The notes under the pieces are model-generated. The model ran no database searches. It worked only from the letters and a program-made list of their open reading frames with translations, and had not been told where the DNA came from. Position numbers and translations under genes: made by a program. A stretch of DNA of 42,887 nt from Rhodospirillales bacterium. GTDB taxonomy: Bacteria > Pseudomonadota > Alphaproteobacteria > Acetobacterales > Acetobacteraceae. Each line of letters opens with the position of its first letter. Within the stretch, counting starts at the first letter, position 1. Shown one piece after another: positions 1 through 42,887 of this stretch. The stretch covers positions 1 through 42,887 of the forward strand of contig JANXTF010000162.1 in assembly GCA_025352565.1 (NCBI GenBank), written 5' to 3'.

Positions 1-659
1 CCGCCCTGGCTCAGCCGCTCGCGGGAGAACTCCTCCCACTCATGATGCGTGCTGGAGCGCGCCAGCAGCGCCTCCGCCATCTTCACCGGCACCACCACCA
101 CGCCGTCATCGTCGGCCACGATGATGTCGCCCGGCATCACCAGCACGTTGTTGCAGGCGATCGGCACATTCACCGCGTAAGGGAATATTCCCGTCTGGGT
201 ATGGAAATTCGGTGTCGTCCCACGCATCCACAGGCCGAGGCCCAGCTTCTTCGCCTCAGGAAAGTCCCGAATGCACCCGTCGATCACCACGCCCGCCCCG
301 CCGCGACCCTTGAAATAGGTGAGCATCATCTCGCCGAACACGCCCGCCGTCATGTCGCCGCGTGCATCGACCACGACAACATCGCCCTTTTGCGCGTGAT
401 ACAGCACATGCCGGTGCAATTGCAGCTCCGGCTGGGAATACTCGTCGTCGCCGTACTGGTCCTCGCGCTTCGGCATGAACTGCAGCGTGAGCGCCGGGCC
501 GGCGATCGCGTGCCCCGGCGTCCATGACACGGGGCCGCTGACATGGGCGTTGCGGATGCCCATGCGGCTCAACTCCGCGCTGCACGTGGCGCTGCCGACG
601 GCCGCGAGGCCATCGCAAAGATGCCGCGGCGGGCGTTGGATATCGGATGTGTGGATCAT
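1..659 (-). CDS. RraA-family protein (C-terminus beyond window edge)
   Basis: About 219 residues are visible, starting MIHTSDIQ at 659; the last few residues lie off the left edge. The RraA-fold signature is present: a GDVVVVDARGD strand-turn, then GGAGVVIDGCIRD, where the Arg-Asp pair and the upstream Gly region match the family's substrate/metal loop. Next come a PVNVP-like segment (AVNVPIACNNV) and PGDIIVADDDGVVVVP. Family members include 4-hydroxy-4-methyl-2-oxoglutarate/4-carboxy-4-hydroxy-2-oxoadipate aldolases as well as RNase E regulators. Members next to sugar-acid genes are usually aldolase-like or of unknown substrate. AAGGA precedes the ATG by seven bases and decides the start. 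It is transcribed away from the neighbouring dehydrogenase. The exact substrate is not assignable. Confidence 0.85.
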   Translation of the reverse strand, partial: MIHTSDIQRPPRHLCDGLAAVGSATCSAELSRMGIRNAHVSGPVSWTPGHAIAGPALTLQFMPKREDQYGDDEYSQPELQLHRHVLYHAQKGDVVVVDARGDMTAGVFGEMMLTYFKGRGGAGVVIDGCIRDFPEAKKLGLGLWMRGTTPNFHTQTGIFPYAVNVPIACNNVLVMPGDIIVADDDGVVVVPVKMAEALLARSSTHHEWEEFSRERLSQG

Positions 660-835
660 GGTCCGTCCTTTGAAGTGTCAGCTTCGCGTGGCGACTGCGT
701 GATCGAGATCCATCCGGCGCGCGAGCTTCGCTTTCTGGCCGGCCATCCCCTCGCGGCGCATGGCGAATTTCCCGCGGGATGGTATTTGCGTAGGGCGCGG
801 AACGTCAAGCGCGCGACTGGAAGGATCGGGAAGCC
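660..835. promoter_or_regulatory. divergent intergenic region with two 10-bp palindromes
   Basis: This 176-bp gap separates the divergently transcribed RraA-family gene and the uronate-dehydrogenase-like gene, so promoters for both should lie here. It contains two perfect palindromes, TGGCCGGCCA (736-745) and TCCCGCGGGA (770-779), which could be operator half-sites but may be chance in GC-rich DNA. No convincing -35/-10 pair is visible. AAGGA at 821-825 is the ribosome binding site of the rightward gene. Confidence 0.3.
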
Positions 836-1648
836 ATGAGCGTTGTCGTCATCACGGGTGCCGCCGGCAACATCGGTGTCAAGCTGCGGGCGCATTTCGA
901 GCATCTCGGCTGGCGGCTGCGGCTGCTCGACGTGGCGGCCTCCCACGACGCCGGGGTGACAGCCGCGGACCTGACGCGCTACGACGAGACATGGGCGGCG
1001 GCTTTCACGGACGCGGAGGCGGTGATCCACCTCGCCGGGCGGCCGAGCCCGCGCATCTCGTGGGCGGACGCCGTGCGCTACAATATGGATATGACGCAGA
1101 ACGTGTATGAGGCGGCCGTCCGTCATGGCGCGCGGCGGCTGATCTTCGCCAGCTCCAACTGGGTGGTGGCGGGCCATCGCTTCGACACGGGGGCGCTGAC
1201 GACGGACATGCCGCCCTGCCCGATCAACCCGTACGGCATGTCGAAGCTCGCCGGTGAGCGCCTCGGCCGCTCGTATCACGAACGATATGGGCTGGAGGTC
1301 ATCTGCTTCCGCATCGGCTACTGCCAGACGGGGGATAACCTCGCCGGGCGCACCATGGCGATGGGCAGTTGGGGACAGTCGATGTGGCTGTCCAACCGTG
1401 ACCTGTGCCACGGAATGGAGCGCGCCGTGCTCGCGGACAGCGTGGGGTTCGAGGTTTTGAACCTCATGAGCGACAACCCCGGCATGCGCTGGGACATCGC
1501 CGCCACGCGCCATGCGATCGGCTACGCGCCACGCGACGGCGCCGCGCCGGATCTGTCCGACGACATGCGTCTGCGGGAAGCCGACGTCGCGCGGATGCAC
1601 GCGGACTTGGAGCGGCTGCGCGAACGAATGGCACGACACGAAGCCTAA
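836..1648 (+). CDS. NAD-dependent epimerase/dehydratase family protein, uronate dehydrogenase-like
   Basis: A 270-residue extended short-chain dehydrogenase. The N-terminus has the Rossmann motif TGAAGNIG (residues 7-14). An acidic residue after the second strand (LLD) suggests NAD preference. AVIHLAGRP, the FASSN segment and the catalytic YGMSK (Tyr-x3-Lys) follow. Length and the FASSN plus short C-terminal region resemble bacterial uronate dehydrogenase (about 265 aa), which oxidises D-glucuronate or D-galacturonate to the aldarolactone. That role fits the adjacent dehydratase, sugar importer and kdgK-eda, but the substrate is inferred, and another sugar or lactone dehydrogenase is possible. 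Its TAA stop shares the tetranucleotide CTAA with the TAG of the convergent dehydratase gene. Confidence 0.8.
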   Translation: MSVVVITGAAGNIGVKLRAHFEHLGWRLRLLDVAASHDAGVTAADLTRYDETWAAAFTDAEAVIHLAGRPSPRISWADAVRYNMDMTQNVYEAAVRHGARRLIFASSNWVVAGHRFDTGALTTDMPPCPINPYGMSKLAGERLGRSYHERYGLEVICFRIGYCQTGDNLAGRTMAMGSWGQSMWLSNRDLCHGMERAVLADSVGFEVLNLMSDNPGMRWDIAATRHAIGYAPRDGAAPDLSDDMRLREADVARMHADLERLRERMARHEA

Positions 1649-2841
1649 TCGAAGAATCCGCGATCCGCCTCCGACAGGTACGGCCGCGCCCGTTCCGCGT
1701 TCAGCGTGACCCCGAGGCCGGGCCGGTCCCACACGTCGATGAAGCCGTCCTTCACGATCGGGTCCGGGAACCCATCCACGATATCGAACCACCAATCCGG
1801 GCGCCCCCACGGCATCTCGAACGCAATGTAATTGTCTGGCAGCGTCGCGCACACCTGGACGAGGGCGGCAAGGCCGAGCAATCCGTTCGCGATGCCATGC
1901 GGCGCCATCAGGATGCCATGCAGGTCGGCATATTCCGCCACCCACTTCAATTCCGCGAGGCCGCCCACGTCGCACGGGTCAGGTCCCACGACGCGAACGG
2001 CATGCGTTTCGATCAACTGCTTGAAATTCTGCCGCAGATAGATCTGCTCCCCGGTATGAATCGGCGTGGAAGTGGCACGGGTCACCTCCCGATAAACATC
2101 GGCGTTCACGAACGGTACGTAGTCCCCGCTGATCATATCCTCGAGCCACATGATATTGTACGGCTCCAGCGCGCGGCCGAGGCGAATCGCATCCGGCACC
2201 GTCATCCCGGGGCCGCAATCCAGCGCCAGCCCAATCCCGTCCCCGAGTTCCTGCTTCATTGCCTCGACACATGCGACGATATGCTTCAGGCCACGTTCGG
2301 TGAGCGGCCCCCGGTCGATCCAGCCGTGAAAGGCACCGCGACGGGATTCGCCATAGTGGAAGTCCGGAAACTCGTACTTCATGTCGCTGTGAAATCCGAT
2401 GCCCTGCTTCACGATGGTGAAGCCCTGCGGCGCATTCTTCATCAGCCGCACGTTCTCGGCATAATCCTCCGGTTCGAACCGCGTCATCGGCGTGCGGATC
2501 GCACCGTTGTAGACGCGCACGCGGTCACGCACCTTGCCGCCCAGGAGCTTGTAGATCGGCACGCCCGCCGCCTTGCCGGCGATGTCCCACAACGCGATCT
2601 CGATGGCGCTGATCGGTGCCCCCCACGGCTTGAACGCCCCGCGCTGACGAATGCGGAGCATCACGCGCTCCACGTCGGTCGGGTCCTGCCCGAGCAGCGC
2701 GTCCCGCAGCTGCAACACCTGCGGCGCGATGTACGGCTTGGTATGCTCAACCGGACCGAGGCCGTCGATGCCTGCGTCGGTCAGGATGCGGACCACGGGG
2801 AACGGGCCCAGCATGGCGCAGCGAAGATCGGTGATTTTCAT
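1645..2841 (-). CDS. enolase-superfamily (mandelate racemase/muconate lactonizing type) sugar-acid dehydratase
   Basis: 398 residues from MKITDLRC; the frame stays open upstream, but a G-rich ribosome-binding segment sits just before this ATG and family homology begins here. The N-terminal capping domain is followed by a TIM barrel. The three metal ligands are visible as Asp in LALDCG, Glu in MWLED and Glu in HTGEQ. The late barrel motif MAPHG supplies the usual general acid/base His, and PDPCDVGGLAELK is the typical strand-7 segment. The Asp-x-His signature of mannonate/galactonate dehydratases is absent, so the subgroup cannot be fixed. It is last in the sugar ABC transporter operon, 64 bp after the ATPase gene, so a dehydratase acting on an imported aldonate or aldarate is the simplest reading. 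Confidence 0.82.
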   Translation of the reverse strand: MKITDLRCAMLGPFPVVRILTDAGIDGLGPVEHTKPYIAPQVLQLRDALLGQDPTDVERVMLRIRQRGAFKPWGAPISAIEIALWDIAGKAAGVPIYKLLGGKVRDRVRVYNGAIRTPMTRFEPEDYAENVRLMKNAPQGFTIVKQGIGFHSDMKYEFPDFHYGESRRGAFHGWIDRGPLTERGLKHIVACVEAMKQELGDGIGLALDCGPGMTVPDAIRLGRALEPYNIMWLEDMISGDYVPFVNADVYREVTRATSTPIHTGEQIYLRQNFKQLIETHAVRVVGPDPCDVGGLAELKWVAEYADLHGILMAPHGIANGLLGLAALVQVCATLPDNYIAFEMPWGRPDWWFDIVDGFPDPIVKDGFIDVWDRPGLGVTLNAERARPYLSEADRGFFD

Positions 2842-2905
2842 TGCGCGCCCCCGAGGACGCTGGAACCCGCCGCGGTGCAGATCGGTGTGCCGATGTTGGT
2901 TATCT

Positions 2906-3982
2906 TCACAATGCGTCTCCTGTCGTGCCGTCAAAAAGATGCAGCTTGTTCTGGTCGAAACCGAGCCACACCGGGTCGTCGATGGCGAGCATCACACTGG
3001 GTGCGACGCTGACCACGACGATAGTTTGAGCCACACGCACATGGACGAATGTGACATCGCCGGTCGGCTCGACCGTGTAGACGCGGCCGGGCACCGCGCC
3101 CGCGACATGCTCACGATGCAGCGCGATGGTGCTGTGACGCGCGCCGAGGACCACCTCGCGCCCGGTGGCGCGGGCCGCTCTGCCCGCATTCTCCGCCGAG
3201 AGTTCCACGGCCCATCCGTCGCGACCCACCCGGTTGGCTCCCTCCATCAGCCCGTACAACAGGTTCATCGCCGGGCTGCCGACGAAACCCGCCACGAAAA
3301 TGTTCACCGGGTTCGAGAACACCCGTGCCGGCGTGTCGTATTGCTGCAACTTGCCGCCATTCATCACCGCCATGCGATCGGCCATCGTGACGGCTTCCAG
3401 CTGGTCATGCGTCACGTAAATGACAGTCGCATGCAGATCCTGGTGAAAGCGCTTCAACTCCGCGCGCATCTGGCCGCGCAACTTGGCGTCGAGGTTCGAC
3501 AATGGCTCGTCCATCAGGAAGGCGCGCGGGTCCCGCACCAGCGCGCGCCCGAGCGCCACGCGCTGCTGCTGCCCGCCAGAAAGTTCGCGCGGCCGACGTT
3601 CCAACAGGTGTTCGATATCGAGCACCTTCGCCGCCGCGCGCACCTTGCGGTCGATGTCGGCGCGCGGGAGTTTTCGCATCTTGAGCGGGAAGGCGAGGTT
3701 TTTGAATACGGTCTTGTTGGGGTAGAGCGCGTAGTTCTGGAACACCATGGCGATGTCGCGGTCTTTCGGATCGAGACCGTTGACGCGGCGGTCGCCGATG
3801 AAGATATCACCGGCCGTCTGCTCGATCAGGCCCGCGACAAGATTGAGCGAAGTTGTCTTGCCGCAGCCGGACGGCCCAACCAAAGCCACAAACTCGCCGT
3901 CGGCGATCGTGAGGCTGACGTGGTCGACGGCCGTGAATGCACCGTAGTTCTTGACGATATCGACAAGCCGGACTTCAGCCAT
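2906..3982 (-). CDS. sugar ABC transporter ATP-binding protein (MalK/UgpC type)
   Basis: A 358-residue cytoplasmic ATPase of a carbohydrate importer. Visible motifs in order: Walker A GPSGCGKTT (about residues 38-46), Q-loop VFQNYALYP, signature LSGGQQQR, Walker B FLMDEPLSNLD and H-loop VTHD. The remaining roughly 120 residues form the C-terminal OB-fold (TOBE) regulatory region typical of CUT1 ATPases. It starts nine bases after the second permease gene, with GAAGG as ribosome binding site. The single ATPase gene next to two permeases and one binding protein gives a standard homodimeric CUT1 importer. Confidence 0.95.
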   Translation of the reverse strand: MAEVRLVDIVKNYGAFTAVDHVSLTIADGEFVALVGPSGCGKTTSLNLVAGLIEQTAGDIFIGDRRVNGLDPKDRDIAMVFQNYALYPNKTVFKNLAFPLKMRKLPRADIDRKVRAAAKVLDIEHLLERRPRELSGGQQQRVALGRALVRDPRAFLMDEPLSNLDAKLRGQMRAELKRFHQDLHATVIYVTHDQLEAVTMADRMAVMNGGKLQQYDTPARVFSNPVNIFVAGFVGSPAMNLLYGLMEGANRVGRDGWAVELSAENAGRAARATGREVVLGARHSTIALHREHVAGAVPGRVYTVEPTGDVTFVHVRVAQTIVVVSVAPSVMLAIDDPVWLGFDQNKLHLFDGTTGDAL

Positions 3983-3991
3983 GGGGTGCCT

Positions 3992-4849
3992 TCACGCCTT
4001 CACCGCGCCTTCCGTGAGCGCCCGCACAAAATACTTCTGCAAGACGAGGAACAGCACCACGACGGGCACGCTGGTGATGAACGAGGCGGCCATAAGGCCG
4101 GGCCAGTTGGTGGTGTACTCGGTGAAGAAGCGCTGGAGGCCGACCGGCAGCGTGAGCTTGGACTTGTCGTTGAGAAAGGTGAGCGCATAGACGTATTCGT
4201 TCCAGGCCAGGATGAATGAGTAGATTGCGGTGGCGATGATGCCGGGCGAGGACAGCGGCATGACGATCTGGATGAACGCCTGGAAGCGGGTGGCGCCGTC
4301 GATGCGCGCGGCCTGTTCGAGCTGGGCGGGGATGTTGTCGTAGAAGCCCTTCAGCAGCCAGATCGAGAGCGGCAGGCCGAAGGTGAGGTAGGTGAGAATG
4401 AGCGATAACTCGGTGTTCACCAGATGCAGCCAGCGCATCAGGATGAACAGCGGCATGAGGAACACGACGGCGGGGAACATGTTCCGCAAAAGGACAGAAT
4501 AGAACAGCAGGTTGCGGCCGGGGAAGCGGAAGCGCGAGAATGCGTAGGCGGCCGGCACCGCGACCATGACGCTGAGCACCGTGGTGGCGAAGGACACCCA
4601 AAGGCTGTTGAACATGTAGCGCAGGAATTCGCGGCCGGTCTCGTTGGCGGGCGAGAGCAGAATGAAATATTGCTCGAAGGTGACGTTGCGGGGCCACCAT
4701 TCGGGCGGGTACTGCGAGGCCGCGAACTGCGTTTTCATCGACGTCAGCAGCATCCATACCATCGGCAGCAGGGTGAACAGCGTGAGGAGTGCGAGGAACA
4801 CGACGCGCGCGATGCCCCAGCCTCGGTCGCCATGGACCCGCGCTCTCAT
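3992..4849 (-). CDS. sugar ABC transporter permease (MalG/UgpE type)
   Basis: 285-residue inner-membrane permease with about six hydrophobic segments, beginning with FLALLTLFTLLPMVWMLLTS near residue 20. The cytoplasmic coupling loop EQAARIDGATRFQAFIQIVMP is the conserved EAA motif that docks on the ATPase. The C-terminal segment GLMAASFITSVPVVVLFLVLQKYF with the RALTEGAVK end is typical of MalG-type subunits. The start ATG overlaps the stop of the preceding permease (ATGA at 4846-4849), implying translational coupling. Confidence 0.95.
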   Translation of the reverse strand: MRARVHGDRGWGIARVVFLALLTLFTLLPMVWMLLTSMKTQFAASQYPPEWWPRNVTFEQYFILLSPANETGREFLRYMFNSLWVSFATTVLSVMVAVPAAYAFSRFRFPGRNLLFYSVLLRNMFPAVVFLMPLFILMRWLHLVNTELSLILTYLTFGLPLSIWLLKGFYDNIPAQLEQAARIDGATRFQAFIQIVMPLSSPGIIATAIYSFILAWNEYVYALTFLNDKSKLTLPVGLQRFFTEYTTNWPGLMAASFITSVPVVVLFLVLQKYFVRALTEGAVKA

Positions 4850-5775
4850 CCGGGTGTCGCCTCGTCCTTGCCCGTGAGGGCGCGGACGTAGAAATAGCCC
4901 ATCGACATCATCACCACGAAAAGGATGACGGAGTACGCCGAGGCCACCCCGAAGCGGATGCGTTCGAAAGCGAGCTGATAGATGGCCGTGATCCAGATAT
5001 CCGACGAGCCCGCTGGGCCGCCCGCGGTCATGATCCAGGGAATGGTGAAGCTGTTGAGATTGGCGACCAGCAGCAGCAGGACCGTGACCAGGGTCACCCC
5101 CTTCAGATGCGGCATAGTGATGTGCCAGAAGCGCTGGAACACGCCGGCGCCGTCCACCTGGGCGGCGCGGTGCAGTTGTTCCGGCACGGTCTGCAAGCCG
5201 GCCAGCATCATGATCATGGCGAAGGAGAACTCCTTCCAGACATTGACCACGATCAGCGACGGCAGGGACGTGTCCACATTGTCAAGGAAGTTGATCGGGC
5301 GGTCGGTGATGCCGCTGGCGACCGCGAGTGCCCCGATCACGCCGAAATCGCTGTGGTAGAGCCAGCGCCAGATATAAGCGGCGGCGACGGCGCTGATGAC
5401 GTAGGGGATCAGCAGGATGCCGCGCAGCAGGCCGCGGCCGACGAACTGCCTGTCGAGGGCGAGCGCGGCGCCAAGGCCGAGGGCGAAGGCGAAGAAGGTG
5501 GAGAACGCGGTCCAGATCAGCGTGTTGATGGTGACATCGAGGAACGCCTCGCTGGTCAGGATGCGGACGTAATTGTCGGTCCCGACGAAGATCTTGTCGG
5601 CCATAGCGAGGCTGGGCGGCGTGTTGAAGAACGACAGGTAGATGGTGTCGTAGATCGGGTAGCCGATCACCAGCAGCATCACGCCCAGGGCGGGCGCGAT
5701 GTACAGGTAGTCGGCGCGGTGCCGCACGATGCGCGCGAACACATTCGGTTCGCGCGCGGCGGTCGAAACGCTCAC
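4846..5775 (-). CDS. sugar ABC transporter permease (MalF/UgpA type)
   Basis: 309-residue inner-membrane permease, the partner of the following gene. Hydrophobic segments start with YLYIAPALGVMLLVIGYPI near residue 27. The EAA coupling loop reads HRAAQVDGAGVFQRFWHITMPHLKG. Start is GTG at 5775, inside the GTGA overlap with the stop of the binding-protein gene, so expression is probably coupled to it. Family length is normal. The order binding protein, MalF-like, MalG-like, ATPase is the usual CUT1 operon arrangement. Confidence 0.95.
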   Translation of the reverse strand: MSVSTAAREPNVFARIVRHRADYLYIAPALGVMLLVIGYPIYDTIYLSFFNTPPSLAMADKIFVGTDNYVRILTSEAFLDVTINTLIWTAFSTFFAFALGLGAALALDRQFVGRGLLRGILLIPYVISAVAAAYIWRWLYHSDFGVIGALAVASGITDRPINFLDNVDTSLPSLIVVNVWKEFSFAMIMMLAGLQTVPEQLHRAAQVDGAGVFQRFWHITMPHLKGVTLVTVLLLLVANLNSFTIPWIMTAGGPAGSSDIWITAIYQLAFERIRFGVASAYSVILFVVMMSMGYFYVRALTGKDEATPG

Positions 5776-7274
5776 AGGCTGGTCAGCAGGGCCTTCACCT
5801 TGCGCGCGGCGTCATCGGCGGCGGCGGCAACGCTCATCTTCTTGGTAAGCGCGTTCTGCAGCATGTCCGGCACGATGATGTTCATGATCTCGCCCGATTC
5901 CGGGATGACCGGGAAGGGTATCCCGCTCGGCAGCATCGAGGTGGTGACGTTGAGGAACTTGATCGTCTCCAGCCGCTCCTTCATCCACTTCGTGCGGAAG
6001 CCGCGCAGATTGCCGGGATTGGAGTTGGTCCAGGCAATCTTGGTCGACCATTCCGGCCCGGTCGAGAACGCCAGCAGAGCGCGCGCCGCCTCCATATCGA
6101 GCTTGCCGTCCACCACCTTGGCGTCGAACACATGCGCGTTGGAGCCGCCGAACACGATGGCGCGGCGAGCGGGGCCCTTCGGCACCAGGCCGTAGCGCAT
6201 GTTCGCCACCACCATTTCCGCGGTTTTTTTGTCGTCTCCTGTGGCCTTGGAGGCGCGGTCGAGCATGAAGGCATATTCGCTCGGGTGGCTGATCATCATG
6301 CCGAGCTGGCCGGAGATGAACGGGTCCTGGTTCTCGTTCTGTGTGTTGGTGAGTGCCGAGACGGGCACCGAGCGATCGCGGACGTACATGTCGAACGACG
6401 CCTGCAAGGCGGCCTTGGAGCCGGCGTTGTTCAGGTACACGCTCTTGTAGCCGGGCCGGGCCTCCGCCTCGTCCAACGCGCCGCCGCCATAGGCCCAGAG
6501 CTGGGGCATGAAGCGGAACGGCGTGTTGCCGGCATTGGTGCGCGCGACCAGGCCGTAGCCGTTCTTGCCGGTCTTGTCCTTGATCGCCTTCGAATACAGC
6601 ACGAGGTCGTCCCACGTGGCCGGCGGCTTCTCGGGGTCGAGGCCGGCGGCCTGGAACAGCGCCGCGTTCCAGATCAGCCCCATGGTTTCGTTATTGGTGG
6701 GGATGCCATAGGACTTGCCGTTCCACATGACCGACTTCAGGGCGCCGGGCCAGAACTCGTCGCTGCCGAAGCCAACATCCTCGGGCTTGAGCGGCATCAA
6801 TTGCCCCTTGGCCGCGAATTCCACGCCCCACAGAATCGGGAACTTCGCCACCATGGGCGCAGCATTGCCCAAGGCCGCCGTGCGGACCTTGTTCAGCATC
6901 TGGTTGTAGTCGAGGTTCTGCTTCTCGACCGTGATGTTCGGGTAGGTTTTCGCGAATGCCGCCCAGAATTCCGCGTCGATCCGATGATCGATCTGCGGCG
7001 AGGCCTGATTCGGGCCGACATACCAGTAGGTGACCCGCCCCTTGGTGTTCAGCGGCACCACCTTGGCACATTCGGCCGCTGTATCGATCTCCATCGTGCC
7101 GGCGATGCTCGCGATGTATTCAGGCGTCCAGTTTGAAGTGTCGAGCCCAGCAGGAGCCGTTGCGGCCCGCGCGGCTCCCGGCATGCTGGCGGCCATGCCC
7201 ACGGCTGCGGCGGCGCCCAGCAGGCGGCGGCGACCGAGGGAAGACAGACCACCGAACTCATCGAACGTAGCCAT
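5772..7274 (-). CDS. Tat-exported extracellular sugar-binding protein (family 1)
   Basis: 500-residue periplasmic solute-binding protein. The N-terminus carries a twin-arginine signal, SLGRRRLLGAAAAVGMA, with a probable cleavage after AARA, so the protein is likely exported folded. The mature part has family-1 features such as the WNGKSYGIPTNNETMGLIWN segment, aromatic sugar-stacking positions and PPATWDDL. At 500 aa it is longer than the usual 400-430. I chose the ATG at 7274 because GGGAGA lies nine bases upstream; the in-frame ATG 24 bases earlier has no such site. It is first gene of the importer operon and divergent from kdgK. Ligand unknown; context suggests a uronate, aldonate or oligosaccharide of these. 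Confidence 0.9.
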   Translation of the reverse strand: MATFDEFGGLSSLGRRRLLGAAAAVGMAASMPGAARAATAPAGLDTSNWTPEYIASIAGTMEIDTAAECAKVVPLNTKGRVTYWYVGPNQASPQIDHRIDAEFWAAFAKTYPNITVEKQNLDYNQMLNKVRTAALGNAAPMVAKFPILWGVEFAAKGQLMPLKPEDVGFGSDEFWPGALKSVMWNGKSYGIPTNNETMGLIWNAALFQAAGLDPEKPPATWDDLVLYSKAIKDKTGKNGYGLVARTNAGNTPFRFMPQLWAYGGGALDEAEARPGYKSVYLNNAGSKAALQASFDMYVRDRSVPVSALTNTQNENQDPFISGQLGMMISHPSEYAFMLDRASKATGDDKKTAEMVVANMRYGLVPKGPARRAIVFGGSNAHVFDAKVVDGKLDMEAARALLAFSTGPEWSTKIAWTNSNPGNLRGFRTKWMKERLETIKFLNVTTSMLPSGIPFPVIPESGEIMNIIVPDMLQNALTKKMSVAAAADDAARKVKALLTSL

Positions 7275-7455
7275 CCGCTTTCTCCCGATCTCCCGCATTG
7301 GCGCGGGTTGTTGATACGATCGCGCCGCGGACAGACCGGGGCGCTGAGCGACCTTGGACGAAACGCTAGCACCCGGATTCGTGGGGCGCTACGGGGTTGC
7401 GCGCACCGCGCTTCTCACCTTCCCTTGTACGCGAAGCGGCGTTGGGAGGATGGCA
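7275..7455. promoter_or_regulatory. divergent control region between sugar importer and kdgK-eda
   Basis: 181 bp between two divergent catabolic units. An inverted repeat GGCGCG (7300-7305) ... CGCGCC (7321-7326) with a 15-base spacer surrounds TTGTTGATACGAT, a relatively AT-rich core that could be a regulator site. No regulator gene lies in this part of the window and no clear sigma-70 promoter can be read. GGGAGG at 7444-7449 is the ribosome binding site of kdgK. Confidence 0.3.
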
Positions 7456-8370
7456 GTGAGCAAGATCGCCTGTATCGGCGAATGCATGATCGAGCTGCGC
7501 GAGCGGGCCGATGGCCGGCTCGACCGCGCGTTCGGCGGCGACACGCTGAATACGGCGGTCTATCTGGCACGGCTCGGGGTTGCCGTGGACTACGTGACCG
7601 CGTTGGGCGACGACTCCTGGAGCGACGCGATGCAAGCCGCCTGGGCGGGAGAGGGCGTGGGCATCGGGATGGTGCGGCGCATCGCCGGGCGGCTGCCAGG
7701 GCTGTATATCATCCGGACCGACCCGTCGGGCGAACGCAGCTTCCTCTACTGGCGCGACTCCGCTGCGGCGCGGATGCTGTTCGACGGGACGGAGGGCGCG
7801 GCGGTGGCGGCGCGGTTGGCGGCGTATTCCGTGTTCTACCTGTCCGGCGTGACCCTCTCGATCTACGGCGACGCCGCACGGGTGCGGCTGTTGGAGGCTT
7901 TGACGCGCGCGCGCGAAGGTGGCTCCAGGGTGGTGTTCGACACGAATTTTCGCCCCCGTGGCTGGCCGGACCCCGAGGTTGCGCGCGCACTGTATCGGCG
8001 CATGTTCGCTCTGTCCGACATCGTGTTGGCGTCGGTCGACGATCTGCGGCCATTGTTCGGCGATGCCGGGGAAAGCGAACTGGCCGCGCACGCAGCCGGG
8101 GCGGAGCGCGTGTTGAAGTTGGCGACCCCCTGCGTAAGGGTCGCGACCTTGGGCGCCGAGATCACCGTGGCGGCGATGGCGGTTGCGCGCGTGATCGATA
8201 CCACGGCCGCCGGCGACAGTTTCGCCGCCGCCTACCTCGCGGCCCGGCTGGCGGGGCATGGCCCGGAGGCGTCGGCACGCGCGGGGCACCGGCTGGCGGG
8301 CGCCGTTGTGGGCCATGCCGGCGCGATCATTCCGGCGGACGCGATGCCGGCCAGGGAGAATTTCACATGA
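7456..8370 (+). CDS. kdgK: 2-dehydro-3-deoxygluconokinase (PfkB family)
   Basis: 304-residue ribokinase-fold kinase expected to phosphorylate 2-keto-3-deoxygluconate to KDPG in the cytoplasm. The N-terminal IACIGECMIEL and FGGDTLNTAVYLARLG are the sugar-binding motifs of KdgK-type PfkB kinases. The C-terminal DTTAAGDSFAAAYLA is the ATP/anion-hole motif with the catalytic Asp. The start is a choice: the in-frame ATG at 7450 abuts GGGAGG (7444-7449) with no spacer, whereas GTG at 7456 has a six-base spacer, so GTG is preferred. The stop overlaps the aldolase start (ATGA). Pairing with eda strongly supports the KDG assignment over other PfkB substrates. Confidence 0.9.
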   Translation: MSKIACIGECMIELRERADGRLDRAFGGDTLNTAVYLARLGVAVDYVTALGDDSWSDAMQAAWAGEGVGIGMVRRIAGRLPGLYIIRTDPSGERSFLYWRDSAAARMLFDGTEGAAVAARLAAYSVFYLSGVTLSIYGDAARVRLLEALTRAREGGSRVVFDTNFRPRGWPDPEVARALYRRMFALSDIVLASVDDLRPLFGDAGESELAAHAAGAERVLKLATPCVRVATLGAEITVAAMAVARVIDTTAAGDSFAAAYLAARLAGHGPEASARAGHRLAGAVVGHAGAIIPADAMPARENFT

Positions 8371-8987
8371 TGGATATCGACGATCTGGTCGCGGTCTCAC
8401 GCATCATCCCCGTCATCACCATCGCGCAGGTGGAGCACGCGGTGCCGCTGGCGCGCGCGCTGGTGGCGGGCGGCGTGCGGCTATTGGAGATCACGCTGCG
8501 GACCGAGGCGGGGTTGCGGGGTGCGGCGCGCATCGTCGCCGAGGTGGAGGACGCGATAGTGGGCATCGGCACGGTGCTGACGCCCGACGATCTGGCGCGC
8601 GCCGTGGATGTCGGCGCACGATTCGCGCTGAGTCCCGGCGCGACGCCCGCCCTGCTGGCGGCCGCCGCGCGGTGCGGAATCCCGTTTCTGCCAGGGATCG
8701 CCACCGCGTCGGAGTTGATGGCGGCGATGGGGCACGGGTTCGGGACGTTCAAGTTCTTCCCCGCACTGGCGGCGGGCGGCATCCCGGCGTTGCGGGCGTT
8801 GGGTGGCCCGTTCCCGGCGGCGCGGTTCTGTCCGACAGGCGGTATCGGCGCCGCCAACGCGGCGGAGTGGCTCGCGGAGCCGAACGTGGTGGCGGTTGGC
8901 GGCTCATGGCTGACGCCGGCGGCCGAAATGCGGGCGGGGAACTGGGCGGCGATCACCTCGCGGTGCAAAGCGGCGGTGGTACCTTGA
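8367..8987 (+). CDS. eda: KDPG aldolase (2-dehydro-3-deoxyphosphogluconate aldolase)
   Basis: 206-residue class I aldolase that cleaves KDPG to pyruvate and glyceraldehyde 3-phosphate. It closely follows the E. coli Eda pattern: VPVI-like IIPVITI, EHAVPLARALVAGGVRLLE, the catalytic Glu41 in LLEITLRTE, GIGTVL, FALSPG, PFLPGIAT and the Schiff-base Lys129 in FKFFPA, then RFCPTGGI and GGSWL. These match Eda better than the related DgoA aldolase of galactonate catabolism. The ATG overlaps the kdgK stop and has GGGAGA upstream. With kdgK it forms the end of the Entner-Doudoroff route for the sugar-acid cluster. Confidence 0.95.
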   Translation: MMDIDDLVAVSRIIPVITIAQVEHAVPLARALVAGGVRLLEITLRTEAGLRGAARIVAEVEDAIVGIGTVLTPDDLARAVDVGARFALSPGATPALLAAAARCGIPFLPGIATASELMAAMGHGFGTFKFFPALAAGGIPALRALGGPFPAARFCPTGGIGAANAAEWLAEPNVVAVGGSWLTPAAEMRAGNWAAITSRCKAAVVP

Positions 8988-9017
8988 TCCTTCCCAAGCC
9001 GGAACTGGGCTTCGCAC

Positions 9018-10613
9018 TCACCCCGGCACGCGGCACGCAAAGCTGCCAGCCTCCTCCGTACTCCCCGTCCCGGTATATGTCGCACTTTGCGGATACGGGC
9101 ATAGCGGCCGTGTCCGGTCCACTTTTCCGTCGGTCACCCGGCTCGCTTTCATGCTTTCCGGCGCGGCTCCGCTTTCAACCCAATTCACCATGGCGCTGAT
9201 CGCGTCGAACCGATCGGTCGCGGGACCGCCCCGGCAGTGGTGCATCCCCGGCACCATGAACAGGCGAAAGAAATCCTTCGGGTCCGGCCCGCTCGCGGCA
9301 CTCGCGCGGTCGTAGTAGTCGACGCTCATCAGCGGGTTCAGCGCCGCGTCGGACCAACCGTGATACATCATCAGCTTGCCGCCACGCCGGCGGAAGGGGG
9401 AGAGGTCGGTCTCGTCGGGGACGAGCAGGCTACGGATCGCCGACATGCGCGACGGGTCCTTCGCGAAATCGAAGTTGCGCCAATCGAAATTCGGCTCTGA
9501 CCGGCCGAAGGCGAGGTTCTTCATGAAGGTGGTCATGTATTCGGTCTGGCGCGATACCTGGCCGTCAGCGGTGACGATCCAGCCGTCCCAGCCGGTCACC
9601 TGGCGGCCGCTGCCGACGAACTCGCTGCCGACCGCTTCGGCGCCGGGCGGCCAGCCGAAGAAGTATTTCTGGCCGTTCGGCAGCGTGATCCCCGCGTAGA
9701 TCTTTTCCAGCGCCTGCGATTGACGCGACGTGAGGCAATCCGGACCATCGGCGCCTTGGGTACATTGCTGGACGTCGCGCGAGGGTTTGAAGTCGCATCT
9801 GCGCGGATCGTCGATCAGGCCGTCCTTCAGGCCATCGACCGCATCGCATTTTTCCACGAGTGCCCGCGCAACGATCTTCACCTTGTCGAGCGTGAGGCCG
9901 GCGCCGTCCAGCGCCTGGGCGTTCCAGACGTAGTTGATCATGGTATCGGTGAAGTTGCGTACCGGGGCGCCCGCGATCACGCCGTCGAAGTCGGCGGGGA
10001 AACGCTGCACCTCCATCAAGCCCTCGCGCCCGCCGGTGGAGCAGGAATCCCAGTACGAGAACGTCACCGGGCGCTCGTAATACGTGGCGGCGGCCTGCTT
10101 GGCGGTGAGCACCGTGCGATGAACGGCGCGGAACGCGTAGTCGATGGTTTTTGGCACGCTCGCGGCGAAGGTGGCGAGCGGTTCGCGCGCGGCGTCGTGG
10201 CCGGTGTTGGTCTGGGCGGTGGCGAAGCCGGCGGCGAGCGCCCTGGCGCTGGTGGCCTGGCGCGCGGCGGCGTCGAGGTTTTCACCCGCGTAGCCGCCAT
10301 TGCCGAACATGTAGAAGCGGCGGTTCCAGGCGGAAGGCAGGTTTACCTCGAACTGGTTTTCCGGTGAGATGACGCCGCGCACGCGGCAGAACTCCGGGAC
10401 GTCGGCCGTGGCAGCCACCAGGGTGGTCGCGGTGATGGTGAGGTCGCCGGCCGAGAGTTGCCCCAACGCCGCGCAGGTGACGCTCGGATGGTTGGGTGCC
10501 AGCGTGTAGCGCAGCGGCGAGGCGGCGCCCTCGGTGAAATTCCCGAGGCTTTGCGCATGCGCGCCGAATGCAAAGGATGCGGCGAGCAGGCCGGCGATGA
10601 GGGTGCGGCGCAT
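9018..10613 (-). CDS. secreted tannase/feruloyl esterase family protein
   Basis: 531 residues with a Sec signal peptide (MRRTLIAGLLAASFAFGAHA, cleavage predicted before Gln21). The family's CS-D-HC catalytic arrangement is intact: Cys191-Ser192 in DSCSTGGREG, Asp422 in YHGWSDAALNP and His459-Cys460 in VPGMHHCRGG, where the two Cys form the bridge that joins Ser and His in known structures. An Asp-rich loop DAVDGLKDGLIDDP (about 258-271) matches the family's calcium site. Such enzymes hydrolyse ester bonds of gallate or hydroxycinnamates to sugars. Start at 10613 begins the signal peptide; the frame is open further upstream without reason. It is divergent from the MFS gene. Substrate (tannin or feruloyl ester) is undecided. 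Confidence 0.9.
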   Translation of the reverse strand: MRRTLIAGLLAASFAFGAHAQSLGNFTEGAASPLRYTLAPNHPSVTCAALGQLSAGDLTITATTLVAATADVPEFCRVRGVISPENQFEVNLPSAWNRRFYMFGNGGYAGENLDAAARQATSARALAAGFATAQTNTGHDAAREPLATFAASVPKTIDYAFRAVHRTVLTAKQAAATYYERPVTFSYWDSCSTGGREGLMEVQRFPADFDGVIAGAPVRNFTDTMINYVWNAQALDGAGLTLDKVKIVARALVEKCDAVDGLKDGLIDDPRRCDFKPSRDVQQCTQGADGPDCLTSRQSQALEKIYAGITLPNGQKYFFGWPPGAEAVGSEFVGSGRQVTGWDGWIVTADGQVSRQTEYMTTFMKNLAFGRSEPNFDWRNFDFAKDPSRMSAIRSLLVPDETDLSPFRRRGGKLMMYHGWSDAALNPLMSVDYYDRASAASGPDPKDFFRLFMVPGMHHCRGGPATDRFDAISAMVNWVESGAAPESMKASRVTDGKVDRTRPLCPYPQSATYTGTGSTEEAGSFACRVPG

Positions 10614-10744
10614 GGCGGGTTTCCCGTTCGTTCCGATCGTCGTCGGCGCGAGCGTGGCACGACTTGATCGCACATGGAATGCGGAATTGGCGTTGAGTCC
10701 GGGGCGCGTGTGCCATAGTTCGGGGCTCCCGCCACAGGTTGCCC

Positions 10745-12007
10745 ATGCCGCTGATCTTCTCGCGCCGCCTCTTCCCGCTGCTGGTGACGCAGGCGCTGGG
10801 GGCGATCAATGACAATCTGTTCAAGAACGCGCTGGTGGTGATGGTGCTGTTCCAGGCCGGCACGGGCGGGTCTGCCATGGTAGCGGCCGCCGGCGGCGTG
10901 TTCATCCTGCCCTACGTGGTGCTGTCGGCGACTGCTGGCCAAATCGCGGACCGTTACGAGAAGCGGCGCACCATCTTCTGGGTCAAGCTGGCGGAAGTGG
11001 GGCTGATGTCGCTGGCCGCGTGCGGCTTCCTGTTGGGCAGCACGACGGTCCTGTTCGCGGTGCTGTTTGGCCTTGGCGTGCAGGCCACGTTCTTCGGGCC
11101 GCTAAAATATGCGATATTGCCGGACCACCTGGAGACCGGCGAATTGCTGGCGGGCAACGGCCTGGTGGAGGCCGGCACGTTCCTTGGCATTCTGGCCGGC
11201 ACGATCGCGGGCGGCGCGTTGTTTTTGCTGCCGGATGGCAGGCTGATCGTCTCTATCGCCGGATTTGCGATCGCAACCGCGGGTGTGGCTTCCGCGCTCG
11301 CCATTCCGCCCGCGCCGTCCCGTGTGCCCGATTTGCATGTCGGATGGAATATCGCGGGCGAGACGGCCGCATTGCTGCGGCTGGCGCGCGGCAACAACGC
11401 CGTCTGGCTGTGCCTGTTGGCGTTGAGCTGGTTCTGGGTGGTGGGCGCCACGGTGCTGACCGAATTGCCGACCTTGGTGCGCGACGATCTGGGAGCCGAC
11501 GGGCACGTGGTAACGCTGCTGCTGGCGTTCTTTTCCGTCGGCGTGGGCGTCGGCTCCGTGCTGTGCGCGCGCGTGCTGAAGGGCAGGATAACGGCGCGAT
11601 ACGTGCCGCTGGCGGCGCTGTTCCTGTCGGTTTTCCTACTACTGTTCGCGTTTTCCGTGAGAAGCGCGCACGGGATTTCGAATGCCGCGCTGATGGTGTC
11701 GAGCTTTGCCGGATGGCGCCTGTTGGTGAACCTGCTGCTGCTGTCGGCCTGTGGCGGGCTGTATTCGGTGCCACTTTACGCCATCATCCAACAGCGATCC
11801 GGCACGGGAGAACGCGCGCGCATGATCGCGGCCAACAACGTGGTGAACGCCGCAGCCATGGTGGGTGCCGCGGGGTTGACGGCCTTGCTGGCGATGGCCG
11901 GCGTCGGGCCGGTGGCCATTCTGGAAGCAACCGCGCTGGCCAACCTCGCCGTTGCCGGGTGGGTATTCCGCGCGCTGATGCCCGAACGGCTTCGGCCATC
12001 GGCATAG
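10745..12007 (+). CDS. MFS transporter, LplT/Aas-N-terminal-like
   Basis: 420-residue inner-membrane protein with about twelve hydrophobic segments. The beginning, FPLLVTQALGAINDNLFKNALVV, is the signature seen in lysophospholipid flippase LplT and in the MFS half of fused acyltransferase proteins. GQIADRYEKRRTIFWVK is the cytoplasmic loop 2-3 motif of the superfamily. Family length is about 400. No acyltransferase or acyl-ACP synthetase follows it here, unlike the lplT-aas pair, so the transported substrate is not certain. ATG at 10745 is preferred over TTG six bases earlier. The divergent neighbour is the secreted esterase; the downstream neighbour dadA is convergent. Confidence 0.8.
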   Translation: MPLIFSRRLFPLLVTQALGAINDNLFKNALVVMVLFQAGTGGSAMVAAAGGVFILPYVVLSATAGQIADRYEKRRTIFWVKLAEVGLMSLAACGFLLGSTTVLFAVLFGLGVQATFFGPLKYAILPDHLETGELLAGNGLVEAGTFLGILAGTIAGGALFLLPDGRLIVSIAGFAIATAGVASALAIPPAPSRVPDLHVGWNIAGETAALLRLARGNNAVWLCLLALSWFWVVGATVLTELPTLVRDDLGADGHVVTLLLAFFSVGVGVGSVLCARVLKGRITARYVPLAALFLSVFLLLFAFSVRSAHGISNAALMVSSFAGWRLLVNLLLLSACGGLYSVPLYAIIQQRSGTGERARMIAANNVVNAAAMVGAAGLTALLAMAGVGPVAILEATALANLAVAGWVFRALMPERLRPSA

Positions 12008-12008
12008 C

Positions 12009-12023
12009 CCTGCCCTCCGCAGG
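12009..12023. terminator. weak hairpin between convergent MFS gene and dadA
   Basis: CCTGC-cctcc-GCAGG gives a 5-bp stem in the 39-bp gap between two convergent genes. There is no T-tract, so if it terminates at all it is weak or Rho-assisted. Confidence 0.2.
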
Positions 12024-12046
12024 ATCGGCAAGGCGGACGAAACCGT

Positions 12047-13306
12047 TCAGGCGGCCCCGTACCGCTCCATGCCCAGATCCTCATGCGCGATGTTCGGCCG
12101 CTTCCCGCTCACCAGATCGGCCAGTACCCGGCCCGAGCCGCAGGCCATCGTCCAGCCCAGCGTACCATGGCCGGTGTTGAGAAACAGGTTGCGGTATTTC
12201 GTTCCCCCGATGATCGGCGTGCCGTCCGGCGTCATCGGCCGCAGCCCGGTCCAGAAGCTCGCGCGCGTCACGTCGCCGCCGTAGGGAAACAGATCTCCCA
12301 CCGAATGCTCCAGCGTCGCGCGTCGCGGCCCGCGCAGGCTTTTGCTGTACCCCGCCAGTTCCGCCGTGCCGCCCACGCGGATGCGGTCGCCGAGGCGGGT
12401 GATCGCCACCTTGAAGGTCTCGTCCATCACGGTGGAGACGGGCGCGAACGCCGCATCGGTGATCGGCACCGTGATCGAGTAGCCCTTCACCGGGTAGACC
12501 GGCACGTCCACCCCGATCTGGCGCAGCAGCAGCGGCGAGTAGCTGCCCAGCGCCACCACATAGCGATCCGCCGCGATCACCCCGTCGGCGGTGATGATCC
12601 CGCTGATCTGGTCGCCATCGGCGGCGAGGCCGCGAATTTCCGTGCCGAAGCGGAACACCACGCCAAGCTCGGCCGCCATGGCGGCGAGGCGCTGGGTGAA
12701 CAGGAATGCGTCGCCGGTCTCGTCACCGGGCAGACGCAGGCCACCCAGGAACTTGTCCCGCACACGCCCCAGCGCAGGCTCGGCCGCGATGCAGCCTTCG
12801 GGGTCGAGCACCTCGTAGGGCACCCCGCCCTCGTCCAGCACCTCGGTGTCGTCATGCACATGGTCCAGCTGCTTGTGAGTGCGGAACAGCTGCAAGGTGC
12901 CGAGCTGGCGGTCGTCGTAGCTGATGCCGGTATCGGCACGCAGGTCGCGCAGGCAGTCGCGGCTGTATTCCGCCAGCCGCACCATACGGCCCTTGTTGCG
13001 GTGATACGCCTCCTCGGTGCAGTTGCGGACCATGAGGCTGAGCCAGCGGTACAGGCTCGGATCGACGCGTGGCCACAGCACGAACGGTCGATGGCGCATC
13101 ATCAGCCACTTGATCGCCTTCAGGGGCACGCCCGGCCCGGCCCAGGGCGCCGAATATCCCGGCGAGACCTGCCCCGCATTGGCGAAGCTGGTTTCCAGTC
13201 CCGCCTCCTTCTGGCGGTCCACGACCGTCACCTCATGGCCCAGCCTTGCCAGGTAATAGGCCGAGGTGACACCGACCACGCCACTGCCGAGAACAACGAC
13301 CTTCAC
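12047..13306 (-). CDS. dadA: D-amino acid dehydrogenase
   Basis: 419-residue FAD-dependent oxidoreductase that deaminates D-amino acids (classically D-alanine) at the membrane. The N-terminus [31 protein letters not shown] is the dinucleotide-binding fold of DadA with its acidic strand-2 end, followed by [22 protein letters not shown], diagnostic for this family. The C-terminal FAD contact [21 protein letters not shown] is also present. Two GTG codons in tandem follow GGAGGG; the second (13304-13306) has the better five-base spacing and matches the family start. The frame continues upstream into the divergent gene, which is spurious. No dadX racemase is adjacent. The 64-bp gap to the divergent purine operon must hold both promoters. 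Confidence 0.93.
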
Positions 13307-13370
13307 CACAACCCTCCTACCGACCCGCCCAATCTGGACATAACTCGCCCCCGCCCGCCATGCTGCCGTC

Positions 13371-14219
13371 ATGAACGATGCGAGACTGACTCCACGAGAC
13401 CTGTCCAGACTGGACCGCGCCGGCTTCCTCGCCCGGTTGGGCCATGTGTTCGAGCACTCGCCCTGGGTCGCGGATCGCGCCTTCGGCGCCGGCCCGTTCG
13501 AAACGGTCGCGGCCCTGCACGCTGCCATGTCGGCCGTGGTCGAACGCGCCACGCCCGAGGAGCGTCTTGCGTTGCTCCGCGCGCACCCTGAACTCGGCGC
13601 CGCCACGCGGCTGACGGATGCCTCCGCCGCCGAACAGGGCGGCATGGCGCTCGACCGGCTGGGCGACACCGACGCCGCCCGCATGGCCGAGATGAACGCC
13701 GCCTATCGGGCGCGTTTCGGCTTCCCTTTCATCATCGCCGTGCGCGGCCAGCGGGACCGTGCGGCCATCGAACGCGCGCTCCGCGAACGGCTGGCCCACG
13801 CGCCGGCGCGGGAGATGGCCGAAGCCCTCGCCCAGGTCTCCCGCATCGCCCGCTTCCGCCTCGAGAACATCTTTCCGTCCCCCTCGGGTGGCCTCAGCGT
13901 GCATGTGCTCGACACCACGCGCGGGCTGCCGGCCGCCGGGATGGCGCTGGAACTGTTCCGCATCACCGCGACCGAACGCATCTCGCTGCGCCGGGTCGTC
14001 ACCGACGCGAATGGAAGGGTGGATGCGCCGTTGCTCGACGGCGATGCCCTGACCCAGGGCATTTACGAAATCGTGTTCGCCGTCGGCGGCTGGCGCGGCG
14101 CGCAGCCGGGTTTCTACGATCAGATCCCGATCCGCTTCGTGGTGGACGACCCCGCCCGCCACTATCATGTGCCGCTCCTGCTCTCGCCCTACGGCTACAC
14201 CACGTATCGAGGCAGCTGA
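13371..14219 (+). CDS. fused OHCU decarboxylase and 5-hydroxyisourate hydrolase
   Basis: 282-residue fusion of the last two enzymes from 5-hydroxyisourate to (S)-allantoin. Residues 1-168 are a UraD-type decarboxylase with the catalytic His72 in AHPELG, Glu88-Gln89 and the [11 protein letters not shown] segment (115-126). Residues 174-282 are a transthyretin-like HIU hydrolase with [10 protein letters not shown] (His178), [14 protein letters not shown] (263-276) and the terminal YRGS tetrapeptide that defines the family. The order decarboxylase then hydrolase matches allantoin-synthase fusions. The junction is short, so the domains are directly linked. The xdhA GTG follows its stop by two bases, so this is the first gene of the purine operon. 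Its partner, a urate oxidase, is not in the window. Confidence 0.95.
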
Positions 14220-14221
14220 CG

Positions 14222-15685
14222 GTGCGCGACAGCATCGCCTTCCTGCTCGGTGACACCCCCCGCACATTGCGCGGGGTCGACCCCACCATGACCGTGCTGG
14301 AATATCTGCGGGGCCCCGAGCGGCGTTGCGGCACCAAGGAAGGCTGCGCCGAGGGCGATTGCGGCGCCTGCACCGTGGTGCTGGGCCGCCCCCGCGCCGA
14401 CCCTGGCGCCGCCCCTGGCACAATGACCTACGAGCCGGTGAATTCCTGTATCCTGTTTCTGCACGCGCTCGATGGCTGCCAGTTGCTGACCGTCGAGGAT
14501 CTGCACGTCCATGGCGCGAAGCTGCACCCCGTGCAGCAGGCGATGGTCGATCACCACGCCTCCCAATGCGGCTTCTGCACGCCCGGCTTCGTCATGTCCG
14601 TGTTCGCGCTGACACAGAGCGCCGCCTCGGTGCCGGATCGCGCCGGGATCAATACCGCGCTCGCCGGCAATCTGTGCCGCTGCACCGGCTACCTCCCCAT
14701 CGTCGCCGCCGCAAAAGCCGCCTGCGCGGCCCCCGTCAGCCGCGACGACGCAACGACCGTTCAACGCCTGCGCGCGATGCGTGACCCGGCCCCGGTCAGG
14801 CTGGCGGCGGCCGGCACCACCCTGTTCGTGCCGACCGGCGTGGATGATCTCGTACGCCTGCTCGCCGCCCACCCCGATGCCACCATCCTGGCCGGCGGCA
14901 CCGATGTCGGCCTCTGGGTCACCAAGCAGCACCGCCGCCTGCCGGTCATCGTCTCGCTGGAAGCGGTGGAGGGGTTGGACCGCATCGTGCTGTGCGAGGA
15001 CCGGATCGAGATCGGCGCGCGTGTGACCCTCGAGGCGCTGCTGCCGGTGCTCGCCGGCCCCTATCCGGCCTTTGCCGCCATGCTGCGGCGCTTCGGCTCG
15101 CGGCAGGTGCGGATGCGCGCGACCCTGTGCGGCAACGTCGCCAACGGATCGCCCATCGGCGACACGCCGCCCGCCCTGATCGCGCTCGGGGCGGAAGTGC
15201 GCCTTCGCGGCGCCGGCGGCGCGCGCACGATGCCGGTCGAGGATTTCTTCCTTGGCTACCGGCAGACCGCCCTGGCGCTGGGCGAATTTGTCGAACGCAT
15301 CGACATCCCGCGCCCACGCATGGGCGAGCGCTTTCACGTCTGGAAGGTCTCCAAACGCTTCGAGCAGGACATCTCCGCCGTCTGCGGCGCGTTCCGCCTC
15401 ACGCTCGACGGCGCGACGATCGCCGAGGCGCGCATCGGCTTCGGCGGCATCGCCGCCATTCCGTTCCGCGCCCGCGCCACCGAGGCCACGCTGACCGGCG
15501 GCCTGTGGCATGAGGCCACGCTGGCCAGCAGCCGCGAAACGCTCGCGCGCGAATTGACGCCCATCTCCGACATGCGCGCCTCGGCGGATTATCGCCGCAT
15601 CGTCGCCTGTAACCTGCTGACGAAACTGCATGCCGAGACCTGGTCCCCCGGCGCCACCCCCGCGCTGGCCGAGATCGCCGCATGA
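14222..15685 (+). CDS. xdhA: xanthine dehydrogenase small subunit (Fe-S and FAD)
   Basis: 487 residues, one of two subunits of cytoplasmic molybdo-enzyme xanthine dehydrogenase. The first [2Fe-2S] cluster ligands are Cys42, Cys47, Cys50 and Cys76; the second uses Cys116, Cys119, Cys152 and Cys154 (QCGFC ... LCRC). Residues from about 175 form the FAD domain, with ILAGGTDVGLWVTK, and the CO-dehydrogenase-flavoprotein C-terminal domain ends the protein. Length matches XdhA. GTG start is two bases after the fusion-gene stop. The stop overlaps the xdhB ATG. Confidence 0.96.
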   Translation: MRDSIAFLLGDTPRTLRGVDPTMTVLEYLRGPERRCGTKEGCAEGDCGACTVVLGRPRADPGAAPGTMTYEPVNSCILFLHALDGCQLLTVEDLHVHGAKLHPVQQAMVDHHASQCGFCTPGFVMSVFALTQSAASVPDRAGINTALAGNLCRCTGYLPIVAAAKAACAAPVSRDDATTVQRLRAMRDPAPVRLAAAGTTLFVPTGVDDLVRLLAAHPDATILAGGTDVGLWVTKQHRRLPVIVSLEAVEGLDRIVLCEDRIEIGARVTLEALLPVLAGPYPAFAAMLRRFGSRQVRMRATLCGNVANGSPIGDTPPALIALGAEVRLRGAGGARTMPVEDFFLGYRQTALALGEFVERIDIPRPRMGERFHVWKVSKRFEQDISAVCGAFRLTLDGATIAEARIGFGGIAAIPFRARATEATLTGGLWHEATLASSRETLARELTPISDMRASADYRRIVACNLLTKLHAETWSPGATPALAEIAA

Positions 15686-18015
15686 AGACCGCGCCGGTTC
15701 TGGACGCGCCGGTTCTGGACGCGCCGGTTTTGGGCGCGCCGCGTCCGCATGACAGCGCGGCCTGGCATGTCGATGGTCAGGCGCTGTACCTGGACGACAT
15801 AGCGGAGCCCGCCGGGCTGCTGCACGCCGTCATCGGTCTCAGCCGCGTGGCCCATGCACGCTTTCCTGCGCCCGACCTGTCCGAGGTGGCAGCCTCGCCC
15901 GGCGTGGCGGCCGTGCTGATGGCGCGCGATGTCCCCGGCGTGAACGATGTCGGGCCATCCTTCCCTGGCGACCCCATCTTCGCCGACGGGCTGGTGGAGT
16001 ATCACGGCCAATCTGTTTTCGTGGTCGCCGCCGAGACGCTGGAACAGGCCCGCGCGGCGGCTGCCCTCGCCCGCATCGACTACGAGGTGCTGAAGCCGGT
16101 GCTCACCATCGACGAGGCGCTGGCGGCGCAATCCTTCGTGCTGCCCACGCAGGTGATGCGGCGCGGGGATGCCGATGCCGCCCTCGCGCGCGCGCCGCGC
16201 CGCCTGAAAGGCCGGCTGCTGATCGGCGGCCAGGATCACTTCTACCTCGAGGGCCAGATCGCCATGGCGATCCCTGGGGAGGGTGACGACATGCATTTGT
16301 TCAGCTCCACCCAGCATCCGACCGAGGTGCAACATCTGACGGCGCGCGCGCTGGGTATCGCCGACCACAACGTGGTGTGCGAATCCCGCCGCCTGGGCGG
16401 CGGCTTCGGCGGCAAGGAGAGCCAGGCCAGCCAGATCGCGGTGATCGCCGCCTTGCTCGCGGCGCGCACACGCCGCCCGGTCAAGCTGCGGCTCGATCGC
16501 GACGACGACATGGTGCTGACCGGCAAGCGACACGATTTCCGCACCGACTGGGATGTGGGCTTCGACGACACCGGGCGCATCGAGGGCATCACCTTCGAAC
16601 TCGCCTCGCGCTGCGGCATCTCGCCGGATTTGTCCGGTGCGATCAACGACCGCGCGATGTTCCATTCCGACAATGCTTACTTCCTCGGCAACGCCACCAT
16701 CGTGTCGCATCGTTGCAAGACGAACATGGTCTCCGCGACCGCCTTCCGGGGCTTCGGCGGTCCGCAGGGGATGATGGGCATCGAGGCGGTAATGGACGCC
16801 ATCGCGCGGCATCTGCGGCTCGATCCGCTCGATGTGCGTAAGCGCAACTTCTATGGTGGGGCAGGCCGCGACGAGACGCATTACGGCATGCGGGTCGAGA
16901 ATTTTCCGGTTCCCGCCATCATCCGTCAGCTGGAGGCATCGAGCGAATACGCCGCACGGCGCCGCGCCATCGACACGTTCAACGCCACCAGCCGATGGAG
17001 CAAACGCGGCCTGGCACTCACGCCGGTGAAATTCGGCATCGCGTTTACCCTGTTGCGGATGAACCAGGCGGGTGCTCTGGTGCATGTCTATACCGACGGG
17101 TCGGTGATGCTGAACCATGGCGGCATCGAGATGGGTCAGGGATTGTTCGTCAAGGTCGCGCAGATCGTGGCCGATGCCTTCGGCGTGCCGCTCGACCGGA
17201 TCAAGAACACCGCGACCTCGACGGCGAAGGTGCCGAACACCTCACCGACCGCCGCATCGTCCGGCACCGACCTCAACGGCCACGCGGCCCACAACGCCGC
17301 CTGCATCATCCGCGCACGGCTGGCCGCGGTCGTGGCGGCGGAATTCGGGGTCGACGAGGCATCCATCGCGTTCCGCGCGGGCCAGGTCGTTGCCGGCGAC
17401 CGGGCGCTGCCGTTTGTGGATGCGGTGCGGCTGGCGTACAGCCAGCGCGTGCAGCTTTCCGCGGCGGGGTTCTACCGCACGCCGAAAATCCACTACGACT
17501 ACGCCACGCATCGGGGTCGCCCATTCCTGTATTTTGCATGCGGTGCGGCGGTGGCCGAAGTGGAGATCGACACGCTTACCGGCGAATACCGGCTGCACCG
17601 CGCCGATATCGTGCATGATTGCGGGCGTTCGCTGAACCCGGCGGTGGATCGCGGACAGATCGAGGGCGGCTTCGTGCAGGGCATGGGCTGGCTCACCACG
17701 GAGGAACTGGTGTGGGACACGGACGGCGTGCTGCGGACGCACGCGCCTTCGACCTACAAAATCCCGTCCTGCGGGGACGTGCCCACGGCGCTGCATATCG
17801 ATTTTTTCGATGACGTCGAGGACGCGGACGGCGCGGTCCACAAATCCAAAGCCGTGGGCGAGCCGCCGCTGATGCTGGGCATTGCGGTGTTCCAGGCGTT
17901 GCAGGACGCGGTGTGCGCGGCCTGCCCCGGAGATGCCCCCCGGCTCGACGCGCCGGCCACGCCCGAGCGCGTGCTGATGGCGATCGCGGCACACCGCGCG
18001 AGGCAGCCCGCATGA
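15682..18015 (+). CDS. xdhB: xanthine dehydrogenase large (molybdopterin) subunit
   Basis: 777-residue catalytic subunit oxidising hypoxanthine and xanthine to urate. Recognisable motifs: GGGFGGKESQ (molybdopterin contact), AFRGFGGPQGMMGIE, GGIEMGQGLFVKVAQI, SSGTDLNG and the catalytic Glu in VGEPPLMLG near the C-terminus. The first 20 residues contain a threefold APVLD/APVLG repeat encoded by tandem 15-bp units, preceding the conserved domain, which begins around HDSAAWHVDGQALYLDDI. The ATG overlaps the xdhA stop and its own stop overlaps xdhC, so the subunits are translationally coupled. Confidence 0.96.
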   Translation: MKTAPVLDAPVLDAPVLGAPRPHDSAAWHVDGQALYLDDIAEPAGLLHAVIGLSRVAHARFPAPDLSEVAASPGVAAVLMARDVPGVNDVGPSFPGDPIFADGLVEYHGQSVFVVAAETLEQARAAAALARIDYEVLKPVLTIDEALAAQSFVLPTQVMRRGDADAALARAPRRLKGRLLIGGQDHFYLEGQIAMAIPGEGDDMHLFSSTQHPTEVQHLTARALGIADHNVVCESRRLGGGFGGKESQASQIAVIAALLAARTRRPVKLRLDRDDDMVLTGKRHDFRTDWDVGFDDTGRIEGITFELASRCGISPDLSGAINDRAMFHSDNAYFLGNATIVSHRCKTNMVSATAFRGFGGPQGMMGIEAVMDAIARHLRLDPLDVRKRNFYGGAGRDETHYGMRVENFPVPAIIRQLEASSEYAARRRAIDTFNATSRWSKRGLALTPVKFGIAFTLLRMNQAGALVHVYTDGSVMLNHGGIEMGQGLFVKVAQIVADAFGVPLDRIKNTATSTAKVPNTSPTAASSGTDLNGHAAHNAACIIRARLAAVVAAEFGVDEASIAFRAGQVVAGDRALPFVDAVRLAYSQRVQLSAAGFYRTPKIHYDYATHRGRPFLYFACGAAVAEVEIDTLTGEYRLHRADIVHDCGRSLNPAVDRGQIEGGFVQGMGWLTTEELVWDTDGVLRTHAPSTYKIPSCGDVPTALHIDFFDDVEDADGAVHKSKAVGEPPLMLGIAVFQALQDAVCAACPGDAPRLDAPATPERVLMAIAAHRARQPA
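15691..15735 (+). repeat. three tandem 15-bp units at the 5' end of xdhB
   Basis: GCGCCGGTTCTGGAC occurs twice perfectly (15691-15705 and 15706-15720) and a third time with two substitutions (15721-15735). In frame it encodes APVLD-APVLD-APVLG, an extension ahead of the conserved XdhB fold. The unit length keeps the frame, so copy number could vary harmlessly. Confidence 0.9.
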
Positions 18016-18812
18016 GCTGGGTCGCGGCACTCGCGGAACTTGAGCGTGCGGGGGAACCTGGCGTTCTGGTCACCATTCTTTCCGCGCGCGGTTCGGCGCC
18101 CCGCGAGACAGGATGCAAGATGGTCGTCGCCGCCGCGCATTTGTCCGGCACGATCGGCGGCGGCCGATTGGAACACGCGGCGACCGCCATCGCGCGCGCG
18201 ATGCTGACCGGCGAGGGCGGGCCGGTGACACGCGACTTCCCGCTCGGCCCCGCCCTCGGCCAATGCTGCGGCGGCCATGTGAGCCTGCTGTTCGAGCCTG
18301 TGCGCCCGCCCGCGTGGGAGGTCGCGCTGTTCGGCGCGGGTCATGTCGGCCGCGCCGTCGCCACGTTGCTGGGCACCCTGGAATGCCGCCTCGCCTGGAT
18401 CGACGCGCGGGCGGACGCGTTCCCGCCGGGCGCGGGCGCGCGCGTGCGGGCCGACCCGGTGGCCGAGGTGGCGCTGCTTGCGCCGGGCGCATCGGTGATC
18501 GTCATGACGCACGACCACCAACTCGACTACGACCTGGTCGCGGCCTGTTTGCGCCGAGGCGATTTCGCGTTCGTTGGCCTGATCGGGTCCGAAACCAAGC
18601 GCGCGCGTTTCACCAGCCGTCTGCTGCGCGATGGCATCGACGCCGCCGCCCTCGTCTGCCCGATCGGCCTGCCCGGTATCGGCGGCAAGCTTCCGGCGGA
18701 GATCGCGGTCGCGGTGGCGGCGCAGATGATGCAGATCCGACCCCGGCCCCGGATATCCCAAAATCCGGTGACAGCGTCTGGGTGCGGCGTGAAACGGCGC
18801 GCGTGCCCATGA
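18012..18812 (+). CDS. xdhC: xanthine dehydrogenase accessory protein (Moco insertion chaperone)
   Basis: 266-residue XdhC. The N-terminal domain has ILSARGSAPRETGCKMVV and LGQCCGGHVSLLFE, the conserved Cys segment linked to molybdenum cofactor binding and sulfuration. The C-terminal Rossmann domain carries ALFGAGHVGRAVA and IGLPGIGGKLPAEIAVAVAAQ. XdhC loads sulfurated cofactor into XdhB. Start at the ATG overlapping the xdhB stop; the frame open further upstream lies within xdhB. The stop overlaps the guaD ATG. Confidence 0.95.
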   Translation: MSWVAALAELERAGEPGVLVTILSARGSAPRETGCKMVVAAAHLSGTIGGGRLEHAATAIARAMLTGEGGPVTRDFPLGPALGQCCGGHVSLLFEPVRPPAWEVALFGAGHVGRAVATLLGTLECRLAWIDARADAFPPGAGARVRADPVAEVALLAPGASVIVMTHDHQLDYDLVAACLRRGDFAFVGLIGSETKRARFTSRLLRDGIDAAALVCPIGLPGIGGKLPAEIAVAVAAQMMQIRPRPRISQNPVTASGCGVKRRACP

Positions 18813-19279
18813 GCGGCGCCCGCTTCATGCGCCGCGCCATCGCGCTCTCGTGCGAACGCATGGCGGCCGGCGATGGCGGCCCGTTCGGCGCGGTGATCGT
18901 GCGCGGCGGCGCGATCGTGGCCGAGGGCTGGAACGAGGTCACGTCCACCAACGATCCCACCGCCCATGCCGAGATGCAGGCCATTCGTCGCGCCTGCCGC
19001 GAACTCGGCCGCTTCGATCTCTCGGGCTGCGAGATCCACACCAGCTGCGAGCCATGCCCGATGTGCCTTGCCGCCATCTACTGGGCGCGGCTCGATCGCA
19101 TCCACTTCGCCAACAGCCGCGAGGACGCCGCCGCGATCGGGTTCGACGATGCCTTCCTGTATCGCGAAATACCCCTGCCGCTGCACGAGCGCCAAATCCC
19201 CATCGCGCGCTTGCTGCCGGAGGAAGGCCGCCTGGCATTCGATGCCTGGACGGCCAAACCCGACAAGGTTCGCTACTGA
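18809..19279 (+). CDS. guaD: guanine deaminase (cytidine-deaminase fold)
   Basis: 156 residues, the same length as Bacillus subtilis GuaD. The zinc site is intact: His53-Ala-Glu55 in TAHAEM and Cys83/Cys86 in EPCPMC, and the C-terminal substrate-covering segment is present. Converts guanine to xanthine, the substrate of the adjacent dehydrogenase, so its position at the end of the xdh operon makes biochemical sense. It belongs to the CDA-fold type and not the amidohydrolase-type guanine deaminases. A broader nucleoside or ammeline deaminase activity cannot be excluded from sequence. ATGA overlap with xdhC. Confidence 0.9.
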   Translation: MSGARFMRRAIALSCERMAAGDGGPFGAVIVRGGAIVAEGWNEVTSTNDPTAHAEMQAIRRACRELGRFDLSGCEIHTSCEPCPMCLAAIYWARLDRIHFANSREDAAAIGFDDAFLYREIPLPLHERQIPIARLLPEEGRLAFDAWTAKPDKVRY

Positions 19280-19285
19280 ATCCGG

Positions 19286-20383
19286 CTATTTCGCCAGATG
19301 CCGATCGAAGAAGCCGGCGATCTCGCCCATCGCCTCCTTGGTCTCCGGCGCGGTCGGATCGAACAGGTATTGCGCGTGGGAATACCCCTCGAACACCTGC
19401 AATTCAGCTTCCACGCCGGCTTGGCGCAGCTTGCGGTGCGTGCGGACGGTGTTGCTGAGGAACAGGTCGCGCGTGCCGCTGGTCAGGATCGCGGGCGGGA
19501 AGCCGTGGAAGTCGCCATAGATCGGCGAGAGCTGCGGGTCCTTCAGGTCGCGGCCGTTGGCGTACAGCAACGCGGCATGAACCAGGTATCCGCTGTAGCT
19601 GACGAGAACGTTGTCGAGCCACTCGTTGGTCTTGTAGGTATCGCCGGTCTCGGTGAGGTCGGCCCAGGGGGTGCCAGGCGCGATGGCGGCGGGCATCGGC
19701 AGGCCTTCCGCCTTGGCGCGCAGGATCATCGCCAGAAGCATGCCGCCGCCGGTGGACGTGCCGACGATGCCGATGCGCTTGGGGTCCTGCATGGTGACGG
19801 CGGCCTTCCACACCGCCATCGCGTCGTCCATCGCGGCCGGATAGGGCGCGTCGGGCGGCATACGGTAGTCGAACTCGATCACCTTGTAGCCGCCATGGGC
19901 GGCGATCAGCATGGCCTCCAAAGTACCGGACTCGCCTGGCCCATACACGTAACCGCCGCCATGGACGTTGATGATGAGCTGGTTGCGGTGGGCCTCGGGG
20001 ATTTCCTTCGGCGTGAACACGAAGCCCTTCACGCCGCCGATGACGGTGGGCTCCATGGTCACGCCGAGTGTCGCGCGCGCGCTGGCCAAACCGGGCAACG
20101 AGGCATCGGCCAATTTCTTGACGAGGGCACGCCATTCATCGGCCGAGGCCGGATTGGCGTTCCAGGCGGGCGCGCGATACGGGGCCGCGATCAGCGCCTG
20201 CGCGGCGGGGCTTACATCCTGCGGCACCGGGATGACATGGGCCGGGATGGCGCGGGGGCCGGCCTTTACGTTCGCCGCGCCTTGCGGCGCTTCCAGCGCC
20301 TTGAACTCGGAGGTCTGGGCGAAGGCCGAGGTGCCGAGCATAAGAAATGCCGCGAAAGCGGCGAGACGGATTTGGGTTCGCAT
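19286..20383 (-). CDS. secreted alpha/beta hydrolase (hormone-sensitive-lipase type esterase)
   Basis: 365 residues with a signal peptide (MRTQIRLAAFAAFLMLGTSAFA, cleavage before Gln23). The HSL-type oxyanion motif HGGGY is at 141-145, the nucleophile Ser210 in GTSTGG. The acid is probably the Asp in SGTRDLFLSN and the His lies in EGYSHAQYLF. Such enzymes hydrolyse short acyl esters; the natural substrate is unknown. The start is the ATG followed by the signal peptide, with AAAAGG upstream, although the frame is open to 20458. It lies 34 bp after dppF on the same strand and may be read with the dpp operon. It is convergent with guaD, six bases apart. Confidence 0.88.
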   Translation of the reverse strand: MRTQIRLAAFAAFLMLGTSAFAQTSEFKALEAPQGAANVKAGPRAIPAHVIPVPQDVSPAAQALIAAPYRAPAWNANPASADEWRALVKKLADASLPGLASARATLGVTMEPTVIGGVKGFVFTPKEIPEAHRNQLIINVHGGGYVYGPGESGTLEAMLIAAHGGYKVIEFDYRMPPDAPYPAAMDDAMAVWKAAVTMQDPKRIGIVGTSTGGGMLLAMILRAKAEGLPMPAAIAPGTPWADLTETGDTYKTNEWLDNVLVSYSGYLVHAALLYANGRDLKDPQLSPIYGDFHGFPPAILTSGTRDLFLSNTVRTHRKLRQAGVEAELQVFEGYSHAQYLFDPTAPETKEAMGEIAGFFDRHLAK

Positions 20384-20417
20384 TGGATCGCCTTTTGAAT
20401 ACGCGCCGGTTTGGGCG

Positions 20418-21365
<948 letters not shown>

Positions 21366-21377
<12 letters not shown>

Positions 21378-21399
21378 GTGGGCAGCACGGTCATGTGGG
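21366..21399 (-). repeat. 17-bp tandem duplication creating a mini-ORF at the dppD-dppF junction
   Basis: Two adjacent copies of CAGCACRGTCATGTGGG (plus strand; 21366-21382 and 21383-21399) differ at one base. On the minus strand each contains the sequence ATGAC-GTGCTG. The upstream copy supplies an ATG overlapping the dppD TGA and encodes M-T-V-L-P-T-stop (21394 to 21374), whose TGA overlaps the dppF ATG. The simplest history is an original dppD/dppF ATGA overlap that was duplicated. Confidence 0.85.
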
Positions 21400-22368
21400 G
21401 CGCCCCTGCGCATCGAGCGGTGTGTGGCAGCGCGCGCGCCCGTTTAATGTCGCGTTCAGGCCGGGACGTTCGACGAAGCAGCGATCGAACACGAAGCGGC
21501 AACGCGGGTTGAACAGGCAGCCTTTCGGGCGGTCGTCGATGCCGGGAACCATGCCAGGGATGGTTGGCAGGCGGATCAATTCCATCGCGCGTTCGGGCAG
21601 CGCATCCAGCAACGCCGCCGTGTAGGGATGGCGCGGGGTGGCGAACAGGCTGTCGGTCGGCTGCTCCTCGACCATCTGGCCGGCATACATCACCTGCACG
21701 CGCCGCGCGGTTTCGGCAACCACGCCCATGTCGTGCGTGATCAGCACCAGCGCCATGCCGCGTTCGCGTTGCAGCGAGGCCAGCAGGTCGAGAATTTGCT
21801 TCTGGATGGTGACGTCGAGCGCCGTGGTGGGCTCGTCGGCGATCAGCAGACGCGGGTTGCAGGCGATCGCCATGGCGATCATCACGCGCTGGTTCATGCC
21901 GCCCGAAAGCTGGTGTGGGAAGGCGCGGAGACGGGTGCCCGGAGCCGGGATGCCGACCTGGTCGAGCAACTCCACCACGCGGTCGCGCACGCGGGCGCGC
22001 GGCACCGCGTGGTGGGCGCGCAAGGCCTCGCCGATCTGCCAGCCGACCGGATAGCAGGGGTTCAGCGACGACATCGGCTCCTGGAACACCATGGCGATGT
22101 CCCGTCCGATCAATTTTCGCCGCGCGCCTGCGGACAGGCCGAGCAGATCGGTGCCGTCGAAACGCAGCGCGTCAGCGGTGACGCGGCCGGGGAACGCGAT
22201 CAGTCCCATTACCGCCAGCATCGACACGCTCTTGCCCGATCCCGACTCGCCCACGACGGACAGGACTTCGCCTTCCTCCAGCGTCATGTCGACGCCATCG
22301 ACGGCGCGGAACTTTCCGCGCGCGGTGGAAAACTCCACGACCAGGTTGCGGATTTCGAGCAGCGCCAT
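21391..22368 (-). CDS. dppD: dipeptide ABC transporter ATP-binding protein
   Basis: 325 residues. Motifs: Walker [11 protein letters not shown]-loop [11 protein letters not shown], signature [19 protein letters not shown], Walker [15 protein letters not shown] and ITHDMGV, then the C-terminal peptide-transporter region with [13 protein letters not shown] and the Cys-containing segment [15 protein letters not shown]. It pairs with DppF as the heterodimeric ATPase. The ATG at 22368 shares its first base with the dppC TGA (TGATG). A longer open frame upstream lies inside dppC and is not used. Confidence 0.94.
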
Positions 22369-23212
22369 CAGCGCCGCAACTTCGGATCGAGCGCGTCGCG
22401 CAGACCGTCGCCGAGCAGGTTGAAGGCGAGCACGGTGAGCAGGATCGACAGGCCGGGGAACGCCAGCACCCACCAGGCGCGCTGGTAGTATTGCAGGGCA
22501 CCCGCCAGCATCGTGCCCCATTCCGGCGTGGGCGGCTGGGCGCCGAGGCCGAGGAAGCCGAGGGCCGCCGCGTCCAGGATGGCGGTGGCGAAACCGAGCG
22601 ACACCTGCACGATGAGCGGCGCGACGCAGTTCGGCAGCACCACGAGGAACATCAGCCGCACTGCGGACGCCCCGGCGCAGCGCGTGGCGGTGACGTAGTC
22701 GCGCGCGAGTTCCGACAAGGCGGACGCGCGCGACAGCCGGGTGTAGCCGGGCAGCGTCACCACCACCACGGCCAGCATGGCGTTGAACAATCCCGGGCCC
22801 AGGATCGCCACGATCACGATCGCCAGCAGCAGCGAGGGGAACACCAGCAGGACGTCCATGGCGCGCATGATGACGATATCGACGAGGCCGCCCGCGAAGG
22901 CCGCCGTGAGGCCGAGCGTGGTGCCGAGCACCAGCGCGAGGGAAGCGACCGAACCGCCGATGATGAGGGAGAGGCGCGCGCCGTGGATGAGGCGCGAGAG
23001 CATGTCCCGGCCCACGTCGTCGGTGCCGAGCGGGAAAGCGCCATTGCCGCCGGCGTCCCAGATGGGCGGCGTGAGAAAGCTTGTGCGGAACTGCTCGATC
23101 GGTGAATGCGGCGCGATCAGGTCGGCGAACACCGCGAGCACGATCAGCAGCAGCATGATGGCGAGGCCCACCACGGCTCCGCGATTCCCGGAAAAGCTCC
23201 GCCAGAACAGCC

Positions 23213-23216
<4 letters not shown>
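22368..23216 (-). CDS. dppC: dipeptide ABC transporter permease
   Basis: 282-residue inner-membrane permease of the DppC/OppC type. The N-terminal cytoplasmic part and first membrane span (GAVVGLAIMLLLIVLAVFADLIAPH) are followed by the family segment FPLGTDDVGRDMLSRLIHGARLSL. The EAA loop is YVTATRCAGASAVRLMFLVVLPN. The C-terminus GFLGLGAQPPTPEWGTML and GLSILLTVLAFNLLGDGLRDALDP is diagnostic. Start overlaps the dppB stop by four bases. Confidence 0.95.
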
Positions 23217-24217
<1,001 letters not shown>

Positions 24218-24241
24218 GCGGGTGGCAAGGTGCGTGGCGCG

Positions 24242-24343
24242 CCCCCCACCCCGGCCCTCCCCACGAGGGGGAGGGAGACGAGGGCGGCTTGCTTCCCCCT
24301 CCCCCTTGTGGGCCCCCTTGTGGGGAGGGCCAGGGTGGAGGGG
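24242..24343. repeat. GC-rich inverted repeat between dppA and dppB (repeat copy A)
   Basis: Left arm around 24242-24275 (core CCCTCCCCACGAGGGGGAGGG) and right arm 24292-24343 are near-perfect reverse complements over about 28 bases, separated by a short loop. The right arm itself contains a second, shorter copy of the core. The element can form a long hairpin in the dppA-dppB mRNA. Related cores occur at 32019-32053 and 36350-36430. Confidence 0.8.
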
Positions 24344-24356
24344 AAGGCAGGCACCG

Positions 24357-25946
24357 CTATTTCAAATCCACCTCGTTGAACAGATGCGCGCCCAGCGGGG
24401 ACATCACGTAGCCGGTCACTTCCTTGCGGAGCGGCTGGAACGCCACCGAATGCGCGATCAGGAAATATGGCGCCTGATCGTGCATCACGACCTGGGCCTG
24501 CTCGTACAGCTTTGTGCGCTCCGCCTGATCGACCACGCTGGCGGCCTTCGTCACCGCGTCGTCGTAGGTCTTGTCGCACCATTTGGTCGCCGAGTTCGGC
24601 ACGGCCGCGCAGCTTGCCAGGGTGGCAAAGAAATTGTCCGGGTCGCCATTGTCGCCGGTCCAGCCGAGTTGGGCCATCATATGGTCGCCGGCCTGCACGC
24701 GCTTGCGGTACTCGCCCCATTCGTAGCTGACGATTTTCGCCTTGATGCCGACCTTCGCGAGATCGGCCTGCATCAGCTCGCCGATGCGGCGTGCGTCGGG
24801 ATTGTAGGGGCGTTGCACCGGCATCGCCCACAAATCGGTCTCGAACCCGCCCGACAAGCCGGCCTCGGCGAGCAGCTTCCTGGCCGCCTCGGGGTCGTAT
24901 TTGAAATCCTCGACCTTGGTGTTGTAGCTCCACATCGTCGGCGGAATGAGGTTCTTCGCGGGCTCGCCGCTGCCTTGGTACACCGCGTCCAAAATGGCCT
25001 TCTTGTCGATCGCCATGTTGATCGCGCGCCGCACGCGCACGTCGTCGAACGGCTTTTTCTTCACGTTGAACGCGAGATAGCCGATGTTCAGGCCGGGCTG
25101 TTGCAGCACGGTAAGGTTCGGGTCCGCCCGCAGGGCTGGCAGATCGGCCGGGCTGGGGTAGGGGGCGATCTGGCACTCGTTGGCGCGCAACTTCGCCATC
25201 CGCACGGCGGGGTCCTTGGTGATCGCGAAGACCAGCGTGTCGATCTTGGGCTTGGCGCCCCAGAAATCGGCGAAGGCGCGATAGCGGATGGTCGCGTCTT
25301 TCTGGTACTGCACCAGCTCGAACGGTCCGGTGCCGATCGCGTCCTGGTCGATCAACTCCGGTTTGCCCAGCTTGGTCAGCGCATCGGCGTATTCGGCGGA
25401 CTGGATGGAGGCGAAATCCATCGCGAGGTCGGCCAGGAAGGGCGCATTGGGTTGCGTCAGCGTGAAGCGCACGGTGGTGGCGTCGAGCTTCTCGATGTTG
25501 GCGATCAGCTTGGGAAAGTTCATGTCCGACCAGTAGTCGTACCCGCCGCCGGAGACCTTGTGGTATGGATTGGCGTCCTTCCACTGGCGCTCGAAGCTGA
25601 ACATCACGTCGTCGGCGTTGAAGCCGCGGGTCGGCTTGAAGTTCTTGTTGGACTGCCACTTGGCGTTCTGGCGCAGGTGAAAGGTGAACACCTTGCTGTC
25701 GGCCGACACGTCCCATTTCTCGGCCAGCCCGGCGACCACTTCCGTGGTGCCGTTCCTGAACTCGACCAGCCGGTTGTAGATCGGCCGGTTGGCGTCGAAG
25801 GTGGTGCCGGTGGTGTTCAGCATCGGGTTGAAGTTTTCCGGCGAGCCTTCCGAACAATAGACCAGGGTCTTGGCCTGGGCCGGGGCGGCGGCGAGCACGG
25901 CGGCGACCGCGAAGGCGGCGGCGGCGGCGAGATACCGGCTGGTCAT
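24357..25946 (-). CDS. dppA: dipeptide-binding periplasmic protein
   Basis: 529 residues. Signal peptide with cleavage after AAPAQA, then KTLVYCSEGSPENFNP, nearly identical in pattern to E. coli DppA. Further matches include YNRLVEFRNGTTEVVAGLAEKW, NPYHKVSGG, APFLADLAMDFASI, LWAMPVQRPYNP and GWTGDNGDPDNFFATL. This degree of match supports dipeptide (or heme/delta-aminolevulinate) binding over general family-5 function. First gene of dppABCDF. The ATG has AGGGGAG upstream, slightly far. The inverted repeat just downstream could stabilise this transcript so that the binding protein is made in excess. Confidence 0.95.
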   Translation of the reverse strand: MTSRYLAAAAAFAVAAVLAAAPAQAKTLVYCSEGSPENFNPMLNTTGTTFDANRPIYNRLVEFRNGTTEVVAGLAEKWDVSADSKVFTFHLRQNAKWQSNKNFKPTRGFNADDVMFSFERQWKDANPYHKVSGGGYDYWSDMNFPKLIANIEKLDATTVRFTLTQPNAPFLADLAMDFASIQSAEYADALTKLGKPELIDQDAIGTGPFELVQYQKDATIRYRAFADFWGAKPKIDTLVFAITKDPAVRMAKLRANECQIAPYPSPADLPALRADPNLTVLQQPGLNIGYLAFNVKKKPFDDVRVRRAINMAIDKKAILDAVYQGSGEPAKNLIPPTMWSYNTKVEDFKYDPEAARKLLAEAGLSGGFETDLWAMPVQRPYNPDARRIGELMQADLAKVGIKAKIVSYEWGEYRKRVQAGDHMMAQLGWTGDNGDPDNFFATLASCAAVPNSATKWCDKTYDDAVTKAASVVDQAERTKLYEQAQVVMHDQAPYFLIAHSVAFQPLRKEVTGYVMSPLGAHLFNEVDLK

Positions 25947-26015
25947 GGTTCGAGGACTCCCCTGTTGTCGTTATTCGATGTTGACACGGGCGCCCGGCGC
26001 GCGGAAGCCGCGCTG

Positions 26016-26729
26016 ATGAAGACAGACACGATCTGCGGAACGCAAGCCGTGGCCGCCCTGTTCGCCCGGCGGCCGAACGATGTGGAACGGCTGTTCTACA
26101 CCCATGCGGCCCGCGAGCAGGCCGGCCCGTTCTGCGCGCTGCTGGCCGCCGCCCGCAAGCCGTACCGGCTGCTGGAACCCGAGGACATGGCCAAGGCTGC
26201 CGGCACCCAGCACCATGCGGGGCTGGTGGCGGTGGCGCGGGCGCGGCGGGTCGCGGTGCTGGATTTGTCCGAACCGCCGAAGGGGCGGACGCTGCTGGTG
26301 CTGGACGGGATCGGCAACCCGCACAACCTCGGCGCCATCGCCCGCAGCGCCGCGTTCTTCGGCGTGCCCGCTTTGCTGATCGGCGAAGGGGGGGCGATGC
26401 CGTCGGATGCCGCCTACCGAACGGCGGAGGGCGGCCTGGAGCATCTGGAGCTGTACGGCACGATGGATTTGCCGGGCGCGCTGCACGCGCTGCGGCGGCA
26501 CTATCGCACGGTGGCCGCCACGCTGTCGGACACGGCCACGCCGCTCGCCGATCTGCCGCGCGACCGGCCGGTGGCGCTCGTGCTGGGCAACGAGGAGCGC
26601 GGCGTATCCCCCGAAGTCGCGGCCGCGTGCCGGCGGCAAGTGCGGATCGTGGGGGCCGGGGCGGTGCAGAGCCTGAACGTGGCACAGGCCGCCGCCGTGC
26701 TGCTGGGAAGCATCTGCGCCGTTGGTTAG
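26016..26729 (+). CDS. TrmH/SpoU-family RNA 2'-O-methyltransferase
   Basis: 237 residues. The N-terminal part has the RNA-binding substrate domain of RlmB-like proteins (CGTQAVAALF). The SPOUT knot motifs are all present: NPHNLGAIAR (101-110, Asn104 and Arg110), VLGNEERGVS (189-198, Glu194) and SLNVAQAAAVLL (219-230). It should methylate a ribose 2'-OH of tRNA or rRNA using SAM as a homodimer. Which RNA is not decidable from sequence. The ATG at 26016 begins the homology; the longer open frame upstream runs antisense through dppA. Its TAG overlaps the TAA of the convergent regulator gene (TTAG). Confidence 0.9.
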   Translation: MKTDTICGTQAVAALFARRPNDVERLFYTHAAREQAGPFCALLAAARKPYRLLEPEDMAKAAGTQHHAGLVAVARARRVAVLDLSEPPKGRTLLVLDGIGNPHNLGAIARSAAFFGVPALLIGEGGAMPSDAAYRTAEGGLEHLELYGTMDLPGALHALRRHYRTVAATLSDTATPLADLPRDRPVALVLGNEERGVSPEVAAACRRQVRIVGAGAVQSLNVAQAAAVLLGSICAVG

Positions 26730-27421
26730 AGCACGAAACCGAACACGTCGCGAAAACCGGCCTCGCCAGGCCGGGTGATTTGCAGCGCGCGGGTGCCTTC
26801 CAGGCGGCGCACCCACCCCGCCGCGAAGGCGCGATGCAGGAGGGCGGAACCGAGCACGCCCGCGAGGTGCGGACGGCGCTCGCTCCAGTCCAGGCAAGGC
26901 CGGCAGAACAGGCGCCGATTCCGTGGTTTCGCGTCGAGGTCGATGCCGAACCCGGTCAGGAACTGCCGCCCCCGGCCAATGACCGTGCCGCCGTCCCCGT
27001 CGAGGCGGACATGGCCGCGCTCCACCATCGAGTCCGCGATGCGGACGGCAAGCCTTCCGGCGAGGTGGTCGTAGCAGGTCCGGGCATTGCGCAAGGCGGC
27101 ATCCCGAGGTCCCACGCGGATCGGTGCCGCCGCGGGTCCCGTCGGGCCATCGGCCACGCGCATCAGGCTCTCCAGCAGATGCGCGACATCGGCGGAGGCG
27201 AGACGGTGATAGCGGTGCCGCCCCTGGCGCTTCATGGCGATAAGCCGTGCCGCGAGCAGCTTCGCGAGATGGCCGCTCGCGGTCTGGGGCGTGACCCCGG
27301 CGTGGCCGGCCAGCTCGCGCGCGGTGAGCGCGCGGCCATCCAGCAAGGCGGTCAGCATGTTGGCCCGCCCTGGGTCTCCGACGAGCTGGGCGATTTCGGC
27401 AAGCGTCGCGGCGCTGGTCAT
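26726..27421 (-). CDS. ArsR-type winged-helix regulator with conserved C-terminal domain
   Basis: 231 residues. Residues 1-90 are an ArsR winged helix (LVGDPGRANMLTALLDGRALTARELA, then TPQTASGHLAKLLAARLIAMKRQGRHRYHRLA). Residues 100-231 form an additional domain with ARTCYDHLAG (113-122), CRPCLDWSERRPHLAG (173-188) and TRPGEAGF; I recall this combination from a widespread but poorly characterised regulator family. Cys116, Cys173 and Cys176 could bind metal or sense thiol chemistry; this is inference. It is divergent from the truncated ICL/PEPM gene, and two 12-bp palindromes lie between them. Confidence 0.85.
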   Translation of the reverse strand: MTSAATLAEIAQLVGDPGRANMLTALLDGRALTARELAGHAGVTPQTASGHLAKLLAARLIAMKRQGRHRYHRLASADVAHLLESLMRVADGPTGPAAAPIRVGPRDAALRNARTCYDHLAGRLAVRIADSMVERGHVRLDGDGGTVIGRGRQFLTGFGIDLDAKPRNRRLFCRPCLDWSERRPHLAGVLGSALLHRAFAAGWVRRLEGTRALQITRPGEAGFRDVFGFVL

Positions 27422-27565
27422 GCTTCACTCCGGCGATCCGTGGCCCGAGATTAGCCGCGAACGGCGGAGTATGCTTCGGCCGCGGCCGTATCATGGGTGC
27501 GCGCCTGGCGTGTAGCGTCGCGCGCGACACCCTGTGACCACTGCGCCAAGCCGACAGGAGCACCC
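27422..27565. promoter_or_regulatory. divergent region with two perfect 12-bp palindromes
   Basis: Between the ArsR-type gene and the ICL/PEPM-family gene lie CGGCCGCGGCCG (27477-27488) and GTCGCGCGCGAC (27517-27528), both perfect palindromes, 28 bases apart edge to edge. They are candidate operators for the divergent regulator. AGGAG at 27556-27560 is the ribosome binding site of the rightward gene. Confidence 0.35.
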
Positions 27566-28117
27566 ATGGATCACGCGACAAAAACGGCCGCTTCCCACCA
27601 CCGCAAGGCCGTGCTGTTCCGGGAATTGCACGCGCGCGCCGGATGCTTCGTCATCCCCAACCCGTGGGACGCGGGGAGCGCTGTCGAACGCGTGGCCGCC
27701 GCCGTCGAGGCGGCCCGTGCCGCGCCGGCGCCGTTCACGCTCACGGCGCGCGCGGAGAACTTCCTGCACGGGCGGTTGGACCTCGATGACACGCTGCTCC
27801 GGTTGCAGGCGTTCGAGAAGGCGGGCGCCGACGTGCTGTATGCGCCCGGCTTGCGCGACCTCGACGCGGTCCGCACCGTGTGCGCCAATTTGACGCGCCC
27901 GGTGAACGCCATTGCCGGGGCCGGCACGCCGCCCTTCACCGTGGCGCAATTCGCCGCAGCGGGGGTTCGGCGCGTGAGCCTCGGTTCGCTGCTCAGCCGC
28001 GCGGCACTCGGCGCCATGTACGCGGCGGCGCGCGAGGTGCGGGAACACGGCACTTTCGGCTTCGCCGCGCACGCGATGACATCGGCGACGGCGAACGGGG
28101 CGATGCGGGAAGGCTGA
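27566..28117 (+). CDS. isocitrate lyase/PEP mutase family protein with internal in-frame deletion
   Basis: 183 residues, where family members are about 270-290. The N-terminus FRELHARAGCFVIPNPWDAGSA (18-39) is normal, but the next residues, VERVAAAVEAARA, belong about 90 residues further on in homologues. The C-terminal part (LTARAENFLHGR, AGADVLYAPGL, VSLGSLLSRAALG) is again normal. The missing stretch carries the first barrel strands with the Asp/Glu metal ligands and the gating loop, so lyase or mutase activity is very unlikely. The frame is preserved and a good AGGAG precedes the ATG, so a protein may still be made. Best described as a probable degraded gene; a misassembly is also possible. 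Confidence 0.8.
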   Translation: MDHATKTAASHHRKAVLFRELHARAGCFVIPNPWDAGSAVERVAAAVEAARAAPAPFTLTARAENFLHGRLDLDDTLLRLQAFEKAGADVLYAPGLRDLDAVRTVCANLTRPVNAIAGAGTPPFTVAQFAAAGVRRVSLGSLLSRAALGAMYAAAREVREHGTFGFAAHAMTSATANGAMREG

Positions 28118-28125
28118 CCGCGAGG

Positions 28126-28602
28126 CTATTCCGCCAGCAGCGCCGCGCGGTGCTCGGCGTGGCCCGCCGGGTCGGCGAGGATGGCGAGCCGCCCGGCGGC
28201 GACCAGGGCGAAGCGGTGCAGCAAAGCGCGGCGCCGGGCGGGCGGCATCGGGTGCGCCGGCGCGTCGCGCAGCATCTCGGCGAGCGGCGGCGCCGCCACG
28301 ATCAGGCCGGTGGCGTCGGGCAGCAATTCCCGCGGGAAATCGAGATCGACGGCGAAATACAGCGCATCCGAGAATTCCCGGTATTCGTGCCATTTTGCGT
28401 CGCACAGGAAATCCCGCGCGCCGGATTTCACCTCGATGCAGGCAAAGCCGCCATCCGGCCGCAGCGCCAGGATATCGGCCCGGCGGCCGTTCGGCAGCGG
28501 CATCTCATGCACCGCGGCCCAGCCGAGTTGCGCGCACAGCCTTGCGGCGGCGCGGCGCACGGCCTCGGTGCGTTCGGGCAAGCCACGCCCCCCGTCAGGC
28601 AT
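28126..28602 (-). CDS. mmcB: MmcB-family DNA repair protein
   Basis: 158 residues. The core [26 protein letters not shown], followed by [17 protein letters not shown], has the Asp ... Glu-x-Lys order of the PD-(D/E)xK nuclease fold and is characteristic of alphaproteobacterial MmcB (DUF1052), linked to mitomycin C resistance and the damage response. The gene overlaps the end of phhB by eight bases (ATGCCTGA), so it is probably co-translated with it. No LexA-type box is apparent because the promoter would lie before phhB. Confidence 0.85.
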
Positions 28603-28885
28603 CGGCGAGCAGGTCGATGGCTTTGGCCAACGCCACGTCGCGGTCGCTCAGGCCCCCCGCGTCATGCGTGGTGAGCGTGATCTCGACCTTGTTGTAGGTG
28701 TTGGACCATTCCGGGTGGTGGTCCTGCTTCTCGGCCAGCATCGCCACGCGGGACATGAACCCCCAGGCGGCGCTGAAATCGCGGAACTTGAACGCCCGGT
28801 GCAGCGCGTCACGATTGGGCAGCCGGGTCCATCGGGGCAGCGTGGCCGGCAGCATTGCGCGCGCCGCGTCGTCCAACGATTCCAT
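28595..28885 (-). CDS. phhB: pterin-4a-carbinolamine dehydratase
   Basis: 96 residues, normal for the family. Catalytic histidines lie in [11 protein letters not shown] (His56, His57) and LTTHDAGG (His74). It recycles the 4a-hydroxy-tetrahydropterin formed by aromatic amino acid hydroxylases, though no hydroxylase is in the window and many bacteria keep the gene for other pterin chemistry. The ATG at 28885 is preferred over an in-frame ATG at 28912 because homology starts there and GGGG precedes it. Divergent from the zincin gene with only about 55 bp between starts. Confidence 0.92.
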
Positions 28886-28939
28886 CGTGTCCCCGATCCT
28901 GTGCTTGACCATATGGCGACCATCGCCTGCAAGTGTGGC

Positions 28940-29344
28940 ATGACCCAGCGCCAATTTACCACGGCCCCGAGCTCCGACGAAATCGCCGCGTTGGCCGAGC
29001 GGGCCTGGGCCGCGATCCCCGACGAACTCCGCCGCCACGTCAACAACGTCGGCATCGCGGTCGAGGAGATGGCCGACGACGCCACGCTGGACGAGATGGG
29101 CATCGAGTCGGCGTGGGATCTGACCGGCCTCTACACCGGCACGCCGCTGAACCAGCGCAGCGTGGGCGACATCGCCCGTACGCCGGACCTCATCTTCCTC
29201 TATCGCCAGCCGATCCTGCTCGAGTGGGTGGAGGCGGGCGAGGATTTATACCGTCTGGTCCGCAACGTGCTGATCCACGAGGTCGCGCACCATTTCGGCT
29301 TCAGCGACCCCGAGATCGAGGCGCTGGAAGCGCGCATGGATTGA
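28940..29344 (+). CDS. zincin-like metallopeptidase (PF06262 family)
   Basis: 134 residues. The zinc site [11 protein letters not shown] (113-123) fits the family's HExxHxxGxxD, with His113, Glu114, His117 and Asp123. The N-terminus [25 protein letters not shown] and [13 protein letters not shown] are typical of this short family of unknown substrate, cytoplasmic because no signal is seen. ATG at 28940 is chosen because family proteins start close to this point; an ATG at 28913 in the same frame would add nine residues. Neither has a good ribosome binding site. Confidence 0.85.
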
Positions 29345-29395
29345 GCCGCCACCGGAAGGTTGCCAAAGGCGAGCAGGAACGCGGCGGCGCTCACG

Positions 29396-30568
29396 TCAGC
29401 CGCGCGGCAACTCCTGCTCGACCAGGCTCGCCCATAACGACGCCCCGATCGGCAGGATCTCGTCGTTGAAGTCGTAGAGCGGGTGGTGAACCGGGTTGCT
29501 GCCCTTCGCGCCGTTGGCCTGGCCGATGCGCACGAAGCAGCCCGGCACCTTCTGCGCCATGTAGCTGAAATCCTCTCCGCCCATGCCCGGCAGCTTCTGG
29601 CGGATCACTTTGCCCTCCCCCAGCAGCTTCGTGCCCGCCGCCGCCGCGCGTTCGGTGGCGTCCGCGTCGTTCACCACCGGCGGATAGCCGCGCTCGTACA
29701 CCAGCCGGGCGGTCGCGCCATGCGCCTGCGCCGTCAGCGCCACCGTCGCGTGCATGATGCGCTCGATTTCGTCCTGCACCTCGGGTTTCAGCGTCCGCAC
29801 CGTCCCGTTCAGCATGGCCACCTGCGGGATCACGTTGCTGACCTCGCCCGCGTGGAACTGGCAGATCGACAGGACGGCGCTGTCCAGCGGATCGGTGCGG
29901 CGGCTGACCACGGTTTGCAGCGCCAGCACGATATGGGCGCCCACGATCACCGGGTCGACCGTCGTGTGCGGCCGCGCCGCATGGCCGCCGCGCCCGTCGA
30001 TATGGATGGTGAAGGTGTCCGCCGCCGCGCACACGCCGCCGGCCACCGCCGTCATGGTGCCCACCGGCAGCGTGGAGTCGTTATGCGCGCCGAACACCAG
30101 GTCGCACGGGAAGCGCTCGAACAGCCCCTCATCGACCATGATCTTGCCGCCGCCCGCGTTCTCCTCCGCCGGCTGGAAGATGAAATGCACGGTGCCGTCG
30201 AAATTCCTCGTCTCCGCCAGATACTTCGCGGCCCCCAGCAGCATCGTCGTGTGGCCGTCATGCCCGCAGGCGTGCATCACGCCGGGATTCACGCTGGCAT
30301 GGGCGAAGGTGTTCCCCTCCGCGATCGGCAGCGCGTCCATGTCGGCGCGGATGCCGACGGCGCGCGTGGATGTGCCGTTCCTCAGCGTGCCGACGAGGCC
30401 GGTGGTGGCCAGCCCGCGCGTGACCTCGATGCCCCAGCTCTCGAGCTTTTTCGCCACCACGTCGCTGGTGCGGGTCTCCAGCAGGCCGATCTCGGGATGG
30501 GCGTGCAGGTCGCGGCGCCACTCGGTGAGTTCGTCGGCATTGGCGGCGATGCGGTTGATGACGGGCAT
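29396..30568 (-). CDS. M20-family amidohydrolase (hippurate/N-acyl-amino-acid hydrolase type)
   Basis: 390-residue metallo-amidohydrolase. Motifs: WRRDLHAHPEIGLLE at the N-terminus, GIRADMDALP, HACGHDGHT, FIFQPAEENAGGG with the catalytic Glu pair, GRGGHAARPH in the dimerisation lid domain, and LPGMGGEDFSYM near the C-terminus. These match HipO-like aminoacylases that split N-acyl amino acids. Start at MPVINRIAANADELTEWRRDLHAHPE is set by family alignment; the open frame upstream to 30745 enters hpaD. It is last in a six-gene minus-strand run, 76 bp after hpaD. Confidence 0.93.
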   Translation of the reverse strand: MPVINRIAANADELTEWRRDLHAHPEIGLLETRTSDVVAKKLESWGIEVTRGLATTGLVGTLRNGTSTRAVGIRADMDALPIAEGNTFAHASVNPGVMHACGHDGHTTMLLGAAKYLAETRNFDGTVHFIFQPAEENAGGGKIMVDEGLFERFPCDLVFGAHNDSTLPVGTMTAVAGGVCAAADTFTIHIDGRGGHAARPHTTVDPVIVGAHIVLALQTVVSRRTDPLDSAVLSICQFHAGEVSNVIPQVAMLNGTVRTLKPEVQDEIERIMHATVALTAQAHGATARLVYERGYPPVVNDADATERAAAAGTKLLGEGKVIRQKLPGMGGEDFSYMAQKVPGCFVRIGQANGAKGSNPVHHPLYDFNDEILPIGASLWASLVEQELPRG

Positions 30569-30644
30569 ACGGGTCTCGCTGTGAAACAATGATGACAGGG
30601 AGTGTCGCGCAATCGCATGGCGGGGGCAACGCGGCGGCGTTGGA

Positions 30645-31625
30645 TCACGCCGCCACGATCGGCTGCGCCTCCAGCACCGGTGCCCGCACCGCAAGCCCCG
30701 CGAACACGCTGCCCTCCTCGAACCAGCTTTTCGGCGCCGGGGCACCCCATAGCGTTTGCCGGCGCGGGTCCTTCAGATCCCAGCGGATCGGCACGAAATC
30801 CGGGTCCACCGTGAGGTAGTCGCTGTTGAACAGTTCGATCCGGTGGCCGTCCGGGTCGCGCAGGTAGAGGAAGAACGCGTTGGAAATCCCGTGCCGCGCC
30901 GGGCCGCGCTCCAGGCTCGCGAGCCAGCCGGTGGTCGCCAGCACGTCGCAGACATGGATGATATCGGTGATCGAGCTGACCCACACGCCGATATGATGCA
31001 GTCGCGGGCCGCGACCGTTGGTGAAGGCGAGGTCGTGCGTGTTGCCCTTGCGCTGCATCCATACCGCCCACAGCGCGTCGGTGTCCTCGGTCGCGGTGTA
31101 CTCGCTGGTGCGGAAGCCGAGCGAGGCATAGAAATCGTGGCTTGCCTGCACGTCCGGCGTGAAGCAGTTGATGTGGTCGATGCGCTGTGGATGGGTGCCG
31201 CGGTACTCGCCGTAGAATTGCAGGCGCCGCTCGGTCTGCTCCATGGCCGCGTAGAATTCGAGCGGCATCCCCAACGGATCGGCCGCGTGCAGCGTGCGCC
31301 CCTGATGCGGCATTTCCACGAAAACGCACGGCAACCCCTGCTGCGTGAACCAATGCGCGGCGCGTTCCAGATCCTCATCGCCATGCACCTTGAATCCGAG
31401 GCGCCGGATCGTCGGCGCCGCCGCGCGGCGCAGCACCACGCAATGATGGTTGCGCTCCTCCAGCCCACGCAGATACAGCGCATCGTCGGTCTGCCCGGTG
31501 GCGACGAAGCCCAGGGCGTCCACCCAGAAGGCCCGGCTGCGCGCGAGATCGGTCACGCCATATTCGATGTGGCTGGCACGGATAATGGTGAAGGGGGGAT
31601 GACGCGGTGCCGCGCGGATCGGCAT
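30645..31625 (-). CDS. hpaD: 3,4-dihydroxyphenylacetate 2,3-dioxygenase (type I extradiol)
   Basis: 326 residues, two vicinal-oxygen-chelate modules. Metal ligands are His151 (RIDHINCF), His211 (LHHIGVWV) and Glu264 (DGHRIELFNSDY), with a spacing almost the same as in Brevibacterium HPCD (155/214/267). His197 in THDLAF corresponds to the catalytic His200. The C-terminal lid with PIRWDLKDPRRQTLWGAPAP also matches. It opens the ring of homoprotocatechuate. Start follows the hpaF stop by one base. Only hpaD and hpaF of the pathway occur here; hpaE, hpaG, hpaH and hpaI must be elsewhere. Confidence 0.93.
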   Translation of the reverse strand: MPIRAAPRHPPFTIIRASHIEYGVTDLARSRAFWVDALGFVATGQTDDALYLRGLEERNHHCVVLRRAAAPTIRRLGFKVHGDEDLERAAHWFTQQGLPCVFVEMPHQGRTLHAADPLGMPLEFYAAMEQTERRLQFYGEYRGTHPQRIDHINCFTPDVQASHDFYASLGFRTSEYTATEDTDALWAVWMQRKGNTHDLAFTNGRGPRLHHIGVWVSSITDIIHVCDVLATTGWLASLERGPARHGISNAFFLYLRDPDGHRIELFNSDYLTVDPDFVPIRWDLKDPRRQTLWGAPAPKSWFEEGSVFAGLAVRAPVLEAQPIVAA

Positions 31626-31626
31626 G

Positions 31627-32007
31627 TCAGCCGCCTTTCGCATGCAGATTGTTCAGCTTCATCGAGCCCACCGGGTCGATCCGCGCTACTTCCAGCGAGA
31701 TCGCCAGGGGCGTCGTCTTGAAGACGGGATCGAGATGTTCCGTCACCGCCGCGAACACGTCCCGCGCAAACTTTGCCCGCGTCGCATCGTCGCGCCCCAC
31801 GCCGACGCGGCACTGGATTGCCACGAACGCGTTCGCCGGGTTTTCGTCGGCCACGACGAAATGCTCGCGCCGCTCCGCACGCGTGCGCAAGCCGCCGATC
31901 GGGACCATGCGGGTGGCCAGGGCGGCGCGATGCACCACACGCAGCAGGGCGGGCACATCGAGTGCTGCATCGAGGTTGGCGGAGTATTCGACCGTGATGT
32001 GCGGCAT
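31627..32007 (-). CDS. hpaF: 5-carboxymethyl-2-hydroxymuconate isomerase
   Basis: 126 residues, the same length as E. coli HpaF. The catalytic Pro2 follows the initiator Met (MPHITVEYSAN), the tautomerase-superfamily mechanism. Also visible are MVPIGGLRTRA, AFVAIQCRVGVGRD and the C-terminal SLEVARIDPVGSMKLNNLHAKGG. It isomerises CHM in homoprotocatechuate degradation, two steps after HpaD. Start at 32007 is fixed by Pro2; the longer open frame upstream is not coding. One base separates it from hpaD. Confidence 0.95.
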   Translation of the reverse strand: MPHITVEYSANLDAALDVPALLRVVHRAALATRMVPIGGLRTRAERREHFVVADENPANAFVAIQCRVGVGRDDATRAKFARDVFAAVTEHLDPVFKTTPLAISLEVARIDPVGSMKLNNLHAKGG

Positions 32008-32018
32008 GAAACGCCTCG

Positions 32019-32053
32019 CTTTCTTCCCCCTCCCCTCGACGGGAGCGGGAAAG
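32019..32053. repeat. short GC-rich inverted repeat between pgk and hpaF (repeat copy B)
   Basis: CTTTCttCCCCCTCCCctcgaCGGGAGcGGGaAAG forms an imperfect stem across the 49-bp gap between the pgk stop and the hpaF start. Its CTTCCCCCTCCC arm is shared with the copies at 24242-24343 and 36350-36430. Without a T-tract it is more likely a processing or attenuating hairpin than a full terminator. Confidence 0.55.
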
Positions 32054-32056
32054 TGG

Positions 32057-33244
32057 CTAACCCTCCAGCACGGCAACCCCCGGCAGCGTCTTGCCTTCCA
32101 TCCACTCCAGAAACGCGCCACCCGCACTCGAGACGTAGCTGAAATCCTCGATCACGCCCGCGTGCCGCAATGCGCCCACCGTGTCGCCGCCGCCGGCCAC
32201 GCTCCGGAGCCAGCCGGCGTTCGTGCCGATGGCGACCGCGCGGGCGAGTTCGGTGGTGGCGCGGTCGAAAGGCGGCGTCTCGAACGCGCCCAGCGGGCCG
32301 TTCCACACCACCGTCCGCATGTCCTGCAACCGCTTGACGAGCAACGCCACGGTCGCGGGGCCCACATCGAGGATCATCGCGTTGTCCGGCACGCCGTCAA
32401 TCGCCACTTCCATGGTGGGTGCGTTGGCGACGAATTGCGTCGCGGTCACCGCGTCCACCGGAAGCAGCACGTCGCAGCCGGCACTTTTCGCCATCGCGAG
32501 AATGTCGCGCGCCGTCTGGTGCATCGGCTTCTCCTGCAACGAGCGGCCGACATCGTGGCCCTGTGCCGCGAGAAACGTGTTCGCCATGGCGCCGCCGATC
32601 ACCAGCACGTCCACCCGGCCGCTCAGATTGCCCAGCAATTCGAGCTTGGTCGAAACCTTCGCGCCACCGACAATCGCCATCAGCGGCCGCGTCGGCGTGC
32701 CGAGTGCCGAATCCAGCGCCTCCAGCTCGGCCTGCATCAGCCGCCCGGCATAGCAGGGCATGCGATGCGCCACGCCCTCGGTGCTGGCATGCGCGCGGTG
32801 GGCGGCGGAGAACGCGTCTCCCACGAACACGTCGCCAAGCCCGGCCAGTTCGGCCGCGAACGCGGGGTCGTTGGCCTCCTCGCCGGCATGAAAGCGGGTG
32901 TTCTCCAGCACGCACACTTCGCCGTCATGCAGGGCCGCTATCACGCGCCGCGCCGCCGGACCCGTGGTGTCCTCGGCGAACGCCACACTCCGGCCAAGCA
33001 CCTTGCCCAACGCGACCGCCATCGGCGCCAGCGACATCGCCGGCACCCGCACGCCGTTCGGGCGGTCGAAATGGCTCAGCACAATCACGCGCGCGCCCTT
33101 CTCCGACAGTTCCCGGATCGTCGGCGACAGCCGTTCGATCCGGGTCAGGTCCGAGATATGCCCGTCATGCATCGGCACGTTCAAATCGGCCCGCAGCAGG
33201 ACGCGCTTGCCGCGCACGTCCAGTCCGTCCAGCGTGCGAACCAT
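32057..33244 (-). CDS. pgk: phosphoglycerate kinase
   Basis: 395 residues, normal family length. The N-terminal signature [60 protein letters not shown] and the nucleotide motif [13 protein letters not shown] are all present. It transfers the phosphate of 1,3-bisphosphoglycerate to ADP. GTG/ATG alternatives exist, but MVRTLDG at 33244 starts two bases after the gap stop and is preferred to an extension inside gap. Classical gap-pgk pair; no fba gene follows, and hpaF comes next. Confidence 0.97.
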
Positions 33245-33246
33245 GC

Positions 33247-34260
33247 TCAGAGGCTTCCGAACAGGGCGGCCGTGTCCGACATGCGGTTGGAGAAGCCCCA
33301 TTCGTTGTCGTACCAACCCATGACGCGGACCAGCACGCCGTCCACCACGGCGGTCTGCGTCGCGTCGAAGGTGCAGGAGGCGGGGGAGTGGTTGAAGTCG
33401 CTGCTCACCAGGGGGGCGGTGTTATAGTCGAGCACGCCTTTGAGCGCGCCCTCGCTCGCCGCCTTCATGGCGGCATTGAGTTCGTCCCTGGTCGGCGTCC
33501 GCTCCAGCATCACGTCGAGCGAGACCAGCGACACGTTGGGCGTCGGCACGCGGATGGCGGTGCCGTCGAGCTTGCCCTTCAGTTCGGACAGCACGAGGCC
33601 CACGGCGCGCGCCGCACCGGTGCTGGTCGGGATCAGGTTCGCCGCCGCCGCGCGGGCACGGTGCGGGTCCTTGTGAAGGCTGTCCACGGTGTTCTGGTCG
33701 CCGGTGTAGGAGTGGATGGTCACCATGTAGCCGCGCAGCACGCGGTAGTGGTCGTGCAGCACCTTGACCATCGGCACCAGGCAGTTGGTGGTGCAGGAGG
33801 CGTTGGAGATGACGGTCATCTCCTTGGTCAGCGAGGCGTGATTCACGCCGTACACGATGGTCGCGTCCACGTCGTCGGCCGGAGCGGACACGATCACCTT
33901 GCGGGCACCCGCCTGGAGCAGCCGGGACGCGCTCTCCTTGCTGGTGAAGATGCCGGTGCACTCCATCGCCACATCGACGCCCTGATACGGCACCTTCGTC
34001 GGGTCGCGTTCGGCCGACACCTTGATCGGCCCGTACACGCGGCCCTGATGGCGGATGGTGATGGTATCCCCGGACACTTCCACCACGCCGGGGAAGCGAC
34101 CATGAACGGTGTCGTAACGGAACAGATGGGCGCTGGCCTCGACGCTGCCCAGGTCGTTGATGGCGACGGGCACGACGTCCTCGCGCCCACTCTCGACGAT
34201 GGCCCGCAGCACAAGGCGTCCGATGCGCCCAAATCCGTTGATGGCGACCTTCACGGCCAT
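33247..34260 (-). CDS. gap: glyceraldehyde-3-phosphate dehydrogenase, type I
   Basis: 337 residues. NAD-binding INGFGRIGR (7-15), with Asp36 after Asn35 favouring NAD. The catalytic SNASCTTNC puts the nucleophile at Cys156, and [11 protein letters not shown], the [16 protein letters not shown]-loop and [12 protein letters not shown] at the end are standard. Glycolytic or gluconeogenic role. AAAGGA lies about eleven bases before the ATG. It is 21 bp downstream of the transketolase-like gene and two bases before pgk. Confidence 0.98.
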
Positions 34261-34281
34261 AATAGGTAAGTCCTTTCTGGT

Positions 34282-36249
34282 TCAGGCGATCGAGACAGGC
34301 GGCGCCAGGCGGCGTCGCACGAAGGCGGCGATGGCGTCGGGCGTGAGCCCGTACCGCCGGTGAATATCGCCGAGATTGCCGGCGACGGGTGCGCCGGTCA
34401 TGCCGATGAACTGGCCGTCGGCACCCAGCCAGCATTCCCAGCCGAAGGCGCAGGCGGCCTCGATGCCGAAGCGTGGGGCGCCGCCGAGAACCGTCGCCCG
34501 ATAGGCTTCGTCCTGCAAGGCGAACAACTCCCAGCACGGCAGTGAAACGACCGCCACCGCGATGTTCTCGGAAGCCAGGATGGCGCGGGCCTCGGCAGCG
34601 GCGGCGACCTCGGCGCCGGTTGCGATCAGCGTCGCCTGACGCGGGCCATCGGCCTCCGCCAGCACGTAGCCGCCCCGGGCGCAGCGATTCTCGCCGCCAT
34701 CCGCCCGCAGGCCGGGCGGGGCCGGCAAGCTGAGAACCAGCACGCTCGGGCCATCGACGCGACGCAGCCCGAGTTCCAGGCTTTCGGCCAGCTCCAGCGG
34801 GTCCGCCGGGCGAAATACGTGCAGATTGGGCATCGCCCGCAATGCCGCCAGATGGTCCGGCGGCGGCGGCGCGTGCGGCTCCTGCAACAGGGAATGCAAC
34901 ACGCGCTGGTGCATAGCGGCAGCCAGCCGCAGCGCGGGGCGGATGGCATCGGCCGCCCGCATAAGCCCCGCCCCGAACGGAACCGACCCACCATGCAGCG
35001 CCAGCCCGTTGGCCACCGCCGCCATGCCATGCGCCCGCGCGCCGCAGCGCAGCACCCGGCCGGCGAAGCTCGCGCCTATGCCGGTCGGCGCGATGGCGTC
35101 GAGCCCGACCATGACCGAGGCGCTGTCGGTGGTGGCGCCGACCAGTTCGGGCATGGCGTCCGAGAGAATGTCCAGCGCCTGGCGCGTGACGCTGGCCTCG
35201 CCGTCCGACGCCGGGCCCCGCGCCAATGCCTGCTTCAACGCGGCGACGGTCTCGTGGAAGGTATCCGGAAGGCGCCCCGCCATCACGCGCTCGAATTCGG
35301 CGCGGCTCTGATGCCGCGCGAGCCGCTTGAGCCAGCCGCGCCGCGCGGTGGCGCCCCGCGCCCCGGCCTTCGCCCACATGGCCGCGATCGGCTCGGGCAG
35401 GTCGAACGGCGCGTGCGGCCAGCGGAGGCTCCGCGCCTGGGCGTCGACCCAGGCCGCGTCCCGTTCGGGAGTGGCGCGGCAGGCGATCAGGCTGGGTTTT
35501 TTCGACCGCAGCGCCATGGCCAGGGCCGAGGCGATCTCGGCCGGGTCGTCTCCGGCCACCCGCCGCACGGTCCAGCCGGACGCCGCGAACCGGCGGGGCA
35601 CGTCGTCGGCACTGGGCTCCGCGTCGGCGGCTGTCGGCGCCTCGTGCCACAGCAGCGTCAGCTTCTCAAGGCGCAGCATGCCCGCGAGGCTCGCCGCCTC
35701 CTGGCACACGCCCGAGGCGAGGTCGTCATCGGACACCACGGCCCAGGTGCGATGATCCACCAGGCTTTTGCCGAACCGAGCCGCGAGCAGGCGCTCGGCC
35801 AAGGCGAGGCCCACCGCCACCCCGAACGCCTCTCCCGGCGCACCGGCGCTGGCCTCGATCGCCGGATGGACGGCGAATTGAGGCTGCACCGGCAGCGCCG
35901 AATCCTCCTGGCCGAACCGGCGCAGTTCGGCCGCCTCCACGCCCGCATGCCCGGTCAGATGCAGCAGCGTGTACAGCAGCGGCCCGCAATCGGCGCAGCC
36001 CAGCACGTAGCGGTCGCGATCCGGCCAATGCGGATCGGCCGCGTCGAATTTGTGAAACCGCGTCCAGAGGACCGAAGCCGCCTCGGCCCCGCCGATCCCA
36101 AGGCCGGCCCGCGTGAATGGCGCGAGGGCGGCCATGTCGGTGGCCAAGGCCCGAATCGCGTCGGCCATGCGTTGCTCAGCCGTGAAGGCGCGCGCAAGGC
36201 GCATCGCCGGTGGCCGTGTTTCGGCGATCGGTTCAGCCATATCAGGCAT
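34282..36249 (-). CDS. transketolase-like protein lacking catalytic and ThDP-binding residues (probable pseudoenzyme)
   Basis: 655 residues, full transketolase length with all three domains recognisable. Residues 31-62 (AIRALATDMA ... ASVLW) and 78-100 (RDRYVLGCADCGPLLYTLLHLTG) align without gaps to E. coli TktA, yet the His of SGHPGAP is Arg47 and the His of SNGHGS is Asp87. The GDG cofactor motif is Ser173-Asp-Asp, the metal-binding Asn is Ala204, the activating Glu of REFGM is Ala406 (CGARAHGM), the THDS...THQP loop is shortened to LHSLLQEPHAPPPPDH, and the phosphate-binding Arg of LSRQ is Leu. Transketolase activity is therefore very unlikely. GGAGGG precedes the ATG at 36249; a second ATG lies nine bases on. 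It heads the gap-pgk operon where an active tkt is expected. Confidence 0.88.
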   Translation of the reverse strand: MPDMAEPIAETRPPAMRLARAFTAEQRMADAIRALATDMAALAPFTRAGLGIGGAEAASVLWTRFHKFDAADPHWPDRDRYVLGCADCGPLLYTLLHLTGHAGVEAAELRRFGQEDSALPVQPQFAVHPAIEASAGAPGEAFGVAVGLALAERLLAARFGKSLVDHRTWAVVSDDDLASGVCQEAASLAGMLRLEKLTLLWHEAPTAADAEPSADDVPRRFAASGWTVRRVAGDDPAEIASALAMALRSKKPSLIACRATPERDAAWVDAQARSLRWPHAPFDLPEPIAAMWAKAGARGATARRGWLKRLARHQSRAEFERVMAGRLPDTFHETVAALKQALARGPASDGEASVTRQALDILSDAMPELVGATTDSASVMVGLDAIAPTGIGASFAGRVLRCGARAHGMAAVANGLALHGGSVPFGAGLMRAADAIRPALRLAAAMHQRVLHSLLQEPHAPPPPDHLAALRAMPNLHVFRPADPLELAESLELGLRRVDGPSVLVLSLPAPPGLRADGGENRCARGGYVLAEADGPRQATLIATGAEVAAAAEARAILASENIAVAVVSLPCWELFALQDEAYRATVLGGAPRFGIEAACAFGWECWLGADGQFIGMTGAPVAGNLGDIHRRYGLTPDAIAAFVRRRLAPPVSIA

Positions 36250-36349
36250 GTACCCTCCGGACCGGGCTATTAGAAGTGCCGCGCCGCGAGGGCAAGGGGC
36301 GCTGCCTCCATGGCATTACCGGGGCGCTACCGGATTCACACATCGTTTT

Positions 36350-36430
36350 CTTCCCCCTCCCCCTGGTGGGCTTCCCTCCCCACGAGGGGGGCCCACGAGG
36401 GGGCCCCACGAGGGGGAGGGGGAAGGAAGC
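36350..36430. repeat. GC-rich palindromic repeat cluster (repeat copy C)
   Basis: The 188-bp gap between the M20 gene and the transketolase-like gene holds three near-tandem CCCACGAGGGGG units (about 36379-36416), flanked by CTTCCCCCTCCCC on the left and its complement GGGGAGGGGGAAGG on the right. The whole block can fold into a long stem. Same core as the copy between dppA and dppB. Confidence 0.75.
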
Positions 36431-36437
36431 GCCGCCA

Positions 36438-37685
36438 TCAAAGCGCCCGGTTCGCCCGCGCCAGCACTGCCTCGAACAGCACCTGGCACCCCGCCTCCGC
36501 TTCCTCCGGCAAGATGCTTTCCGCCTCGTTGTGGCTCAGCCCGTCCTTGCATGGCGTGAAGATCATCGCGGTCGGCACATGCCGCGCGACATACACCGCG
36601 TCGTGCCCGGCCCCCGATACGATCTCGCGCGCCGACAGCCCCAGCTTCCGCGTGGCCTGGCGCACCAGTTCCACGCATTCCGGGTCGAATGGCTGCGCGG
36701 GAATGCGGAACAGCTCCGTCAGCTCCAGCGTCACCTCGCAATCGCGCGCGATGAAGCCCGCCTCACGCGGAAACTGGGCGGCGAGGCGGCCGATCTCGGC
36801 TTCGTCGGGATGGCGGAATTCCACCGAGAACCGCACCTCGCCCGGAATCACGTTGCAGCTGTTGGGCAGCACGGTGAGCCTGCCCACCGTGCCGCGCCCG
36901 TCCTCGCCCCGCGCCCGCATCATGCGGTCCACCAGGTCGATGATGCGGGCCGCCGCCACCAGCGCGTCGCGGCGGCGGGCCGGCGGCGTGGTGCCGGCAT
37001 GGCTGTCGCGTCCCGTCACCACCGCGCCGTACCACACCTGGGCCTGCCCGCCGGTGACGATGCCGATTTGCTTGCCTTCCGCCTCCAGAATCGGCCCCTG
37101 CTCGATATGCAGCTCGAAATACGCGTCGGCCGGGAACGGCGCCGCGACCTCCGGCCCGGCATATCCGATCTCCACCAGCGCCTCCCCCACCGTCACCCCG
37201 TCGGGATCGGCGAGCGCCTGCATCTTCTCTTGCGTGTACACCCCCGCCCAGACCCCGGAGCCCATCAAGGAATGCCCGAACCGGCTGCCTTCCTCGTCGG
37301 TCCAGTTGATCAGCTCCACCGGCGCCTCGGTCGTGATGCCCAGGTCGTTCAGGCTGCGCATCACCTCCAGCCCCGCGATCACCCCCAGCGCGCCATCGAA
37401 CTTTCCCCCGGTGGGCTGGCTGTCGAGATGGCTGCCGAACAGCACCGGCAGCCGTGCGGGGTCGCGGCCGGGCCTGCGGGCGAACATGTTGCCCATGCCG
37501 TCAATCCGAACCGCGAGGCCCGCGGCCTCGCAATTGGTCCGGAAAAAATCCCGGCCCTGCCGGTCGATGTCGGTCAGCGTGAGGCGCTTCACCCCTCCCT
37601 TCGGCGTGGCGCCGAAGCGGGCCATGTCCATCAGGCTGTCCCACAGGCGCTTGCCGTCGATACGCTGGTTGGTCCGTGGGGTCAT
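36438..37685 (-). CDS. M20 Zn-dependent hydrolase, N-carbamoyl-amino-acid/allantoate amidohydrolase type
   Basis: 415 residues. The family's metal-binding segments are present: GSHLDSQPTGGKFDGALG, NWTDEEGSRFG, ELHIEQGPILE, GRDSHAGTTPP, SGAGHDAVYVA and CKDGLSHNEAE. GSHLDSQPTGGKFDG is the form usual in beta-ureidopropionase and N-carbamoyl-L-amino-acid hydrolases; allantoate amidohydrolases more often have a different motif here. An allantoate role would link it to the purine operon 17 kb away, but that remains speculative. Start ATG at 37685 with GGAG nine bases upstream; the open frame beyond is antisense to the aldolase gene. Divergent from it over 84 bp. Confidence 0.88.
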   Translation of the reverse strand: MTPRTNQRIDGKRLWDSLMDMARFGATPKGGVKRLTLTDIDRQGRDFFRTNCEAAGLAVRIDGMGNMFARRPGRDPARLPVLFGSHLDSQPTGGKFDGALGVIAGLEVMRSLNDLGITTEAPVELINWTDEEGSRFGHSLMGSGVWAGVYTQEKMQALADPDGVTVGEALVEIGYAGPEVAAPFPADAYFELHIEQGPILEAEGKQIGIVTGGQAQVWYGAVVTGRDSHAGTTPPARRRDALVAAARIIDLVDRMMRARGEDGRGTVGRLTVLPNSCNVIPGEVRFSVEFRHPDEAEIGRLAAQFPREAGFIARDCEVTLELTELFRIPAQPFDPECVELVRQATRKLGLSAREIVSGAGHDAVYVARHVPTAMIFTPCKDGLSHNEAESILPEEAEAGCQVLFEAVLARANRAL

Positions 37686-37769
37686 GTCGCAAGCTCTCCG
37701 ATCCGGGAGGCGCCATCTTGCCCGCCGGGGCACTTCCTGCAAGGTTCCGCGCGCCACAGGAGGCACCGC

Positions 37770-38546
37770 ATGACCCGCCCGCCTGCCCCCGCCCTGCTCC
37801 GCAACGCCGACCTGGACCGCGACGCCGTGTGGCAGGCCTGCGTCGACCTCGCGGCCTGCTTCCGCGCCGCCGCCCGGATGGGGCTGCACGAGGGCATCTG
37901 CAACCACCTTTCGGCCATGGTGCCGGGCAGCGACGAGCTGTTCCTGGTGAACCCCTTTGGCTGGGGCTTCTCCGAGATCACCGCCTCCCGCCTGCTCACC
38001 TGCGACTTCCACGGCCGTGTGGTCGCCGGGGACGGCGTGCCCGAGATCACCGCCTTCCACATCCACGCCCGCCTGCACATGCGCCTGCCCCGCGCCCGCG
38101 TGGCCTTCCACACCCACATGCCGAACGCCACCGCGCTGGCGATGGTCGAAGGCCAGCCGCTCGCCTGGGCCGGCCAATCCGCCCTGAAATTCTATGGCCG
38201 CACCGTGGTGGACGAGGCCTATAACGGCCTCGCCCACGACATCGCCGAAGGCGACCGCATCGCCGCCAGCATGGGCGACGCCGACATCGTGTTCATGCGC
38301 AACCACGGCGTCATGGTGGTCGCCCCCACCATCGCCGAGGCATGGGACGACCTGTACTATCTGGAGCGCGCCTGCGAGGCGCAGGTGCTGGCGGAATCGA
38401 CCGGCCGCAAGCTCAGGCCTGTCGCCCCCGAGGTCGCGGCCCGCACCTACGCCCAGATGCGCCAAGGGGATGACGCGAGCGCCCGCCTGCATCTGGCCAG
38501 CATCAAGCGCCTGCTCGACAAGGAGGCTCCCGATTACCGTTCCTGA
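37770..38546 (+). CDS. class II aldolase/adducin family protein
   Basis: 258 residues. The zinc-dependent aldolase fold is indicated by HEGICNHLSAM (40-50), NPFGWGFSEI, the conserved Glu92 in VPEITAFHIH, His114 and His116 in AFHTHMPNA, and His179 in RNHGVMVVA. Members cleave or epimerise sugar phosphates or decarboxylate; the substrate here is unknown and the catalytic C-terminal Tyr region is not diagnostic. AGGAGG at 37758-37763 with a six-base spacer fixes the ATG. It is first of four overlapping rightward genes. Confidence 0.9.
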   Translation: MTRPPAPALLRNADLDRDAVWQACVDLAACFRAAARMGLHEGICNHLSAMVPGSDELFLVNPFGWGFSEITASRLLTCDFHGRVVAGDGVPEITAFHIHARLHMRLPRARVAFHTHMPNATALAMVEGQPLAWAGQSALKFYGRTVVDEAYNGLAHDIAEGDRIAASMGDADIVFMRNHGVMVVAPTIAEAWDDLYYLERACEAQVLAESTGRKLRPVAPEVAARTYAQMRQGDDASARLHLASIKRLLDKEAPDYRS

Positions 38547-38970
38547 CGCAATCCGCCTGCTGGCCTGTCTGGCCGCGCTCGGCGGCTGCACCCTGATCGA
38601 TCAGCGCACCTTCGAGCGGTCCGGCGCCGGACCGGATGCGGCCGATGTGGCCCGCGCGAAAAACCTGCCCGCGCTGCCGCTGGTGACGGTGCGGTTCAAC
38701 GACCCGGACGCCGATTTCCGCCCCGCCATCGCCCAGGCCGTCGAGGCCGCCCAGGCGCTGAAGCGCGATGTGGAGTTCGACGTGGTGGCACCCATCCCGA
38801 CCACCGCCCGACAGGAGGCGCAGGACGCCGCCGCCGCACAGGGGGCCATCGACACCGCCCGCGTCGCAGAGGCCTTCGGCTATGCCGGCGTCCTGCTCGA
38901 CCGCGTGCATGTCGGCTTTCGCGGCGACCCCGGCAATCCGCCGCGCGAGGTGCTGGTTTACGCCAGATGA
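38533..38970 (+). CDS. small putative lipoprotein, probably ATT-initiated
   Basis: About 145 residues. A lipobox LAALGGC follows a short hydrophobic stretch (IRLLACLAALGG), predicting an outer- or inner-membrane lipoprotein. There is no ATG, GTG or TTG between the aldolase stop and the lipobox in this frame. AAGGAGG (38520-38526) followed by a six-base spacer points exactly to ATT at 38533, a rare initiator; an ATG at 38470 would add 21 unsuitable residues inside the aldolase gene. The mature part has alternating strands and helices (PLVTVRF, AIAQAVEAAQ, VEFDVVAP, ARVAEAFGYAGV, DRVHVGF, REVLVYAR), resembling a degenerate OmpA-like fold. Function unknown. Its stop overlaps the next ATG. Confidence 0.72.
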   Translation: MTVPDAIRLLACLAALGGCTLIDQRTFERSGAGPDAADVARAKNLPALPLVTVRFNDPDADFRPAIAQAVEAAQALKRDVEFDVVAPIPTTARQEAQDAAAAQGAIDTARVAEAFGYAGVLLDRVHVGFRGDPGNPPREVLVYAR

Positions 38971-39740
38971 CCCCCATCACGATCAGCCTCGCCGTCGCTG
39001 CCATCGTGTTCACGGGCGGCCTCGTCGGCTTGCAGCTGCACCGCGTGCTGCCGCCGGACCACCTGACCCGCGAGACGCAGGATGTGGTGCGCCTCGGCAC
39101 CGGCATGCTCTCGGTGCTGGCGTCTCTCGTGCTGGGCCTGCTGATCTCGACCGCGAAGACCGCGTCCGACAGCACCGATCACGCCATGCGCGCCTTCGCC
39201 GCCGACCTTATCCTGCTGGACGAGACGCTGCGCGACTACGGCGACGCCGCCCGCCCGCCCCGCGACTTCCTGCGCCAATACGTCGCGCGCGCGTTGGAGG
39301 ACCATTGGCCCACCTCGCCCGACCGCGCGGTCCATATCGACAACCGCGCCACCGGCATGTTGCTGGAGCGGGTGCGCGAGCGCATCCGGGCGCTGATTCC
39401 AGGCGATGACGGCGCGAAATGGCTGCAAGCCGAGGCGCTGAAGGTGAACAGCTCGCTGCTGCAGCAACGCTGGCTGCTGATCGAACAGGCCGGCCAGACC
39501 ATCCGGCCGCTGGTGCTCGCCATCCTCGTCTCGTGGATATTCTTCATCTTCGCGAGCTTCGGCCTGAACGCGCCGCGCCATGCGACGGTAATGGCGGCGT
39601 TCCTGGTCAGCTCGATCGCCATCGGGTGCTCGGTGTTCCTGATCCTCGCCCTGGACCGCCCCTTCGAAGGCGCGCTCCGAATTTCCAGCGAGCCGATGCG
39701 AAACGTGCTCGCGCATATGGGAGAAGCGGCGGGTGGATAG
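38967..39740 (+). CDS. membrane protein of DUF4239/bestrophin-like type
   Basis: 257 residues with about four hydrophobic segments: ISLAVAAIVFTGGLVGLQL (5-23), LGTGMLSVLASLVLGLLIST (about 43-62), LVLAILVSWIFFIFASFGL (about 180-200) and a last one ending in VFLILALDRPFEGALRISSEP. The soluble part between spans 2 and 3 is helical. The pattern of an LGLLIS span followed by a long region with LLDETLRDYG is that of DUF4239 proteins, whose function is unknown. Overlaps the lipoprotein gene by four bases and the transporter gene by eight. Confidence 0.75.
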   Translation: MTPITISLAVAAIVFTGGLVGLQLHRVLPPDHLTRETQDVVRLGTGMLSVLASLVLGLLISTAKTASDSTDHAMRAFAADLILLDETLRDYGDAARPPRDFLRQYVARALEDHWPTSPDRAVHIDNRATGMLLERVRERIRALIPGDDGAKWLQAEALKVNSSLLQQRWLLIEQAGQTIRPLVLAILVSWIFFIFASFGLNAPRHATVMAAFLVSSIAIGCSVFLILALDRPFEGALRISSEPMRNVLAHMGEAAGG

Positions 39741-40770
39741 GCGATCCCTACGGGCGTCGGGTGCGGAGATGCTGCCCGGCCTGCTGCTATGCCTCGCCAT
39801 CACCGCGGCCGCGGCGGCGTTGCAGGCTGTCGAGACGGAGTTGTTCGGCCGCGCGTGGCTCGAATCCCTCGTGCTCGCCATCCTGATCGGGACGGGCGTG
39901 CGAACCGCATGGACGCCCGGCAGACGCTTCCAGGCCGGCATCAAGCTGTGTGCGAAGACATTGCTGGAGGTGGCGGTGTTCCTGCTCGGCGCCTCGATCA
40001 GCCTGCGGACCATCGCCGCGGTCGGCGGCGAACTGGTGGTGGGCATCGCCATCGTGGTGGCGGTGGCGCTGGCCGCCAGCTACGCCATGGGCCGCTCGCT
40101 CGGCCTGCCGCGCCGCATGGCGGTGCTGGTGGCCTGCGGCAACTCGATCTGCGGCAACTCGGCCATTGCCGCCGTGGCGCCCGTGATCGGCGCCGACAGC
40201 CGCGACATCGCCTCCTCGATCGCCTTCACCGCCGTGCTCGGCGTGATCGTGGTGCTGCTGCTGCCGCTGACCGTGCCGCTGCTGCACCTGTCCGGCCTGC
40301 AATACGGCGTGCTGGCCGGCCTCACGGTGTACGCCGTGCCGCAGGTGCTGGCCGCCACCGCCCCCATCGGCGCGGTTTCGGTGCAGATCGGCACATTGGT
40401 GAAACTGGTGCGGGTGCTGATGCTGGGCCCCGTCGTGGTCGTCCTCTCCCTCCTCAGCGGCCGCTTCCGCGACCCGGAGGCTCCGGTGCCTCCCCGGCTG
40501 CCGATCCACAGGCTGGTCCCATGGTTCATCCTCGGCTTCCTGGCCCTGGCCGCCCTCCGCTCCGCGGGTTTGATTCCGCTGGTGACATTGGGGCCGATCG
40601 GGCTGGCGGCCGGCCTGCTCACCGTGCTTTCGATGGCCGCCCTGGGCCTGGGCGTGGACGTGCGCGTGGTGGCCCGCGCCGGCGCCCGCGTGACCGCGAC
40701 CGTCACCGCCTCGCTCGTGCTGCTGGCGGCGATCAGCTACGGGCTGATCCGGGTTCTGGGCGTGGCCTGA
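39733..40770 (+). CDS. YeiH-family (UPF0324) putative membrane transporter
   Basis: 345 residues with about ten hydrophobic segments. The family signature VACGNSICGNSAIAAVAPVIGA (about 134-155) and LLGASISLRTI are clear. Some members are proposed sulfate or small-anion exporters, but no function is established. GTG at 39733 is chosen as start because GAGAAG lies upstream and it overlaps the previous gene; ATG at 39769 would remove twelve residues and has GGAG with no spacer. Last gene of the four-gene unit. Confidence 0.88.
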   Translation: MDRRSLRASGAEMLPGLLLCLAITAAAAALQAVETELFGRAWLESLVLAILIGTGVRTAWTPGRRFQAGIKLCAKTLLEVAVFLLGASISLRTIAAVGGELVVGIAIVVAVALAASYAMGRSLGLPRRMAVLVACGNSICGNSAIAAVAPVIGADSRDIASSIAFTAVLGVIVVLLLPLTVPLLHLSGLQYGVLAGLTVYAVPQVLAATAPIGAVSVQIGTLVKLVRVLMLGPVVVVLSLLSGRFRDPEAPVPPRLPIHRLVPWFILGFLALAALRSAGLIPLVTLGPIGLAAGLLTVLSMAALGLGVDVRVVARAGARVTATVTASLVLLAAISYGLIRVLGVA

Positions 40771-40780
40771 CGTCAGCCTG

Positions 40781-40825
40781 CAGCCGCGCCTTCGGCACGG
40801 GTTCTACAGCCGTGCCTTCGGCACG
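40781..40825. repeat. duplicated 19-bp hairpin at convergent gene ends
   Basis: CAGCCGYGCCTTCGGCACG occurs at 40781-40799 and 40807-40825, 26 bp apart with one mismatch. The second copy forms CGTGCC-TTC-GGCACG and encodes the last residues of the tautomerase gene (VPKARL); the first copy lies just beyond its stop and repeats the same codons. It may act as a bidirectional termination or processing hairpin between the convergent transporter and tautomerase genes. No T-tract. Confidence 0.6.
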
Positions 40826-41889
40826 AACACCTCGCCCCGCATGATCGGCCGCGTGGTCCGCATCACGCCCGCGCGGATCACCTTCAGGCCAGCCCCCTCG
40901 CCCTCGGTCTGCATCCTGACGTCGACCATCCCCGACGGATGCTCGATCCAGATGGTGCGCGGGTTGCCCTCCGGCCGGATTGCCATGTCGTAGGCGATCG
41001 AGCCCTCGAGCAGACACGCGGTGGACACGCACACCGCCCCGGTCACCGCATGGGCCGCATGCAGCTTGTGGGGCGTGAGATAGCGCGACGTGATCGCCCC
41101 CGTACCGCGCGGCCGCGACAGCAGGCCCACCTTCGGGATCACCATATCGGTCACGTCGCCGAACCCCATGCGCCGACCGGCCTCCAGGCGGATCGTCTCG
41201 ATCCGCGCCAGCAGCGCCGGATTGCCGTCGATTTCGGGCCGGCCCTCGGTGCCCTCCAACCCCAGATCGGCGGCCCGCATCAGCACCATCGGCATACAGA
41301 CATCGAGGCACGACACCTCGATGCCCTCGATGGTTTCGCTCGCGTGCCCGGTCGGCAGCATCACGCCCGTCTTGGCGCCCACCGCGTCCATGAAGTTCAG
41401 GATCACGGGCGCCGCCGTGCCCGGCACGCCGTCGATCGCCGCGTCGCCGGTGTAGTTCACCACGCCCCCCGGCGTCTGGATCACCGCCTCGATGCGGCTC
41501 GCGGTGTTCACGTCGAAGATCACCACCCGCGTCGTGCCGGGCGTGGCCGCGACCATCCCGGTCTCGATCGCATAGGGTCCCACGCCCGACAGCATGTTGC
41601 CGCAGGAGGGCGAGGTATCGACGATGGCGCGCCCGATATCCACCTGGGCGAACAGGTATTCCACATCGACGCCCTCGCGCGCGGACTTCGAGACGATGGC
41701 GACCTTGCTGGTCAGCGAGTCCGCCCCCCCAAGCCCGTCGATCTGGCGGATATCCGGCGACCCCATCACGGCCAGGAGCACCCGGTCGCGTTCGGAGGTG
41801 TCGGCGGGCAGATCGGACGCCTTGAAATACGGCCCCTTGGACGTGCCGCCGCGCATCAGCAGGCAGGGGATGGACAAGTGGTCGTGCAT
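40804..41889 (-). CDS. galD: 4-oxalomesaconate tautomerase (PrpF/GalD family)
   Basis: 361 residues. Strong match to the GalD pattern: IPCLLMRGGTSKGPYF, RDRVLLAVMGSPDIRQIDGLGGADSLTSKVAI, VEYLFAQV, SCGNMLSGVGPYAIE, GVVNYTGDAAIDGVPGTAAPVILNF and CLDVCMPMVLMRAADLG. In gallate degradation GalD converts keto to enol oxalomesaconate; the PrpF relatives isomerise aconitate. The N-terminal IPCLLMRGG and the DSLTSKVAI block favour GalD. Start ATG at 41889. The neighbouring TRAP permease on the same strand lies beyond a 645-bp poorly coding gap, so co-transcription is uncertain. Confidence 0.82.
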   Translation of the reverse strand: MHDHLSIPCLLMRGGTSKGPYFKASDLPADTSERDRVLLAVMGSPDIRQIDGLGGADSLTSKVAIVSKSAREGVDVEYLFAQVDIGRAIVDTSPSCGNMLSGVGPYAIETGMVAATPGTTRVVIFDVNTASRIEAVIQTPGGVVNYTGDAAIDGVPGTAAPVILNFMDAVGAKTGVMLPTGHASETIEGIEVSCLDVCMPMVLMRAADLGLEGTEGRPEIDGNPALLARIETIRLEAGRRMGFGDVTDMVIPKVGLLSRPRGTGAITSRYLTPHKLHAAHAVTGAVCVSTACLLEGSIAYDMAIRPEGNPRTIWIEHPSGMVDVRMQTEGEGAGLKVIRAGVMRTTRPIMRGEVFVPKARL

Positions 41890-42039
41890 GGGGCGCTCCG
41901 CCTGAAACGACGGGAGTATGGCGCGGGGTTGGGTAACTGCCTATGTCCCAGCCCGGAGGGTATCAGGACGACACCCCACAGTTTGGCCTTTGAACACGCG
42001 GCCACGGTCGGTGAGGCCGCGAACGACACGCCCGAAAAC

Positions 42040-42198
42040 ATGTCGAAGTCTGCCAAGGGTCGAGACGAGGTTTTGGCCTCCGCCGTCGAAGCGGCCTTGG
42101 TACAGGACATCGACGCGATTTTCGCACGTATTGAACGGGGTATCGCGACGGAGAATGCGGCAATGGACTCATTGCTTCAGCGCATCAAAGCCGTATAG
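42040..42198 (+). CDS. small hypothetical protein
   Basis: 52 residues, MSKSAKGRDEVLASAVEAAL..., predicted mostly helical and acidic, ending LLQRIKAV. The frame is open upstream to the TTG at 41983, which would give 71 residues. Neither start has a convincing ribosome binding site; a GGAGGG at 41955-41960 is not well placed for either. It lies in the 645-bp gap between the tautomerase and the TRAP permease and could be a gene remnant. I do not recognise it. Confidence 0.35.
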   Translation: MSKSAKGRDEVLASAVEAALVQDIDAIFARIERGIATENAAMDSLLQRIKAV

Positions 42199-42277
42199 AG
42201 CGTCCATGGCGTTTTAGGATTGGCCCGCGAGGCTGTGGACGGTCGCACGCAAGGCCGAGGACCTGTTCGAGCTTCAG

Positions 42278-42529
42278 GTGAAGACCCAGGCCGCGCTCAA
42301 AGGTCAGGCCGCGCTCGAAGGTATTGAAAGCCGGCCTCGGAGGATCGAGGGCAGGATGACGTATCTCGAGGCGGGCCAGGGGCAGGTCATAACCGAGGCG
42401 CGAGCAGCCGCCGGCGTGGCGGCAACCGGCCTCGCCGGTTCGGTCATCTGCGAAGTCGTCACCCGCATCACGCTCCTCGAGATGCAGCAGGACAACAACC
42501 AGAAGCGACTGCCTCCGCCGTCGTCCTGA
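42278..42529 (+). CDS. small hypothetical coiled-coil protein, possibly truncated
   Basis: 83 residues from GTG at 42278; the reading frame is open from 42218, just after a TAG. Heptad-like content (ALKGQAALEGIESRPRRIEGRMTYLEAGQGQVITEARAAAG) suggests a helical or coiled-coil protein. The upstream in-frame residues RKAEDLFELQ continue the same heptads but contain no standard start codon, hinting that the true N-terminus was lost. I recall similar short alphaproteobacterial hypotheticals but cannot name a family. The rest of 41890-42534 shows nothing else I can support. Confidence 0.4.
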   Translation: MKTQAALKGQAALEGIESRPRRIEGRMTYLEAGQGQVITEARAAAGVAATGLAGSVICEVVTRITLLEMQQDNNQKRLPPPSS

Positions 42530-42534
42530 GCCCC

Positions 42535-42887
42535 CTACATCCCCAGCAGTCGCGGCACGAACAGCGTCAGCCCCGGCCAGTAGGTGATCACCACCAGGAA
42601 GCCCAGCATCGTCAACAGCCACGGCAGCACCGCCACGGTGAGTTCGCTGATGCCCATTTTCGATATGCCCGAGGCGACATACAGGTTGAGCCCCACCGGG
42701 GGGTGGCAGAGGCCGATCTCCATGTTCACCGCCATCATGATGCCGAAATGGATCGGGTTCACGCCCAGCCGCACCGCGACCGGGAACAGGATCGGCGCGA
42801 AGATCAGCACGATCGCCGACGGGTCCATCACGTTGCCGGCGGCGAGCAAGATGATGTTGCAAACCAGCAGGAAGCCGACCACGCCGA
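42535..42887 (-). CDS. TRAP transporter large permease, DctM type (N-terminus beyond window)
   Basis: The last 117 or so residues of a DctM-like 12-span permease: GVVGFLLVCNIILLAAGNVMDPSAIVLIFAPILFPVAVRLG, followed by VNPIHFGIMMAVNMEIGLCHPPVGLNLYVASGI, a signature for the substrate-conducting subunit of C4-dicarboxylate-type TRAP systems. The gene continues past the right edge, where dctQ and dctP homologues would be expected. An internal GTG at 42882 is not the start. Substrate unknown; organic acids such as those handled by the GalD or RraA pathway are possible. Confidence 0.92.
   Translation of the reverse strand, partial: GVVGFLLVCNIILLAAGNVMDPSAIVLIFAPILFPVAVRLGVNPIHFGIMMAVNMEIGLCHPPVGLNLYVASGISKMGISELTVAVLPWLLTMLGFLVVITYWPGLTLFVPRLLGM

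Follow-up and report, generated by a model that had tools for sequence, protein, structure and literature searches.

A recurrent bacterial pseudo-transketolase in Acetobacteraceae, probably retained for a non-catalytic role

To our knowledge, catalytically dead transketolases are known only as vertebrate TKTL1, a protein whose function is disputed. A transketolase variant modelled on TKTL1 shows no specific thiamine cofactor binding and no detectable activity (PMC3485151), TKTL1 itself is argued from models to be a real transketolase (PMC6334435), and stable heterodimers of TKTL1 with transketolase are reported (PMC6555833). The split-gene transketolase of Carboxydothermus hydrogenoformans has the same domains as the protein discussed below but is an active enzyme composed of two polypeptides, and it shows that the PP-Pyr linker is variable (PMC7661550). 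No bacterial pseudo-transketolase was found in the open-licence literature among the matches listed.

Here we describe P0001, a transketolase homologue encoded in a 42,887-nucleotide stretch of Acetobacteraceae DNA (the window). Like TKTL1, it is a paralogue of transketolase that lacks part of the active site; whereas TKTL1 has lost 38 consecutive residues, P0001 does not have this N-terminal-domain deletion and instead carries many point changes together with small deletions (4, 16, 4 and 7 residues relative to intact copies). The dead copies of Acetobacteraceae further differ from TKTL1 in being bacterial, recurrent, as judged from gene trees, and tied to a gap-pgk operon. P0001 is an orthologue of the operon-type transketolase of those Acetobacteraceae with an intact active site, which occupies the same place before gap and is about 48-58% identical; full-length intact copies of this type hold 17-20 of 20 core residues, often in genomes where no second transketolase is matched. 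In this bacterial set the active site was lost independently several times, intact controls are close at hand within the same genera and the dead protein is under strong selection, which offers a direct means of asking whether transketolase does more than catalysis and what its linker and C domain are for.

The operon gene and its active site

The gene for P0001 lies on the minus strand of the window, from 36249 to 34282 (34282..36249; 655 aa, ATG start), preceded by an RBS-like GGAGGG (36253..36258, minus strand, read directly from the sequence) whose distance of 3 bases from the ATG is on the short side. The start of gap, encoding a type I glyceraldehyde-3-phosphate dehydrogenase (33247..34260, minus strand; Pfam, and TIGR01534 over its cut-off), follows 21 bases past the P0001 stop, and pgk, encoding phosphoglycerate kinase (32057..33244, minus strand; Pfam PGK, 466 bits), comes next, its start having been chosen by inspection as the ATG just after gap, while the mechanical ORF starts at TTG 33316. 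The three genes form a tight operon with that of P0001 in first place, as the initial annotation had proposed, and an M20-family hydrolase gene lies upstream of it.

The transketolase domain order claimed for this protein is borne out by Pfam, which finds Transketolase_N (186.5 bits), Transket_pyr (63.1 bits) and Transketolase_C_1 (93.0 bits) in full order. P0001 is predicted to fold as a transketolase: an AlphaFold2 model built with 22 sequences has the transketolase fold with a pLDDT of 81.5 and a pTM of 0.85, and the closest solved structures to it are transketolases (e.g., 5vrb, Z 42.8, rmsd 2.0 over 602 residues). Besides the N-terminus, the least certain stretches of the model are residues 46-49, 206-214, 261-264 and 391-393, the first three of which coincide with or adjoin the H26, N185 and H261 positions. 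Compared with the TktA family (TIGR00232, EC 2.2.1.1), P0001 shares the full length and, by prediction, the three-domain fold, but has lost the thiamine diphosphate (ThDP) motif, the Glu that activates the cofactor and almost every substrate residue, and it scores 375 bits against TIGR00232, under the curated cut-off of 682.25.

P0001 was aligned to E. coli TktA for comparison at the catalytic residues, which are given in TktA numbering. The alignment reproduces the catalytic replacements named in the initial annotation, namely H26 to R47, H66 to D87, GDG to S173 D174 D175, N185 to A204, E411 to A406 and R520 to L508, together with a shortened loop at the positions of H461, D469 and H473, where seven residues (HDSIGLG in intact relatives) are gone and Q456, a gap and P461 are found instead. 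Additional losses are H100 to Q122, E160 to S179, R358 to A352, F434 to L429, F437 to A432 and Y440 to A435. The broken ThDP motif spans residues 173-204 (35638..35733, minus strand), with SDD...A for GDG...N, and the codon of A406, which replaces the cofactor-activating Glu411 and is the same in the second species of the genus, lies at 35032..35034 (minus strand); of the GDG...N motif and Glu411, only the Asp remains. The whole sugar-phosphate set of H26, H100, H261, R358, S385, H461, D469 and R520 is likewise absent, these positions being R47, Q122, a gap or A270, A352, a gap or V379, Q456, a gap and L508; at H261 and S385 two alignments disagree on the gap, and the residue is retained in neither.

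The statement that every key site had been replaced needs some tempering, as nearly all are lost while the metal-binding Asp (D155, here D174) and G114 (here G136) are still present. In the GDG motif, the change at the first position (G154S) does not count as a loss: SDG is common among intact operon-type copies, often in genomes without a matched second transketolase, which suggests that the motif tolerates replacement of its first Gly. Sampled loci with SDG for GDG include L012, L018, L023 and others. Overall, 19 active-site residues hardly vary across 105 intact relatives, and P0001 retains two of them. Since these cofactor and substrate residues are lost, we infer that P0001 is without transketolase activity and that canonical ThDP and sugar-phosphate binding are gone.

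A sequencing or frame error as the source of the dead site is ruled out, because the copy of G010, the only other species of the window's genus in the genome collection, carries the same dead site. It is identical to P0001 at 15 of the 17 compared sites, and the remaining two (Ala for S179 and for P461) also differ from TktA.

Recurrent loss and second transketolases

Among 200 genomes of the family, 155 have a classified operon copy, comprising 114 intact, four intermediate and 37 dead copies, with dead defined as less than 60% of filled core sites matching TktA and intact as at least 85%. Contig-cut fragments were classed on the sites they hold (intermediate G093 is a gapped fragment), and four of the 37 dead copies (G009, G074, G127, G131) run into contig ends. 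Transketolase loci of other types (L070, L088, L089, L091-L101) were left out by hand, and the operon copies of G031, G096, G152 and G195, which were not fetched, and of G166, which is unclassified, stand outside these counts. Dead copies occur in 23 genera and intact copies in 57, three genera being mixed: g97 and g99 (dead and intact) and g92 (dead and intermediate). An order-level draw of 90 yielded this same family alone. In g92 the loss is graded, with 15, 13 and 4 of 20 core residues in L017 (G150), L014 (G092) and L031 (G193), a series useful for ordering the steps of decay. A gap gene lies 3' of the operon-type copy in 104/114 intact, 4/4 intermediate and 36/37 dead genomes, and of the 11 copies without it, ten are intact (three of these are cut by contig ends) and one is dead. 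For this last copy (L061 in G116), the 3 kb downstream contain no gap gene, the sole such case among the 37.

Loss of the transketolase active site is recurrent in Acetobacteraceae, as judged from protein matches and from trees of the neighboring GAPDH (337-338 columns). For nine of 12 dead queries, the best match outside the own genus is an intact or intermediate protein, while G086, G056 and G042 match a dead one. A GAPDH tree of 58 chosen rows requires at least nine state changes between dead and intact or intermediate, or seven if intermediates count as dead, and in it G153, G198, G012 and the genus of the window branch among intact relatives at forks with good support. On a quick GAPDH tree of 144 rows, the three-state label has to change 13 times. 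An AU test, applied once the tree was known, rejects the grouping of all dead and absent rows into one clade (p 7.7e-11). On the quick tree, roughly two thirds of the dead genomes group together in a large clade (24 rows; support 94, unstarred), so those dead copies may stem from one loss. Among the matches listed for named transketolases, which are mostly canonical, a dead active site was met in 0 of 79 full-length loci; L252 holds 16 of 20 core residues.

The initial annotation named the lack of any other transketolase in the genome, together with measured activity of this protein, as grounds against its reading; a second, intact transketolase is found there. The window's genome encodes a canonical transketolase (C156:41226-43223; 824 bits) that is 34% identical to P0001, its gene directly adjoining that of a bifunctional transaldolase/phosphoglucose isomerase. 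A half-length frame for a transketolase N domain, resembling those of split genes, is present in this genome as well (C121:11158-11901; L003, L006). Another full-length transketolase is present in all 37 dead genomes, and enzymes of the C156 type (at least 54% identity, from genome lists compiled by hand) occur in 32/37 dead but only 11/114 intact genomes (Fisher p 2.6e-18). In the 20 dead genomes checked, the C156-type enzyme always retains 19-20 of 20 core residues, and in 18 its gene adjoins transaldolase/phosphoglucose isomerase, which in G193 and G129 was not in the fetched stretch. The five dead genomes without the C156 type each have another transketolase over the curated cut-off, as do all 16 genomes (13 dead, three intermediate) examined in this respect. 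In contrast, no second transketolase match was obtained in 83/114 intact genomes at E<=1e-20 with six candidates scored per genome, and some of the matches in the other 31 are pieces of one gene. The dead genes, which look full-length, are presumably annotated as transketolases; pathway models should take the other transketolase copy and not the dead operon copy.

The constant presence of another transketolase in dead genomes is what would be expected if the dead protein were a regulatory subunit, forming mixed dimers with an intact transketolase in the manner of the reported TKTL1-transketolase heterodimers (PMC6555833). By this analogy, the would-be partner of P0001 is the C156 enzyme, only 34% identical to it; the second transketolases beside dead copies are of different kinds, and the residues that dead copies retain are the same in intact copies, 83/114 of whose genomes are without a second match. 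We regard such a subunit as improbable, and the proposal that P0001 is a regulatory partner of an active transketolase is weakened by the coexistence of dead copies with different kinds of backup.

The operon copy can also be missing altogether. In G100, G156 and G199 (L262-L264), an M20 hydrolase gene precedes gap and pgk and the transketolase gene is cleanly absent from its place between them, an empty site; the hydrolase was compared for G100 and is 70% identical to that of the window. In G091 (C630:11840-11977), a broken 46-residue C-domain relic about 120 bases before a gap gene is probably a decayed operon transketolase. A search for C-domain-only remnants in 40 genomes without a classified operon copy gave a match in 37, all in frames of at least 441 residues except the G091 relic. 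In the sample, 42 genomes have no classified operon copy and 34 of them carry the C156-type enzyme, which indicates that the job of the operon copy is dispensable.

Selection on the dead protein and the parts it retains

The P0001 gene and its counterpart in G010 differ with an omega of 0.053 (dN 0.093, dS 1.75; likelihood ratio 487 against omega = 1) and with differences of 0.116, 0.089 and 0.395 at codon positions 1, 2 and 3. Amino-acid identity is 0.84, versus 0.61 in a neutral simulation with the same number of changes placed at random, and 0 stops are observed versus 5.1 expected under neutral placement. The earlier suggestion that the frame is kept by selection on the protein agrees with these values, and the dead site is present in both members of the genus. 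Because both carry the same dead site, their ancestor was very probably already dead. P0001 combines an enzyme-family fold, by prediction, with lost catalytic residues and purifying selection after the loss, two of the features by which a pseudoenzyme is recognized.

Among pairs with dS <3, omega is 0.042-0.113 for the 11 that join two dead copies and 0.022-0.082 for the 14 intact ones; six more dead-set pairs (four with dS >4, two including an intermediate) and two saturated intact pairs were not relied on. Constraint on the dead copies is relaxed about twofold relative to intact copies, yet strong. By domain, omega is low everywhere with no domain consistently distinct, so recent selection has acted on the whole protein and the C domain is not singled out. 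Moreover, each of the 33 long dead copies has one uninterrupted frame over the aligned domains, and the stops flagged in G053 and G178 fall outside the frames used for this analysis.

These data bear on two explanations that require no function of the protein. Simple decay, with the gene en route to loss, draws on the related genomes without the gene, on the broken relic before gap in G091 and on the graded series in g92 (15, 13 and 4 of 20 sites), and is at odds with the open frames of the 33 long dead copies and with a dead state older than the G000/G010 split (dS 1.75), since which the protein has been constrained; we consider it very unlikely. A gene kept solely as a leader reading frame, translated for the expression of gap and pgk, would fit the 21 bases between its stop and the next start and the presence of gap downstream in 36/37 dead and 104/114 intact genomes. 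Such a leader would guard the frame and not the amino acids, whereas omega is near 0.05 and identity far above neutral, and it is absent in G100, G156 and G199, so that we give this explanation scarcely any credence. Both simple decay and leader-frame polarity are disfavored by the codon evolution of the G000/G010 pair and of the dead pairs.

Retention in dead copies was scored for 33 dead proteins of >450 aa, P0001 included, with domain borders set manually, over 253 columns whose invariance among 105 intact copies reaches at least 97% (19 active-site, 234 other). The dead proteins retain 0 to 8 of the 19 active-site columns and 103 to 196 of the 234 others, with 159 of the latter in P0001. 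When active-site columns are excluded, mean retention is 0.52 in the N domain, 0.55 in the Pyr domain, 0.91 in the linker (8 columns) and 0.92 in the C domain (31 columns), and the N and Pyr columns may be invariant in intact copies only owing to catalysis. The strongly retained inter-domain linker, residues 301-330 of P0001 (35260..35349, minus strand), includes R303, R304, W306, L307, R309 and R321, of which R303, R304, L307 and R309 are not general to transketolases. The core of the C-terminal domain, the best retained domain, comprises residues 526-620 (34390..34674, minus strand); P0001 keeps 97% of its 31 columns, and in the model this core has a pLDDT of 84-97 per 10-residue block. In the 16-residue loop surrounding H261, gaps take up 81% of the positions of dead sequences. 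Of 108 columns common to dead and intact proteins, 80 hold for transketolases in general; the remaining 28 do not, and these are rich in Arg and Trp (P0001 positions 158, 167, 169, 248, 298, 303, 304, 309, 525, 537, 573, 606 and 607, with P0001 itself having Cys at 606).

Strong constraint after active-site loss could also reflect a new catalytic function, with the pocket rebuilt for a ThDP-independent reaction, and the retention of D174 and a few new residues conserved in the large dead clade (e.g., Arg at the Tyr440 position) are compatible with this. Only six derived columns are conserved in 22 members of that clade, with no obvious catalytic set among them; the replacements vary between lineages, and the pocket loops are deleted or poorly defined in the model. 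We therefore view new catalysis as rather unlikely.

A possible non-catalytic role

Repeated losses together with close protection of the remaining protein point to a second, non-catalytic job for this transketolase. In the sequence of events that we consider, the operon copy would once have served as the transketolase of Acetobacteraceae; with a second transketolase present, usually beside a transaldolase/phosphoglucose isomerase gene, catalysis would have become dispensable and the pocket would have decayed, as the relatives suggest. The strong selection in all domains argues that the dead protein has a job that would be independent of the pocket, and since the linker and C domain are unchanged from intact copies and the Arg/Trp set is family-specific, this job may well be older than the loss. 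It would consist of binding or scaffolding through the linker and C-terminal domain, and would already have been performed by the active enzyme. We assign a probability of roughly 0.6 to the overall reading that this is a recurrent bacterial pseudo-transketolase, retained for a non-catalytic role that its active ancestor probably already had. A bolder version, in which the transketolase of Acetobacteraceae always had a second non-catalytic function in the linker and C domain that was retained in about seven or more lineages after pocket loss, is one that we entertain only tentatively. If the second-function reading is true, at least about seven lineages are natural separation-of-function experiments.

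The simplest candidate partners for this role would be GAPDH or PGK, produced from the same mRNA, which is a guess. The partnership with Gap or Pgk put forward in the initial annotation is suggested by operon position only: GAPDH does not co-vary with the presence of the gene, and G100, G156 and G199 keep hydrolase, gap and pgk without it. In the GAPDH comparison (104 intact, 36 dead and 27 absent rows, with three G100-type rows left out), a single column is changed where the gene is absent and none in dead copies only, which gives no support to GAPDH as a partner by co-variation.

Beyond the operon itself, pgk is directly followed on its 3' side by genes for a 5-carboxymethyl-2-hydroxymuconate isomerase and for a protein of glyoxalase/dioxygenase type (window 30645-32127, minus strand), such that genes of glycolytic and aromatic-degradation type adjoin in this part of the window.
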